Assembly (NCBI GenBank): GCA_016208585.1
Contig: JACQXR010000034.1
Location: forward strand, 1 to 55,934
Length of the DNA: 55,934 nucleotides
Direction: 5' to 3'
Origin: a candidate division TA06 bacterium
Lineage (GTDB): Bacteria; Edwardsbacteria; AC1; EtOH8
The notes beneath the pieces are model-generated. The model searched no databases, was not told the origin of the DNA, and saw only the letters and a program-made list of their open reading frames with translations. Both the position numbers and the translations under genes were made by a program. Shown here one piece after another: positions 1 to 55,934 of the stretch. Position 1 is the first letter of the stretch; the number at the start of each line of letters is the position of its first letter.

Positions 1-2
1 AA

Positions 3-2948
3 ATTCAGTTGACCAGGCAATTGGCAGCCCTTTACCAGCGGGTAAGCCGGTGGGCCCCGGCCATAGAGTTGTGGGAAAGACTGGCTGGATCACTGTCCGG
101 CGAATGGGAATATCACCAGACCCTGGCCAAGCTGCATGCCAATAAGGGCGATTATGCTAAGGCGCTGGAAGCATTGGAAGAAGGCTCAAAAACCGCAAAA
201 AATGACGACCAGCAGTACCTTTACCTGGCCTATAAAGGCTGGGCGCTGGGCCTGCAGGGAAGGCAAGAAGAGGGCGGGGACATCTTGAATAGAGCTTTGG
301 AAACCGCTAATTCCGGAGGCTGTTCTGACGGCACATTTTTCCAAATATATAATTTGTTGGCCAGGCATCACCAATCCACAAACGACTTCAAGCAGGTTGT
401 ATATTGGGCCGAAAAAGCCGCCGGGATAGAGATATCCGACCAGATAGAAAAGGCGAAATTATTTAATAATTTAGGCTATAGTTTATGGCAGGAAGGCGAG
501 TTAATTAAGGCCAAAACATATTTAGATAAAAGCATTAGCCTGTTGGAGCAGGAAGGGCAGAATAATATTTTATGTTATGCCCTGTGCAACTTAGGCCTAA
601 TAAACATTAGCCTAAAAGATTGGGGCAATGCTCTTTTGTGTTACCAGAAAGCGGAAAACAATTTTAATGTGGATGATAGTTTTGCCTTAAAAGCCAATAT
701 AATAGTTAATTTAGCGTTGGTATACGAGAAGCTAAACCAGATTAAGCTATCAAAAGAAAAGTATCTACAAGCAAGCGGAGTTTATCGTGAAATTGCTGAT
801 ATAACGGGAATGGCAATAAGCTTATCTAACTCTGCTTTGCAGGATCAGATATTAGGTAAAACGGCATACGCCGTAAAAACATTAATTCATTGCCTGGACT
901 TATCCCGAAAAAACAAGTTGGATTATGCTGAAGTTATCATTAGAAAAGACATCGGAATTGTTTGTATAGAAGACGACCGATATGGCGAAGGCCTTGATTG
1001 CATCCAAAAAGCTATGGCGGTCTCATCGCAAAAGAATCTGAAAATACATTGGGATTGCCTTTATTACGGGGCTTTGGCGGCAGGGAGCCTCAATGATCTT
1101 ATATCTATGAACAATTATTTGATTATGGCAAAAGACAAGGCCGGCGACGCAATAGAAAAAGCGCAGCTTAAAATGCTGGAAGGATTTTATATGGCTAAAA
1201 ATGGCGATATTAACAAAGGCGTGGATCTGGCCATGCAAGCCGCCGGTGAGCTAAAAGACAGCGGCGATGCTGCCGAATCGGCCAAGGCCTGGCTGAAGGC
1301 GGGTGAATTCGCCTTGGGAACGGATGGCTTTAACGATGCGGAAAAACTGATGCCGGGTCTTTTAACCGCCGAAGCCGAGTTTCAAAAAATGGGGGCGCCT
1401 GTTTATCTGGAACGCGCCAGAAATCTGATTCTAACGGCCGTCCGCAGGCTGTTTGCCCCGGGAAATATACTGCCCGGCGCTCAAATGCTGGAAGGGCTTT
1501 ATCAAATAGCCGCTTTGCTGGATCCCGACAAAAATCAGGCCGAGTTGGCTCAAAGCTGTTTAGACGTAACGGTAAAGCTGCTCAATGCCGAACGGGGCGG
1601 CCTGTTTTTGACCGATGAAAATTCAAAACTTTTCCTGGCGGCCAAAGTGGACCTGGATCCCGATACCCAGAACGACGCGCTGGAATTTTCTTCCCATGCC
1701 GTGATGGCGGCGGCCGCCGGCGAAACCATGGTGGTATCCAACGACGCCCAGTTAGATGAGTCTCTTAAATCGCGCTTAAGCGTCAAACGGAATGCCATCC
1801 GTTCGCTGTTGTGCCTGCCATTAAAATCAAGGGAAGGAACGCTGGGCGCCATTTATCTGGATTCCCGGCTGAAACCTGGAATATTCAACCAGGCCCAAAG
1901 GGATTTTACCAGGGCTTTAGCCCAGATATTGGGCGCGGTCATAGAAAGCCATCGCTTGCTGGAAGAATTGCGTTCCAAGAACCTGGAACAGCAGGAAACA
2001 GGCTCCAAAGCTCTGGCCGGGTTGATTGGGAATTCGGCCGCGGTAAAAAAAATGATCAAACGGATCAAAGCCGCGGCCCCCACCGATGTAACGGTGCTGT
2101 TGGACGGGGAATCGGGCGCCGGCAAGGAAATGGCGGCCCAGATAGTGCACCAGCTTTCGAACCGCCGGGATAAAAAGTTCCTGGCCCTGGACTGCGGCTC
2201 CCTGCCGGAAACGCTGCTGGAATCCGAGCTGTTCGGTTATATCAAAGGGTCTTTCACCGGAGCCCACAAGGACAAGGCCGGGTTGTTTGAGGCGGCCGAC
2301 GGCGGCACGGTATTTTTGGATGAGATCGCCAGCGCCAGCCCGGGTGTTCAGGCCAGGCTGTTAAGGGTGATAGAGGCCGGAGAGATCAGGCGGATCGGCA
2401 GCGAAACGGTAAGCTTGGTGGACGTCCGGATGATTTGCGCTACCAACAAGGACCTGGAAATTGAGATCAACGCGGGGCGGTTCAGGGAAGATCTGTATTA
2501 CCGGCTGAAGGTGATCAGGATAAGCATTCCTCCTTTAAGGGAAAGGAGCGAGGATGTGCTGGTATTGGCCGAGTATTTTAAAAACAAATATCAAAAAAAA
2601 TTCAATAAAGGCAGTTTGTCCTTTGACGAAGGGGCAAAGAGGGCCATAGTGATGCACAATTGGCCGGGAAACATTCGGGAGTTGGAGAATACCATTCAAA
2701 AGGCGGTTTTACTGACTTCCCAAAGAAGAATTACCGAGAATGAATTGGAAATTGAAGGTTACCGGGTTGATAACGCCCAAAGCATTAGGGAGAACCATGA
2801 GGGCAGCCAAAGGCAGCTAATAATAAGGAGTTTAGAAAGCGCCGGGTATAATTTCACCAAAGCGGCCAAAATTTATGGCGTTTCCAAGAGGCATTTTTAC
2901 CGGTTAACCGGTAAGCACGGGATAAAGCGGGACAAAAATGTCAAATAG
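3..2948 (+). CDS. TPR-GAF sigma54-dependent transcriptional activator (5' truncated)
   Basis: Bacterial enhancer-binding protein that would activate sigma54 RNA polymerase. The frame is open to the window edge, so the true N-terminus lies upstream; numbering below counts from the TTG at 9. Residues 1-470 are TPR-like helical repeats, 485-655 a GAF domain, 675-910 the AAA+ domain and 930-972 a Fis-type helix-turn-helix. Walker A is GESGAGKE (700-707). The sigma54-contacting loop is GSFTGA (747-752) instead of the usual GAFTGA. Walker B is FLDE near 771. There is no receiver domain, so input is probably protein or peptide binding by the TPRs and a ligand or partner at the GAF. A sigma54-like promoter lies 310 bp downstream. 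Confidence 0.93.
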   Translation: MQLTRQLAALYQRVSRWAPAIELWERLAGSLSGEWEYHQTLAKLHANKGDYAKALEALEEGSKTAKNDDQQYLYLAYKGWALGLQGRQEEGGDILNRALETANSGGCSDGTFFQIYNLLARHHQSTNDFKQVVYWAEKAAGIEISDQIEKAKLFNNLGYSLWQEGELIKAKTYLDKSISLLEQEGQNNILCYALCNLGLINISLKDWGNALLCYQKAENNFNVDDSFALKANIIVNLALVYEKLNQIKLSKEKYLQASGVYREIADITGMAISLSNSALQDQILGKTAYAVKTLIHCLDLSRKNKLDYAEVIIRKDIGIVCIEDDRYGEGLDCIQKAMAVSSQKNLKIHWDCLYYGALAAGSLNDLISMNNYLIMAKDKAGDAIEKAQLKMLEGFYMAKNGDINKGVDLAMQAAGELKDSGDAAESAKAWLKAGEFALGTDGFNDAEKLMPGLLTAEAEFQKMGAPVYLERARNLILTAVRRLFAPGNILPGAQMLEGLYQIAALLDPDKNQAELAQSCLDVTVKLLNAERGGLFLTDENSKLFLAAKVDLDPDTQNDALEFSSHAVMAAAAGETMVVSNDAQLDESLKSRLSVKRNAIRSLLCLPLKSREGTLGAIYLDSRLKPGIFNQAQRDFTRALAQILGAVIESHRLLEELRSKNLEQQETGSKALAGLIGNSAAVKKMIKRIKAAAPTDVTVLLDGESGAGKEMAAQIVHQLSNRRDKKFLALDCGSLPETLLESELFGYIKGSFTGAHKDKAGLFEAADGGTVFLDEIASASPGVQARLLRVIEAGEIRRIGSETVSLVDVRMICATNKDLEIEINAGRFREDLYYRLKVIRISIPPLRERSEDVLVLAEYFKNKYQKKFNKGSLSFDEGAKRAIVMHNWPGNIRELENTIQKAVLLTSQRRITENELEIEGYRVDNAQSIRENHEGSQRQLIIRSLESAGYNFTKAAKIYGVSKRHFYRLTGKHGIKRDKNVK

Positions 2949-3130
2949 CGTGACGTAGTTGTCATTTTTTACATCACTTCCTTTCGCGCCTTTTCGCGTG
3001 TTTAGCCCCGCCATTGCCACCGCTTTTAGCTGGGTAAACCACCGTTTTGCGGGGCAAGCGGGGTAAACTGGGTTTTTCAGGGAGAACTAAATAAGCCCTT
3101 AAGCGGCTAATATTGAAGTTTTAGAAAAAC
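2949..3130. other. Non-coding stretch with inverted repeats
   Basis: No ORF is convincing here. It holds TGAC-N6-GTCA just after the regulator's stop codon and GCCCCGC (3005-3011) repeated inversely as GCGGGGC (3049-3055). Such inverted repeats lie at the right distance (200-300 bp) upstream of the sigma54-type promoter to be activator sites, but this is inference only. Confidence 0.3.
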
Positions 3131-3160
3131 GAGCGGGACAGGTATGTCCCGCTTTTTTGT
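3131..3160 (+). terminator. Intrinsic terminator of the sigma54 activator gene
   Basis: An 8-bp stem GCGGGACA (3133-3140) and TGTCCCGC (3145-3152), loop GGTA, followed by six T. It separates the regulator transcript from the small genes downstream. Confidence 0.9.
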
Positions 3161-3260
3161 TTTTATGCCAAAATATCAAACCAAATAATTGGAAGCTGTT
3201 ATATTCTTAACACAATGCAAATCCGCTTGTTATAAACGCTGTGTTTTAAATATTTAGCCT

Positions 3261-3276
3261 TGGCACATAAATTGAA
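3261..3276 (+). promoter_or_regulatory. Sigma54-type (-24/-12) promoter
   Basis: TGGCAC (3261-3266), five bases, then TTGAA (3272-3276). This is the sigma54 consensus TGGCAC-N5-TTGCW with the correct spacing and one mismatch, A instead of C in the -12 element. The preceding T makes the usual YTGGCAC. Transcription would start near 3287, 35 bases before the ATG of the small exported peptide. An inverted repeat AACACA/TGTGTT (3209-3214, 3240-3245) lies just upstream. Confidence 0.6.
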
Positions 3277-3321
3277 TGTATATAGTAACGTAAACTTCAA
3301 TATTAACCACAGGAGATAAAA

Positions 3322-3462
3322 ATGAAAAAGGCAGTATTTCTTGCCCTGGCCGCTTTCCTTTTAGTTAGCGCCATAGCCATTCCGGCGTATTCGGCCATTA
3401 TCAAGAAACCCATAGTGGTATTGGATGGAGACCCGGTACCCACTCCACCGCCCCCCCTATAA
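3322..3462 (+). CDS. Small exported peptide (46 aa)
   Basis: Too short for usual gene callers but well supported. AGGAG (3311-3315) lies seven bases before the ATG and a sigma54-like promoter lies upstream. The product starts MKKA, has a hydrophobic core of about 18 residues and ends its signal sequence near AYSA (residues 22-25), so signal peptidase I would release a peptide of about 21 residues. This mature part is rich in I, V and P and ends in a run of four prolines and a leucine. There are no cysteines. Its position next to a TPR/GAF sigma54 activator suggests a regulated secreted peptide, possibly a signal; no family is recognised. Confidence 0.6.
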   Translation: MKKAVFLALAAFLLVSAIAIPAYSAIIKKPIVVLDGDPVPTPPPPL

Positions 3463-3500
3463 GTATTGCCAGGTTCAATTGCAAATAGAACCAAAAATTT

Positions 3501-3531
3501 AAATTCCATGTACAATAAATTCCATGTACAA
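3501..3531. repeat. 15-bp tandem duplication over a start codon
   Basis: AAATTCCATGTACAA occurs at 3501-3515 and again at 3517-3531, separated by one base. The duplication copies an ATG; the second ATG (3524) opens the 65-residue ORF and the first is out of frame with it. Confidence 0.9.
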
Positions 3532-3721
3532 CAAGATAGATACCTATCACTTTATTCTGAACACGGGCCAGGATTTTTACGGAAAAGTCCTGGCCCAAGA
3601 CGACCTTAAAATGATCGTCGCCACAGCCAAGGACAGCAAACCTGCCCGGAGGCTGATCATTTATCACCAGGCCATGCTGATGGCCGAGACGGTCAAAACG
3701 CCTTTTATTCAACCATGTTAA
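3524..3721 (+). CDS. Small hypothetical protein (65 aa)
   Basis: An unrecognised ORF between the exported peptide and another tiny ORF, all on the same strand within 1 kb of the sigma54-type promoter. It has no signal peptide or membrane segment and is mixed alpha/beta in character. No clear Shine-Dalgarno precedes the ATG, which lies in the second copy of a 15-bp repeat. It may be a real gene of the small cluster or a chance ORF. Confidence 0.35.
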   Translation: MYNKIDTYHFILNTGQDFYGKVLAQDDLKMIVATAKDSKPARRLIIYHQAMLMAETVKTPFIQPC

Positions 3722-3731
3722 CAGGCGGAGT

Positions 3732-3926
3732 ATGCTTTTAAACAACCAAGTTGCTCCGGAAAACAAATTACCGGTCTGCGACCTAAAACACAGAATCAAA
3801 ATATCAGCGGTGGATGCAAAAGGGCTTTACAAAAACAAGTGCTGTGATGCCCGCGATTGCTATTGGAAGAAGCATCTGGGCAATGACATTTTTTGTCTTT
3901 TTGACCGGGATCTTCGAGGAAACTGA
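3732..3926 (+). CDS. Small cysteine-containing hypothetical protein (64 aa)
   Basis: A short ORF with GGCGGAG immediately before the ATG. The product is basic with five cysteines, four of them in the second half in a C-C-x4-C arrangement plus one more, which could form a small metal site. It starts 10 bases after the stop of the preceding ORF and ends 18 bases before the HNH-like ORF, so the three could be one transcript. No family is recognised. Confidence 0.4.
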   Translation: MLLNNQVAPENKLPVCDLKHRIKISAVDAKGLYKNKCCDARDCYWKKHLGNDIFCLFDRDLRGN

Positions 3927-3944
3927 ATATTAAAGAGCTTTAAG

Positions 3945-4199
3945 ATGTATTTCTCTGAAGAGACGCTTAAGAAGGCCTGGGGACGGGCTGGCGGCAAATG
4001 CGAGGGTTCGGTGTTGGCCGGAGGCCGAAAGGAAATTTGCGGCAAGCCGCTGTTTTGGGAAAAGAAAAATACAACGGTTGAGATCAAATATCCGGACGGC
4101 TGGATCGCCCTGCCCCGGTTGGTCATCAGCGGCAAGGCGCCGGATGTGCCAGCCAATTGCGAGATACTGTGTCAGGAATGCCACCGGCAATGCCAGTGA
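3945..4199 (+). CDS. HNH-like small zinc protein (84 aa)
   Basis: The ends resemble small HNH nuclease-fold proteins: WGRAGGKCEG near residues 12-21 and NCEILCQECHRQCQ at the C-terminus. The latter resembles the N-x-x-x-L-C-x-x-C-H ending of HNH domains. The central histidine pair usually seen in active HNH nucleases is not evident, so the fold may be kept without nuclease activity. It is the last convincing ORF of the small cluster. No strong Shine-Dalgarno is visible. Confidence 0.5.
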   Translation: MYFSEETLKKAWGRAGGKCEGSVLAGGRKEICGKPLFWEKKNTTVEIKYPDGWIALPRLVISGKAPDVPANCEILCQECHRQCQ

Positions 4200-4312
4200 A
4201 ATAGCGGCTTGCCAGGACATTTATAAGGAAGCCAGCCTGTCCGCCGTAGTAGCAACGAAGGTGGAAGTGCAACGAAGGCGGAGAAGGCAGGAAAATTGCC
4301 TTTTGCCGGGAT

Positions 4313-4411
4313 ATGCAGGCCGCCTTCAGCGCCATGGCACTGGTGGATCCTTCTATAGAAGGGGGCCGATGTAAATCATCTGCTTTGATTGAGCTTTATG
4401 GCCTGTCCTGA
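4313..4411 (+). CDS. Possible tiny ORF (32 aa) after the HNH-like gene
   Basis: A short open frame running to a TGA at 4409-4411. The frame is already open for some 20 codons upstream, after two TAG codons. Its amino-acid composition looks coding-like, but there is no clear ribosome-binding site and no recognised family. It could be the tail of a decayed gene. Confidence 0.2.
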   Translation: MQAAFSAMALVDPSIEGGRCKSSALIELYGLS

Positions 4412-4431
4412 TGAATATCTGACACGAAATA

Positions 4432-4479
4432 CCCTGGCTTTCGGATGTGCGAACTGTCCGAGAGTTACAGGGCTTTTTT
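4432..4479 (+). terminator. Intrinsic terminator of the small-gene cluster
   Basis: CCCTG (4432-4436) pairs with CAGGG (4468-4472), with an inner stem TCGGA (4441-4445) and TCCGA (4457-4461), followed by C and six T. It closes the group of small + strand ORFs. Confidence 0.75.
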
Positions 4480-4509
4480 GTTATTTTCCTGAACCATGTA
4501 TTCCATAAC

Positions 4510-4549
4510 ATAACTGTAGGGAAGGTTTAAAACCTGCCCCTACAGTTAT
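4510..4549. repeat. Dispersed palindrome (ATAACTGTAGGG type)
   Basis: Perfect 12-bp arms (4510-4521 and 4538-4549) enclose inner arms AGGTTT/AAACCT. A shorter related palindrome with the same GTAGGGG word is at 49508-49527, which suggests a dispersed REP-like element. Confidence 0.8.
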
Positions 4550-4601
4550 AGTTAATTCATCATCCATCCTGCCACGCAACGCAGTCGAAAGGACTTGAAC
4601 C

Positions 4602-6143
4602 TTGCCTGCCGAACATCAACTGGACATGCAACTGCTGGGGCAAAGCTTTTTACGCAACATACCCCAGGGGCTGATGGCCTGTAATCCGGATGATTCCCGG
4701 GTGATCTATGTCAACCCCGCCTGGGAAACGGTAACCGGGTTTGCCCCTACCGAGATGCTGGAGGCCAAGCCGCCCTACCCCCACTGGCCGCCCGGGGATA
4801 AGGAGAAAATGGTCCAGCAGATGTTGCAGGCCAGGCACGACGGCGCCCTGGCCTGCGAGTGCCGTCTCCAGCGCAAGGACGGCAAAATGATCCCGGTGCA
4901 AACCTATCACGGGCAGGTGCGGGACGGGGACGGCCGGCTGACGGCCCTGTACCAGTTGGTGAGCGACAATTCGGATAACAAGACACTGGAGGCCAAACTG
5001 CTTCAGGCCCAGAAGATGGAGGCGGTGGGGCATCTGGCCGGGGGGCTGGCCCACGACATGAACAACATCCTGCAGGTGATCCTGACCTCGGGCGACATGA
5101 TGCTGACCGAGGCCGGGGCCGGGCATCCCTGGCGCCAGCGGATTATGGACATCATCCGGGCCGGGGAGAAAGCGGCGGTGCTGACCCGGCAGCTTTTAAC
5201 CTTTGCCCGGAAGAACAAGGTGGAGGTCAAATTGCTGGACCTGAACCCATTAGTAATAGAATTCCAGAGTATGATTTCCCGGCTGCTGGGCGAGCGGATA
5301 AAAGTGGAGATCACACTAGGCCGCAGCCTGCCCTTGGTGATGGCCGATCATAGTCAAATAGAGCAGGTATTGATGAACCTGGCGGTCAACGCTCGGGACG
5401 CCATGGACCAGGGTGGGTTGTTCTCCATTTCCACCCGGGAGGAATTTCTGGACGAAAACTATGCCAAGACCCACCCCGAGGCGGAGCCGGGGCACTATGC
5501 CCTGATCTCGGTCTCCGATACCGGGGCCGGGATGGACGCCGAGGCCCAAAAGCGCCTGTTTGATCCGTTCTTCACCACCAAGGCCAAGGAACAGGGAACC
5601 GGCCTGGGGTTGTCGGTGGTCTACGGCATCGTCAAGCAGCATAAGGGGCATATTTATGTCTACAGCGAAAAGGACCGGGGCACCACTTTCAAGATATACC
5701 TGCCGGCGGCGGCCGACCAGCGCAAGGGCAGGCGCGCCAATCAACAGACCCAGATCCGCTTCGGCCACGGGATAATCCTATTGGTGGAAGACGAGAAGGC
5801 GGTGCGGGAGATGGAGGTTCAGCTTTTGACCAGCCTGGGGTATCAGGTGATCCCGGCCCGCAACGGCGAGCAGGCCCTGGAGGTTTTTGCCCAGCGCCGG
5901 GGGAACATCGATCTTCTGATGAGTGACATGATAATGCCGGGGCTTTCGGGCTGGGAGCTGTATATGAACCTCAAAAAACAAAAGCCGGAACTTAAGGCCT
6001 TGTTCGCCTCGGGCTATTCCGACGAGAGCAGCCGGCCGCTGATCAGGAGCCACGGGGTGGACTTTTTGCAGAAGCCGTTCAGTCTGCACAAGCTGAGCGT
6101 GAAATTGCACGAAGTGCTGAAAAGCACGAAGCATATAGCGTAA
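4602..6143 (+). CDS. PAS-domain hybrid sensor histidine kinase
   Basis: Cytosolic hybrid kinase of 513 residues: a PAS domain (about 14-125), a HisKA-type dimerisation domain with phosphoacceptor His151 in AHDMNNIL, an HATPase domain (about 250-372) with DTGAGM and GTGLGL nucleotide motifs, and a C-terminal receiver with Asp442 in SDMIMPG. No membrane segment is predicted, so the signal is probably intracellular and sensed by the PAS domain. It starts at TTG 4602 with AAGGA upstream; ATG 4626 is an alternative. No partner response regulator is adjacent. The last 21 bases already belong to a heptamer array that continues into the intergenic region. Confidence 0.95.
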   Translation: MPAEHQLDMQLLGQSFLRNIPQGLMACNPDDSRVIYVNPAWETVTGFAPTEMLEAKPPYPHWPPGDKEKMVQQMLQARHDGALACECRLQRKDGKMIPVQTYHGQVRDGDGRLTALYQLVSDNSDNKTLEAKLLQAQKMEAVGHLAGGLAHDMNNILQVILTSGDMMLTEAGAGHPWRQRIMDIIRAGEKAAVLTRQLLTFARKNKVEVKLLDLNPLVIEFQSMISRLLGERIKVEITLGRSLPLVMADHSQIEQVLMNLAVNARDAMDQGGLFSISTREEFLDENYAKTHPEAEPGHYALISVSDTGAGMDAEAQKRLFDPFFTTKAKEQGTGLGLSVVYGIVKQHKGHIYVYSEKDRGTTFKIYLPAAADQRKGRRANQQTQIRFGHGIILLVEDEKAVREMEVQLLTSLGYQVIPARNGEQALEVFAQRRGNIDLLMSDMIMPGLSGWELYMNLKKQKPELKALFASGYSDESSRPLIRSHGVDFLQKPFSLHKLSVKLHEVLKSTKHIA

Positions 6144-6330
6144 AGCGCACAGCGTGAATTGTGAATCGTGAATTGTGAAAGCCATCCACTATCCAGTATC
6201 CAGTAGACACTACCCGGGAGACACTACCCAGTAGACAGTATCCAGTAGACACTATCCGGGAGACACTACTCAGCAGCCGGTAGCCAGTAAACACCAAACA
6301 CCAAATGTTAAACGCTGAACGCCGAACAGG
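6123..6330. repeat. Degenerate heptamer array (about 29 units)
   Basis: From 6123 the DNA divides into 7-bp units, nearly all beginning with A: AGCACGA, AGCATAT, AGCGTAA, AGCGCAC, AGCGTGA, ATTGTGA and so on. Later units include ATCCAGT, AGACACT, ACCCGGG and AAACACC. One 12-base stretch (6179-6190) breaks the register. The first three units are the final codons and stop of the histidine kinase gene. The array ends at the Shine-Dalgarno of the next gene. Confidence 0.9.
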
Positions 6331-6339
6331 GGGAGGTTT

Positions 6340-6663
6340 ATGGGACTGATCCTATGCCATCACGCCTTTAAGGGGCCGTTCTACGACACCGGGCAGGTGG
6401 AGGACAAACCGGGGGTCTTTGTGCTGCTGGCCGGGTCCGACGGGCGCTACCGGGCGCTGGGGGTCGGCTATTCCCACGCGGTGCGGTCGGGAATAGAGCG
6501 GGAGCGGGAAAAACCGGCCGGGGACTCCAAAAACATCCTGATGTGGGCAGTGTTTTACGATCACAACCTGCCGCCAGGCCAGAGGGAGGAGTTGGTGGAA
6601 GAGTTTAGGGCCCGGTGTCGGACCGGCGGGGCCGGGGTAAACTTAACCGGAGAGACGGGATGA
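6340..6663 (+). CDS. Hypothetical protein, faintly GIY-YIG-like (107 aa)
   Basis: Soluble protein of 107 residues with GGGAGG just upstream of the ATG. The order PGVFVLL (residues 25-31), GRYRALGVGYS (35-45) and a following helix loosely recalls the GVY-YIG plus helix layout of GIY-YIG nucleases, but the catalytic Tyr/Arg/Glu set cannot be assigned. Its stop overlaps the start of the next gene in ATGA, so the two are translationally coupled. Function unknown. Confidence 0.65.
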   Translation: MGLILCHHAFKGPFYDTGQVEDKPGVFVLLAGSDGRYRALGVGYSHAVRSGIEREREKPAGDSKNILMWAVFYDHNLPPGQREELVEEFRARCRTGGAGVNLTGETG

Positions 6664-6860
6664 AAATGAACGGCCGGGCCTTTGGCTTGCGGCGGACCCT
6701 GCACCGGGCGGGCCTGGCCGTGATGTTGGCGTTTCTGGCGGCGTATATCTGTTTTTTCATCGCCAATGGACCCAGGGATTCGGTATCGGTAACTCTGGCT
6801 ATATGCTTTGCGGCCTGCTGTTTTTTGGTGGTACTGACCAGCGAGGTCAAGGAAAGATGA
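6660..6860 (+). CDS. Small two-helix membrane protein (66 aa)
   Basis: The ATG at 6660 overlaps the preceding stop (ATGA). The product has a basic N-terminus and two hydrophobic segments (about residues 18-37 and 44-62) joined by a short polar loop, as in a small inner-membrane hairpin protein. A longer in-frame start at 6615 lies inside the previous gene and is less likely. No family is recognised. Confidence 0.6.
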   Translation: MKMNGRAFGLRRTLHRAGLAVMLAFLAAYICFFIANGPRDSVSVTLAICFAACCFLVVLTSEVKER

Positions 6861-6943
6861 AGTTATGATTTATCCAGCCATTCGCCTGGTAATGTTTGAA
6901 AGGTTGGAATGGTTTGAAAAGAATCAATAGACAAGGAGCGCCA

Positions 6944-7801
6944 ATGAACAAGATCGCCATAGCCGTCATCCACGGCATAGGGGAACAGAAACCGGATTTT
7001 GCCGATGAGATGACCATCGGATTGCGAGAGCAGTTCGTCAAACAGGACAAGAAACGCCTCTCCGGCGCCGAGCTGTGCATTAAGCCGGTATACTGGGCGC
7101 CGCTGCTGCAAAAAGCCGAGGACAATCTGTGGCGGGCCATGCTCAAAGGCGGGACGCTAGATTTCATCTCCCTGCGCCGGTTCATGATCAACTTCGCCGC
7201 CGACGCCATCGCCTACCAGCCGGCCGGATCCGACCGCGAGGTCTACGACCAAGTGCACGGGGTATTCGCTCAAAGTCTAAGAGGCCTGGCGGAGGAGGCG
7301 GGGGAAAAAGCCCCGCTGTGCATCATCGCCCACAGCCTGGGCACGGTGATAGCCAGCAACTACATCTACGACCTGCAGGCCGCGCCAAAGAAGAAGCTGA
7401 TCCCCGAGACCGTCAAGTCCGTTGCCGGGGCCACGCCGATAGAGAAGGGCGAGACCCTTTGCCTGTTCTACACCTTGGGCAGCCCCATCGCCATCTGGAG
7501 CCTGCGCTATGCGGATTTCGGGGTGCCGGTGGCGGCGCCGGATCCCAGGCTGGCCAAACATTATCCCAATATCGCCGGGGAATGGGTGAACTTTTACGAC
7601 CGGGACGACGTGATCGGCTATCCCTTGAAAAACCTGAATTCCCTTTACAACCGGGCGGTGAAGCAGGACGTGGAGATCAACGCCGGGGGATTCTTAAGCA
7701 GCTGGAATCCCTTGTCGCACCTGGGTTACCTGACCGACGGGGACGCGCTGAAGCCGATGGCCCAGGGGTTGTATAAGGCGTGGGCCGGGGCTAACGGATA
7801 A
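6944..7801 (+). CDS. Alpha/beta-hydrolase fold protein
   Basis: A 285-residue cytosolic hydrolase. The N-terminal IAVIHGIGEQ has the HG oxyanion-hole motif and AHSLGTVIA is the nucleophile elbow with the catalytic serine. A histidine near the C-terminus (SHLGYL) and aspartates in YDRDDVIGYP could complete the triad. It resembles lipase/esterase or PGAP1-type proteins; the substrate is unknown. ATG 6944 is chosen because AAGGAG precedes it. The open frame reaches back to 6896 without a ribosome-binding site. The last codons fall in a heptamer array. Confidence 0.85.
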   Translation: MNKIAIAVIHGIGEQKPDFADEMTIGLREQFVKQDKKRLSGAELCIKPVYWAPLLQKAEDNLWRAMLKGGTLDFISLRRFMINFAADAIAYQPAGSDREVYDQVHGVFAQSLRGLAEEAGEKAPLCIIAHSLGTVIASNYIYDLQAAPKKKLIPETVKSVAGATPIEKGETLCLFYTLGSPIAIWSLRYADFGVPVAAPDPRLAKHYPNIAGEWVNFYDRDDVIGYPLKNLNSLYNRAVKQDVEINAGGFLSSWNPLSHLGYLTDGDALKPMAQGLYKAWAGANG

Positions 7802-7870
7802 CGGGTAGCGTACAGCGTAGAGCGTAAATGTTAAAAATGTTGAAAATGTTGAAAACGTTAAAGAGGTTAA
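7793..7870. repeat. Heptamer array grading into 9-mers
   Basis: Units of 7 bp (AACGGAT, AACGGGT, AGCGTAC, AGCGTAG, AGCGTAA, ATGTTAA; 7793-7834) are followed by 9-bp units (AAATGTTGA twice, AAACGTTAA, AGAGGTTAA). As at 6123, the array begins within the last codons of a gene, its units begin with A, and it contains AGCGTAA. Confidence 0.85.
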
Positions 7871-7871
7871 A

Positions 7872-8138
7872 TTGTTACAGAACGTTCCCAATCCGTTTAG
7901 CCAATCAACAATTATCAAATATCAATTATCGCCGGCCGGGCGAGTAAGCCTTAAAGTGTATAACATAGCCGGGCAGGTAGTGCGCGTATTAGGGGACAGG
8001 GTTCAGGGGGCAGGAGAATACAGCATCAAGTGAGACGGCAGAGACGACACTGGAAACAGGGTTTCCAATGGAATATATATTTATCAACTTAAAACAGGAG
8101 GAAGAAGCATGGTAAAGAAGATGACATTCCTTCGATAA
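7872..8138 (+). pseudogene. Orphan T9SS C-terminal sorting-domain remnant
   Basis: One frame encodes a typical type A sorting domain: LQNVPNPF, KVYNIAGQVVR, then DGRDDTGNRVSNGIYIYQL and a final MVKKM. This matches the C-termini of the C25 and M6 proteases in this window. The expected tryptophan before DGRD is a TGA stop (8031-8033). Nothing protease-like lies upstream, only stops and the heptamer array. It is therefore the 3' end of a lost secreted protein, or a shuffled domain fragment. Confidence 0.8.
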
Positions 8139-8283
8139 ACACTTCGACGGGTTCGGCAAGCCTGCCCTGAGTATAACCGAAGGGCTCACCGCAAGCCTAA
8201 CTCAGTGTATCGCTCAGGACAAGTGCTGCGGTAGTAAAATCAACCGAAAAACTAAATTATTATCGTTCCGTCACTAATTTTTT

Positions 8284-8322
8284 TAAACGGGGACTGTACG
8301 AAAGAGTGTAGCCCCGTTTTTA
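8284..8322 (+). terminator. Intrinsic terminator
   Basis: AAACGGGG (8285-8292) pairs with CCCCGTTTT (8312-8320), followed by more T. The A-rich left arm means it could also work on the other strand. It insulates the decayed region from the DUF218 gene. Confidence 0.75.
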
Positions 8323-8323
8323 T

Positions 8324-8352
8324 TTGCTTTTCCTGCTAAAATGTGATATTAT
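8324..8352 (+). promoter_or_regulatory. Sigma70-type promoter of the DUF218-dedA genes
   Basis: TTGCTT (8324-8329), 17 bases, TATTAT (8347-8352). The predicted start near 8359 gives a leader of about 50 bases before the ATG at 8411. Confidence 0.6.
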
Positions 8353-8410
8353 AACATACCATCTGGTTTGTAGTTACCAGTAACAATTGAAATATTTCTT
8401 AAAGTAATAA

Positions 8411-9187
8411 ATGCACTGGATCCTATTCCTTTCTAAAAAAATATTAAGCTATCTGCTTAATCCGTTGACCATCATCTTAATATTACTGGCTTTTAGCGCT
8501 TTTCTGCTGTGGCAAAAGAAACATAAAAAGGCCGGTTTGTATCTCTTATTGCTGGGCTTGGTCGCTTTTATCTTTGCCAGTTACGGATTCATCGGAAACA
8601 GCCTGCTAAAGGGGTTGGAAAACAGGTATCCGCCGCTGCTGGATGTTTCCCAGGCTACCAGGGCCAAGTGGGTGGTGGTGCTAGGGGCGAGCATGACCAG
8701 CGACCCGAAAATTCCTTTGACTTCGCAGTTAAGCGAAGGCTCGGTCATTCGCGCCATAGAGGGGATCAGGATCTGGCGCCAGATGAAGGGCTCAAGACTT
8801 ATTTTCTCCGGGGGCGCGGTCTTCCATGCCCAGTCCGAGGCCTATGGCATGGCCAGGTTGGCCCGGCAGTTGGGAGTACCGGATTCGGGGCTGCTCAGGG
8901 AAGATAAATCATTGGATACCGACGACCAGGCCCGATTGATTAAAGAAATAGTTAAAGGGGATACAATAATCCTGGTCACCTCGGCCGCCCACATGCTGCG
9001 CTCGGTATCTTTGTTCAAAAAGCAGGGGGTGGCATTGATCCCGGCGCCCACCCATTTTTTGATCAAGGACGCGCCAAAATTCAAACCTAACCGGTTGTTT
9101 CCCAATTCCGGCAACATCCAAGCGGCCGAGACCCTGTTCCACGAATACCTGGGCCTGGCCTGGTCTAAACTCAGAGGAAGGATATGA
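8411..9187 (+). CDS. YdcF/ElyC-type DUF218 membrane protein
   Basis: A 258-residue inner-membrane protein with two N-terminal transmembrane helices (about 10-30 and 38-60) and a DUF218 domain: VVLGASM, a long helix ending GSRLIFSGGAVF, then EAYGMARLA and VTSAAHMLRSVSLF. Members such as ElyC and SanA affect cell-envelope carrier-lipid homeostasis or barrier function; the exact role here is unknown. The gene ends inside the start of the DedA gene (ATGA overlap), suggesting joint membrane functions. Confidence 0.88.
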   Translation: MHWILFLSKKILSYLLNPLTIILILLAFSAFLLWQKKHKKAGLYLLLLGLVAFIFASYGFIGNSLLKGLENRYPPLLDVSQATRAKWVVVLGASMTSDPKIPLTSQLSEGSVIRAIEGIRIWRQMKGSRLIFSGGAVFHAQSEAYGMARLARQLGVPDSGLLREDKSLDTDDQARLIKEIVKGDTIILVTSAAHMLRSVSLFKKQGVALIPAPTHFLIKDAPKFKPNRLFPNSGNIQAAETLFHEYLGLAWSKLRGRI

Positions 9188-9837
9188 TCTTAAGGCTCAT
9201 AGATATTTTCATTCACTTGGATAAATACCTGACCGTCATCATCCAGAACTACGGGACCTGGACCTATCTGATGCTTTTCGCCGTCATCTTCTGCGAGACC
9301 GGGCTGGTGGTGCTGCCGTTCCTGCCGGGAGATTCCCTGATCTTCGCCGCCGGGACGTTGGCCGCGCTGGGAGCCCTGGACATCAAGTGGCTGATCATCC
9401 TGATGTGTTTGGCGGCGGTGGCCGGCGACACCGTCAACTATTGGATAGGCTACTGGGTGGGGCCGAAGATCTTTCAGAAGGAAAACGTCAAGTTCCTGAA
9501 TAAAAAACATTTGATGGAGGCCCACGCCTTCTACGAGAAATACGGAGGGATCACCATCATCCTGGCCCGGTTCATGCCCTTCATCCGCACCTTTGCGCCC
9601 TTTGTGGCCGGAATCGGCACCATGTCCTATTGGCGCTTCATGAGCTACAATGTGGTCGGGGGCATAGCCTGGATCAACATCTTCGGGTGGATGGGCTATT
9701 ATTTCGGCAACCTACCGTACCTCAAAAAGAATTTCAGCCTGGTGATCATCGCCATCGTGGTGATCTCGGTGATGCCGGCGGTGATCGAGTATTTCAGGCG
9801 CGGGCAAAAAACAAAAAATAACAAAACAGACCTGTGA
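9184..9837 (+). CDS. DedA family membrane protein
   Basis: A 217-residue polytopic protein with the DedA signatures ETGLVVLPFLPGDSLIFAAG (about 39-58) and ARFMPFIRTFAPFVAG (about 121-136), including the acidic residue and conserved arginines. DedA proteins are implicated in lipid-carrier flipping and in membrane pH or drug tolerance. The start overlaps the preceding stop and GGAAGG lies just upstream. Co-expression with a DUF218 protein fits a joint role in undecaprenyl-phosphate cycling, which is inference. Confidence 0.95.
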   Translation: MILRLIDIFIHLDKYLTVIIQNYGTWTYLMLFAVIFCETGLVVLPFLPGDSLIFAAGTLAALGALDIKWLIILMCLAAVAGDTVNYWIGYWVGPKIFQKENVKFLNKKHLMEAHAFYEKYGGITIILARFMPFIRTFAPFVAGIGTMSYWRFMSYNVVGGIAWINIFGWMGYYFGNLPYLKKNFSLVIIAIVVISVMPAVIEYFRRGQKTKNNKTDL

Positions 9838-9933
9838 TATCAGCGCTCATCTCCATGCCTGTGCGTCTGCTTGTCTTGAAAAATATTTTTAGTTTAGGCC
9901 TAAATCTTCGCTCAAAAACCAACCTGGAAATAA

Positions 9934-11328
9934 ATGAATTATCCCATCGTAGCCATCATCGGACGCCCCAACGTGGGAAAGTCCACCCTGTTCAACCGGA
10001 TCCTTAAATCCAAGGCCGCCATCGTGGACGACATGCCCGGGGTGACCCGGGACCGCAATTACGCCATAGCCGACTGGAACGGGAAATATTTTTACCTGAT
10101 AGACACCGGCGGACTGGTCCCGAACACCAGGGACCGGATGGAGATTTCCATCAAGCACCAGGTGGAGACGGCGGTGGAAGAGGCCGACCTGCTGCTGTTC
10201 CTGGTGGACCGCAAGACAGGGTTGACCGACGCCGACACCCAGATAGCCAAGATGGTCCGCAGGCAGAAAAAGCCGTTCATACTGGCGGTCAACAAGGTGG
10301 ACAAGCTGAAGGACGAGGCCGAGTCCTATGAGTTCATGAAGCTAGGTCTGGGCGACCCTATCCTGATAGCGGCCGGACCGGGCCTGTCCATCGGCGACCT
10401 GCTGGACGAAGTGGTCAAGAATCTGCCGGAAAGGTCGGAGCCGGTCCTGGATAACCGGGCCATCAAGATGGCGGTGGTGGGCAAGCCCAATGTGGGGAAA
10501 TCCTCGCTGGTCAACGCCATCGTGGGCCGGGAGCGGGTGATTGTGGACGAAGTGCCGGGCACCACCAGGGATTCCATCGACACTATCTTCAACTGGAACG
10601 GCCAGGAATTCGTTTTGATAGACACCGCCGGTTTAAGGCGCAAGACCAGCGCCCACGAGGACGTGGAGTTCTATACCCGCCTGCGCACCGAACGGGCGGT
10701 GGAACGCTGCCAGGTGGGGGTGCTGGTGCTGGACGGCTCCCAGGGACTGTCCCATCTGGACACCACTTTGGTGGCCATGCTGGAGGACTCCAACAAGGCA
10801 CTGGTGGTGGTGATCAACAAATGGGACCTGATGCCGGCCGAGAACAAGGCTAATTACCTGGGATGGTTGAAAGGCCAGCTGGCCTTTGTCAACTTCGCCG
10901 AATACGTTTTTACCTCGGCCCTGAACAACGAAGGCGTGTTCAACCTGCTGCAGAAGATACTGAACGCCTATCATCACTGGAACAAGGTCTTTGAACCCGC
11001 GGTGGTGGTCCAAGCCTTTGAAGAGACCATCAAAAAACTGCACCCGCCGGCCGTGCGGGGCAAGGAGATCACCCTGTACTCCATCAGGCAGGAGGGCCAG
11101 GCCCCGCCCCGGTTTGCGATCGAGTGCAACATGCCGCATCTGATCCCCACCAATTATTTCAGATACCTCCAAAGCAGCCTGCACACCAGGCTGGCCATCA
11201 CCGGCACGCCCATCAGGCTGATGTTCCAAAAGTCCAAGGCGCCTTCGGGCTGGAAGAAGCGGCAGATGGTGGACTTCGGGAAACGGCCCAAGTTCCGGGC
11301 GGAGACGGAGGAGAACAAGGAGAGGTAA
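9934..11328 (+). CDS. der: GTPase Der (EngA)
   Basis: Double-GTPase ribosome assembly factor of 464 residues, the usual length. The first G domain has GRPNVGKS (10-17) and GVTRD, the second GKPNVGKS (183-190) and GTTRDS. NKxD motifs appear as NKVDK and NKWDL. The KH-like C-terminal domain follows and the end is basic. It acts on the 50S subunit during maturation. No strong Shine-Dalgarno is seen, only GGAAATAA before the ATG. Confidence 0.98.
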   Translation: MNYPIVAIIGRPNVGKSTLFNRILKSKAAIVDDMPGVTRDRNYAIADWNGKYFYLIDTGGLVPNTRDRMEISIKHQVETAVEEADLLLFLVDRKTGLTDADTQIAKMVRRQKKPFILAVNKVDKLKDEAESYEFMKLGLGDPILIAAGPGLSIGDLLDEVVKNLPERSEPVLDNRAIKMAVVGKPNVGKSSLVNAIVGRERVIVDEVPGTTRDSIDTIFNWNGQEFVLIDTAGLRRKTSAHEDVEFYTRLRTERAVERCQVGVLVLDGSQGLSHLDTTLVAMLEDSNKALVVVINKWDLMPAENKANYLGWLKGQLAFVNFAEYVFTSALNNEGVFNLLQKILNAYHHWNKVFEPAVVVQAFEETIKKLHPPAVRGKEITLYSIRQEGQAPPRFAIECNMPHLIPTNYFRYLQSSLHTRLAITGTPIRLMFQKSKAPSGWKKRQMVDFGKRPKFRAETEENKER

Positions 11329-11428
11329 ACCATTTTTCATTTTTAATAAGGAAACCAGGAATATCTCGAAAATTGGTAGCACGATTTGTAAATTTGTAGC
11401 ACGAATAAATCAGCAAAGCAAATAAGTC

Positions 11429-12085
11429 ATGTTATACCGAATACTATTCATCATAGGCGCTTACCTGGCCGGAGGAATACCCTTCGGTTACCTGGCCGGG
11501 AAAATACTAAAGGGCATCGACATCCGGGAGCACGGCAGCAAGAACGTGGGCGCCACCAATGTCATCAGAGTCATAGGCAAAGGCCCGGGCATAGCGGTTT
11601 ACCTGCTGGATGCCATAAAAGGCCTGCTTCCTGTTCTTTTGGCCAAACTGCTCTGGCCGGCCGAACTGCCCCAGCAGCAATGGTTCCACATTGCCGCCGC
11701 CCTGGCCGCCATCCTGGGGCATGTCTTCGCTCCGTATCTGAAATTCAAAGGCGGCAAGGGCGTGGCCCCGGCCTCCGGGGCCATGCTGGGGCTGGCGCCG
11801 CTGCCGCTGCTGGTCTCCCTGCTGGTCTTTGTCCTGGTCTTCGGCGCCACCCGCTATGTTTCGCTGGGCTCCATCTGTGCCTCGATCGTCTTTCCCATCG
11901 CGGTGGCCGTCCAGCAAATATTAGAAAATAAAAACCCACTAGTGCCGATGCTGGCGGTGGGCTGGATCTTAGTGCTGCTGATATTAGTGACCCACAAGGC
12001 CAACATCGTGCGGCTGCTGCAGGGCAAGGAGAACAGAATCTCCTTTAAAAAGAAACCAACGGGTAATGAAAACACTAAATTCTAA
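11429..12085 (+). CDS. plsY: Glycerol-3-phosphate acyltransferase PlsY
   Basis: Integral membrane acyltransferase using acyl-phosphate to make lysophosphatidic acid, the first step of phospholipid synthesis. Of 218 residues, with the three PlsY motifs: GGIPFGYLAGK (11-21), GSKNVGATNV (32-41), and KFKGGKGVAPASGAMLG in the third loop. About five hydrophobic helices are visible. It lies upstream of gpsA, which makes its substrate glycerol 3-phosphate, a common pairing. Confidence 0.97.
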   Translation: MLYRILFIIGAYLAGGIPFGYLAGKILKGIDIREHGSKNVGATNVIRVIGKGPGIAVYLLDAIKGLLPVLLAKLLWPAELPQQQWFHIAAALAAILGHVFAPYLKFKGGKGVAPASGAMLGLAPLPLLVSLLVFVLVFGATRYVSLGSICASIVFPIAVAVQQILENKNPLVPMLAVGWILVLLILVTHKANIVRLLQGKENRISFKKKPTGNENTKF

Positions 12086-12242
12086 TTACGAATTTCTAAA
12101 CAATTTCAAAATACAAAATTCTAAATGCAAAACGGCTCAAAGTATTTAGCTATTGGATATTGGTATTTGTCCCGCAATATCGGGATCCCGCCAAAGGCGG
12201 TGATTTAGTGTTTAGGATTTCGTATTTGGATATTTTACTTAT
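12086..12242. other. AT-rich spacer with small palindromes
   Basis: No gene. It contains AT-rich words repeated in inverted form at its two ends and a middle part with CCCG-CAATAT-CGGG and CCGCC-AAA-GGCGG hairpins. Likely decayed dispersed repeat material; no clear terminator or promoter. Confidence 0.4.
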
Positions 12243-13253
12243 ATGCTGACCAAGAGTAAGAATATTTGCGTACTGGGCGCAGGCAACTGGGGCACCACCC
12301 TGGCCGTTATACTGGCCGAGCAGGGCCACCGGGTCAGGCTTTGGGAATATCTGCCCCAGGCCGCGGAAGAAATTCAGCGGACCCGCCAGAACCGGCAGTT
12401 CTTGCCGGGGATAACCATTCCGGCCGGGGTCACCATCAGCTCCGACCTGGAGCACTCATTGCAGGGCGCCGGGATATGTTTCCTGGCGCTGCCCTCGCCT
12501 GTGCTCCGACCGGTCTGTCTTAAGGCATATCCGTTGATGCCTGCAAACACCGTAATAGTCAGCGCCATCAAAGGGCTGGAGGACAAGACCCATCTGCGGA
12601 TGTCCCAGGTCATTGTCCAGACATTAAAAGAGAAGACCGGCCGTCTGGTTGTGCTTTCCGGTCCCAATATTGCTTCGGAGATCGCCCGTCATCTGCCAGC
12701 CACCACCGTGGCTGTTTCGCACGATCCGGCGGCCGCCGAAGAGGCCCAGTCGGCCTTGATGTCACCTTATCTTAGAGTCTACACCGGCAGCGACGTGGTG
12801 GGGGCCGAGCTGGGCGGAAGCTTAAAGAACGTGATTGCCATCGCGGCCGGGATCATAGACGGTCTGGAACTGGGGGCCAACACCAAGGGAGCGCTTTTGA
12901 CCCGGGGCCTGGCCGAGATCACCCGGCTGGGAACAGCTTTGGGAGCCGATCCGGCCACTTTTGCCGGGCTAAGCGGGATGGGAGATTTGATCACCACCTG
13001 CTCCAGCCAGCACAGTCGCAATCACACCGTGGGGACCAGGATCGGCCGGGGGCAGAAGATAGATGACATCTTAAAGGAAATGGTGATGGTGGCCGAAGGG
13101 GTTAACACCGCCAAGGCCGCCTACGAACTGTCCCAAGAACATAAGATCAAAATGCCGATCACCGAACAGATGTACCTGGTGCTGTTCCAGGGAAAACCGC
13201 CCCGCCAGACGGTGGAGGCCCTGATGACCCGCGATCCCAAGTCCGAAAAATGA
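12243..13253 (+). CDS. gpsA: Glycerol-3-phosphate dehydrogenase [NAD(P)+]
   Basis: A 336-residue cytosolic enzyme reducing dihydroxyacetone phosphate to sn-glycerol 3-phosphate. Rossmann motif GAGNWGTTLA (10-19), the ISAIKG segment with a catalytic lysine, SGPNIASEIA, the second lysine in GSLKNVIAIA, and GANTKGALLTRG substrate-binding motif are all present. It supplies PlsY. The ATG is not preceded by a Shine-Dalgarno but by an AT-rich tract (ATATTTTAC), as also seen before leuS. Its stop overlaps the next start (ATGA). Confidence 0.97.
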   Translation: MLTKSKNICVLGAGNWGTTLAVILAEQGHRVRLWEYLPQAAEEIQRTRQNRQFLPGITIPAGVTISSDLEHSLQGAGICFLALPSPVLRPVCLKAYPLMPANTVIVSAIKGLEDKTHLRMSQVIVQTLKEKTGRLVVLSGPNIASEIARHLPATTVAVSHDPAAAEEAQSALMSPYLRVYTGSDVVGAELGGSLKNVIAIAAGIIDGLELGANTKGALLTRGLAEITRLGTALGADPATFAGLSGMGDLITTCSSQHSRNHTVGTRIGRGQKIDDILKEMVMVAEGVNTAKAAYELSQEHKIKMPITEQMYLVLFQGKPPRQTVEALMTRDPKSEK

Positions 13254-13967
13254 AGGGCGCAGAACTGATCCTGGAGCAAAATGGCCTGAACATCCTGAGT
13301 TTCGATATCCTGAACCGATATGCCATAAGACACGGGATGGTGGTAAAGTTGAATGGCCGGGACATAGACGAGGGGGCTGGTCTGCCAAAAACTGAATCCC
13401 GGAGGCCGTCTGGCGGTGACCCACCAGGTCCACGGCGATCAAATAGAAATCATCGGGCCGGAATATTCCGGATTCTATCCTCAAAAGATCGAGACTGACG
13501 GGCTGATGACCGCAGTTCCCGGGGTTGTGATCACTATCCATACCGCTGACTGCGTCCCAATATTTCTGGCGGACAAGGAAGCTAAGGCGGTATGTCTGAT
13601 CCATGCCGGATGGAAGGGCGCCGCCCTGGGCATCGCGCACAAAGGACTGCTACAGTTCATGTCCCGCTACGAGCTGAAACCGGGACGGATCGCGGTGGTG
13701 ATTGGCCCGGCCATCAAACAAAGTTGCTCTCAGGTCTCTTCCGGTGTGGCGGACAGGTTAGACCCCGAAGTTAAAATATCCGAGGGCGGGGGCAAGTGGC
13801 GGCTGGACCTTAGGTCTGAGAACCGGCGCCAGCTGATCAAAGCCGGACTTTCCGCGAATGACATTCACGTTTCGGAACTCTGCACTTTTTGCCAGAACAG
13901 CCTGCTTCACTCATACCGGAGAGAAAAAGAGCTTAAAGGCCAAATGATTTCTTTTATGGAGGCTTAG
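13250..13967 (+). CDS. YfiH-family purine nucleoside phosphorylase/laccase-like protein, frameshifted
   Basis: Multicopper polyphenol oxidase/adenosine phosphorylase family (YfiH, LACC1). The N-terminus is read from ATG 13250 and the remainder from the +1-related frame entered after about 13376. Removing one G from the G5 run at 13372-13376 joins them into DEGLVCQKLNPGG and onward to THQVHGD. Metal ligands are visible as QVHGD, HTADC, HAGWKG and the C-terminal CTFC. The start overlaps the gpsA stop. The shift may be an assembly or sequencing error, since the downstream part is intact, or a true mutation. Confidence 0.85.
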
Positions 13968-13970
13968 AAA

Positions 13971-14390
13971 ATGAGTGAGCAAACAGCACCGGCCACGGAA
14001 CAGCCGGCAATCAGGAACAGGCAGGAAAAACTCGACCGGATGAAGGTTTACCACAATATCCGTGAGGTCTCCCAGATTGCGGAATTGGAGCCCTATATCC
14101 TGCGGTTCTGGGAGAGCGAATTTACGGCGCTTAAGCCCAAGACCACCCGGGGCGGCCGCCGCCTGTACCAGGTGGACGACATTAAAATAGTTCTTCTGAT
14201 AAAAAAGCTTTTATACCAGGACGGATACACCATCGCCGGGGCCCGCAACCGGCTGAAGGAAATAAAGGAAAAGGAGCGGGACCAGCTGGAAATTCCCTTT
14301 AACCAGTGGCGCAGCCGGTCGGGACTTAAAAGCATTGCGGGGGAACTGCGGCAGGTGCTGGAGATATTATGCCGGAAGCAGCCGGTTTGA
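13971..14390 (+). CDS. MerR family transcriptional regulator
   Basis: A 139-residue protein with a winged helix-turn-helix of MerR type at about residues 25-95: YHNIREVSQIAELEPYILRF, then GGRRLYQVDDIKIVLLIKKL and GYTIAGARNRLKE. The effector domain is short and lacks the cysteine clusters of metal sensors. This form is common in Bacteroidota-type and delta-type bacteria as a small orphan regulator. It starts three bases after the yfiH stop, in the same operon. Target unknown. Confidence 0.92.
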   Translation: MSEQTAPATEQPAIRNRQEKLDRMKVYHNIREVSQIAELEPYILRFWESEFTALKPKTTRGGRRLYQVDDIKIVLLIKKLLYQDGYTIAGARNRLKEIKEKERDQLEIPFNQWRSRSGLKSIAGELRQVLEILCRKQPV

Positions 14391-14406
14391 AATTAATAAG
14401 TGAATG

Positions 14407-14428
14407 GCTATGGCCTTACGGCCATAGC
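14407..14428 (+). terminator. Hairpin after the MerR gene, probable terminator
   Basis: GCTATGGCC (14407-14415) and GGCCATAGC (14420-14428), loop TTAC, followed by ATCTTTG. The stem is perfect but the T tract is weak. A degenerate relative of its right half (CCCTTACGGACATAG) recurs near 14490. Confidence 0.5.
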
Positions 14429-14581
14429 ATCTTTGTCCTGATTTCAGATTTCGTCTGTCCTGCTTTGCAGAATTCACTATATCTACGCCCTTACGGACAT
14501 AGTATTACGTTGGTAGAATAAATAATTAGTTTCATAATTATTCACGGCATAAATTAGAAAATCATCAAAAAATATTTTACA

Positions 14582-17194
14582 ATGAACTTTTACGATCCAA
14601 AATCAATCGAGCCCAAGTGGCAGACTAAGTGGGAAGAGGAGAAGGTATTCAAGACCTCCGATTCCTCGGACAAGCCCAAATACTACGCTCTGGAGATGTT
14701 CCCGTACCCTTCAGGCTCCGGCCTGCACGTAGGCCATTTAAAGAACTATGTGCCAATGGATGCTTTCTGCCGCTACAAAAGCATGAAAGGCTTTAACGTG
14801 CTGCACCCCATGGGCTGGGACGCCTTCGGCCAGCCGGCCGAGAACGCGGCGGTTGCCGCCGGCCGTAATCCCCGGGAGATGGTGCCGGAATACGCCGCCA
14901 ATTACAAGAGAACGCTGAAGCTGGCCGGCTGCAGCTACGATTGGGACCGTGAATTCAGCTCCAGCCAGCCTGAGTTCTACCGCTGGACCCAGTGGTTTTT
15001 TCTGTTGCTGTACAAGAAAGGGCTGGCCTACCGGGCCACCGCGCCCATCAACTGGTGCCCCCAGTGCAAGACCGGGCTGGCCAACGAGGAAGTGCAAGAG
15101 GGCCGCTGCTGGCGCTGCGACAGCCTGGTGGAAAAGCGTCCGATGATGCAGTGGTTCTTCCGGATCACGGCCTACGCCGACCGACTGCTACAGGACTTGG
15201 ATTCCCTGGACTGGTCCGCTGGCATGAAGGAGATGCAGCGGGACTGGATCGGAAGGAGCGAGGGAGCCGAGGTCGAATTCAGAATTCAGAATTCAGAATT
15301 CAGAATTCAGGTCTTTACCACCAGGCCTGATACCTTGTTCGGCGCCACTTTCATGGTCCTGGCTCCCGAGCACCCACTGGTCAAGGACATCACCGCGCCC
15401 GGCAAAATGGCCGAGGTGGAGGCCTACATAAAAAAGGCCAAGTCCGAGACCGAGATGGACCGGCTGAACGCCGAGCGCGCCAAGACCGGAATATTCACCG
15501 GAGCCTACGCCGTCAATCCGGTAAACAATAAAGAGATCCCGGTGTGGATCGCCGATTACGTGATGATGGGATACGGCACCGGGGCCATCATGTGCGTGCC
15601 GGGCCACGACGCCAGGGATTTTGAGTTCGCCAGGAAGTTCAACCTTCCAATAATCCAGGTGGTCAGCAAGAACGGCAAGGCCTATGAACTGGCCAAGGCC
15701 AAGCCCGAGGAAGGCATAGCAGTCAATTCCGGCCAATACGACGGGCTGAAGACTTCTGAGTTCAAAATTTCCATCACCAAATGGCTGGAGGAACAGAATA
15801 TCGGGCATCATACGGTCAATTACCGGCTGCGCGACTGGTTGATCTCCCGGCAACGCTATTGGGGCGCGCCGATCCCGATAGTCCATTGCCCCAAATGCGG
15901 AGAAGTGCCGGTGCCCGAAGAACAACTGCCGGTGACCCTGCCCGAGGTGGAGAACTACAAGCCCACCGGGACCGGGGAATCGCCTCTGGCGGCTATCCCG
16001 GAATTCGTAAATACCAAATGCCCCAAGTGCGGTACAGACGCCAAAAGGGAAACCGACACCATGGGCGGCTATGCCTGCTCATCCTGGTATTTTTTCCGGT
16101 TTGCCGACCCAAACAATGACCGGGAGTTTGCCAGTAAAGACAAGATGGCCTACTGGATGCCGGTTGACCTGTATGCCGGCGGCATAGAGCACGCCCGTTC
16201 CCACCTGCTGTATGCCAGGTTCTGGACCAAGGTGCTGTACGATGAAGGCTATATAGGCTTCCAGGAATCTTTCCGGATATTAAAGAACCAGGGTTCCCTG
16301 CTGGCTTATACCCCGGGAAGAAAGCCCAAAGGCAGCGATGGCGCCAACCCGGATGAAGGATCGGAAAAGATACTGGACTGGATCGTGCTCAAGCCCGAAG
16401 ACCTGGAGGGTTTTCCCAAGGACCAGATCGTCTGGCGCTGGGCCAGGATGTCCAAGTCCAAGGGTAATGTGGTCACCCCGGAGGAGATCGCCCATAAGTA
16501 CGGGGTGGACAGCCTGAGGATCTTTGAGATGTTCGTGGCCCCGTTCGAGGATGATGTCCAGTGGTCCGAAGAAAGCCTCAACGGTTCCTATCGCTTCCTG
16601 AACCGGACCTGGAAGTGGCTGGATGGGGCCCTGCAGCACTACCGGAAGGACTGGAGGGAGGCTTTGCCCGTTGAAACGACCGGGAGGGAGGCCCAGGTTC
16701 GCCGCAAGCTCCACCAGACAATCCGTAAAGTAGGCGGACATATCGATGGATTTCAATTTAACACGGCCATAGCGGCCTTAATGGAGCTTTTGAACGAGAT
16801 CTACGACTACTGGCAGCCGTCGGAGCAGGGTGGCAAGGGAAATGTCAATGAGTCCGTTTTATCCGAAATACTGGAAAACATGACGCTGATGCTGGCTCCT
16901 TTCGCCCCGCATATGGCCGAGGAGCTATGGGAGGCTATAGGAGGCAAAGGCACTATTTACAAGGCAAATTGGCCTATATTTGATGCTAACATTGCCAAAG
17001 ACAATGAGATAACCCTGGTAATTCAAGTCAATGGCAAAGTACGTGATAAAATGGTCATACCTGCCAATTCTAATGAAGATATCGTAAAGGCTAAAGCATT
17101 GGAAAATAAAAAAATAGAAGAATATATTAGAGACAAAACAATAGTTAAAGCATTAGTAATACAAGGCAAGCTAATAAATATAGTTGTCAAGTGA
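14582..17194 (+). CDS. leuS: Leucyl-tRNA synthetase
   Basis: Class I aminoacyl-tRNA synthetase of 870 residues, usual length. The HIGH-type motif is in PSGSGLHVGH (about 42-51), the KMSKS-type loop is MSKSKGN (623-629), and the editing domain has TTRPDTLFGAT and the GTGAIM-VPGHD segment. The zinc-binding CPQCKTG motif and paired CPKCG motifs are present. The start has no Shine-Dalgarno; ATATTTTAC precedes the ATG by two bases. Residues 232-243 come from a perfect heptamer microsatellite placed just before TTRPDT, in a normally variable surface loop. Confidence 0.98.
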   Translation: MNFYDPKSIEPKWQTKWEEEKVFKTSDSSDKPKYYALEMFPYPSGSGLHVGHLKNYVPMDAFCRYKSMKGFNVLHPMGWDAFGQPAENAAVAAGRNPREMVPEYAANYKRTLKLAGCSYDWDREFSSSQPEFYRWTQWFFLLLYKKGLAYRATAPINWCPQCKTGLANEEVQEGRCWRCDSLVEKRPMMQWFFRITAYADRLLQDLDSLDWSAGMKEMQRDWIGRSEGAEVEFRIQNSEFRIQVFTTRPDTLFGATFMVLAPEHPLVKDITAPGKMAEVEAYIKKAKSETEMDRLNAERAKTGIFTGAYAVNPVNNKEIPVWIADYVMMGYGTGAIMCVPGHDARDFEFARKFNLPIIQVVSKNGKAYELAKAKPEEGIAVNSGQYDGLKTSEFKISITKWLEEQNIGHHTVNYRLRDWLISRQRYWGAPIPIVHCPKCGEVPVPEEQLPVTLPEVENYKPTGTGESPLAAIPEFVNTKCPKCGTDAKRETDTMGGYACSSWYFFRFADPNNDREFASKDKMAYWMPVDLYAGGIEHARSHLLYARFWTKVLYDEGYIGFQESFRILKNQGSLLAYTPGRKPKGSDGANPDEGSEKILDWIVLKPEDLEGFPKDQIVWRWARMSKSKGNVVTPEEIAHKYGVDSLRIFEMFVAPFEDDVQWSEESLNGSYRFLNRTWKWLDGALQHYRKDWREALPVETTGREAQVRRKLHQTIRKVGGHIDGFQFNTAIAALMELLNEIYDYWQPSEQGGKGNVNESVLSEILENMTLMLAPFAPHMAEELWEAIGGKGTIYKANWPIFDANIAKDNEITLVIQVNGKVRDKMVIPANSNEDIVKAKALENKKIEEYIRDKTIVKALVIQGKLINIVVK
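15275..15310. repeat. (GAATTCA)5 microsatellite inside leuS
   Basis: Five perfect copies of a 7-bp unit plus one base (15275-15310). It encodes EFRIQNSEFRIQ in the editing-domain entry loop. The unit length is not a multiple of three, so gain or loss of one copy would shift the frame. Confidence 0.97.
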
Positions 17195-17200
17195 TTAACG

Positions 17201-17229
17201 AAAAAGCCCTCATTTATGAGGGCTTTTTT
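17201..17229. terminator. Bidirectional terminator of leuS
   Basis: AAAAAGCCCTCA-TTTA-TGAGGGCTTTTTT. The stem is flanked by A on the left and T on the right, so it can serve leuS and the convergent pilin-like gene. Confidence 0.92.
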
Positions 17230-17467
17230 ATTAAAAAGAAAAAATCCCGGCCGGTGCCGCAACCCAGATTGAGGATAGAACGGCAATTATGTTTCCGGAA
17301 TTCAGTGGCAGACATATTCGGAGACCTGGAAGCAGAGAGACCTTGGAATCTTCAGAGTTAAAAGTTTATCCACCTATTTACAGTCATAGTTTACATAATA
17401 TTTATTATGGGACAATACGGTTGTGTCTAATTCCACTAAACTGTTGTTTCACGTGCCTTTATCGCTA

Positions 17468-18058
17468 TTACTCAATCACCTTTACTTCCGTAATAACCGG
17501 CGGCAACCGAAAATTCTTACTGCCTTCGTACCAACCGGTATTCTTGGCTAATTTGATCTTTATCTGAACCAATACCACATTGTAAAGCTCATTGCCCTCA
17601 ATTACCCCGTTATCGTCCAGATCCACTTCCTCCAGCCATAATTCCGGGGCCATGGACATGGCTTCCATTTTCTTGGGCATATAAAGGAACCGGCACTCGA
17701 TAACTTTTACCCCGGCCGGGAATTGCCGGGCCTGGTCAAGATAAAGCATGCTGTCGGCAGAGTCCCAGACTGCGATCACGGAATCCCCGTTTTGCCGGAT
17801 AACGGTCAGGCTGCTTGCAGTTCCTCCGATCCAACCGAACGATGACGACAGCTGGTTTTCAATGCGTTTAAAAGCTGCATTACACTCATTACCCAACAGG
17901 ATATTGGTCTGTTGCTTTTGCACCGACCGGCTGAAATTGACCATAACGCTGATTATGGCGCCGACCACGATGGAAAATACAACCAGCGCTATCATCATTT
18001 CGATCAGGCTGAATGCCCTGGCCGAAAATCTATTTTGGTTTGTTTTATGACTATGCAT
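17468..18058 (-). CDS. Type IV pilin-like / pseudopilin (PilW or PulJ type)
   Basis: A 196-residue protein with a class III signal: basic leader, then FSLIEMMIALVVFSIVVGAII (about 17-37) with the conserved glutamate at +5. Prepilin peptidase would cleave before the phenylalanine, after the alanine. The rest is a globular domain with many beta strands, as in minor pilins. A prepilin peptidase and a PilB/GspE-like ATPase are encoded elsewhere in the window. It ends 240 bases from the leuS terminator; that gap shows no gene. Confidence 0.85.
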   Translation of the reverse strand: MHSHKTNQNRFSARAFSLIEMMIALVVFSIVVGAIISVMVNFSRSVQKQQTNILLGNECNAAFKRIENQLSSSFGWIGGTASSLTVIRQNGDSVIAVWDSADSMLYLDQARQFPAGVKVIECRFLYMPKKMEAMSMAPELWLEEVDLDDNGVIEGNELYNVVLVQIKIKLAKNTGWYEGSKNFRLPPVITEVKVIE

Positions 18059-18264
18059 TGTTCGTAACTTTTAAGCCTTTTATTCATTACACTAAGCCAC
18101 CAAGCACGCAAAGATATTTCTTTGGCAAATTGCCACGATTAACCTGCACATGAGTGTCCGCCTTGAAACATAATTGATAAGCCTCTCTGCGACTTTTGAT
18201 CTTTGTGTGAGATTTATTTGATGAATAGTTTCCGTTTTCTTGTATAAAAGTTTGAAGTTATTCC

Positions 18265-20403
18265 TCAAGCGTCCCAATTACGGGACCCAAACTCTCCATT
18301 GGGCGCTTGCAATATTACCGGGCTTTGCACGGGATGCCTTTCAACAGTCAGGCCGTTCTGGGCAATCGCCACATAAAAGCTGATAGTTTCTCCCGGCCCG
18401 GCTCCGATCGCCGTAAATGGTATCATGACCTCTATTATTTTTCCGAGAACTGATTTAACTCCGTTCTCATTCTCCGGGTCATTAAATTTTACGGGGATGG
18501 TCTTGGCCGGCTGGCCCTGAAATTCCAGATTTATGCTCAAACCCAGGATCTCGTTTTCATCAGCCTTTTTATGGGGGTCAAGCCGGAGATATAAATTGTC
18601 CTGATCAAAGCCAAAATGGACAGTTTCCAGCAGGCTTTGTCCCCGGTGCATGGTCCCGCCGTCCTGTTTAATGTTGTACATCCCGGATCCCGCCCATTCA
18701 TAAAAATCGCTGACCCGGCCGTCTATGACTGGCGAAATGAAATCTATTGGCTGGTTTATCAGAATATCCAGGCTCTTGCCATGGGAAATAGGGCTGAACA
18801 GCTCTTTGGGAGCTTCCACATTAAGCAGTTTGTATATCCTCTGCAAATGACTGCGGTAAAGGATATCAAAACCCTCCAAGTTCTCGCTGGAAAAATTTCC
18901 TCCGTACCACCAGCACCAATCGCTGCCCTCGGCGATATGCAGTTCCCTGGTGATCTCCGCCATTACTGCTGAGTCTACCGCATCCTTCTTCCGTTCAATG
19001 GCCTGCCGGGCTGCCAGCAGCAGGTTCCAGGCCCGGTTGTCCTCCTCCTGGCCGATCCAGATGGAGAAATCATGGTTGATCCAGGAACCAGGAAAAATCT
19101 TTTTCATTGTCCCTGGTTCGGGATTTTGTTCCAGGTACTGGCTGAAAGTGCAGCAGTTCAGTTTGGGGCTTCGGGACAATTGCTGATACAGCTGCTCCAG
19201 GAATATCTGCCCGTCAGCGGGATAAGATTCCCAGGCATTCTCACCGTCCAGGATGACCGGGACGATGTGATCCCCCGCCCTGCTGCCGAACGATTCAGCT
19301 TTCTTCTCCAGGCGTCTCACCAGGTCCCGGGCCGCAGCCTGGCCGTCCCATCCATAATATGTAAAACCTATCAGGTCGGAAAGCTGCTGGTCGCGGAAGA
19401 ATAACCGGGCGCCGTCCGCCTGCTCCCAGAGGTGGGAACGGTAAAACAGTCCGGCTTCGCCCGGGTTATCCCGGTTGCGGCCGGCTTTGCCCTGGCTTTG
19501 CTCCCATACTTGCTCATCGGTGGCCAGCCACTTTATTCCGGCCTGCCGAATCAGTTCCACCGTCTTTTCGCTGACGCTGCCTTCGGAGGGCCACATCCCC
19601 GCCGGCCGCCGGCCGAATAACTTTTCCATGTAATCCAGCCCGTTGTCTATTTGCGCCTTGGCATCAGCCGGATAACTGAATCTTTCGGGCAGAGGTGCCG
19701 CCGGCATGCACTCCCGGGCTGTTTCGGTATCGCACAGTAAAGGCAGGATGGGATGATAAAACGGCGATGCGGATATCTCTATGGCCTTTTGACCCCAGGC
19801 CTTTTTATAAGCCGGGATAATGCTTTTTAGGATATCCATCTGCTGCTTTAAAAGCCAATCCTTGTCCTCCGGGGTAAAGTTTTTTCCCTTGGCTTTAAGC
19901 CTGGCCAATTCCGGTTGTTCCTTAAAATGCAGGGGATCTATCCAGCAAAGGTTGAACCAGACCATCAGATCCAGGATGTCCTGATCGGTAAAGCGCTGGC
20001 TGATCTTAGCCAGGCCCGAAGAATGAAAATGCCTCCCCCTTTTCTCCAATAAGGCCAGATACCTGGGATGGGGTTCTACCATGTTGGGCCAGTGGGCCAT
20101 AAAAAAATCTTTGAGCACAAAACAACGCTCTTCCTCGGTCAGGTCTGAGGCCTGCTTTTGCGATATGATAAAATGATAATCCGCGGCCCGGTCTTCGGTA
20201 TAATCCAGCAGCTGCTCCAGCAGCCCGGGAACCAGGTTGAAAGACACTTTGACCTCCGGGTATTTCAGGGCGGTGGACAGCATATCATAATAATCCTTCA
20301 GTCCATGCAGCCGCACCCAGGGAAGGCGAAAAACCCTGCTATCGGGGATGAGATAGCAGGGTTGATGCATGTGCCATAAGAAGGCTACGTTCAGTTTCGA
20401 CAT
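18265..20403 (-). CDS. Glycoside hydrolase family 57 (alpha-amylase/amylopullulanase type)
   Basis: A 712-residue GH57 enzyme acting on alpha-glucans. Conserved blocks are visible: LWHMHQP (9-15), GMWPSEGSVS with the likely nucleophile Glu, VILDGENAWE with the acid/base Asp, and AEGSDWCWWYG with FDILYRSHLQRIY. No signal peptide, so it is cytosolic and probably works on glycogen or maltodextrin. The last 150 residues form a beta-rich domain often found on this GH57 type. The gene starts 13 bases after the TPR gene stop and shares its promoter. Confidence 0.92.
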   Translation of the reverse strand: MSKLNVAFLWHMHQPCYLIPDSRVFRLPWVRLHGLKDYYDMLSTALKYPEVKVSFNLVPGLLEQLLDYTEDRAADYHFIISQKQASDLTEEERCFVLKDFFMAHWPNMVEPHPRYLALLEKRGRHFHSSGLAKISQRFTDQDILDLMVWFNLCWIDPLHFKEQPELARLKAKGKNFTPEDKDWLLKQQMDILKSIIPAYKKAWGQKAIEISASPFYHPILPLLCDTETARECMPAAPLPERFSYPADAKAQIDNGLDYMEKLFGRRPAGMWPSEGSVSEKTVELIRQAGIKWLATDEQVWEQSQGKAGRNRDNPGEAGLFYRSHLWEQADGARLFFRDQQLSDLIGFTYYGWDGQAAARDLVRRLEKKAESFGSRAGDHIVPVILDGENAWESYPADGQIFLEQLYQQLSRSPKLNCCTFSQYLEQNPEPGTMKKIFPGSWINHDFSIWIGQEEDNRAWNLLLAARQAIERKKDAVDSAVMAEITRELHIAEGSDWCWWYGGNFSSENLEGFDILYRSHLQRIYKLLNVEAPKELFSPISHGKSLDILINQPIDFISPVIDGRVSDFYEWAGSGMYNIKQDGGTMHRGQSLLETVHFGFDQDNLYLRLDPHKKADENEILGLSINLEFQGQPAKTIPVKFNDPENENGVKSVLGKIIEVMIPFTAIGAGPGETISFYVAIAQNGLTVERHPVQSPVILQAPNGEFGSRNWDA

Positions 20404-20415
20404 GGGATTAAGATG

Positions 20416-21084
20416 TTAGCCCGGAAGCTGCGCCAATTGTGCCTTTGCCTCTGCGGCGGCCGCAGTGCCGGAATAATCCTTGATAAGCTGTTGATAGGCG
20501 GCTTTGGCCTTGTCGTTAAGGTTGCCGGCGGTAAAACAGCGTCCGGCCGATAACAAAGCATTGGTTGCAAGATACTGGTCTTTTGAATATTTTTTTACGA
20601 TCTCCAGGTATTTTTCTCCGGCCTCGGCCAAACGCCCGGTTTGTTCATAGCAGGCTGCCACTCCGCTTACCGCTGCTGCCGTGATCAGAGGATTGGAACC
20701 TCCGGATTTGATGCTTTGTTCATAATATTTAATGGCCTCTTCGTTTTTACGCTGGATAAAATTTATATTGCCCAAATAGACCAGCGCCTCTTTGGCGGAC
20801 AAACTGGAACCGTGCTTGCTAACTATCTCTTCGTAAGCAGTTTGGGCGTTGGCCATATCGCCGTTAAAATAGGCGGCATGGGCCATGCCTATCATCAGGG
20901 CGGCTTCCTTTTCGCTTTTGGCCTGGTTCTGCCCCATTAAAATCAAACCGGCAATTATGACAATGAACGCCGCCGCTACCGCCATGGCTTCGGTGGAATG
21001 TTTGCGGACGAAAGTGACCATCTTGATGGCATCGTCGGCGAATTCATCGCGTTTCAATGTGTGTTTGCTGACCTGATGAGACAC
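20416..21084 (-). CDS. YfgM-like membrane-anchored TPR protein
   Basis: A 222-residue protein with a short cytoplasmic N-terminus, one transmembrane helix (about 35-52, AVAAAFIVIIAGLILMG), and three to four TPR units outside. The layout matches YfgM/BamD-like periplasmic TPR proteins that assist export or envelope assembly. The start is GTG at 21084 with AAGGAG six bases upstream. A consensus promoter lies 44 bases before it. It leads an operon with the GH57 gene. Confidence 0.85.
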   Translation of the reverse strand: MSHQVSKHTLKRDEFADDAIKMVTFVRKHSTEAMAVAAAFIVIIAGLILMGQNQAKSEKEAALMIGMAHAAYFNGDMANAQTAYEEIVSKHGSSLSAKEALVYLGNINFIQRKNEEAIKYYEQSIKSGGSNPLITAAAVSGVAACYEQTGRLAEAGEKYLEIVKKYSKDQYLATNALLSAGRCFTAGNLNDKAKAAYQQLIKDYSGTAAAAEAKAQLAQLPG

Positions 21085-21127
21085 TTGGCGCTCCTTAAGA
21101 ATTATTCATTTGTGCTGGTAAAGTTTA

Positions 21128-21156
21128 ATTATATCTGAAACCACCGACACTGTCAA
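21128..21156 (-). promoter_or_regulatory. Consensus sigma70 promoter for the TPR-GH57 operon
   Basis: On the minus strand TTGACA (21156-21151), 17 bases, TATAAT (21133-21128): a perfect match to both hexamers with optimal spacing. Confidence 0.9.
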
Positions 21157-21200
21157 GCCGGTTGCTTCAACCGGTTGCTTCAAAAGGCCGGTTTCTTCAA
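21157..21200. repeat. Short direct repeats GCCGGTTGCTTCAA
   Basis: Three tandem near-copies: 21157-21170, 21171 onward, and GCCGGTTTCTTCAA at 21187-21200. They lie directly upstream of the TPR-operon -35 element. Together with the promoter they fill the 300-bp gap to the PHP/PorV pseudogene; nothing else is seen there. Confidence 0.7.
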
Positions 21201-21385
21201 AAAACCTTTCCATTTATTCACTTAGTTGATAGGCTTCTTAGTTTGACCTCTAAAAAACTGCCGGGAACAGTCATTACACGGTTTGGGATCAGCGCCGGTC
21301 AGCCGCAGCGTTGGCGTTGGTGGATGCTCAGAAAATAATCCGTGTAATTTATTGATAGCCCCCATCCATAATAATAAAATTGCAT

Positions 21386-22412
21386 TTAAAAACTCATTCC
21401 GACGGATACGGCTTGGATCGTCCCCAATTGTCCCCACGAACGGTAGCCGTATTCCACGGAATAGTCCTGTTTTCCTGCCTGCTTAAAGCAAAGTCCCAAA
21501 CCTAATTGGGACCGTTCCGGCTTGGTATCGTCTCCGTCATAGCCTAAACGAAGGATCTTTTTATAATTTACGGAAACGGCTCTGGCCCTGATCTGGAACG
21601 GCAGACTGGAACTGGATGTTACATAATGCTCTCCCTGCCAGCGCTCTCCGGATTTCAATGTTACCTCCATCCGGTCATTGATTGGGTATACCATCATGGC
21701 AAAAGTGCGCCGGGCTTCCAGCGCTTCTAAAATAGAGGCTTTGGTAAGAGTGTCTGCCCAGATCCCGGTTAACGGTATTCTGCCGACAGTATTTGCCCGG
21801 TCTCCCAGGTTCGGTCATGGTTGTCCTGATTGGCCGAGGCCCCAACCTGCCAGCCATTGTTAAGAGCCAACAAATAAGCCTTCTCGTAAACATAATCGTT
21901 ATTCATCACCTCCAGCAAGTCCCTGGTCTGGCTGTAATCCGCATAATAACGAAGATTGTTAAAATTGGGGCAATCGTATGATCCCGGAGTTGGATGATTG
22001 AACATGGCCGGACGGTCTAAAGCCGAAATTAACTTATAGGTCTCCAAAAGATCGCCGTAATTATAAGATAAAAGTTTTGGAGCATCGAATATATTGATAT
22101 GACCGAAGCCGTTGGAACTCCAACGCCCGACCTCCTGCCCGGCTAAAGCCAAAAACTGCCCCGGGGTTGAAAATGTATCGGCTGTTAAACGTAGGTTCTG
22201 ATACTCGTTAGAACTTATGGAATAATCGGTATAATTATTATGATCGGTCAAAGCCTGAACATCAATCAGGGCACTGTCCCGGGCATAGGCGAAGGCGGTG
22301 TCGGGAGTGCTTTCCCCAGATTGCCATAAAAGCATTTAAGCTCCGCCCTGGCTATTCCAAATAGCAAAAATGCTGACGAGAGGATCAGGCCAATTTGTAA
22401 TGATCGTTTCAT
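21386..22412 (-). pseudogene. Broken secreted PHP-type metallohydrolase fused to a PorV-like tail
   Basis: Starts at ATG 22412 overlapping the PorV-like stop (ATGA) and encodes a signal peptide (MKRSLQIGLILSSAFLLF) and FYGNL. The expected HSHTSYSDG metal motif is missing: the frame breaks near 22310 and resumes as GESTPDTAFAYARD, followed by ALTDHNN and NQDNHDRTW of a CehA/McbA-type PHP hydrolase. A second shift near 21795 leads to TGIWADTLTKASILEALEARR. The last 60 residues (LRLGYDG to SVGMSF) instead look like the C-terminal strands of a PorV-type barrel. Deletions plus fusion make this a chimeric pseudogene. Confidence 0.8.
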
Positions 22413-23248
22413 TTCGGCCCACATTTGTATGCCAGTCCAATCTGGTGATTTCCCGGCAGCGGCTGGTGTTCGCCTTCATAGGCATAACCAGCCGTGAGTC
22501 CAAATGCGGTGATGTCCGTACCCAGCGAGTAACGGGCCTCTCTGCCCTGGCTGGACAGGCCGCCGCGCAGGTTAAAGACATTTGGTTTTATTGCAAATTC
22601 TGTCCCAACTTTGTAGCAGACGGTGTGACCCGGCTCTTTACTAGCTTCCACCGAACCAACCAGCCCGGACAGCGGCTCGTAAGCCAGTCCGATAGAAATG
22701 CTGCTGGGCAGTTCGTATTGAGTCTCAACTCCCAAGGTTGGATGATTCAAGTTGCGTCCGAAACATCCAATCCTCCACTTGCGGTGAACCTGGGCCAAAA
22801 GCCCCACGTCCACTCCGCCGGTAATGGCCGAGCCGAGCCGGTTCTGCCAAAGACGGTAAAGATTCAGATTATAACCGAATGAGAACTGGTCCGTCATGCT
22901 GAAACCGTTGGAAAAAGTTAACGACTGGCCGGACTCCCAGTCGCAGCCGGCCTTTTGTCCCGCCAAAGCCATCCCTCCCCACCGGCCCATATTTTTACCC
23001 AGGCTGACTGTTTCGTTCATCCATCCGGCGCCCCCCGATTGGCTTTCAACATTTGCCTGGGCCTGCCAGCCTTCCAGTCCGGTAAGCCCGGCCGGATTCC
23101 AGCGGATGGCATCCAGTCCGTAGGCCATGCCGGTATAGGCTCCGGCCATTCCGTTGGCCCGGCTCCCCGTCTGCCAGTCCTCAAAGACAGCATAAGAAAA
23201 AGTTTGACAAGCTACAACAACAAATAATATTATTGTGATTTTTCTCAT
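22409..23248 (-). CDS. PorV/UPF0164-like outer-membrane barrel protein
   Basis: A 279-residue protein with a signal peptide (cleavage after about residue 19) and the family opening GSRANGMAGAYTGMAYGLDAIRWNPAGL, followed by alternating beta strands. Such barrels include T9SS PorV/PorQ, which shuttle or anchor cargo at the outer membrane. The C-terminus is complete (IGLAYKCGPK). It is followed, with overlap, by the PHP pseudogene, so it may once have served that secreted enzyme. Confidence 0.8.
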   Translation of the reverse strand: MRKITIILFVVVACQTFSYAVFEDWQTGSRANGMAGAYTGMAYGLDAIRWNPAGLTGLEGWQAQANVESQSGGAGWMNETVSLGKNMGRWGGMALAGQKAGCDWESGQSLTFSNGFSMTDQFSFGYNLNLYRLWQNRLGSAITGGVDVGLLAQVHRKWRIGCFGRNLNHPTLGVETQYELPSSISIGLAYEPLSGLVGSVEASKEPGHTVCYKVGTEFAIKPNVFNLRGGLSSQGREARYSLGTDITAFGLTAGYAYEGEHQPLPGNHQIGLAYKCGPK

Positions 23249-23373
23249 AGTCTGACTGGTAGTGCGCCAATTAGATGATGGATATCATTAATAACTAAAA
23301 CTTCCGTTTGTTGTCTGAATAAAGTTTATTGAGCAGACTTTTATGGAATTTGAAATTCAGAATTTGATTTTCA

Positions 23374-23402
23374 ATAATACCGTATTAACCCTGCAAAGTC
23401 AA
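23374..23402 (-). promoter_or_regulatory. Sigma70 promoter for the PorV-like gene
   Basis: Minus strand TTGACT (23402-23397), 17 bases, TATTAT (23379-23374). The leader before the ATG at 23248 would be about 120 bases. Confidence 0.7.
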
Positions 23403-23414
23403 TAGACCTAAATG

Positions 23415-23450
23415 AAAAGGAAGAGATAAAGTTATTTATCTCTTCCTTTT
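23415..23450. terminator. Terminator of tRNA-Arg (bidirectional)
   Basis: A perfect 16-bp stem AAAAGGAAGAGATAAA and its complement around loop GTTA, with the T-rich arm on the minus strand downstream of tRNA-Arg. Confidence 0.88.
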
Positions 23451-23463
23451 ATGCTTTCAATAT

Positions 23464-23540
23464 TGGTACCCCTGGGCCGAGTTGAACGGCCGACACACGG
23501 TTTAGGAAACCGTTGCTCTATCCATCTGAGCTACAGGGGC
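23464..23540 (-). tRNA. tRNA-Arg (CCT anticodon), CCA encoded
   Basis: The minus strand folds as a tRNA: acceptor GCCCCTG with CAGGGGT (G-U at the first pair), D arm from AGCTCAGATGG, anticodon stem CGGTT/AACCG around TCCTAAA giving CCT, T arm GGCCGTTCAACTCGGCC, discriminator A and a genomically encoded CCA. Confidence 0.96.
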
Positions 23541-23552
23541 ACATCTTTCAAC

Positions 23553-23581
23553 ATTATAACAAAAAAGCAGTAAATATGCAA
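23553..23581 (-). promoter_or_regulatory. Promoter of tRNA-Arg
   Basis: Minus strand TTGCAT (23581-23576), 17 bases, TATAAT (23558-23553), 12 bases before the mature tRNA 5' end. Confidence 0.8.
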
Positions 23582-23665
23582 GCCGGTAATATTTTCGGTT
23601 ACAATCAGATAACAGGACTATAAGTATTTTAAGGTGCTGAAATGAACTTGCGAAGATTCTATCCG

Positions 23666-25351
23666 TTAAAACTCGCTTTCCAGTCCAAAATGCACCTTGC
23701 CGTTCAAGAAACTATCATCCCGGCCCAAACCGTAAACAATGTTTATCCATCCTATTCTGGTATCCAGTTTGAACCCAAAACCGTAACCAAACCGGTAACC
23801 GCGCAGGCTCCTTTCCCGGTCGAAGAAATATCCCAGATCTGCAAAGGGAAACACCATCAAATTTTTGACTGGTTTATACCGGTATTCAAGATTGCTCCAG
23901 GCAATCCGATTGGCGATGAACTGTTCCTGGTAATACCCCCTGAGCGATGCTGTCCCGCCCATGGCAAACTGATCGTAGCGGGGAACAGGTTTTTCTCCGG
24001 TAATCACCATCCTGCCCTTGATGGCCAAGAATATTTCCTGTCTGACAAAGATTTTTTTACTGATAACCCCATCACCGGTAATTTTGCTAACCGTCAGTTG
24101 TTGTGAAGGCTGATAATAGCTCTTGCGGCCGTAATCGGCTTGAACTTTAAGGAAAACATCGTTGGAAAAGGTAGTTTCTTCGGGCTTATGCCATTCTAAA
24201 AGCCATGTGGTGCTGTATTTATTGCTTTTTTGGTAGATCAGGGCCGCACCAGGGACTATTCTTTCGTATTCAGCGCCGACCCCAGCCTTAAAGCCTTCCC
24301 CCACCGGCATTTTGACCAGCAACCCGGCAGAGGTTTTCACGTAAGCAGAATCCTCAACCATGTGCTTGAGCCCCACCCGGGCGGAGACATCAAAACCAAA
24401 TAAAAATGGTTCGGAATAATCAATCTCCAGCCGGCTGTTCTCCTTTTGCGGCCTCTCCCACCGGACAGAGGCGCTACGGGCCGTTCCGGCAATATTGCCC
24501 AGAAAAAGGTCCAGGGATCCAGCCAGCCAGCCCTTTTGTCCGGCTGAAGGCTGAATGTAAGATGCTGCCCCGAATATCCGATTGAACCGGTCCTCCTTAA
24601 CCCGGATCAGGATCTGCTGCTGTCCCGTTTCGGATCCGATCAACAGCAGCGGCTGATTAACCTCTATAAACAGGCCGGAACTGTTCAACTGTTTCAACGC
24701 TTTTTCCAGATCCAACCGGCTGAAAGGCGAACCCGGATCAAGGCCGGATATTTTAAGCAGGGTCGCCTCTTTGGTGGCCAGATTCCCCTTAAAAGTTATT
24801 TTGCTTACTAATACTCGGGTATTTTCCTTTATGCCGAAAGTGATCTGTAGATGATTATTTTCATATTTCAATTCTTTCAAGGATATTTCCGCCTGGGGAA
24901 AACCGTTATCGGCATAGGCCAGGCTGATGGCCTCCATATCACGGGTGATGGTGGTGCTATCCAATGCTTCATTCCCGCCGGTGGTCATCAAACCTTGTAG
25001 AAAAACGCTGCCAAGGTAGCTATTGCCGTCAAACAAAATGTCGCCCACCAGATAGCGGGGACCTTCTGATATCCGGACCAGGACAGAACTGCTGTCAGCA
25101 CCGAACTCGGCCCGGCATTCCGCCTGATAATAGCCGGCCCGCCGGTAACTGCCCAGTATGGCTTTACAGCTGGAATCGACATCCTCCCGGGTAACGAAAT
25201 TTCCCCGGAAAGTCCAAGTATCCAGCAGCTGCTCCCGGGTGAAAGCCCTGTTCCCGCCGAAACCAATGCTATCTATACTGACCGACTGGCCAAAAATACC
25301 AGCAGTTGACAGAAATAAAATAAAAATAATATGTAATATTTTTAATCTCAT
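23666..25351 (-). CDS. BamA/TamA-like outer-membrane assembly protein
   Basis: About 561 residues from ATG 25351, one base after the upstream stop. A signal peptide (LKILHIIFILFLSTAGIFG) precedes three POTRA-like units (about 25-235), including IGFGGNRAFTREQLL and KITFKGNLATKEATLLK. A 16-strand Omp85 barrel follows, with RGYYQEQF in the conserved region and a C-terminal aromatic ending (VHFGLESEF). Shorter than BamA and close to TamA in size. As the last gene of the seven-gene locus it could insert the barrels encoded upstream. The frame is open further upstream, but that part overlaps the preceding gene. Confidence 0.9.
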   Translation of the reverse strand: MRLKILHIIFILFLSTAGIFGQSVSIDSIGFGGNRAFTREQLLDTWTFRGNFVTREDVDSSCKAILGSYRRAGYYQAECRAEFGADSSSVLVRISEGPRYLVGDILFDGNSYLGSVFLQGLMTTGGNEALDSTTITRDMEAISLAYADNGFPQAEISLKELKYENNHLQITFGIKENTRVLVSKITFKGNLATKEATLLKISGLDPGSPFSRLDLEKALKQLNSSGLFIEVNQPLLLIGSETGQQQILIRVKEDRFNRIFGAASYIQPSAGQKGWLAGSLDLFLGNIAGTARSASVRWERPQKENSRLEIDYSEPFLFGFDVSARVGLKHMVEDSAYVKTSAGLLVKMPVGEGFKAGVGAEYERIVPGAALIYQKSNKYSTTWLLEWHKPEETTFSNDVFLKVQADYGRKSYYQPSQQLTVSKITGDGVISKKIFVRQEIFLAIKGRMVITGEKPVPRYDQFAMGGTASLRGYYQEQFIANRIAWSNLEYRYKPVKNLMVFPFADLGYFFDRERSLRGYRFGYGFGFKLDTRIGWINIVYGLGRDDSFLNGKVHFGLESEF

Positions 25352-25352
25352 A

Positions 25353-28300
25353 TCAGAAGTTGGCCCTGATCTCAGTCCGGGCATTGTGCAGGACTTTTTT
25401 TTGCGGTTCTTTGCGGCCCTCGTAGGAAGCGGAGGCAGTTAAGTAATTGTTCAGTTTATAATCGGTCTGCAATTTCCAGCTTTGGCTTTGGCCTAAAGAC
25501 CGGCTGACCGAGAACTCCAGGGGAATGACATTTTCATTTTGATCGGCCCGGCGGTATATTTGACTGAATTCCATCCGGAGACTGCCCTTAAGACCCAGTT
25601 GGTGCCTGACAAAAGGAGATAGTACCATATCGCGGTAATTCATTCTGGGGATAGTGACATAATAATTCTGCCTGAAAAGGTTCTCCCACAGCATATTGGC
25701 CTTGATCCCCAACTCAGTCTGGTTTTTATGAAAATAGCTGATCTCGGCGCCCGCCTTGGTCTCCCTGTTTTCGCTTTCCAGACCGGATTCCATTGACAGG
25801 GTGCTGTTATAATTCAGTTCGCCAAAAAACAAGGCTCTGGCCACAGGCCCAAGCTGGGCGGTGATTTCGGCCCGCCCCTCTTTGGAATTTACCGTGATCC
25901 TGCGGTTAAGGTACTGGTTGTCGTCGTTCCGCCTGGTACGGTAGTGGAACTTGAAGAAATAACTGCCGGCCGGGTAGTACCAAAGGTCACCGGACAAATC
26001 CAGGTTGGCCGAAAGATTGGCAGTTCTATCCCAAAGCGCGCCGGGGGTGAACATCATCATGGCCCCGGACAATTTGCGTCCTGTTTTCAGGCCGGCCGCT
26101 CCGCATAGATCCAATTTTAATTTTTGATGCCAGGGCCCAGGAATGGAGATCCCCGGAGAATAACTGAGGTAGCTTTTGGCCGATAGTTCCGCCGCGATCG
26201 TGCCGGCCGGTGCTTCTTCGATCTTTTTCAGGTAATTGCCGGCTGTATCCGGATAATAGGATTGGGTTGCCGGATCATAGCTGTAATCACCGGCCCGGTC
26301 CGAAACCCGGTAAAAAGTCTCGCGCTTCAAACGGGTCTCGGCGCTGTTGATGGAATAATCCAAACCGGCTTTCAGCGCCTGGGCCAAGCCCCGATAATTA
26401 GCCCTGAGCACAGCCAGGTGTGTGTTCAGGCTTTGTCCCGGCACTCCCGGACGGTAGACCAGACGGCGGTAACGATGCTCCAAATCGCCTGATAAAACCC
26501 GTCCCGGCAGCAGCCCCAGTTTAGTGGTGAGATCGGTGGCATAGGATTTTGGCTTAAAGGTTTGATCCAAAGAATCTTTTATATAGTCCTCCCTTCGGGA
26601 AAGCGCCAACCTGCCTTCGGTAATATCACCCCGTCTTTCCATCCCCAATCCGGCCAAATAATATTTCTGACCGTAACCATTGGCCGAATCTCGTTCCACT
26701 TGATCTGTGCCGGCGGAAAAATCAGCCAGGTAGTTCCATCGTAAATATGAAATACCGGCCTCGGCCTGGTGAACATCCCGCCGTCCCAAGGAAGCATTTT
26801 CCGGCCAGGCTTGGCCCAGCAAATGCCGGTTAAAGCCGTATTTTAAAAGATACTTCGGAACGGGACGAAATTGCAAGCCGGCCCTGTAGTTCCTGGCCCA
26901 GACGGACTGCTCCATATCCAGACGTCCCCATCCGGCTTCGGCCTTCAACATCTCCGGACCCAGGCTTATCTCATATTCAGTAGTTCTCCTAAGCATCCCG
27001 ACGTTCAGGGCTTTTGTTTCGTTCCAGTTGTACAGTTCCCAACGCTTGGTAAAATCTGGATCGACCGGAACCACGCTTTTTTCAAAATCAGGGTTTACCG
27101 CCAGGGTTCGGCCTTTGATCTCAAAACCTCCCCCCCACAGCGTATCCCGTTGCCAGTGAAATTTCGCCGACCCAGAGTAACCCCGGTTGTTTCCATCGTC
27201 CCGGGCCGAAAGCAGATTTTTATCCAGATCGCTCCCGGCTCCCTCCAGATCAGCCTGACCTCCCGGCCAGGTCAGATACGCCCCCAAAGTGTATAACCGC
27301 GTTTGAGATGGAGCCGCCAGTTTTTTGACGGCCAGGTAGTCTCCCATATTCTTTCCGGCATATACAATGATGCCCAGGCTGTCACGGTAATCGCCCCGGC
27401 CGCTGTCCACTTTGGTGAAGGAGACCAGATAATTCCCGGAATCGGGCCCGGCATAGACATAAAACGAATCACGGAACAAATAGTTCCCCTGGCCTGCCTC
27501 AACGACAGTGCCGCCGTCGGCCCAATATCTGGAGGTGTCATCTCCAGCCAGATCAAGGATATTTTTGTCGGACCGGCTTAACTCTCCGGCCAAAGGATAG
27601 TTGTAATCATCGCCTTCCTGCCGGTACCCGCCTTTGACCTGAATATTTTTCCCCAGCCTCGTGGCAGCGGCGGCCGAATAAAAAGGCCTTTGGTAATTTT
27701 GGCCCGAGTATTCGAACTCGGCCATGATCCTGGAGTCGGAGGTGATCAGCCATTGCGGGTTAAAGGACAAAAGCCCGGACTCATAATCCATCTGGTAATC
27801 CTGATGCTCGCCTCTTTTCAGCAACTGGCCGTTAAGCCATATTTTCTCGGTGTTGGCTAATATTTTCAAGCCGGATTCGCCGGGAACGGCTGCAAGCTGA
27901 TAGGGCCCCTGCTTCCCGTTCTGCCCCGTGAAATCTGACCTGGCCTTTTGCCCTTTGGTAACGGCTGCAGCCAGGTCCAGATTGTTTTTTTTGTTAACAA
28001 TAGCAGCCCTAACCCCCTGGAGCTGCCGTTTCAGTTGGAAATATCCGGTCCCATGGTAATCCAGTTCATAGTCCCCCAAAACAGCTTCCCAGATATTTCC
28101 CTGGGCTTTGATATATACTTTCTCGATCTGGCTTAGGTCTTCGGTGCTGCCGGATGACGACAATGGCATGTTTTGGTCCGAAAGGAAAGCGTTTACTTTA
28201 AGGGACGGGCTCAATTGGCCGTCGATGCTGACCTGCAGGGCCTGTTCCAGGGAAAAATCCCGGCCCGATCCGGCCGAGATCCCCAGAGACTTGCTTCCGC

Positions 28301-28751
28301 CGAAACGGACCTGCCCGCTTTTCTCATTGATCCAGCCGCTATAGGACTGGGTGGATGAGGGATCAAAGCCGACAACGGCTTCAATCGTATCCGGCATATT
28401 GGCGGTTGATACGGACAACGGCAGATAAACGATCTTGTCCGGAAGATTAAAAGGCAAAGCGCGGTAATAGGCCCGCACCGTGTCGGATGTTTCAAGTGCA
28501 ACGGAAAAATATATTTCGCCCGTCCGGCAGTCCAGGGCATAATCACGGTTGGGAACCAAAAGACTGTCATTCAAAAGCAGGGAATCGCTGTCTTTAATGA
28601 TATGCCTGTGCGGCAACCGATAAGAATTGCCGGCAAACCCTCCCGGTATGACGACCTTGGTTCTCCCTGCTGCTCCCTGCCCGGTTAAGGAGGAAAACCA
28701 GATCGGGATCATTAGGATCATTATGACATATTTTGTTACAGCCGTTCTCAT
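25353..28751 (-). CDS. Large SprA-like outer-membrane protein
   Basis: An 1132-residue protein with a signal peptide and beta-strand-rich body. It carries motifs of a family widespread in FCB bacteria and shared with the T9SS translocon SprA: LLLNDSLLVPNRDYALD, FGGSKSLGISAGSGRDFSL, FLSDQNMPL, then GPYQL and EKIWLNGQLLKRG-DYQMDYESGLLSF-SRI-FEYS. SprA itself is about twice this length, so this may be a paralogue and not the translocon. The start overlaps the preceding lipoprotein stop by four bases. Outer-membrane location is inferred. Confidence 0.75.
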   Translation of the reverse strand: MRTAVTKYVIMILMIPIWFSSLTGQGAAGRTKVVIPGGFAGNSYRLPHRHIIKDSDSLLLNDSLLVPNRDYALDCRTGEIYFSVALETSDTVRAYYRALPFNLPDKIVYLPLSVSTANMPDTIEAVVGFDPSSTQSYSGWINEKSGQVRFGGSKSLGISAGSGRDFSLEQALQVSIDGQLSPSLKVNAFLSDQNMPLSSSGSTEDLSQIEKVYIKAQGNIWEAVLGDYELDYHGTGYFQLKRQLQGVRAAIVNKKNNLDLAAAVTKGQKARSDFTGQNGKQGPYQLAAVPGESGLKILANTEKIWLNGQLLKRGEHQDYQMDYESGLLSFNPQWLITSDSRIMAEFEYSGQNYQRPFYSAAAATRLGKNIQVKGGYRQEGDDYNYPLAGELSRSDKNILDLAGDDTSRYWADGGTVVEAGQGNYLFRDSFYVYAGPDSGNYLVSFTKVDSGRGDYRDSLGIIVYAGKNMGDYLAVKKLAAPSQTRLYTLGAYLTWPGGQADLEGAGSDLDKNLLSARDDGNNRGYSGSAKFHWQRDTLWGGGFEIKGRTLAVNPDFEKSVVPVDPDFTKRWELYNWNETKALNVGMLRRTTEYEISLGPEMLKAEAGWGRLDMEQSVWARNYRAGLQFRPVPKYLLKYGFNRHLLGQAWPENASLGRRDVHQAEAGISYLRWNYLADFSAGTDQVERDSANGYGQKYYLAGLGMERRGDITEGRLALSRREDYIKDSLDQTFKPKSYATDLTTKLGLLPGRVLSGDLEHRYRRLVYRPGVPGQSLNTHLAVLRANYRGLAQALKAGLDYSINSAETRLKRETFYRVSDRAGDYSYDPATQSYYPDTAGNYLKKIEEAPAGTIAAELSAKSYLSYSPGISIPGPWHQKLKLDLCGAAGLKTGRKLSGAMMMFTPGALWDRTANLSANLDLSGDLWYYPAGSYFFKFHYRTRRNDDNQYLNRRITVNSKEGRAEITAQLGPVARALFFGELNYNSTLSMESGLESENRETKAGAEISYFHKNQTELGIKANMLWENLFRQNYYVTIPRMNYRDMVLSPFVRHQLGLKGSLRMEFSQIYRRADQNENVIPLEFSVSRSLGQSQSWKLQTDYKLNNYLTASASYEGRKEPQKKVLHNARTEIRANF

Positions 28752-29638
28752 TCTTCGCTGACATTCAGCAAATATTGATCGGAGGCTACAAAAATACTGC
28801 CAAAGGCGCTGCAGGTCACGGACAAGGGGTTGGCAATGGCACAGCCCGCCCCGGGGTAGATCCCTGAAGGCTTGATCTCAAACGAACTCAGTCGGCCCTT
28901 GTCCTTTTCGCAGATCCAGAGCACAGATGTTCCCGGCTCAAAACAGATGGCGGACGGTGAAGCTGATGGCGTAACATCCACCTTCCCCAAATAACTGCCG
29001 TAGGTGTTGAACACCGTGACTTTGTTTGCTCGGGCGTCGGCAGTAGCCAGGACTGTGCCTGTTCCATCAACCGCCAGGGCATTGGGCCACTGCAAACCTG
29101 AATTCCCGGCCATCAGCCGGAAACGCCGGACCTCCTGGCCCTGATTGTCCAATACCGCCACTGTGTTTGACAGATTATCCAGCAAATACAGACTGCCGTC
29201 CTTGAGGACCGCTCCGGAAACAAAAGAACTTCCCGAATAGGAAACGATATTTTGTTTTTGGCCCCAGCTGTCAAAATACTGGATGTGCTTGTTCAGGTCA
29301 TCAACCAGGTAAATGCCATTGGCCGGTCCGTTAAGCAAAAAACTGCGGGCCGAGGAGATGGCAGATTCATAGTTCAGGCTTCCGTCGTTTTTATAACTCA
29401 CTATTCGCCAGCCGCCGGCGTCGGTCAAAAATATATCCCCCCGGAGACTGGAACACATGGAAGGCCCGACATCATTGATGATTAGCTGGGCAATCTTGAA
29501 TGCCTGAACCGTTTTGATCTTGTTATCGCCTGGTTCCGGCCTTCGTTGTTCCACAATGGCCGTGCAGGATATAAAAACAAGCGGGCAAACCAGAATATAA
29601 AACCAGCGCCTCATAAAATCCTTCACTTTCATTAACAC
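28748..29638 (-). CDS. Beta-propeller (NHL/6-bladed) lipoprotein
   Basis: A 296-residue lipoprotein: basic start, hydrophobic segment and lipobox FISC with the lipidated cysteine near residue 25. The rest shows NHL-like blades such as GIYLVDDLNKHIQYFDSWG, SLYLLDNLSNTVAVLDNQG and WPNALAVDGTGTVLATADARANKVTVFNTYGSYLGK. It may be a periplasm-facing scaffold of the secretion locus. GTG 29638 is the preferred start because GGAGG lies seven bases upstream; ATG 29632 is in frame. That Shine-Dalgarno is paired in a hairpin. Confidence 0.8.
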   Translation of the reverse strand: MLMKVKDFMRRWFYILVCPLVFISCTAIVEQRRPEPGDNKIKTVQAFKIAQLIINDVGPSMCSSLRGDIFLTDAGGWRIVSYKNDGSLNYESAISSARSFLLNGPANGIYLVDDLNKHIQYFDSWGQKQNIVSYSGSSFVSGAVLKDGSLYLLDNLSNTVAVLDNQGQEVRRFRLMAGNSGLQWPNALAVDGTGTVLATADARANKVTVFNTYGSYLGKVDVTPSASPSAICFEPGTSVLWICEKDKGRLSSFEIKPSGIYPGAGCAIANPLSVTCSAFGSIFVASDQYLLNVSEE

Positions 29639-29643
29639 AGAAA

Positions 29644-29681
29644 ATCCTCCGTCCTGATTCTTCTTTTTGTTGACGGAGGAT
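29644..29681 (-). promoter_or_regulatory. Shine-Dalgarno-sequestering hairpin before the lipoprotein gene
   Basis: Minus strand: ATCCTCCGTC (29681-29672), an 18-base loop, and GACGGAGGAT (29653-29644). The 10-bp stem is perfect and its 3' arm holds the GGAGG used by the GTG start at 29638. The following TTTTCT is short for a strong terminator, so partial termination or translational masking inside the operon are both possible. Confidence 0.7.
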
Positions 29682-29708
29682 GCTCTGCACTTTGATAGCT
29701 CGTCTATT

Positions 29709-30512
29709 TTAAAAATTACGCAAAAGCGTCAGGGTAATAGTCTCCGGCTGGTAGGAATAGCATTCCAAACGCCAGTCAGGTTCCTGTGTCAATTTGGTCC
29801 TTTGCTTGTTAAAGCGTTTAGCCAGTCTGGCGGCGTTAACGGCCGACAACATATGATTAAGCACGGAAGCGCCGACCGAATAGCTGATCCGATGCAAGGC
29901 AGTCCGGCTTTTGACCCTTAACCCGCGGTAATAAAACCATTGGCCGTAATCCTGCCATTCCCAGGAGTCTTCGGAAGGATAAAGTTTATCCGCCACATAG
30001 GCCTGCTGGGCAGCCGGATCGTAGGGATATAGTTCCCGGGCCTGCCGCCATTGGTCCTCGTTATACCAATAACTGTTGGGCCATTCATAAACGTTCTGAT
30101 AATAAAAATCATCCGTCCGGCCGGGATTGGAACCAGCCTGCTGGGCAGCATAAGCGATATAGTCGCGGCGCCGCATGTCGCCCTGAAATTTATTGTACCA
30201 GGCGGCCGACCAGATCACTGCTTCGGTGGTTACGAAGCCTTTGGTATACGCTTTTTTGCCAACATAATATTCGCCGGAACCCGGGACCAATAAAGAGAGA
30301 AAAAATGCCTTCCGGGCGGATTTCCTGTATTTCCTTGGGAGAACAGGTTTACTGCTGTCAGGCCCCATCGCAGAGGCGGCGGTATCAGGAATCGTCTTCT
30401 CAATAGTGGCGGTGGGGCTTACTTTGGAACTGTCGGAAGATTGGTCTGTCTGGCCATAGGCCTGAAAAATGCAAAAAGATATCAGCGTTATTAAAAATAG
30501 TGTCTTTTTCAT
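29709..30512 (-). CDS. DUF5683-type envelope protein
   Basis: About 267 residues from ATG 30512, which overlaps the preceding stop (ATGA). Signal peptide MKKTLFLITLISFCIFQAYG, a polar Ser/Thr/Pro stretch, then the DUF5683-like block KAFFLSLLVPGSGEYYVGKKAYTKGFVTTEAVIWSAAWY, which recalls P-G-x-G-x-Y-x-G-K motifs of small membrane proteins near envelope-assembly genes. Tyrosine and tryptophan are frequent in the middle. Function unknown; always-present neighbour of secretion genes in some FCB genomes is my recollection, not shown here. Confidence 0.7.
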   Translation of the reverse strand: MKKTLFLITLISFCIFQAYGQTDQSSDSSKVSPTATIEKTIPDTAASAMGPDSSKPVLPRKYRKSARKAFFLSLLVPGSGEYYVGKKAYTKGFVTTEAVIWSAAWYNKFQGDMRRRDYIAYAAQQAGSNPGRTDDFYYQNVYEWPNSYWYNEDQWRQARELYPYDPAAQQAYVADKLYPSEDSWEWQDYGQWFYYRGLRVKSRTALHRISYSVGASVLNHMLSAVNAARLAKRFNKQRTKLTQEPDWRLECYSYQPETITLTLLRNF

Positions 30513-33500
30513 TTGATCACCGCCGCTTTGCAAATTTTGGTTTTGACAGTGGCTCCGTCATTTGCCTCCACTCGTATGATATAAACGCCGGAAGCAATAT
30601 TTTCCAGGCTCCAGATAACTTCGTTTTCGGTCAAAGCCTGTCCCGGTTGGCTGTACTGGCGGACCAGTTCTCCGGCCAGGTTGAATATTTTAACGTCGAT
30701 CTCGGCCTTATTTTCCAGGTAGAACCGGATGACCGCTTTTTCACCCCGGGCCGGGCTGGGGTAAACGTAGGCATTTTTAATCAGCTCGCCCGAATTGACC
30801 GGCAAAGGATGCACGGCCGGGTCCCAGTTCATAAATCCGGTATGGGCCTGGTTGCCGCAGAACATCGGCCAGGTTAGGCGGGAAGCAGTTACCGGGGATC
30901 CGATGCTCCAAACATATAAATTGCCGTCGTCGCATCCTACCGCCAGTTCGATGTCTGAACTGTCTCCGTCCAGGTCGGTCAGTAAAGGCGTGGAATATAT
31001 CTTTCCGCCAGCCGTCAGGGGGAATCCAGCCGCATTGGTACTGTTGCCATTGAAGGCGTAAACCCGGCCGTCGGGAGAACCTATTATTATCTCAGGCAAA
31101 CCGTCGTTGTCCACATCGGCTGTCACTGGAGATGACTGGACATTCAGCGATTCGGAAATTACTTTTGGGAAACCAGAAATCAGCGTGCCGTTATAGTTAT
31201 AGGTGTAAAGTTTGGTTCCGATGGCTGCCGCTATTTCCAGATAGCCGTCTCCATCCAGATCGCCCAAAGCCGGAGACGCCACGGCGGTCTGGGTTTGGTT
31301 ATAGATTTGAACAGGCCAGCCGGTAATGGTTCGCCCCAGTTTATCAATTACTGTAACTTCAACCACAATTTCATTTTCATATTCATTACTAGGTGCTTTG
31401 GGACACGCCACTATCTCGGGGCTGCCGTCCCGGTTTACGTCACCGATGGCGGTGGAAGCCGAGACCCAATCTACAAATGCTCGATGGTACGGGAAACCGG
31501 GAAGCAAATCACCATTCCCTTTGAAGGCAAATATCCTGCTGTCACCGGAAAGAACTACGATTTCTTGACCGGGAGAAGCGGGGTCAAGCTCTGCTGCCGA
31601 AACAGTAGCCCTGGTTTCCATGTCTAAACCCCTTGGAAAGCCGGTTACCCGGCGGCCGTCATGGTGCCAGGCATAAAGGCTGTCGTCATCGCAGGCTACT
31701 ATGATCTCCAAGGTATCATCGCCGTTGATGTCGGCCAAAGTCGGCGAGGAAAATATCGGGCCGGAGGTTTTAACAGGAAAACCGCTGCTAAAACTGGCGC
31801 CTATAAAATCGTAAGTGTTTAAATATCTGGTCGTATCGACGATAGTAGTTTCAGGGAAAAGGCGGAACCCATAGAGCCACCCCTCTGTGTTCGAGTAGGC
31901 AGCCGAGATGAACACTGACTGCTCTTGGAATGCATACAATGATCCAACTGCAGGAGATGAGTAAATGTTTCCCCGGACCTTTGCAATTACGCCTCTAAGA
32001 AAAACCGTATCATTTGTCGCGACAATTACTGTATCGGGGTTAGATCCACAAGGTGTACCATCGCTCTTCAAGGCATATAGGTATCCGTTATTGCCGGGGA
32101 GCAACAATAATTTCATTATGGTATCCGTACCCAGCGAAGTGGTAATATAATTCGGGCTGTTCCAATCCACCGTCTGACCTAGGTCATACGGGAAACCCGG
32201 CAGGCTCCATCCTACTTTCACCCGAGCGCTCAGGCTCTCGGACGGTGCAGTGATTCCGGAGATGGAAATATGGGTATACGAACCGTCATTGGCCGTGGTG
32301 GGCGGATCGCTGCCGTCATCTAACCTGTCATTGTTGCCGGCATAGTAGGCGTCGTAAGGACTGGCAAAAGTGGAATAAGGCGAGCCGCCCCAGCGCTGCA
32401 GATCCTGGACGTGATCAGCCTCCAACAGATAAATGGCTTTGATGTCACCGGTTTCCAGGCTGTTGTCAAACCACCTTTGGCTGATAAGATTTTCGTCCAC
32501 ATGGTAAACCAAAAGCCCTCCGGCATCCAGTTCAAAGGGCAGCGACATATCGTAGTCGTTTACTTTCACCAGGACTCCGTTGCGCCATTCCCTGGCCCCA
32601 TTGCAATCTGCCGTAATAGAATCAATTATGGCGCTGTTAGGGTCCACCCAAGCCCGGCGGTTTTCAATCAGGTAATACTCGTGTGAATTGATCGGTATTT
32701 TAACGATGGCATCCGGGGTTTTGGCTACCCAGTCAAAAGCGATCTGGTTGTTATCGCCAGGCTTTAGAGTCAAGGGCTGCGACCAGCCCAGAAAAACCTT
32801 GCACCAGGCCGAAAGATGCGGCGGCACAAAGGCGTTCATGTTCCACGATCCCCAGGACATCAACTCCCATTCGCCCAAACCCACCGAATACATGGAATAA
32901 TCATAAAGATCCGGCAAACCCAGCTGGTGGCCGAACTCGTGGGCTATCTCGCCCTGTGAACCCAGCACCATCCCGTCCTGGCTTTGGGTCTCGGCAGCGA
33001 TTATCCCTTCATAAATTGTATCGGCTCCGGCCTTGATTATGATTGGACTTGAGCTGTCCATCTGCAAAAATACTGATGGAATGTCGGCGCCGTAGGGGTC
33101 GGTCTGCCAGCAGGAACCGGCATGGAACACCATCACGGCTTTTGGGACTTTTGTGGACCCGCTTCCGGTGCTAAAACTGCAGTTACCGGAATCATTGCCG
33201 GCGGCATCCACGGCATCCCGCAGCAGAACATACAACCCGGCCCCCCAGTTTGCTCCCCCGTTGTAAAAATCGCTGTAAAAGGACATCTGATGGGGCAAAG
33301 TATAGGCGGCGGTATCGGCCTTGGGCCATTGCTCAAATTCTATCCACAACTGACTGTCGGATACCGCCCAGTAGTAATTGCGCAAGGCCAGCATCTGATT
33401 ATGGATGTATAGGCTGTCGTGAGGCGGCTCATAATCCAGATTATGGCCGTTAAGGTAGTTGTTATCGATATACATCGGTTGGCCGTTTCCCGCGTAGTCA

Positions 33501-33820
33501 AAATGCCCGTTGCCAGTTGTGTTGGAATCATCATCCAATTGGAACTGGGCCTTGATAGCCAGAACATGAATGGTGTCCACATTTGCCGCCTTGCTCCGGC
33601 CTTTGCTTTTGGAAACTTCCCTGACCCGGCCCAGCAGGTTCATTTTGGATACGGCATCCTTGTACTGGCGGGGCTGCTGTTTGATTTTATCCAAAATCGG
33701 ACGAGAGGTTTTCCACTGCTGTTTTAAATCTTGCAGGTCTCCGGCGCCGGCTACGGTACATGCCATGAGGAACAACAGCCACGGCAATCTCAGCCAACGC
33801 CGGTTAAATATGGCGATCAT
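30509..33820 (-). CDS. Secreted M6 metalloprotease with FG-GAP repeats and T9SS sorting domain
   Basis: About 1103 residues from ATG 33820, which follows the upstream TAA by one base. Signal peptide, M6 (immune inhibitor A-like) catalytic domain with the zinc motif HEFGH (294-298), then a beta-propeller region of FG-GAP/VCBS-like repeats (DINGDDTLEIIVACDDDSLYAW, DVDNDGLPEIIIGSPDGRVYAF and others). The C-terminal type A sorting domain has YVYPSPARGEKAVIRFYL and VKIFNLAGELVRQ. It should be exported by Sec, then across the outer membrane by T9SS. It sits directly between PorV-like and DUF5683 genes. Confidence 0.93.
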   Translation of the reverse strand: MIAIFNRRWLRLPWLLFLMACTVAGAGDLQDLKQQWKTSRPILDKIKQQPRQYKDAVSKMNLLGRVREVSKSKGRSKAANVDTIHVLAIKAQFQLDDDSNTTGNGHFDYAGNGQPMYIDNNYLNGHNLDYEPPHDSLYIHNQMLALRNYYWAVSDSQLWIEFEQWPKADTAAYTLPHQMSFYSDFYNGGANWGAGLYVLLRDAVDAAGNDSGNCSFSTGSGSTKVPKAVMVFHAGSCWQTDPYGADIPSVFLQMDSSSPIIIKAGADTIYEGIIAAETQSQDGMVLGSQGEIAHEFGHQLGLPDLYDYSMYSVGLGEWELMSWGSWNMNAFVPPHLSAWCKVFLGWSQPLTLKPGDNNQIAFDWVAKTPDAIVKIPINSHEYYLIENRRAWVDPNSAIIDSITADCNGAREWRNGVLVKVNDYDMSLPFELDAGGLLVYHVDENLISQRWFDNSLETGDIKAIYLLEADHVQDLQRWGGSPYSTFASPYDAYYAGNNDRLDDGSDPPTTANDGSYTHISISGITAPSESLSARVKVGWSLPGFPYDLGQTVDWNSPNYITTSLGTDTIMKLLLLPGNNGYLYALKSDGTPCGSNPDTVIVATNDTVFLRGVIAKVRGNIYSSPAVGSLYAFQEQSVFISAAYSNTEGWLYGFRLFPETTIVDTTRYLNTYDFIGASFSSGFPVKTSGPIFSSPTLADINGDDTLEIIVACDDDSLYAWHHDGRRVTGFPRGLDMETRATVSAAELDPASPGQEIVVLSGDSRIFAFKGNGDLLPGFPYHRAFVDWVSASTAIGDVNRDGSPEIVACPKAPSNEYENEIVVEVTVIDKLGRTITGWPVQIYNQTQTAVASPALGDLDGDGYLEIAAAIGTKLYTYNYNGTLISGFPKVISESLNVQSSPVTADVDNDGLPEIIIGSPDGRVYAFNGNSTNAAGFPLTAGGKIYSTPLLTDLDGDSSDIELAVGCDDGNLYVWSIGSPVTASRLTWPMFCGNQAHTGFMNWDPAVHPLPVNSGELIKNAYVYPSPARGEKAVIRFYLENKAEIDVKIFNLAGELVRQYSQPGQALTENEVIWSLENIASGVYIIRVEANDGATVKTKICKAAVIK

Positions 33821-33821
33821 A

Positions 33822-36374
33822 TTATAACTCGACTGAAAGTGAGAATTTTTTATTGTATTTCTGTAATTCACCGCCGGGCTCCAGGGAAAAATCGAATGTT
33901 ATATTTCTATACCCCACTCCGGCGCCAAAAGTATTGGCCGGGCCTAAATCGAAATTCCCTTTATCGTCGGTACCGATGCGGCCAATTCTGTCATAAACCA
34001 AACCATAACGCAGAGATAATGAAGCGGCGCCCATATAGCTGTATTCAAAACCCAGATGACTTACAGTCTCTTCCAGTTCTTCCCTCCAAGGCCGGTCGTT
34101 AACCACCAGCATCTTGGTGATATCATAAGCGGCTGTCAGTTTGGCCCAGCGGCCGTCCAGGATCTTATAGGCAGTGCCGACCCGGAGATTGCGGGAAAGG
34201 GGGTCGGCCTGCTCGGCGTCAATGTATTCCAGCTTGGGACCGATATTTTGAAGATTGGCTCCGAAAGACAGTCCCTTAAATGGCCCCCGGTACAGTAATC
34301 CAAAATCCAAAGCCCAGGTGGTGGCCACACCCGTGCCCTCCTCTCCCGGTGCCCCGAACGGCGCCAGATGGGAATGGATCAATTTTAAATTTACTCCGCC
34401 AGCCAGGTCTTTGAATATCTCGTTGCCGTAAGAAAGACTGGGGGAAAATTCATAACTGGAAAACTCGCCGTAGTTTTCGCTATTGGGACCGGTATGCTGA
34501 CTGGTGCCTTCGGAGATAAAGATGACGTTGCCACCAAACACGCCCCAGTCCTTGTAGGGCTGGACATAGGAGATGTACTCATAATACATATCGCCCACAT
34601 CGGCCCAGATATCGGAAAGCCAGGGGGAATGCATCAAAGAAGCATAGCTCTTATCCTTTCCGATTTTCACCAGATCTGAGGGATATAATGCTTCCAATAA
34701 CATCCGGTTCAATTTGCGCAAATCATTCTGGCTCAGATTCCCGGGGCCTTCTGCCAAAAGTTCCTGGGCTTCGACCGGGAACGGATTATTTGCCCACTGT
34801 TCCTGCTGGTAAAAATCAGTCCGGGATAGGCTTAGGTTAATTTCGGCCAGCAATAACTGCCGGCCTTCGATGGGTACTCCCTGGCCATTAAAATGATTGT
34901 CTAACTCGGCCAAAGCTTTTGGCCCCATCAGGCCTTTAAGATACTGAAAAGGATTGGATTTCTTTTGGGAGGCCACGAACCATTCCGGATAATATTCGGC
35001 AAGCAGAGCCCGGTTTAGAACGGCGGTATTTCCTGAGGAACCCAGTCCCATAAGGTTTTGCAGATGTTGGCTTGGGTTGCGGCCGCCCGGGGCCGGTTGG
35101 CGGACGAGCTGTGAATCGGAGAGGACATTGTTGTTAATCTCATCCAACCAAAGCCTTTGTTCTGCTTCGGCCAGGGGGCCTTCGCCGGCATACTGTAAAA
35201 ATATCTGACCGATGGTTTCTTTTGTTCTTGCCTGAATATAAGCGGCCAGAGAATCTCCCATGTCAAATGCTTTATATGGCGTTATGGTTTCATTCAATAT
35301 TATGGTTCTATTCAACAAGGATTCCATCGCTACCCGGTTAAGCAGTCGCATGTCTTCCTGCGAAAGTTCGGCAGTCTGGAGTTTAAGTAAATCTGGATAG
35401 GCTTGGAGCAAGAGATCCTGATTCCAAGAGTAAAGCGCTCCGCCTTTGAGACTTTTGTCGGCCAGAACTGAGGTTTCTGGTTTTAAGGCTACATTTTTAA
35501 ATCTTTGTTCCTTGTAAAAATCAGACTGCCGGCAGACATTGTTCAGGGCAGCGGCTAAAATTGACTTCAGGCTGTCCGCATGGCTGTCCTGGTATTTTCG
35601 GGATAAAAAGATTTTGGCTTTTCCCGTCATCTGGCCGTAAATATACTGGGAAACCGGATTGGCCCGGCCTTTGATTTTCTGGGCCAATACCTGAGGATCA
35701 ACTATATTTGAAACCGCAAAGCCCAGACTATCCGGGCGCATACGGTATTTGGCCAATACTTCTGTCGCCTGTTCCGGGATGGCGATATCACCCCAGCTAA
35801 TTGTTTTATAAACAGCCCGGCCGTTGATTTGTTTATTCAACGCATACGCCAAATTTGCCTTGGCCTGGCTGTCCAAGGAATCGCCCGCCTGATGCCCGGT
35901 GATGATGGCTCTGGCGTCTTCGTTTAACAAAGGCAATATGTTTTTACCGGCCAGACCCGCGGTGTCGGCCAGCGCGGCAATTAGTTTATTCCAGTCGGCG
36001 ATGTCGGATATACATAATAATGGGGTTCCTGAAAGTTTTATTACCATTCCTTCGGGATCTTTAAAATCATCCCGGGAAAAAACATTTCTCTCCGGCAAAT
36101 TCTTAAAGCTGTTCAAGAACCTGTTCCAATCCCTGATGTCATGAGAGTTCAACCGGGGATCGTTTCTTTTTAAAAAAGCCAGGCCCGCCGGATTATAATA
36201 GGTGGCGGTGGCATCGTCGGCAATGGCGCAGAAGGCGCTGCCCATGCCGCTGGGACGGGCGCCGGGCCGGATCAGCAAAAATATGGCCCCGCCCTCCGAT
36301 ATGGCCCAAGCCGGCGCTGTCGACGACAATATTATCGCCGTAGTCAGGAAAAGTTTGATTTTTGTGGTTAGCAT
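33822..36374 (-). CDS. PorV-like outer-membrane protein with a roughly 500-residue insertion
   Basis: An 850-residue protein whose ends are PorV/PorQ-like: signal peptide, then FLLIRPGARPSGMGSAFCAIADDATATYYNPAGLAFL (about 32-68), and from about residue 575 ASLMHSPWLSDIW, GVFGGNVIF and barrel strands to the C-terminal FSLSVEL. Typical PorV has 350-400 residues; here about 510 helical residues are inserted after the first conserved block. The insert shows internal repeats (R-x-D-F-Y, then L-S-Q-x-D-x-R-x-L-N-R). It lies between the C25 and M6 proteases, as expected for a T9SS shuttle protein. Confidence 0.85.
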   Translation of the reverse strand: MLTTKIKLFLTTAIILSSTAPAWAISEGGAIFLLIRPGARPSGMGSAFCAIADDATATYYNPAGLAFLKRNDPRLNSHDIRDWNRFLNSFKNLPERNVFSRDDFKDPEGMVIKLSGTPLLCISDIADWNKLIAALADTAGLAGKNILPLLNEDARAIITGHQAGDSLDSQAKANLAYALNKQINGRAVYKTISWGDIAIPEQATEVLAKYRMRPDSLGFAVSNIVDPQVLAQKIKGRANPVSQYIYGQMTGKAKIFLSRKYQDSHADSLKSILAAALNNVCRQSDFYKEQRFKNVALKPETSVLADKSLKGGALYSWNQDLLLQAYPDLLKLQTAELSQEDMRLLNRVAMESLLNRTIILNETITPYKAFDMGDSLAAYIQARTKETIGQIFLQYAGEGPLAEAEQRLWLDEINNNVLSDSQLVRQPAPGGRNPSQHLQNLMGLGSSGNTAVLNRALLAEYYPEWFVASQKKSNPFQYLKGLMGPKALAELDNHFNGQGVPIEGRQLLLAEINLSLSRTDFYQQEQWANNPFPVEAQELLAEGPGNLSQNDLRKLNRMLLEALYPSDLVKIGKDKSYASLMHSPWLSDIWADVGDMYYEYISYVQPYKDWGVFGGNVIFISEGTSQHTGPNSENYGEFSSYEFSPSLSYGNEIFKDLAGGVNLKLIHSHLAPFGAPGEEGTGVATTWALDFGLLYRGPFKGLSFGANLQNIGPKLEYIDAEQADPLSRNLRVGTAYKILDGRWAKLTAAYDITKMLVVNDRPWREELEETVSHLGFEYSYMGAASLSLRYGLVYDRIGRIGTDDKGNFDLGPANTFGAGVGYRNITFDFSLEPGGELQKYNKKFSLSVEL

Positions 36375-36404
36375 TTCCTTTTCTCCCGTTAATTATTAAA
36401 TTTA

Positions 36405-39400
36405 TTATTTCATTACAACCATTTTGCCGATGGCACTAGCTTCCCCCGATTGTCCCTTGACCGTGATTTTGTAAAAATAGACGCCATTGGCTAAAAGGCT
36501 TCCGTCGGCATCGCGTCCGTCCCAGTATATTTGATGATAGCCAAAACTTCTGCCGTTTTGAGCCAGGGTTTTGATCATCCGGCCGCCGATGGTATAAATT
36601 TTTATGGTAACATCGCCTTCCTGATACAGATTAAAAGTAAAGCAGGTGCTCTGCCTGAACGGGTTGGGATAGTTGTAAACCCCGTCAATCTTATTTTCTC
36701 CGGATGAAGCCAGGACATTCAAGTTAATCTCCAAAACGCCTTTATTGGAAGCTAGATCGCAGGCCGACAACCTTAATTTATTGCTCCCAATTTTAAAATT
36801 TTCAGGAACAGTCCACAAGGCTTGCCCGGAATTGGTGCTGCCTATATCAAAGATAAAATCATCGCTGAGATTTTTTAATTCCTTGTCATTTATCAGCAAT
36901 TGCACCTGGTCGGTCTGAGATGCCGAAAAAGGAATTACATTAAGTCCCGCGTCGTCTCTTACTTTTACGGCCAGCCGGGAGGATGTTCCCACCGGATCTC
37001 CGTTGATCAGCTTTACATCATTGGCCCACAATTCTATGTTTGGTTTGACGGTGTCGGACAAAGCAGCAGTGTCGGTTCCGCCGATCCAGAGGTCGCCGCC
37101 CAAAACGCCGCTGACGTCGGCATTTGAACCCCAGGCATAAACACCAAGCCTTGCGCCGGACAGAGTCTCGGACCTTAGAGAAGAAATATTTGGCAGGATA
37201 AAACTTGCGCTTAAACTGTCGTTTTGGACCATGGCTCCAAACTTGACTAACGGCTGACCTGGAATTTTGAACTTTAGCGAGTGAGTATATAAAGAACTGT
37301 CCGTCCGGACGGCATCGTAAAGAGTAAGCAGGGCTTGACCGTTAAAGGAGCTTGTCAACCCGCTTATTTTGCCTTTTACCGAATAAAGCCCCCGGCTTTT
37401 CAAGGTATCATCATTTAAAACCAGACTGCAAACTCCGGCCGGTTTGGCCAAATACAAAGCCGGATCCCCCATTAAAATGTAGAGATGATTACCCCCTGAG
37501 GCTAACTTGCCATTGTAAACAGCCTGTCCTATATCATATGGACGTTTGAATAAGCTGTCATAAATACCTTTGGCCAAATTAAAATTGCCATTAGAACCAG
37601 TCCCCCGAGTAGCGCCTACGGTAGCAATGGCTCCCCCGCCGCTTTTGACCACCAGGGAGGTGCCGATGGATTCGTAACGGTTCATGTCAAACCGGGAAGT
37701 TCCGCAGGTTCCCATGACCACCAAAGGCAATTTGTCGCCGTTGGCCAGGTTGGCCACATCTGTATCCCGGAAATACCATTCATGACCCCAGACCCAATAT
37801 GCCCCGTGGCCAAAAAAGTTGATAATCCCGGCCCCTATATTCCAATTGCTGATCAGGGCATTGCGAGCATCCGATTTATGTTTATCCGAATCCATAGGAT
37901 ATTCCCGCATTACCCCATATACCTTTTCTATGTCGTAACTGTCCGGCAGACTGTATTGAGCCAAAGATTCCGAATCGGTAGTATGAATTGTTTCACCGCT
38001 GTAGGAGCCGCCGGATACAAACTCATCATCGGCCACCAAAATAGCCCGGTTGCGCCATTGCATATCCCCGGATGCTGATTTGTAACGGAAAACTTTATTC
38101 ACAACCGTCCAGGCTTCATCGGCGTTCTTGGCAGGTATCCGGGCCAATATAAGCTGCGGCAGGTTTAAGCCGTTCAAGCGCACATACCAGTCGTCGAATG
38201 TATCAAAGAGGTATTCACCCAACTCCAGTCTTAATCCATCTTCCTGGTGAGTGGGAATAAAATTATGCCGGCCCCAGGTTTTGTCTATTTCCCGGTAATC
38301 GTAACTGCCGTCCCCGAACAACAGGCATCTTTTGGGATTGGGGCCGTTGGAGTTCAAATAAATATGATCCAGAAACTTACGGATGGCCGAGGGATCTTTT
38401 AAGCCGAAGCTGAATTCATTGTAAATCCAAGAGAGTTTGACAGCCGCCATTGGCTGTAGGCGGGATTCGCCGGCATGCAAGTTCAGCAAGGCCTGGACTT
38501 GGGGCCAGAATTCATCGGCTGTGATCACCAGATAATTAACGGTTAAGTACTTCTGCCTTAAATTTTGAGACGCATAAGGCTCGATTTTAACCGGCCTCTG
38601 CCAGCCAGGACTTGCGGCCGCCCAATAAAAGCGGCCTTTCCGCCAGACATCTTCAAACTCAGAATATGATTGATAGATGCGATCACTCTTAATGTTGACC
38701 GGTTTTTCGGGATTGCTGATATCCAGAATTGTCAAGCTGTCGCTGGCAAAGCCGGTCAGGCGGAATCGATAAGGCTGTCCGGCCAGTGAATCGGCCCGAA
38801 ATTTCAGATTGTAATTAAAGGCTTGATAATTGCGGCGGTAATAAACTTCGAACCAGTTCAAATATACTATATCCATTGTATCGGCAGCGTCTCGGTCCAA
38901 CTGCAGATTAATTGTATTATTAGAAGCAGGTATATCTGGTAGAATTAAAGAATCGGAAAAGGGACCTGAGTCAGGACCGGCGGTCCACTTTTTTCCATTG
39001 TAAAGTATTCCGTTAACACCCCAGTTTAAATGATGATTGCCATTAGTACCAGACCTGTAATCTATTTTTATCCTTGCCGAACCCGGCATGGCATAAGATA
39101 AATCAAACGGCAGGCTGTAGTCGTGGTAAGCTTCCCCGGTCATCCGCTTCAAACTTAACCAGTACCACAGTTCTCCGGAATTGAAGGGATTGAAAGCATC
39201 CTGTTCAAAGTGCAGGGTGTCGTTGAAACTTTGAGGAGCGATGTAATTTAAGGAAATCGGGCGGCAATCGCGCTCAGCCATCCTTAAGCCGGCGGTACCT
39301 CCCCAGCAAAGCCAGTAGCTGTTGGTCTCGCCGTAAGGATTATAAAAATGGCCGTTGAGCAAGGCGCTGTTTTTATCCCATCCGGCCAGGCTTTGGCCGA

Positions 39401-40337
39401 AAAAAACTATCTGGTCGCCGGCATCAAACTTGCCATCCTGCTCTCCTTTTACCATGATGCTCATCTGCTTCAGGCTGTCAGCAGTCGGCGGAATGTATGA
39501 CTTTGAAAAGGCCCGCGATCCGCCGTTGTATATTTTTATGGTCCGGGGATCTATGATGTCCGGATTGATGCCGTTCCGTTTTAGGTAATTGTAATCCATC
39601 CGGTAAATTCCCTGACTGACCACAGACAGTTTGTACCAAACGGGAGCAGCGGCAAAAGGATCGTCAGCTTTGGCTCCGGACTTGGAATATTCTGCCAGCC
39701 AGCTTTTGGATTGGGAGTAATTGATTATTTGATCGGCCAGGATCGGCCCGTAGACTTCATCATCACTGATCACACTGGGGCGGCCGGGAATATCCCAGGT
39801 TACCTGCACCTGAATACTGCGATAAATCCTTAACTTTTTTGAGACCGGGTCATATTGGGTGGGATAAACTTTTACCCAAGCCACCCGGTGACGCCTTAGC
39901 ATGTCCACGAAATGAAGCAGTACTGGAGTTTGCGGAAATAACCCCTTGCTTTGATAGTAGTTATCGTTTTTGCGATAAACATAACTGCCCAAATCGTTTT
40001 GCCCCTTTGCCTCTAAGAATGGGACCGGGGCCAGATCTATGCCGGAATATTCGTCATACTCACCGGAAAGCATTTTGACTTCAACCCGGGCGTTCTGGGG
40101 AATTCCTACCATCACTTGCCGATACAAACTGATAGGCTGGCCCGGCTCCCCTTCAGTTTGACAGCCGGATATTGATGGTCTGGTCTGTCCCAGGTCGTTT
40201 AGTGTAAAGCTGACTGGGGCAAAATGGCAGGAGATCAAAGCTTCGCTGTCGCCTGACTTCAAAAGCTTTATTTGGGCCAGGGCCGGAACGGACATAAACC
40301 CAATGGTACAGATGATTATGATTTGTTTTTTGGTCAT
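36405..40337 (-). CDS. PorU-like C25 (gingipain-type) peptidase with T9SS sorting domain
   Basis: A 1310-residue protein with a signal peptide, an N-terminal beta-rich region, and the C25 catalytic domain: FFGHGAYWVWGH with His844 and VMGTCGTSRF with Cys878. A C-terminal domain follows: YNYPNPFRQSTCF, IKIYTIGGRMIKTL, YWDGRDADGSLLANGVYFY and MVVMK. Length, position beside a PorV-like gene and domain order fit PorU, the T9SS sortase that removes sorting domains and attaches cargo. PorU normally keeps its own domain. It is the first gene of the locus. The ATG lacks a Shine-Dalgarno and follows a terminator-like T tract by a few bases. Confidence 0.9.
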   Translation of the reverse strand: MTKKQIIIICTIGFMSVPALAQIKLLKSGDSEALISCHFAPVSFTLNDLGQTRPSISGCQTEGEPGQPISLYRQVMVGIPQNARVEVKMLSGEYDEYSGIDLAPVPFLEAKGQNDLGSYVYRKNDNYYQSKGLFPQTPVLLHFVDMLRRHRVAWVKVYPTQYDPVSKKLRIYRSIQVQVTWDIPGRPSVISDDEVYGPILADQIINYSQSKSWLAEYSKSGAKADDPFAAAPVWYKLSVVSQGIYRMDYNYLKRNGINPDIIDPRTIKIYNGGSRAFSKSYIPPTADSLKQMSIMVKGEQDGKFDAGDQIVFFGQSLAGWDKNSALLNGHFYNPYGETNSYWLCWGGTAGLRMAERDCRPISLNYIAPQSFNDTLHFEQDAFNPFNSGELWYWLSLKRMTGEAYHDYSLPFDLSYAMPGSARIKIDYRSGTNGNHHLNWGVNGILYNGKKWTAGPDSGPFSDSLILPDIPASNNTINLQLDRDAADTMDIVYLNWFEVYYRRNYQAFNYNLKFRADSLAGQPYRFRLTGFASDSLTILDISNPEKPVNIKSDRIYQSYSEFEDVWRKGRFYWAAASPGWQRPVKIEPYASQNLRQKYLTVNYLVITADEFWPQVQALLNLHAGESRLQPMAAVKLSWIYNEFSFGLKDPSAIRKFLDHIYLNSNGPNPKRCLLFGDGSYDYREIDKTWGRHNFIPTHQEDGLRLELGEYLFDTFDDWYVRLNGLNLPQLILARIPAKNADEAWTVVNKVFRYKSASGDMQWRNRAILVADDEFVSGGSYSGETIHTTDSESLAQYSLPDSYDIEKVYGVMREYPMDSDKHKSDARNALISNWNIGAGIINFFGHGAYWVWGHEWYFRDTDVANLANGDKLPLVVMGTCGTSRFDMNRYESIGTSLVVKSGGGAIATVGATRGTGSNGNFNLAKGIYDSLFKRPYDIGQAVYNGKLASGGNHLYILMGDPALYLAKPAGVCSLVLNDDTLKSRGLYSVKGKISGLTSSFNGQALLTLYDAVRTDSSLYTHSLKFKIPGQPLVKFGAMVQNDSLSASFILPNISSLRSETLSGARLGVYAWGSNADVSGVLGGDLWIGGTDTAALSDTVKPNIELWANDVKLINGDPVGTSSRLAVKVRDDAGLNVIPFSASQTDQVQLLINDKELKNLSDDFIFDIGSTNSGQALWTVPENFKIGSNKLRLSACDLASNKGVLEINLNVLASSGENKIDGVYNYPNPFRQSTCFTFNLYQEGDVTIKIYTIGGRMIKTLAQNGRSFGYHQIYWDGRDADGSLLANGVYFYKITVKGQSGEASAIGKMVVMK

Positions 40338-40343
40338 AAAAGA

Positions 40344-40382
40344 TAAAAATTAAAAGCCGGCATCAGTTGATTGATACCGGCT
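40344..40382 (-). terminator. Leader terminator (attenuator) before the C25 gene
   Basis: Minus strand: AGCCGGTATCA (40382-40372) pairs with TGATGCCGGCT (40365-40355), 11 bp with one G-U, followed by TTTTAATTTTT. It ends about seven bases before the ATG at 40337, inside the transcript of the promoter at 40542-40570. Confidence 0.8.
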
Positions 40383-40387
40383 AAATA

Positions 40388-40517
40388 AGGCAAAATTCGT
40401 TGCCTAAAAAGAGATACTGCCGAGCCGATATCAGGGTACGGTAAAAAGGCGATTCTATAAATTTTAAATCCCTGTTTAATCCCTGACATTGAACGGCTCT
40501 AATACAAATATCTCTTT
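40388..40517 (-). promoter_or_regulatory. Structured leader RNA, riboswitch-like
   Basis: Minus strand nested helices: P1 AAAGAGATA (40517-40509) with TATCTCTTT (40416-40408); P2 GAGCCG (40499-40494) with CGGCTC (40427-40422); P3 TCAGGG (40486-40481) with CCCTGA (40436-40431). A separate hairpin AGGCAA/TTGCCT (40405-40388) follows. GATATCGGCT (40432-40423), the 3' side of P2, can instead pair over 10 bp with AGCCGGTATC (40382-40373), the 5' arm of the terminator. That gives mutually exclusive terminator and antiterminator forms. No known riboswitch class is recognised. Confidence 0.65.
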
Positions 40518-40541
40518 ATGGTTTCTTTTGTTAACATGATA

Positions 40542-40570
40542 ACTATAACCTAAAACAGGCGGTTTGTCAA
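40542..40570 (-). promoter_or_regulatory. Sigma70 promoter of the seven-gene T9SS-type operon
   Basis: Minus strand TTGACA (40570-40565), 17 bases, TATAGT (40547-40542). Start near 40535 gives a leader of about 200 bases. Confidence 0.85.
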
Positions 40571-40607
40571 GGGTCTGACTTTAAGTTTGTGGCGATTATT
40601 TTTTCTG

Positions 40608-41468
40608 TTATCGCATCAACAAATTAGCGTAAAATCCCCAAATTATTTTCCTGGCCAGCAGAGCAATAACAGCCCCCATTGCCAAAAACGGACCGAAAGG
40701 AACCATGGCTTTGGCAGGCTGGCTTTGATTTTGGACATCAAATACTTCGGAGGTCTTTTTAAGCTTTCCTAGCAACATCAGGGGAACTCCGGCCAAAGTG
40801 CCCAGCAGAAATGATAGGAACAAGACCATCAGCACAGCCTGCCAGCCCACAAAAGCACCGATGAAGGCCGCCAGTTTGATATCGCCCCCGCCCATGGCCT
40901 CCTGTTTGAATATCTTTTCCCCGCCCCAAGCCGAAAGCCAGATCAGCCCGCCTCCCACCAAAATACCCGTCAGGCTGTCGAGCCAGGGCCAGAAACCGAA
41001 GGGATCGTCAAAACCGAAAAGAGAAAGGTTAAGAGCAGGATAGAATGTCCCTGCCATCCCGAAAGCCAGACCCAGGCTAATACCAGGAAAGCTCAAGATA
41101 TCCGGAATGATGTAATGCCGGATGTCTATGGCCGAGATCACCAGCAATGCCCACAAGAACGGCAGGTAACCGGCCAGCCTCCAGTCAAGGCCGAATTTTA
41201 AATAAGCGGCGGCAAAAAGCAGCCCTCCCGACAGCTCTACTAACGAATATTGTACGGAGATCCTCTTTTGACACTGGCTGCATTTGCCCCGTAAGATCAG
41301 ATAGCTGATAACCGGAATATTCTGGTGCCATTTGATGGCTGCGCCGCAGTCCGGACAATGCGAAGGTTTGACCACCACCCCCTCCCGTCGTGGTATCCGC
41401 CAGATGCAGACATTGGCAAAGGAGCCGAAAATCAGCCCGAATAAAAAAAATATTAATGTAATTGCCAT
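40608..41468 (-). CDS. pilD: Prepilin peptidase / N-methyltransferase (A24)
   Basis: A 286-residue polytopic inner-membrane aspartic protease that cleaves and methylates type IV prepilins. The N-terminal cytoplasmic domain has two CxxC pairs (HCPDCG and CSQCQ) for zinc, and the catalytic aspartates lie in SAIDIRHYIIPD and GGGDIKLAA. About seven or eight membrane segments. It is the last gene of the dgt-pilB-rimO operon, 19 bases after rimO, and would process the pilin-like protein at 17468. Confidence 0.96.
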   Translation of the reverse strand: MAITLIFFLFGLIFGSFANVCIWRIPRREGVVVKPSHCPDCGAAIKWHQNIPVISYLILRGKCSQCQKRISVQYSLVELSGGLLFAAAYLKFGLDWRLAGYLPFLWALLVISAIDIRHYIIPDILSFPGISLGLAFGMAGTFYPALNLSLFGFDDPFGFWPWLDSLTGILVGGGLIWLSAWGGEKIFKQEAMGGGDIKLAAFIGAFVGWQAVLMVLFLSFLLGTLAGVPLMLLGKLKKTSEVFDVQNQSQPAKAMVPFGPFLAMGAVIALLARKIIWGFYANLLMR

Positions 41469-41487
41469 GAGTTTTAACTTCCGTTAT

Positions 41488-42861
41488 TTATTGTGGAACG
41501 ATGATCCCGCCAAGATCGTAATCCCAGGCCCGGTCTATCCTAACTTCAGCAAAGTTCCCCGGGGTAAGCACCTTATTTGTTTGGATATATATCTTGCCGT
41601 CCACCTCGGGAGCCTCGGCATAACTGCGGCCATAATAACTGTAGCCTTTTTTAAACGGAACGACCGAGTTTTTTTCAACCGTCCCTTCCACCAACACCTG
41701 GAATATTTTGCGAACTCTGATGTTATTACAGCGATAAGATATTTTCTGTTGCAGGCCCATCAGTTCATCGCGCCGATTTTGCCTGAGGGACAATGCCACT
41801 TGTTTTTTAAAATTGCAGGCCCTCGTACCTGGTTCGGCAGAAAAGGCAAAGGCCCCCAGCCTTTCAAATTTCTGCCGGGAAACAAAATCCAGCAGTTTCT
41901 CAAATTCGTTTTTGGTTTCGCCGGGAAAGCCGGTCATAAAGGCCGTTCTTACTGCCAGGCCGGGCAGTTCGCTCCGCAACTTAGACATCAATGATTCCAA
42001 TTTTTCGCTATCCGTTCTGCGATTCATGGCTTTTAAAATCGGGCCTTCGCTGTGCTGCATCGGGATGTCCAGATATTTAACGGCTTTCAAACTATTCTTG
42101 AGTGACCTGATCAGTTTTTGGTCATAATGGGCCGGATGGGTGTACAACAGTCGGACCCATTCCAGGCCTTTGATCTTATCCAGCCGTGACAGCAGATCCC
42201 CTAATTTTCTTTCCCCGTACAGGTCCAGTCCGTAGTTGGTGGTATCTTGGGCGATCAGGTTGATTTCTTTGACGCCTTGGGATGTCAGTATTCTGGCCTC
42301 AGCTACGAGATCTTTCATCGGCCGGCTGCGGAATCTTCCCCTAATTTTTGGAATGAGGCAATAGGAACAATTGTTATCACAGCCGTCGGCTAGGCGGAGA
42401 TAGGCCCAACCCGGCCCGGTAGTCAAAACGCGATTGTGATAGAATTGGCCTGAATAATCGCAGCTGGTTTTGGAGACAGACAGTTTTTTGGTGCCGGCCA
42501 CGGCTGAAACGATGTCATTGTAGCCGTGCACTCCGACCAGTGAGTCAATCTCCGGAATTTCGCGCAACAGTTTTTTGCCCATTCGTTGCACCAGACAGCC
42601 GGTGACCACTAAACGAAAACCGATTTTTCCCTTATGCCGGGCTATGATAGCAATTTCGGATAAAGCCTCGCTGACGGATTCCCGCAAAAAACCGCAGGTG
42701 TTAATAATGGCTGCGTCGGCCCGAGAAAGGTCGCTGGTTACTTGATACCCGGCCTGAAAGAGTTGGCCGATCATAGCCTCGGTATCCACCCGGTTCTTGG
42801 AACAGCCAAGTGAAACTAGATATGCCTTGCGGCTATACAATGGCCTGGCAGAATTACTCAT
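41488..42861 (-). CDS. rimO: Ribosomal protein S12 methylthiotransferase RimO
   Basis: Radical-SAM methylthiotransferase of 457 residues that modifies an aspartate of S12. UPF0004 domain with VSLGCSKNRVD, INTCGFL and TGCLVQR carries three cysteines for the auxiliary cluster. The radical SAM motif is CDNNCSYC with IPKIRGRFRSRP after it. A C-terminal TRAM domain is present. SKNRVD and the RGRFRSR segment favour RimO over MiaB. Sits 6 bases after the PLD-like gene. Confidence 0.96.
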   Translation of the reverse strand: MSNSARPLYSRKAYLVSLGCSKNRVDTEAMIGQLFQAGYQVTSDLSRADAAIINTCGFLRESVSEALSEIAIIARHKGKIGFRLVVTGCLVQRMGKKLLREIPEIDSLVGVHGYNDIVSAVAGTKKLSVSKTSCDYSGQFYHNRVLTTGPGWAYLRLADGCDNNCSYCLIPKIRGRFRSRPMKDLVAEARILTSQGVKEINLIAQDTTNYGLDLYGERKLGDLLSRLDKIKGLEWVRLLYTHPAHYDQKLIRSLKNSLKAVKYLDIPMQHSEGPILKAMNRRTDSEKLESLMSKLRSELPGLAVRTAFMTGFPGETKNEFEKLLDFVSRQKFERLGAFAFSAEPGTRACNFKKQVALSLRQNRRDELMGLQQKISYRCNNIRVRKIFQVLVEGTVEKNSVVPFKKGYSYYGRSYAEAPEVDGKIYIQTNKVLTPGNFAEVRIDRAWDYDLGGIIVPQ

Positions 42862-42867
42862 AGTTAA

Positions 42868-43410
42868 TCATTGATCAAGGATGTCCTTGTATTCGGCGCA
42901 ATATCTTTTGCGTTGGCAGGATTCACAATGCTTCCCCATCCATAATTCGTCGTATTGCTTCATGATTTTGTCAACCAGATATTTATCCGAAGTAATGAAG
43001 CCCGATTCGAAATTCCTTCTATCGTCTGATTTGGCCCCCATCCCGGCCCCGGTCAGGTTGGCGCTGCCAGAGTAGGCAAAACTGCCGTCTACAATGACCG
43101 CTTTAAAATGGACCCTGGGGCAAAGCAACCTCTCCAATCCTTCTATTAGGTCGGGATAGCGGTCAAAATCTTTCCGGAAGTTCGGCCCCGGCTCCTTGGC
43201 ATGGATCAGTCTTAGTTCCACCCCCCTTTGGCAAAGTTCTGACAATATTTTCAAAAAAGGCGCCATCCGTTTGCCTTCCGCTACATAAAGGTCCTTAAGG
43301 TCCGAAGTGGCCAGCCACAGGTATTTTTGGGCCTTGGGTATTTGCTCTAAAATGACCTTTTGGTATATCTGTCCGTCGGTGATGAATTCAAGACCATTAG
43401 AGATGCTCAT
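42868..43410 (-). CDS. Phospholipase D-like protein with a C-terminal cysteine cluster
   Basis: A 180-residue protein with a single HKD motif: H-F-K-A-V-I-V-D followed by GSANLTGAGMG (about 104-125). Single-HKD proteins usually dimerise to form one active site and act as nucleases or lipid hydrolases. There is no signal peptide. The C-terminus has CESCQRKRYC, a possible metal site uncommon in this family. The start overlaps the thioesterase stop (ATGA). Confidence 0.85.
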   Translation of the reverse strand: MSISNGLEFITDGQIYQKVILEQIPKAQKYLWLATSDLKDLYVAEGKRMAPFLKILSELCQRGVELRLIHAKEPGPNFRKDFDRYPDLIEGLERLLCPRVHFKAVIVDGSFAYSGSANLTGAGMGAKSDDRRNFESGFITSDKYLVDKIMKQYDELWMGKHCESCQRKRYCAEYKDILDQ

Positions 43411-43832
43411 TTAGGCGGCCTCACCAATTTCCCGCTGGCAAATGCCAGTATGTCTCCCTGCCGGCTGGTTATCTCGGAATAGGCTTCGACTACCCGGCCC
43501 TTGTCTTGGATAACCTGCCCTTTTAAAATTACCTCCTGACCGATCTTTACCGGACGCTTGAACCTGACCGTCAGCTCGGCGGTCACCGCGCCGGAAGCCC
43601 CGCCTCCGCCCTCGGAACCGCCCACGGCGTGAGCCAGGGCCTCGTCCAGCAGGGTGGAAACAATGCCGCCGTGCAATATCCCCTGCCAGCCCTGGTATTT
43701 CTGCTCCGGGACAAACGCTGCCCGGCAGGTTCCCGGCTGAGGATAGTTGAACTTCAGTTGCAGGCCGTCGGGATTTTTTCTCCCGCAGGCAAAACATCCC
43801 TTGTCATCGATCAGATTTTTATTGTTGTCCAT
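43407..43832 (-). CDS. PaaI-family hotdog thioesterase
   Basis: A 141-residue acyl-CoA thioesterase-like protein. CFACGRKNPDGLQLKF near the start and GILHGGIVSTLLDEALAHA (about 51-70) match the YbgC/PaaI type with the catalytic acidic residue in the central helix. Substrate unknown. Lies 15 bases after the pilB-like gene and overlaps the next gene. Confidence 0.9.
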   Translation of the reverse strand: MDNNKNLIDDKGCFACGRKNPDGLQLKFNYPQPGTCRAAFVPEQKYQGWQGILHGGIVSTLLDEALAHAVGGSEGGGGASGAVTAELTVRFKRPVKIGQEVILKGQVIQDKGRVVEAYSEITSRQGDILAFASGKLVRPPK

Positions 43833-43847
43833 TATGATTTTCTGTTC

Positions 43848-45643
43848 TCAGCCGCTTACCGAAATCACTTCCTCGTAGGTGGTCAAACCTTCCATCATTT
43901 TCTGCAAAGCCACTTGTTTAAGGGGAACCATGCCGGCGGCGGCGGCCGTCTTGTATATCTCGTTAAGGCTGGTGTTATCAGAGGTCAGCACCGATTTCAA
44001 ATTGTCGGTCATCTCCATCACTTCAAATATCCCGATCCGGCCCTTGTAGCCCGTTCCCCGGCAGTCCACGCAGCCCTCGCCGTAGTAAATCTTGGCCGGA
44101 TGCTCCCCGGCAGAAAAGCCCTCGAAATCTTCGGGATTGGCTGTCCGCTCCCGGCGGCAATTAGGGCAGATCCGGCGTACTAAACGTTGGGCCATCACGC
44201 CCACCACGGTCGAGGAGATCAGATAATAGGGTATGCCTATATCCAAAAGACGGACCATGGCCGAAGGAGCGTCGTTGGTATGTAAAGTGGAAAGCACCAG
44301 ATGTCCGGTCAAGGCCGCCTGAATGGCGTGTTCGGCGGTTTCCCGGTCGCGGATCTCGCCCACCATGATGATGTCGGGGTCCTGGCGCAGGATGCTGGGA
44401 AGAATGGTGGAAAATGTTACCCCGGCCGCCGGCTGGACCCCGATCTGGTTGAACTCCTCGATCACCATTTCAATGGGGTCCTCCACCGAGATGATGTTGA
44501 CCTCGGGCGAGGATAGGGCTTTTAGCAAGGAGTACAAAGTAGTGGTCTTGCCAGAACCGGTGGGGCCGGTCACCAAAATTATTCCATTAGGCCTCCGGAT
44601 GAAGGCGCTGTAGGTCTGGTATTCCCGGGGATAAAAACCCAGCTGGTCCAGGTCCTGCATCAGTATCTCGGGGGTCGAAGATCCTGATTACCATTTTTTC
44701 TCCGAAGGTCACCGGGACGGTGGAAATCCTCAGCTCGATGTCCTTGCCGGCATAGTTGGTCTTGATCCGGCCGTCCTGGGGCCTTCGTTTGTCGGCGATG
44801 TTCATCCGGGACATGATCTTTATCCGGGAAATGATCGGGGCATGGAGGTTGCGGGGGATGGTGTAAATGTAATGCAGCATCCCGTCGATCCGGAGCCGGA
44901 GGTATGATTTGTCCCGTTTGGGCTCGATGTGGATGTCGCTGGCCCGCTGTTCAAAGGCGTAATGCAGCAGGTATTCCACCGCGCTGGTGACGTGCTGATC
45001 GTTGGCTTCGATAATCCTCCTGCCCCTTCAGCTTTACGAACTGTTCCAGGTTGTTGAACTCGTCCGAAATGATCCGGTCGTTCTCGGCCGCCCGCACCGA
45101 GGCCCTGAAGCCGTAGAATTCGCGGACGATCTTCAGGATGTCGGTCTTGGAACTGAGCACGATTTTTATCTTGATGCCCCGGGCGTTCTGCAGGCTTTCC
45201 ACTATCTCCATATTGGAAGGGTCGGCCACCGCCATGGTCACCGTGCCGCCCTCCTCTTCCAGGGGCACTATCAGATGACGGATGGCATAGGGCCGGGCCA
45301 CGTGCGAAGTGACCACGTCTAACTGCAGTTTCAGCGGGTCTATCTTGCGGTAGGGAATGTTCAGTTCCTGGGCCACGGCCTGGGTAATCATATCCTCGGT
45401 CAGATACCTGCCCGGCTGCCCCGGGACCTGGATATTGAGCGAGGAGATGACCTCGGCCGGAGTGATAATGTTAGCGGCCTGGTGCAGCCTGCGGCTGTAC
45501 GCCGATTCCTGGTATTTCTGCAGCTTGGCCCACTGGGCCGGGGCCTTTACCAGTATCTCCCGGTGCTGGTCAGGAGTAATCCGGCCGCATTTAAGCAGCA
45601 TCTGGGCCACCTGTTCCAGGGTAAGGTGAGTTGAAACGGTCAT
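43848..45643 (-). CDS. PilB/GspE-type assembly ATPase, frameshifted twice
   Basis: Secretion/type IV pilus hexameric ATPase. The N-terminal part (45643 down to about 45020) carries the MshEN/T2SSE N domain. The middle (about 45010-44680) has [22 protein letters not shown] and RRPQDGRI. The C-terminal part has Walker [14 protein letters not shown], the Asp box [10 protein letters not shown], and a four-cysteine zinc motif CPNC and CVDC. The first break is near 45015-45022 (loss of AT in a GATAT context is enough to restore IIEANDQHV). The second is an extra C in the C5 run at 44670-44674. All conserved motifs are intact, so a sequencing or assembly cause is likely. Confidence 0.88.
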
Positions 45644-45664
45644 ATCATTCTCGTTAAATATTGA

Positions 45665-46789
45665 TCAGTTGGAGGACCGGGGCAGGTCAAATTTAATTGG
45701 TTCGGGAATGAATACCTCGTGCACGCAGGCCAGGGCGTAGTTATCTGTCATCCCGGCGATGTAATCGCTGACGATCACTGCGACCGGGGGCTGCTCCTCG
45801 TCGTAAACGTCGGCCAGCTTCTGGACGTGGCGTCCGAAGCGGCGGAACAGCGGCACCGGGTCGGCATCGTATTCCGGGTAATCCCGGCCGTATTTCTGAT
45901 ATGCCTGGTTGAGTTCATCAAACAGGGTCCTCAATATTTTTTCGCAGAACATCCCGTACTCCTCCAACGGGGCCGAGGTGTAGATGTTCTTCAGGTTGAA
46001 ATCATACAGGGCCCGCATCAGCGGGCGGTGGCGGCCGGAGAAGGAGATGGCCCCGGTCTTTTGCGATTCGGCGATGATGTCGTTGACTAATGTGTCTATG
46101 ATCTCGCCGTTCTTGCGGCCCAGTATTTCCTTGATATTTGCCGGAACTTCGTCCTCGTTGATGATCCCTGCTCGGATGCCGTCCTCGATGTCCCGGCCCA
46201 GATAGCTGATCTTGTCGGACATCCGCACGATGCAGCCTTCGTAAGTGCTGGGATAAATGCCCAACTTTTTGATGGTTCTCAGATCGACCTGCTCTTGGCG
46301 GGGATGGATCTGCTTTTCGTATTTTTCTCCGCAGTGGCAGATGATCCCGTCCCGGACACCGTAGGTTAAATTTAGACCGGCCCCGTCGTTGGCCAGCTTG
46401 TCCACCACCCGCAGGGCGTAAAGCTCGTGATTGAACCCGCCGTAAGTTTTAAGCAAATCGTCCAGCACTTCCTCGCCCCGGTGGCCGAACGGCGCATGGC
46501 CCAGATCGTGCCCCAGCGAGATGGCCTGAGCCAGGTCCACATCCAACCCCAGCACCCGGCAGATGGCGGCGGCGATGGTGGCCACGTGCAGAGTGTGCTC
46601 CATCCGGGTGCAGACGTGGTCGTTATCGGGCGAGAAGAAGACCTGGGTCTTGTGTTTTAGCCGGCGGAACGGCATGGAATGGATGATGGCCGTCTGGTCC
46701 CGGAAATAGGGCCCCCGGATATCCTCTTCCCGGGCCTTAAGCCGTTGGATATAGGTTTCAGGCGATAAGGGATTTTTCAGGTCTTTCAT
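45665..46789 (-). CDS. dgt: Deoxyguanosinetriphosphate triphosphohydrolase-like HD protein
   Basis: A 374-residue HD-domain enzyme hydrolysing dNTPs to nucleoside and triphosphate. FRRLKHKTQVF, RMEHTLHVATIAAAI and GHDLGHAPFGHRGEE supply the metal-binding His and Asp residues; the C-terminal domain of the dGTPase family follows. It is the first gene of the operon leading to pilD, 21 bases before the pilB-like start. Confidence 0.94.
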   Translation of the reverse strand: MKDLKNPLSPETYIQRLKAREEDIRGPYFRDQTAIIHSMPFRRLKHKTQVFFSPDNDHVCTRMEHTLHVATIAAAICRVLGLDVDLAQAISLGHDLGHAPFGHRGEEVLDDLLKTYGGFNHELYALRVVDKLANDGAGLNLTYGVRDGIICHCGEKYEKQIHPRQEQVDLRTIKKLGIYPSTYEGCIVRMSDKISYLGRDIEDGIRAGIINEDEVPANIKEILGRKNGEIIDTLVNDIIAESQKTGAISFSGRHRPLMRALYDFNLKNIYTSAPLEEYGMFCEKILRTLFDELNQAYQKYGRDYPEYDADPVPLFRRFGRHVQKLADVYDEEQPPVAVIVSDYIAGMTDNYALACVHEVFIPEPIKFDLPRSSN

Positions 46790-46799
46790 TTTATCTCTC

Positions 46800-46974
46800 G
46801 TCTATAAGCCTTGATATTTTATCAAAGGCGTAGCAGACCCCGGGTGCTACCCATGGATGAATGCGTGTCGTGAATTATCGGTATAAAATTGTTGTTTACC
46901 GAGGACGTGTAATCCCGCCGTAGGCGGGTAAATTAGGTCAAGTGCCACGGGCTTCCGCCTGTGGGTATCTACTT
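46800..46974. repeat. Spacer with three palindromes
   Basis: No gene. GCCTTGATA-TTTT-ATCAAAGGC-type hairpin at about 46808-46829, CCCGCC-GTA-GGCGGG at about 46915-46929, and CCACGGGC-TTCC-GCCTGTGG at about 46946-46965. These look like dispersed small palindromes; the last may end the acyltransferase message or belong to dgt's leader. Confidence 0.5.
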
Positions 46975-47862
46975 TCAGGCCGCCGGCTGTTTCGTCTTCC
47001 ATCTTTTATGCACCCAGTACCAGTGGTCGGGATGGCTGATCACAAATTGTTCCAGCTGGGAAGTGAAATGTTTTGTCAGGCGCAGTATCTCCGCCTGTTT
47101 TTCGTTTTTGGTATCGGCGTAAAAAGGCGGATTAAGATACCCAATATGCCTTCCTCCTTCCTGCCGGACGATGGCCCCGGTGATGAGAGCCGCGCCGGTC
47201 TTAAGGGCAAAGACGGCCGGGCCCCTGGTGGTGGAGGCTTTTTGCCCCAGAAAATCGACGAAAACTCCGTCCTGTCCGGCATCCTGGTCCGAAAGCATGG
47301 CCACGAAATGGTTTTGCCGCAAAGCGGTCAGCACTTCCCGGACAGCGTCTTTTTTGAAGATGATATTGACGTTTTTTGACTGGCGCAGGGAATTGAGCGC
47401 CTCGTCAACATATTTATTATGCTGGGGATAGACCACTACCGAAAAATGATAACCGCTGTTAGCGATAGCGGCGGCATGCGCTTCCCAATTGCCAAAATGC
47501 CCGCTTATTAATATCCCTCCCCGGCCGTTTTTTACAACCTGATCAAAATATTCGGTATTTCTAAGTTCTACTTTATCCTTAATTCTTTGACAGTCAGACT
47601 TTTTAAAACGCAACAACTCCACCAAATTCTTTCCCAGATTTTGGTAAAGGCTGATCGTTATCCGGAGATTTTCAGCATGGTTGTTACCGGGAAAAGCCCG
47701 CGCTAAATTATCCAGGGCCATTTTACGCCGCACTCTCAGGGCAAGGGCCATTTTGCCCAAGGTAGCGCCGACACTCAAAGCTGTTTTCTCAGGCAGAAGG
47801 TTTACCCACCAACCCAGAAAGATCAGCAGCCAGTATTGCAGTATGTAGCCGATGTTTTTCAT
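46975..47862 (-). CDS. LpxL/HtrB-type lysophospholipid acyltransferase
   Basis: About 295 residues from ATG 47862, which has AGGAAAT upstream; the frame is open to 47907. A membrane segment at the N-terminus is followed by the acyltransferase motif SGHFGNWEAHAAAI with the catalytic His and acidic residue. LSDQDAG and the FVDFLGQKASTTRGPAVFAL region fit the lipid A acyltransferase superfamily. It would add a secondary acyl chain to lipid A or a similar lipid in the inner membrane. Confidence 0.92.
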   Translation of the reverse strand: MKNIGYILQYWLLIFLGWWVNLLPEKTALSVGATLGKMALALRVRRKMALDNLARAFPGNNHAENLRITISLYQNLGKNLVELLRFKKSDCQRIKDKVELRNTEYFDQVVKNGRGGILISGHFGNWEAHAAAIANSGYHFSVVVYPQHNKYVDEALNSLRQSKNVNIIFKKDAVREVLTALRQNHFVAMLSDQDAGQDGVFVDFLGQKASTTRGPAVFALKTGAALITGAIVRQEGGRHIGYLNPPFYADTKNEKQAEILRLTKHFTSQLEQFVISHPDHWYWVHKRWKTKQPAA

Positions 47863-48019
47863 TAATATTTCCTGGATTCCCGATGTCTCGGGAATGACAT
47901 GAGTCATTATAAAACAACTTAATTCCCAATTTAGAAAGTGGTATAAAATCAGCGCGTATCTGCGTCAATCCGCGCCTGCGCGCTGCAGCCCCCGGGGCGT
48001 AAGCGCGTCCCATTCGGTT

Positions 48020-49135
48020 TCACCGTCCCAGCAGCTTGGCCACCGGGCTGCGTTTCTGATAGACGGCGTGCCGGGGGCAAACCTCGCTGCAGCACAGGCA
48101 ATTGATGCACAGTTTATAGTTGAATTCGGGCACCGGGCCAACCGAGGCCAAAGCGCTGACCGGGCAGCTCTCCACGCAGTAACCGCAGTTGATGCACATT
48201 GTTGGATCGATGGCCGGCCGCACCCAGAACAATTTAGCTGCGTATTTGGCCAGAAAACCGGGAATGAACGAGTAGAACCAGTTGGGCGGCCAGATGAAGT
48301 CCTTGAGCGGATCGTAACGGTCCCCTAAAACCTCTACATTCTTCAGATCGGCCTCCCCCAGGTTTTGGCGGTAAGCGATTTTTGTAGTGGGGATGTCCAG
48401 CGGTTTTTTGCCCAACAGATGCGCCGCCAGGGCATCCACTGCCACCCCGTCGGATCCGGCCAGGATCATGCCCAACTGGCGCGGCTTACCGGCCGAAGGG
48501 CCGAACCCCTCCAGGCCGGTCACGGCATCCACGATGTTTAAATGCGGCCGGGCCAGGGCGTATATATCCGCCACGAGTTTGGAAAAATCCCACGGTTTGG
48601 GGGCCTGCTTGTGGTACATGGATTTTTTAAGGCCGGGGATCACTCCATACATGTTCTTAACCGCCCCGGTCATCAAGGTCAGGCTGTGGGTCTTTAATTT
48701 AGGCAGGTTGATGACGACATCGGCGTCCAGCACCGGTTTGGCGATGTGGTATTTTTTGCCGTTAAACTCCTTTTGACTGACCCCGGATTTCTCGAAACTG
48801 ACCAATTCCACTTGATGCCTGCGGCAAACATCCAGCATCCCGGTAATGCTCCAGAATTCATCCAGGCTTTTGAAAGCCCCGGCCGGGCTGTCGCCCACCA
48901 AAGGAATCCCCCCGGCCCCTTTTACCAGGATGATGACCGCTTCCACCACCGCCGGGTGGGTGGTGATGGCCTGGTTGGGGGGTTGGGCCGAAAGGAGGTT
49001 CGGCTTAAGCAGCACCTTCTGGCCGGGCTTGACAAAGGCGGATATGCCGCCCAAAAAATCCACGGCCTTTTTTACCGCGGCGTCAACCTCTGGTTGGTTG
49101 TATGATTGGCATTTGACTAAGGAGATTTGAGGCAT
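48020..49135 (-). CDS. DUF362 protein with two 4Fe-4S ferredoxin motifs
   Basis: About 371 residues from ATG 49135. The DUF362 domain (LLKPNLLSAQPPNQAITTHP, LPKLKTHSLTLMTGAVKNMYG, VDAVTGLEGFGPSAG) fills residues 1-290. The C-terminus has two CxxCxxCxxxCP motifs (CINCGYCVESCP and CINCLCCSEVCP). Such proteins are putative electron carriers or iron-sulfur enzymes of anaerobes; function is unproven. A TTG at 49144 is a less likely start. A near-perfect promoter lies 16-50 bases upstream. Confidence 0.92.
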   Translation of the reverse strand: MPQISLVKCQSYNQPEVDAAVKKAVDFLGGISAFVKPGQKVLLKPNLLSAQPPNQAITTHPAVVEAVIILVKGAGGIPLVGDSPAGAFKSLDEFWSITGMLDVCRRHQVELVSFEKSGVSQKEFNGKKYHIAKPVLDADVVINLPKLKTHSLTLMTGAVKNMYGVIPGLKKSMYHKQAPKPWDFSKLVADIYALARPHLNIVDAVTGLEGFGPSAGKPRQLGMILAGSDGVAVDALAAHLLGKKPLDIPTTKIAYRQNLGEADLKNVEVLGDRYDPLKDFIWPPNWFYSFIPGFLAKYAAKLFWVRPAIDPTMCINCGYCVESCPVSALASVGPVPEFNYKLCINCLCCSEVCPRHAVYQKRSPVAKLLGR

Positions 49136-49157
49136 GGCATTCAATCTTGTTGGTTAC

Positions 49158-49185
49158 ATTATACCATAAAATAAACCCATGTCAA
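49158..49185 (-). promoter_or_regulatory. Sigma70 promoter of the DUF362 gene
   Basis: Minus strand TTGACA (49185-49180), 16 bases, TATAAT (49163-49158). Both hexamers are perfect; the leader would be about 16 bases. Confidence 0.88.
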
Positions 49186-49200
49186 TTTTAAAACGCCATA

Positions 49201-49238
49201 AAAAAACAACGACCGGCAAACGCCGGCCATTGTTTTTT
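49201..49238 (-). terminator. Terminator downstream of the 21-bp array
   Basis: AAAAAACAA and TTGTTTTTT flank an inner stem CCGGC-AAAC-GCCGG. It works in either direction and on the minus strand ends the phosphofructokinase transcript after the repeat array, just before the DUF362 promoter. Confidence 0.85.
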
Positions 49239-49243
49239 ACTGA

Positions 49244-49480
49244 ATTCCGGTTAGAGGGTACTTAACCCTGGTAATATCTTTGGCAACCCCGGTTATATCT
49301 TTCCTGACCTTGGTTGCAGACCTTCTAACATAGGTTACAGCCTTGCCAACCCAGGTCAGATGTTTCCTAACCTTGGTAAGAACCATTCTCCCCCAGGTAA
49401 GAATCATTCTGACCTTGGTAATAACCCTTCTGACCAAGGTTATAACTTATAACCTTGGTCAGAACCTTTCTAACCTTGGT
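49244..49480. repeat. Array of ACC-NN-GGT palindromes with 21-bp pitch
   Basis: Eight-base palindromic cores (ACCTTGGT and variants ACCCTGGT, ACCCCGGT, ACATAGGT, ACCCAGGT, CCCCAGGT, ACCAAGGT) start at 49265, 49286, 49307, 49328, 49349, 49370, 49391, 49412, 49433, 49452 and 49473. A degenerate one lies at 49244. All steps are exactly 21 bp except one of 19. On the minus strand nine units also read as an open heptad peptide V-R-x-x-L-T-K (49437-49237), and a perfect AAGGAGG (49488-49482) precedes the array but has no start codon at the right distance. Confidence 0.9.
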
Positions 49481-49507
49481 GCCTCCTTCTATGTTTCGGT
49501 TTTACCT

Positions 49508-49527
49508 GTAGGGGCAATTGCCCTTAC
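49508..49527. repeat. Small palindrome GTAGGGGCAA/TTGCCCTTAC
   Basis: Ten-base arms with one mismatch, sharing the GTAGGGG word with the larger palindrome at 4510-4549. Probably a member of the same dispersed family. Confidence 0.65.
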
Positions 49528-49548
49528 GATATTTGTCCAAAGGGGAAA

Positions 49549-51630
49549 TCAGTTCCCTTTCTCCTTCAACTCCGCCAGCCTGGCCTGGCTCAGTTCCGAC
49601 AAATTTTTTTCCAGCTCCGGGTGCTCGGCCAGAAAATCCTTGAAATCATAATTGTTGATGAATATCAGGTCTCCCTCGGTCCTGGCCGCCACCGTGGCGG
49701 TGCGGGGCACATCGGCCAGCAGGGCGATCTCGCCGAAGGGGTCGCCTTTTTTCAATGTGGCCACCACGGAGGAATCATCGCCGCCCAGCACTTCCAGCTC
49801 GCCTTCCATCACCACGTAAAAACACTGCCCGATCTCGCCTCGGCGGATCACCACCTGCCCGGGCCTCACCGAAAGATACTGGACCATGCCCAACAGCTTG
49901 GTCAGCGAATCCGGGGCCAGCCGGCCAAAAAAGTCGCTGTCCTTCAGGGCATTAACGGTGGACAGAGCGTGCAGTATCTCCTCGCCCTGTTCCAGCACCA
50001 GGGTCATGGTGGTCCGGTCGCAGACCTCGTCCGGGCCGAAATACTGGATAGGGCCGGGATAAATATAGTCCGCCGACAACATCCATTTGTCCTGCTGCCT
50101 GGCGAAGACCTTAAACGGCTCTCCTTCCAGTTCCACCAGGGCCTTTTTGATCACCGGCACGTCCTGGCCGTGGCGGCGCTCCACCGCCATCATTGAGGCC
50201 AGGGACTGCCCGCCCGGGACCCACTCGGAAGACGGTTTCATCAGATTTTTGACCATAGCGATGTAGCCGGTCTTCTCCGCTCCCAGCAGAGCCCCGGCGG
50301 TGTAACCCAGGCTGTAGGCGTAATCGGCGTCGAAGTTGGATGGCGCGGCGCACCGTCCCTCGTAGCCGAAGAAATGGTTTTGGGCCGCGTATTTCCCCCG
50401 GTATTTCCCCTCGGCCTTCCATTCCCTTAAAAGATCGCCCACCATGTCTATCAACAGTTTCTCGGTCTCGATCTTGGAGACCTGGACGTTGCCGTGGGGG
50501 TCGCGGTCCTCCAACAGCTCCCACTGCAGTTCGTCGGGCAGCTGGCCGTAGGCCTGGGCCGAGGCCGCCGACAGCTTGCTGTTCAGGAACTGGTGTTTGT
50601 CCTTGGTGGTGGGCAGGAAGTTGAAATATTCGTGATGTCCCGAAAGGATCTCGTTGAGCTCGGTTATCAGGACTTTGATCTCGGGGATGAACTCGATCAG
50701 GCCTTCCGGCACCACCACCACCCCGAAATTCATTCTTTCCTCGGCCCGGTCCCTTACCAGGCCGGCGATCTGCTCTACTATCTGCTTTAGGCTTAGGTTT
50801 TGGGCCGCCACTTCCTCGGAGATTATGGTCAGGTTGGGGTGGCACTGCAGGGCGCATTCCAGGGCGATGTGCGAGGCAGAACGGCCCATCACCCGCACAA
50901 AATGCCAGTATTTCTGGGCCGAGTTGCAATCTCTGAGGATGTTGCCCAGCAACTCGGTGTAGACCTTAGTGGCGGTGTCAAAGCCGAAGGATATCTCGAT
51001 CTGCCCGTTCTTCAGGTCGCCGTCTATGGTCTTGGGGCAGCCGATTACGTTGATCTCGGCTTCGTGCCGGAGAAAATATTCGGCCAAGAGACAGGCGTTG
51101 GTGTTGGAGTCGTCGCCGCCCACTATCGCCAGCCCGGTGATCCCTAAGTCCCGGCAGTTTTGGGCCACTTTGACGAACTGCTCCTCCTGGTCCAACTTGG
51201 TGCGCCCGGTGCGGATCAGGTCAAATCCCCCGGTATTGCGGTATTCGTCAATCAGGCCGGAGGTCAACAATTGATATTTATTGTCCACCAAACCCCCGCC
51301 GCCCCCCAGAAAACCGTATAGTTTGCTTTGGGGGTTGGCGGTGGTTAGGAAATCAAACAATCCGGCGATCACGTTGTGCCCGCCCGGAGCCTGACCTCCG
51401 GAAAAGATCACCCCCACATTCAGCGGCTTGTACTGCCGCTTTTGATCTGGCTCAAACAGCACCGGTTTGAAGGCCACGCTCTTGGGAAAAGCCCTGGAAA
51501 TGATCTCGTTCTGGGAGGCCTGTTTGCCCGTTTCGACAGCCCTCAGCCGGGGACCGTTCTGGATGAAGATCTTCGGAAGTTTGGGCCGGTAACCAGCCCG
51601 GTGTTTTTGTAAAACGGAGATTTCTGACAT
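49549..51630 (-). CDS. Pyrophosphate-type phosphofructokinase fused to a cyclic-nucleotide-binding domain
   Basis: A 693-residue protein. Residues 1-550 are a long-type (plant PFP-like) phosphofructokinase: FSGGQAPGGHN, GGDDS (171-175) and PKTIDGDL (199-206). An Asp in place of the second Gly of GGDGS and the Lys in KTIDGD are the usual signs of PPi use. Residues about 575-680 are a CRP-type cNMP-binding domain whose phosphate-binding cassette FGEIALL-PRTATV includes Glu634 and Arg643. This suggests direct control of reversible glycolysis by a cyclic nucleotide. AGGAG lies five bases before the ATG. Confidence 0.95.
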   Translation of the reverse strand: MSEISVLQKHRAGYRPKLPKIFIQNGPRLRAVETGKQASQNEIISRAFPKSVAFKPVLFEPDQKRQYKPLNVGVIFSGGQAPGGHNVIAGLFDFLTTANPQSKLYGFLGGGGGLVDNKYQLLTSGLIDEYRNTGGFDLIRTGRTKLDQEEQFVKVAQNCRDLGITGLAIVGGDDSNTNACLLAEYFLRHEAEINVIGCPKTIDGDLKNGQIEISFGFDTATKVYTELLGNILRDCNSAQKYWHFVRVMGRSASHIALECALQCHPNLTIISEEVAAQNLSLKQIVEQIAGLVRDRAEERMNFGVVVVPEGLIEFIPEIKVLITELNEILSGHHEYFNFLPTTKDKHQFLNSKLSAASAQAYGQLPDELQWELLEDRDPHGNVQVSKIETEKLLIDMVGDLLREWKAEGKYRGKYAAQNHFFGYEGRCAAPSNFDADYAYSLGYTAGALLGAEKTGYIAMVKNLMKPSSEWVPGGQSLASMMAVERRHGQDVPVIKKALVELEGEPFKVFARQQDKWMLSADYIYPGPIQYFGPDEVCDRTTMTLVLEQGEEILHALSTVNALKDSDFFGRLAPDSLTKLLGMVQYLSVRPGQVVIRRGEIGQCFYVVMEGELEVLGGDDSSVVATLKKGDPFGEIALLADVPRTATVAARTEGDLIFINNYDFKDFLAEHPELEKNLSELSQARLAELKEKGN

Positions 51631-51677
51631 TGGTTCTCCTATTTTTATGGAAGAAATGACGATTTTAACAACCTTTT

Positions 51678-51706
51678 AGTTTAACACTACCAAAGGTTTA
51701 TGTCAA
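51678..51706 (-). promoter_or_regulatory. Sigma70 promoter of the phosphofructokinase fusion
   Basis: Minus strand TTGACA (51706-51701), 17 bases, TAAACT (51683-51678). The spacer contains ACC-TTT-GGT, a half-site arrangement resembling the downstream array cores, perhaps by chance. Confidence 0.65.
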
Positions 51707-51855
51707 TAAAAATCGGTAACAAATTTGAATGACCACCTGGGAAATTATAATCCGCAGATTTTCACAGATTATCACGATTTACCCACGTTAATTCAACTAG
51801 TTTAACGGAAATATAATTGTTATAACCTGCGTTAATCTGTGGACGAAAAGCGTAT

Positions 51856-52593
51856 TCAATCCAGAGGAGCCGCGGCCGCGGTCAGGGCCAGCACCTGCGA
51901 GGCACCGGCAGCCAGAAGAGACGAGGCGCATGATCCTATGGTGGCTCCGGTGGTCAGCACGTCGTCTATCAAAATTATGCGCTTGCCCTTGACTAATTCC
52001 GGCTTCTTGACGGTAAAAATATCCCTGACATTTTCCAGCCGCTGCTGTTTGTTAAGCTTGGTCTGGGTCCGGTTATGCCTGGCTCTGAAAATTATTTTTT
52101 CGGGGCAGGGCTTGTTCAAAAGCTTTCCCAAAGCCTGAGCCAGAAGCTGGGCCTGGTTGTAGCCCCGCTCCCTTTTGCGGGCCGGATGCAGCGGCACCGC
52201 CAGTATCAGATCGGCCGTTTGGTAATGGCCCGCCCCGGCCAATAACTGTTCCATGTAACCGGAAAACTTCTTTACCACCGAACGGCGGTCCGAGTATTTC
52301 AGGAGATGGATCGCATCGGCCAGCGGCGCCTTGAAAGGCCCGATGACCCGAATGTCGGCGCAGGCCCAGTCCGGGACCCTGCACTTGGGGCAAAGCAGGG
52401 GAGCTTGATCTTCAGATACCGACGGCACCTGCATCCCGCAGCGCTGGCAACTTTGGGCTTCCCATCTTTCCAGGGAATCCCAGCAGGTATCGCAGATCAA
52501 TCCGCTCTTTTGCTGCAGCATATTCTTGTGGCAGGAAGCGCAGAACGGGGGAAAGATGAAATTCAGCAGGCTGTGAAATAGTGATTTGAGCAT
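51856..52593 (-). CDS. comF: ComF family phosphoribosyltransferase-like protein
   Basis: A 245-residue protein with an N-terminal zinc ribbon (CASCH, CDTC, CQRCG, CPKC) and a type I PRT domain with the PRPP motif IILIDDVLTTGAT near residue 205. ComF-type proteins are needed for natural transformation, handling incoming single-stranded DNA. Together with the type IV pilus genes in the window, this hints at a competence route. The 220 bp between it and the phosphofructokinase promoter hold only AT-rich repeat-like text. Confidence 0.93.
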   Translation of the reverse strand: MLKSLFHSLLNFIFPPFCASCHKNMLQQKSGLICDTCWDSLERWEAQSCQRCGMQVPSVSEDQAPLLCPKCRVPDWACADIRVIGPFKAPLADAIHLLKYSDRRSVVKKFSGYMEQLLAGAGHYQTADLILAVPLHPARKRERGYNQAQLLAQALGKLLNKPCPEKIIFRARHNRTQTKLNKQQRLENVRDIFTVKKPELVKGKRIILIDDVLTTGATIGSCASSLLAAGASQVLALTAAAAPLD

Positions 52594-52637
52594 CTGGCGA
52601 TCGAAGCTACGCTGGACTGTTTGAACTCATCCCCTGC

Positions 52638-52661
52638 CCCCTTCTCTTTCCAGAGAAGGGG
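52638..52661. repeat. Small palindrome CCCCTTCTCT/AGAGAAGGGG
   Basis: Perfect 10-bp arms around TTCC, between comF and the outer-membrane protein gene. It lacks a T tract and looks like a dispersed palindrome. Confidence 0.75.
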
Positions 52662-52711
52662 AATGAAAGGGGTTGAGTTATTATACGTTTTTAAAAAAGT
52701 GAAGTCAGGTT

Positions 52712-52753
52712 AAAAACAAAGGGAAAGCAAGAATCTTTTCTCGCCTTCCCTTC
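52712..52753 (-). terminator. Terminator of the outer-membrane protein gene
   Basis: Minus strand AAGGGAAGGCGAGAA and TTCTTGCTTTCCCTT form a 15-bp stem with two G-U pairs around AAGA, followed by TGTTTTTA. Confidence 0.85.
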
Positions 52754-52772
52754 TCTCTGTTTTCAGCCGGAG

Positions 52773-54062
52773 TTAAAAGTTAAATTTTAAAGCCAGCCTG
52801 GTGGAAAACTTCTTCCTGGTCAGATAGCTGTCGTCGTCCTGTTTTTCATAAGCGACTTGATACGTAAGATACATCCACAGCTTCCAATAAGCCTGGTAGC
52901 CGATATCGGTTGTTACCAGCATGTTCTCTTTTTTGGCGAACAGGTCTGACAGGCTTTGGATATTCTTCTGGTCGTAATAGGCCCGGACATCGCCCTTGGG
53001 AATCAGGTCCGGGGCGTTGGCCTCGATGTGCAGGATGCCGGTGCTGTCCGCTCCCCGGGTCTTGTAACCGCTGCCCATGATCCGGACTTTGCCTATGACG
53101 TTGCCCGAGATCTCGCCGTAGGTGCCGTTCCTGGCCTCGGTGACCTCGTTTATCGATGCGCTCTTCCATGTTGGAATGGAATCCACCACCCGGAAGCGGT
53201 CCACTTCGTAGAACATGTCAAAATACTGAGGGAGGAATCTCTGTCCCAGGAAGCGTTGCTCCAGTTTGGCTCCCAAGGTTACTGCGTTGCCGGGGAAAGA
53301 AATTAGGGCCGAAATGCCAACCGCACTGCCATGTCCGAACTCTTTTATCTGGCCGAAATCGTAATAGATCCGGCTGGCCAGGATGCTGATATTGATGATG
53401 GGCAGCCCCAAGTCGGCGCCGAAGGCAGTCACACCATCCTTGTTGGCCTTGTCCTGGTCGGGGTCAACGTCGCTGACCACCGTTCCGCCTAATTCAAACC
53501 CTTTGGCGATGGGGATTCCGGTGTTGGCCAGGGGGCAGACGAAGCCCCGGAAACCGTAAAGCTCGGACCGCCCGAAGTTGGAGATCATGGACTGGAAGCC
53601 GAACATGGTCGGGGCATCTCCCCAAGGAAACTTCAGATTAAGCTCCATCCCGATCTTGCGGTTTAGATCGTCGGCCCGGTTGTTGTAGTTGTTCATTAAA
53701 AAGCCGTTGCCCAGAGTGGTGGCATCCAATGCTCCCACCCGGGTGTAGAACTTGTCCGGCTTGCTGCCCCAGCTGATATAGCGGACTAACCGCGCCATCT
53801 TGCTGGCCGGCTTCCATTCATTCTTACGCAGGTTGCCGTCTTTGTCTATCAGCAAAGTTACGTCCAGGCCCACCCCCAGCTTGGAGAACCTCAGCTCCGG
53901 CGCCAGCTGCAGGGTAAAATAGGGTTTTCCGTCGATCATGGTGAAGCCCAGGCCTCCGGTGAAGCTGGAAGTGCTGTCATTGACGGCCCCGGGCAGGACC
54001 TGGGCAAAACCGGTGCCTAGGGCGGCAGCCAGAATAAGAACTAATAATAGAGTCTTTTTCAT
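52773..54062 (-). CDS. Predicted outer-membrane beta-barrel protein
   Basis: A 429-residue protein with a clear signal peptide (cleavage near GFAQ, residue 21) and many short alternating strands ending in an aromatic C-terminus (STRLALKFNF), typical of outer-membrane barrels. No family is recognised; a porin-like role is inferred. Expression is likely high: perfect consensus promoter, AGGAG before the ATG and a strong terminator. It forms a single-gene unit. Confidence 0.75.
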   Translation of the reverse strand: MKKTLLLVLILAAALGTGFAQVLPGAVNDSTSSFTGGLGFTMIDGKPYFTLQLAPELRFSKLGVGLDVTLLIDKDGNLRKNEWKPASKMARLVRYISWGSKPDKFYTRVGALDATTLGNGFLMNNYNNRADDLNRKIGMELNLKFPWGDAPTMFGFQSMISNFGRSELYGFRGFVCPLANTGIPIAKGFELGGTVVSDVDPDQDKANKDGVTAFGADLGLPIINISILASRIYYDFGQIKEFGHGSAVGISALISFPGNAVTLGAKLEQRFLGQRFLPQYFDMFYEVDRFRVVDSIPTWKSASINEVTEARNGTYGEISGNVIGKVRIMGSGYKTRGADSTGILHIEANAPDLIPKGDVRAYYDQKNIQSLSDLFAKKENMLVTTDIGYQAYWKLWMYLTYQVAYEKQDDDSYLTRKKFSTRLALKFNF

Positions 54063-54112
54063 GTCGGGCTCCTGATAAAATTGATGGTTGTTGTTAGCAA
54101 ATATTTCCTTTT

Positions 54113-54141
54113 ATTATACTATAATAGCCTTTATCTGTCAA
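54113..54141 (-). promoter_or_regulatory. Perfect consensus sigma70 promoter of the outer-membrane protein
   Basis: Minus strand TTGACA (54141-54136), 17 bases, TATAAT (54118-54113). Confidence 0.92.
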
Positions 54142-54195
54142 CTCCAAATATGAAAATAAAAAGACTTGCCAGGCCTTTATGGCCCATGGAATCCA

Positions 54196-54225
54196 AACAA
54201 AAAGACCAGACTTTCGCCTGGTCTT
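54196..54225 (-). terminator. Terminator of tRNA-Phe
   Basis: Minus strand AAGACCAG (54225-54218) and CTGGTCTT (54209-54202) around GCGAAAGT, followed by TTTGTTT. Confidence 0.88.
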
Positions 54226-54228
54226 AAA

Positions 54229-54304
54229 TGGTGGCACGGGACAGAGTTGAACTGCCGACGCAGGGATTTTCAGTCCCTCGCTCTACCGCCTGAGCTACCG
54301 TGCC
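54229..54304 (-). tRNA. tRNA-Phe (GAA anticodon), CCA encoded
   Basis: Acceptor GGCACGG/CCGTGCC, D arm AGCTCAGGCGGTAGAGC, anticodon stem AGGGA/TCCCT around CTGAAAA giving GAA, T arm with GTTCAACTC, discriminator A and encoded CCA. All stems are intact. A GIY-YIG reading frame runs into its 5' half. Confidence 0.96.
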
Positions 54305-54544
54305 AACTATCTATTATTTCTTGAACGGCCTCATGGCTTTTTAAGGATTTTAAATATTTTCCCCTTAAAAGAGCAGCCGACTTGTCCGAAAATGTTTCAG
54401 TATATACTATCTCCAAAGGCCTGCGATATCTTGTGGCTATAACGCCGCCAGATTTAAAAGCCTTACTTGCAAACACGCTGTGCTGCCTATGTAAAATCTT
54501 TTATCCTTCAGGCTCCGAAGCACGTATACAAAATATTCATTCAT
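54270..54544 (-). pseudogene. GIY-YIG nuclease remnant abutting tRNA-Phe
   Basis: From ATG 54544 the frame encodes MNEYFVYVLRSLKDKRFYIGST, the GIY-YIG core with the two tyrosines. It stops soon after (LLNLAAL). A second frame continues as SGGVIATRYRRPLEIVYTE, FSDKSAALLRGKYLKSLKS, the conserved second half with Arg and Glu. The junction near 54465 lacks about three codons (LKEHN region). The second frame has no stop of its own and reads into the tRNA, ending at 54270. Small YhbQ-type proteins of this kind have about 85-95 residues. Confidence 0.82.
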
Positions 54545-54547
54545 TTT

Positions 54548-54601
54548 AACTGCCGACGCCCCCGATTTATCGGGGCGCCCTACCGCCTGAGCTACCGTGC
54601 C
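54548..54601 (-). pseudogene. Truncated tRNA-Phe copy with a replaced anticodon arm
   Basis: Minus strand 54601-54548 repeats the tRNA-Phe 5' acceptor strand and D arm (GGCACGGTAGCTCAGGCGGT). It then has the palindrome CCCCGATAAATCGGGG in place of the anticodon arm, and continues with GCGTCGGCAGTT as in the real tRNA. It stops inside the T arm, four bases before the GIY-YIG start. It cannot be a working tRNA. Confidence 0.85.
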
Positions 54602-54706
54602 GCTTTCCTATATATTATTATTCTTAATTCTTCATTGAGGCTTTACGCATGTCGGAATGAATATTCATACACTGGAAAGCTCTACCTGTAAGCTCTTAGA
54701 CTTCCC

Positions 54707-55753
54707 TCACTCTTCTCTCTTTCCAGTCATTTTCTGTATGGTGATGACGGTTTTTGCGCTGCCGCCGAACATGGTGTTTGGTTCGATAACGATACCCTCA
54801 TCGGGCATAGGCAGTTTTCCTTTGAGCGGAATCATGTATCGGCCCCCCTGAGCGGCCGGCTTGATCTTCAGCTTTTGTCCATAGAAGGCGGCGACTTTGG
54901 ACGGTGGATCCGTTGTGAGATACAAATACATTGCATAATCGTTGCCGGCCGACATGCCGGCAGAAGCGTCTGCGTTAAATTTAGCGCCGGGATACACAGG
55001 AGCGCCAAGGTCCTTTGCAGTTGGTGGCTTACTTTTTAGAGACTTAGCTCGTTCCTCGACCTCCTTGTCCATTTGCACCTCGGTCTCTTCCCGCACTGCC
55101 TCCTCCGACTTTTCAGTCGTGGCGGTAATCCGGATGCTTGTGGCCGTCGCATATTTCTTCGGCGCCAGCACCAAACTCTCGTCCATGATATTTATGTAAA
55201 AGGTGGTGAGATCATTGTTGCTCTCCTTCTGATACCAACTAATCCAGCCGGCTTCGATCCATTTCCCGGGTGCGCGCGGTTTCCGATTTTTCATCAGGCT
55301 CTGTTTCATCCAGGTGCCTGTATGTTGGGTTAATCCAGATCCGGAGAAACATCCCTCGGGTTCATAGTTAGCGTCGTCAAAATCCTCATCCGTATAGTAG
55401 TCAATTCGATGCACTACTGGTGATATTGCACCTCGTTCGAGTCCTCTTGGGTCTATATCTGGCGCCCCCTCTTTTGCGCCAATCTTCTGAAGATAGAAAC
55501 GGAACACTTCCTCCGGCGATGCGCTCGTTTTGTACACCTTCAACACACCGCTTCGCACATTCGGACTGATCTCCCCACCCTGTTCGCTCTTCAAGGCAGA
55601 CTCTTTGTCCGTATCACGGACTGCGCCGGGAAAAACTGGTATCTCCTTTTCTGACTTTGGCACCTGAGCAGCAAGACGCGAAACACTGCTTACAGAAATG
55701 AATAGTACCCAAAGCAGAACTGATCCAGCTGCGATAATTCTTTTTGCACTCAT
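54707..55753 (-). CDS. Secreted protein with duplicated VYPGA-type domain
   Basis: A 348-residue protein with a signal peptide (about 1-30). The pattern P-V-(F/Y)-P-G-A, later Y-x-(T/K)-(T/S)-x-(D/S)-P-x-x-V-x-x-F-Y-x-x-K(L/I), occurs twice, at about 39-100 and 245-320. This suggests a duplicated domain separated by a charged middle. AAGGAGG lies before the ATG. Function unknown. The remaining 180 bases to the window end contain no clear gene. Confidence 0.75.
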   Translation of the reverse strand: MSAKRIIAAGSVLLWVLFISVSSVSRLAAQVPKSEKEIPVFPGAVRDTDKESALKSEQGGEISPNVRSGVLKVYKTSASPEEVFRFYLQKIGAKEGAPDIDPRGLERGAISPVVHRIDYYTDEDFDDANYEPEGCFSGSGLTQHTGTWMKQSLMKNRKPRAPGKWIEAGWISWYQKESNNDLTTFYINIMDESLVLAPKKYATATSIRITATTEKSEEAVREETEVQMDKEVEERAKSLKSKPPTAKDLGAPVYPGAKFNADASAGMSAGNDYAMYLYLTTDPPSKVAAFYGQKLKIKPAAQGGRYMIPLKGKLPMPDEGIVIEPNTMFGGSAKTVITIQKMTGKREE

Positions 55754-55934
55754 CTCTTCCTCCTTTCATTGATAGGTTAATATGGGGCTGTTTTTTAACC
55801 TCAAAAATGCGCAATATGCAACAAAAAACCTCCCAAAGCATTGTAAATACTGATTCCGTATTTTAGGGTCACTTACAAAAACGATCCAAATTGTAGATTT
55901 TCCGGTTGAGCATTTTATGAACCTGCTCAAACTC

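Follow-up and report, generated by a model that had tools for sequence, protein, structure and literature searches.

In Porphyromonas gingivalis, type IX secretion (T9SS) is controlled by PorX/PorY-SigP, a protein two-component and sigma factor cascade that acts at promoters (PMC4800418, PMC8265659). Control at the RNA level was not found in the literature searched, which excluded the large motif survey of 2017, and T9SS control known so far is protein-based. The locus described here points to a two-operon RNA attenuator present in a whole candidate phylum: we consider it rather probable (about 0.7) that the leader of its porU operon represents an undescribed family of transcription attenuators, with OFF as the default and a trans-acting ON signal.

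The window, i.e., the whole stretch of DNA analysed, comprises 55,934 nt of contig JACQXR010000034.1 (from genome G000), and all coordinates refer to it. The leader is located on the minus strand, between a gene for a type IV prepilin peptidase (40608-41468) and a gene for a PorU-like C25 peptidase. The features are as follows.

40565-40570, minus strand: -35 hexamer TTGACA, from the promoter reading
40542-40547, minus strand: -10 hexamer TATAGT, from the promoter reading
40338-40535, minus strand: porU leader RNA, about 198 nt, from the fold z-score and orthologous leaders in 10/10 species
40509-40517, minus strand: 5' strand of the outer helix, AAAGAGATA, with its 3' partner TATCTCTTT at 40408-40416; 9 bp, genus-specific
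40494-40499, minus strand: lower helix, GAGCCG with CGGCTC at 40422-40427; 6 bp
40488-40493, minus strand: 5'-side internal loop TTCAAT, within the conserved UNAAUGU-AG stretch
40481-40487, minus strand: upper helix, GTCAGGG with CCCTGAT at 40430-40436; 6(7) bp
within 40470-40476, minus strand: second CAGGG, an alternative P3 partner; window's genus only
40423-40432, minus strand: antiterminator strand GATATCGGCT, with the leader hairpin or the terminator 5' arm AGCCGGTATC (40373-40382) as partner
40388-40405, minus strand: extra hairpin AGGCAACGAATTTTGCCT, AGGCAA-loop-TTGCCT; window's genus only
40355-40382, minus strand: predicted intrinsic terminator, hairpin AGCCGGTATCA-6-TGATGCCGGCT plus TTTAATTTTT; 11 bp
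40338-40355, minus strand: interrupted U tract TTTTAATTTTTATCTTTT reaching the ATG, from sequence reading
36405-40337, minus strand: PorU-like C25 peptidase, 1310 aa, the putatively controlled gene (Pfam Peptidase_C25 3e-75, Propeptide_C25 1.7e-21)
33822-36374, minus strand: PorV-domain protein, next gene of the operon (Pfam PorV 2e-12)
30509-33871, minus strand: secreted M6-peptidase/FG-GAP protein with a Por secretion tail, downstream gene, from the domain scan

The operon thus combines PorU (C25), PorV and a cargo protein with a secretion tail, and the 1310-aa PorU-like peptidase itself carries a C-terminal FlgD_ig/Por secretion-tail domain (Pfam). SprA/Sov is encoded in the Edwardsbacteria genomes tested, this one included, and the type IX translocon is therefore present.

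The promoter TTGACA-17-TATAGT (40570-40542) had been proposed in a sequence-only reading of the window and agrees with the consensus in 11 of 12 positions; its position would place the transcription start at about 40535, ahead of the hairpins. The 11-bp terminator with a U tract just before the ATG, also part of that reading, is indeed found at 40382-40338 of the minus strand. Folding of a 203-nt leader gave -66.6 kcal/mol against a mean of -36.5 for dinucleotide shuffles (z -7.6; 0/200 as stable). At its 5' end, the window leader contains an ATG-12 codons-TAG frame (ATGTTAACAAAAGAAACCATAAAGAGATATTTGTATTAG), as ribosome-coupled attenuation through a leader peptide would have it. This explanation is scarcely credible: past the deduced start there is no space for a ribosome-binding site, the congener G001 has AAG in place of the ATG and the other leaders preserve no frame of this kind, and the reading was dropped because the frame is not conserved.

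Conservation was followed through ten species-level, metagenome-assembled genomes from four genera of ‘Ca. Edwardsbacteria’, all ten of which encode a porU orthologue. The promoter TTGACAAA...TATAGTTA upstream of porU is kept in 10/10 species, and by reading of the sites the same holds for the layout of promoter, hairpin and terminator. In BLAST comparisons of the leader with more distant genera the promoter alone matches, always some 250 bp upstream of porU. Three nested helices (9, 6 and 6 bp) and an extra hairpin had been described for the window; all are present, with the outer helix (mismatched and weakened in the congener G002) and the extra hairpin being genus-specific. A second CCCTG, suggested as an alternative partner of P3, likewise exists and is confined to the window's genus. 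The lower helix consists of other bases in G004, with pairing preserved (CGGGCC/GGCCCG). Only the hairpin, the antiterminator and the terminator are kept phylum-wide.

The best-pairing 14-nt site for the terminator 5' arm was sought anywhere upstream in each porU leader, and in all ten it was the 3' strand of the leader hairpin, represented across species by GATATCGGCT, GATACTGGCT, GACACTGGCTTTT and CGCACTGGCC at that position. One strand with two mutually exclusive partners has thus been kept through the phylum. Pairing of the same quality arose in 0-2 of 200 dinucleotide shuffles for eight species, and in 26/200 and 17/200 for G004 and G006, respectively. The 10-bp duplex of the window scored -16.5, compared with a mean of -9.2 for the best sites in shuffled leaders (0/200). 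The proposal of an antiterminator that excludes the terminator holds for 10/10 species, and for a second operon as well. Two plain terminators, at G001:C1 ~120000 (L268) and G002:C178 ~1270 (L260), have a hairpin nearly identical to the porU terminator's ACCGGTATCA...TGATGCCGGT, and one of the two stands directly after a tRNA; the terminator sequence alone is therefore not diagnostic.

When the ten genomes were scanned with R2, a model built from the porU leaders, the porU sites ranked first; next came sites upstream of another operon, which encodes a protein of about 500 aa with a FlgD_ig/secretion-tail domain and then a roughly 1600-aa PorU paralogue. The copy in the window's own genome lies at L253:1556-1776 (contig C111, ~9555-9775) and folds with z -4.8. 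We read the second leader in G000, G001, G002, G005, G007 and G008; with G009, where it is represented by profile hits only, two operons per genome carry the device in seven of ten species. The second loci of G003 and G006 (genus g2) lack it, the promoter being close to the ATG, and in G004 the contig ends at this locus. Sequences at the second locus are much diverged, e.g., GCGCCCGGTACATGTAAGTAAAACAG...CTGTTTTATAGCAATGATGCCGGTCG...GGCTGGCATCATTTTTAAAAATGATGCCAGTTTTTT in G000; their antiterminators comprise 10-13 bp, and for each of the six copies read at most one of 200 shuffles did as well. U tracts are weak in genus g4 at the second locus (...GGCTTCATTAATT) and in the porU leader of G003, and the respective terminators may be inefficient. 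The two loci were also the leading hits of a model built from both (R3); the extra R2 and R3 hits examined in Edwardsbacteria were ordinary terminators or chance hits, with weak ones in G000:C117 and G002:C128 left out.

For covariation, 15 leaders from both loci were aligned by hand with the interior and the linker trimmed (alignment A5), a layout that favours the proposed pairs. In it, 92.7% of antiterminator cells pair, against 20-43% when the strand is slid, and none of 500 shuffles reaches 92.7%, in a test inflated by the relatedness of the sequences. Three antiterminator pairs are changed on both sides, i.e., homologous leaders do covary. The terminator is 94% paired, with one compensated pair (C-G to U-A) in second-locus copies, and the hairpin 76%, with four pairs changed on both sides. 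The porU leaders alone show one changed cell, mostly one-sided wobbles and no excess over shuffles, so that much of the covariation evidence is carried by the second locus; compensation at the level of columns is scarce because the bases of the core are so conserved. An unpaired A, GU and AG in the 5' bulge are invariant across both loci and the four genera (UNAAUGUNAG; A5). This unpaired conserved core is short (5' bulge ~UNAAUGU), and the apical domain is highly variable.

Energies were computed for 14 leaders, each RNA being cut off after the terminator 5' arm. The hairpin state and the antiterminator state differ by no more than 6 kcal/mol in 12 of them, and the antiterminator state is preferred in G004, G001b and G008b. 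The hairpin wins by 16.5 kcal/mol in the window and by 10.5 in G002; being far stronger in these two, it would need kinetic or factor-assisted opening for switching. Dominance of the OFF fold in the window's copy, together with the lack of a known trigger, would suit a constitutive partial terminator or insulator that responds to no signal and in which the hairpin is a stability element only. That explanation is unlikely, since it does not account for the fact that all species, and the second locus too, retain a competing pairing.

The attenuator we favour would work as follows. RNA polymerase would begin at about 40535 and make the hairpin first, the 3' strand of which holds the antiterminator (consensus GAUACUGGCU). 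Once the hairpin closes, the antiterminator strand would be hidden, the terminator would form and transcription would stop before porU (OFF). If the 5' side of the hairpin is kept unpaired, the freed strand would bind the terminator 5' arm and the operon would be read (ON). A trans-acting signal would recognise the conserved 5' strand and bulge (~GCC-UNAAUGU-AG) and switch the device ON. The presumed default is OFF, as the hairpin is transcribed earliest and usually forms the stronger of the two competing pairings, and the energetics suggest the same polarity, with an activating trigger acting early on the 5' strand. As the second operon, with its secreted cargo and PorU paralogue, is under the same device, one signal would set both operons. 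The promoter upstream of the leader, the terminator before the first codon, the conserved exclusive antiterminator and the distribution over two operons are read directly in the DNA; termination itself, the direction of switching and the signal, in both its existence and its nature, are our inference. So understood, the predicted regulon is a small type IX secretion regulon under an RNA attenuator. Short, and with mutually exclusive helices, the leader is a candidate orphan switch, the signal of which would tell when these bacteria export surface proteins.

Two kinds of trigger deserve consideration. The leader may possibly be a true riboswitch, its hairpin and 5' bulge forming an aptamer by which a metabolite or second messenger would set the balance of terminator and antiterminator at both operons. 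The invariant unpaired bases of the bulge, the occurrence of one RNA over two operons of one pathway in the same genome and the standard logic of the expression platform would agree with it, as would the relatives in some Ignavibacteriales, where P1 covers the start codon in the manner of translational riboswitches. The core is short and the apical domain variable compared with most validated aptamers, the regulon includes no metabolic gene that would hint at a ligand, and there is no relative in Rfam: the window leader has no match up to E 10 in Rfam 15, the second-locus copy gave chance hits far below gathering scores, and known classes (the T-box covariance model, SAM, c-di-GMP and others) did not match. 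The assertion that the RNA falls outside the known aptamer classes is thereby sustained.

Just as possible is an attenuator responding to an RNA-binding protein or small RNA that captures the 5' strand (UNAAUGUCAG; UUCGUUAAAGG in other phyla) and frees the antiterminator. The most conserved stretch is this linear 5' strand with the bulge, the polarity fits the energetics naturally and a variable apical loop need not matter; a candidate protein or sRNA is lacking, and none of the operon's annotated genes codes for an RNA-binding protein of the cytoplasm. Protein or RNA triggers account for the data as well as a metabolite does, and the sequence favours neither. Of the transcriptional riboswitch originally proposed, the attenuator is well supported; ligand sensing is a possibility, and the detail of a P1-P3 aptamer belongs to one genus.

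Leaders of PorU/C25 genes in other phyla were collected from named genomes (79 PorU loci from KSB1, Ignavibacteria/Bacteroidota, Kryptonia, Calditrichota, Gemmatimonadota and others). In Ignavibacteria, KSB1, Kryptonia and Gemmatimonadota, the leaders of PorU/C25 genes form a hairpin that includes a UUCGUUAAAGG strand, usually together with a terminator. A TTCGTTARAGG-like strand (at most one mismatch) occurs within 450 nt upstream, on the coding strand, in 18 of the 79 loci (0.61 expected, P ~1e-20, for a motif chosen post hoc and an expectation derived from the rest of the loci). In most cases it pairs with a downstream strand, with C-G/U-A and G-C/A-U exchanges included. Many of these non-Edwardsbacteria loci have a terminator of the type (A)CCGAAUG...CAUUCGGU with a U tract immediately ahead of the ATG. 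Three Ignavibacteriales-like loci have the start codon covered by the outer helix instead, and two of these loci have a second copy with a terminator before a second C25 gene: the tandem C25 genes of L084 (3508-3595, 7714-7816) and L093 (5827-5915, 10018-10120), each with a UUCGUUAGAG hairpin, show the helix over the ATG at the first gene and the terminator after the hairpin at the second. A local antiterminator is significant in L112, L121, L128, L155, L163 and L168 and not significant in L123, L134, L127 and L105; the second L084 and L093 copies are borderline.

R1, a model of the UUCGUUAAAGG-type leaders, finds C25-linked copies in its source genomes; hits without such linkage were weaker and apparently due to chance. 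Searched over 337 genomes, it hit six, of which G164, a member of the training set, was the only convincing and C25-linked case; the rest look like chance hairpins. It did not detect the Edwardsbacteria leaders, giving only a KSB1 leader at E 0.12, and R3 did not detect the leaders of other phyla, being restricted to Edwardsbacteria. For lack of cross-detection a single profile family for Edwardsbacteria and Ignavibacteria leaders was dropped, and the shared UAUCGAU/UUAAAG look stays a lead. We regard the leaders of other phyla as analogues, or possibly homologues, of the Edwardsbacteria form and keep them out of its family. A new riboswitch-like RNA class over PorU/C25 operons of several FCB-group phyla, in which Edwardsbacteria would use transcriptional platforms and Ignavibacteria translational or terminator ones, is doubtful; if true, export and surface anchoring would be set directly by an intracellular signal sensed by RNA.

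Several other observations were made in these genomes. In Kryptonia, a U run follows the whole long leader hairpin in L071:5758-5920, and in L105:5470-5600 the P2 hairpin comes with a U7 of its own, ahead of a second terminator, i.e., the terminators are in tandem. Nine porU leaders (L088, L092, L094, L097, L102, L107, L111, L120 and L131) contain another word, (A)GGAG...UAUAGAGAAUUUGCUAC, 60-100 nt before the ATG and without a terminator, which may represent either another variant or an element of its own. In the genome of L123, a hairpin TTGGTTAGAGGTTT...AAACCTCTAACC resembling the P2 strand occurs upstream of a sugar-kinase-like gene (L206:1501-1614, E 0.05); it is probably due to chance, a non-C25 target being possible. 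In the Bacteroidota-type genome of L105, the boxA of the rRNA spacer (L214, GTTCTTTGACAATT) has CTTTGAC in common with the 3' strand of the porU-leader hairpin (ACCTTTGACGAAC).

Processive antitermination, in which the leader would recruit a LoaP/RfaH-type NusG paralogue or a boxA/Nus complex for readthrough of a long operon, would account for the succession of promoter, hairpin, terminator and long operon. In Ignavibacteria the 3' strand of the hairpin (CCUUUGACAA/CUUUAACA) is boxA-like, and most such leaders have no significant antiterminator. A boxA assignment for the Ignavibacteria P2 strand (CUUUGACA) was attractive and was rejected, as it is absent in Edwardsbacteria. Each of five genomes tested (G000, G001, G003, G004 and G005) encodes a single NusG, and the Edwardsbacteria rrn boxA, AGTTCTTTGAAAACTGAA, is missing from the porU leader; on these grounds LoaP/RfaH and boxA were discarded for Edwardsbacteria. 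The conserved antiterminator would moreover be left unexplained, and we give this mechanism very little weight.

The attenuator proposed here is most readily placed among known systems by what it shares with each of them. As in transcription-terminating riboswitches and attenuator leaders, there is a promoter, a sensor hairpin, a strand shared with the antiterminator and a terminator before the first codon; unlike them, its sensor fold and sequence are outside the families of Rfam 15, and type IX secretion genes, not metabolism, are controlled. With LoaP/RfaH (JUMPstart RF01707) and boxA it has in common a leader element that precedes terminators and a long operon for envelope or secretion functions, whereas the Edwardsbacteria tested have a single NusG and, in place of a leader boxA, a conserved local antiterminator. 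The UUCGUUAAAGG leaders precede the same gene and also have a hairpin near the mRNA 5' end and usually a terminator before the ATG, but the profiles do not detect each other and the antiterminator is significant in some of them only. Like PorX/PorY-SigP of P. gingivalis (PMC4800418, PMC8265659), the porU leader would coordinate the expression of T9SS genes; in contrast to that promoter cascade, control in Edwardsbacteria would be exerted in the mRNA leader, and in another phylum.
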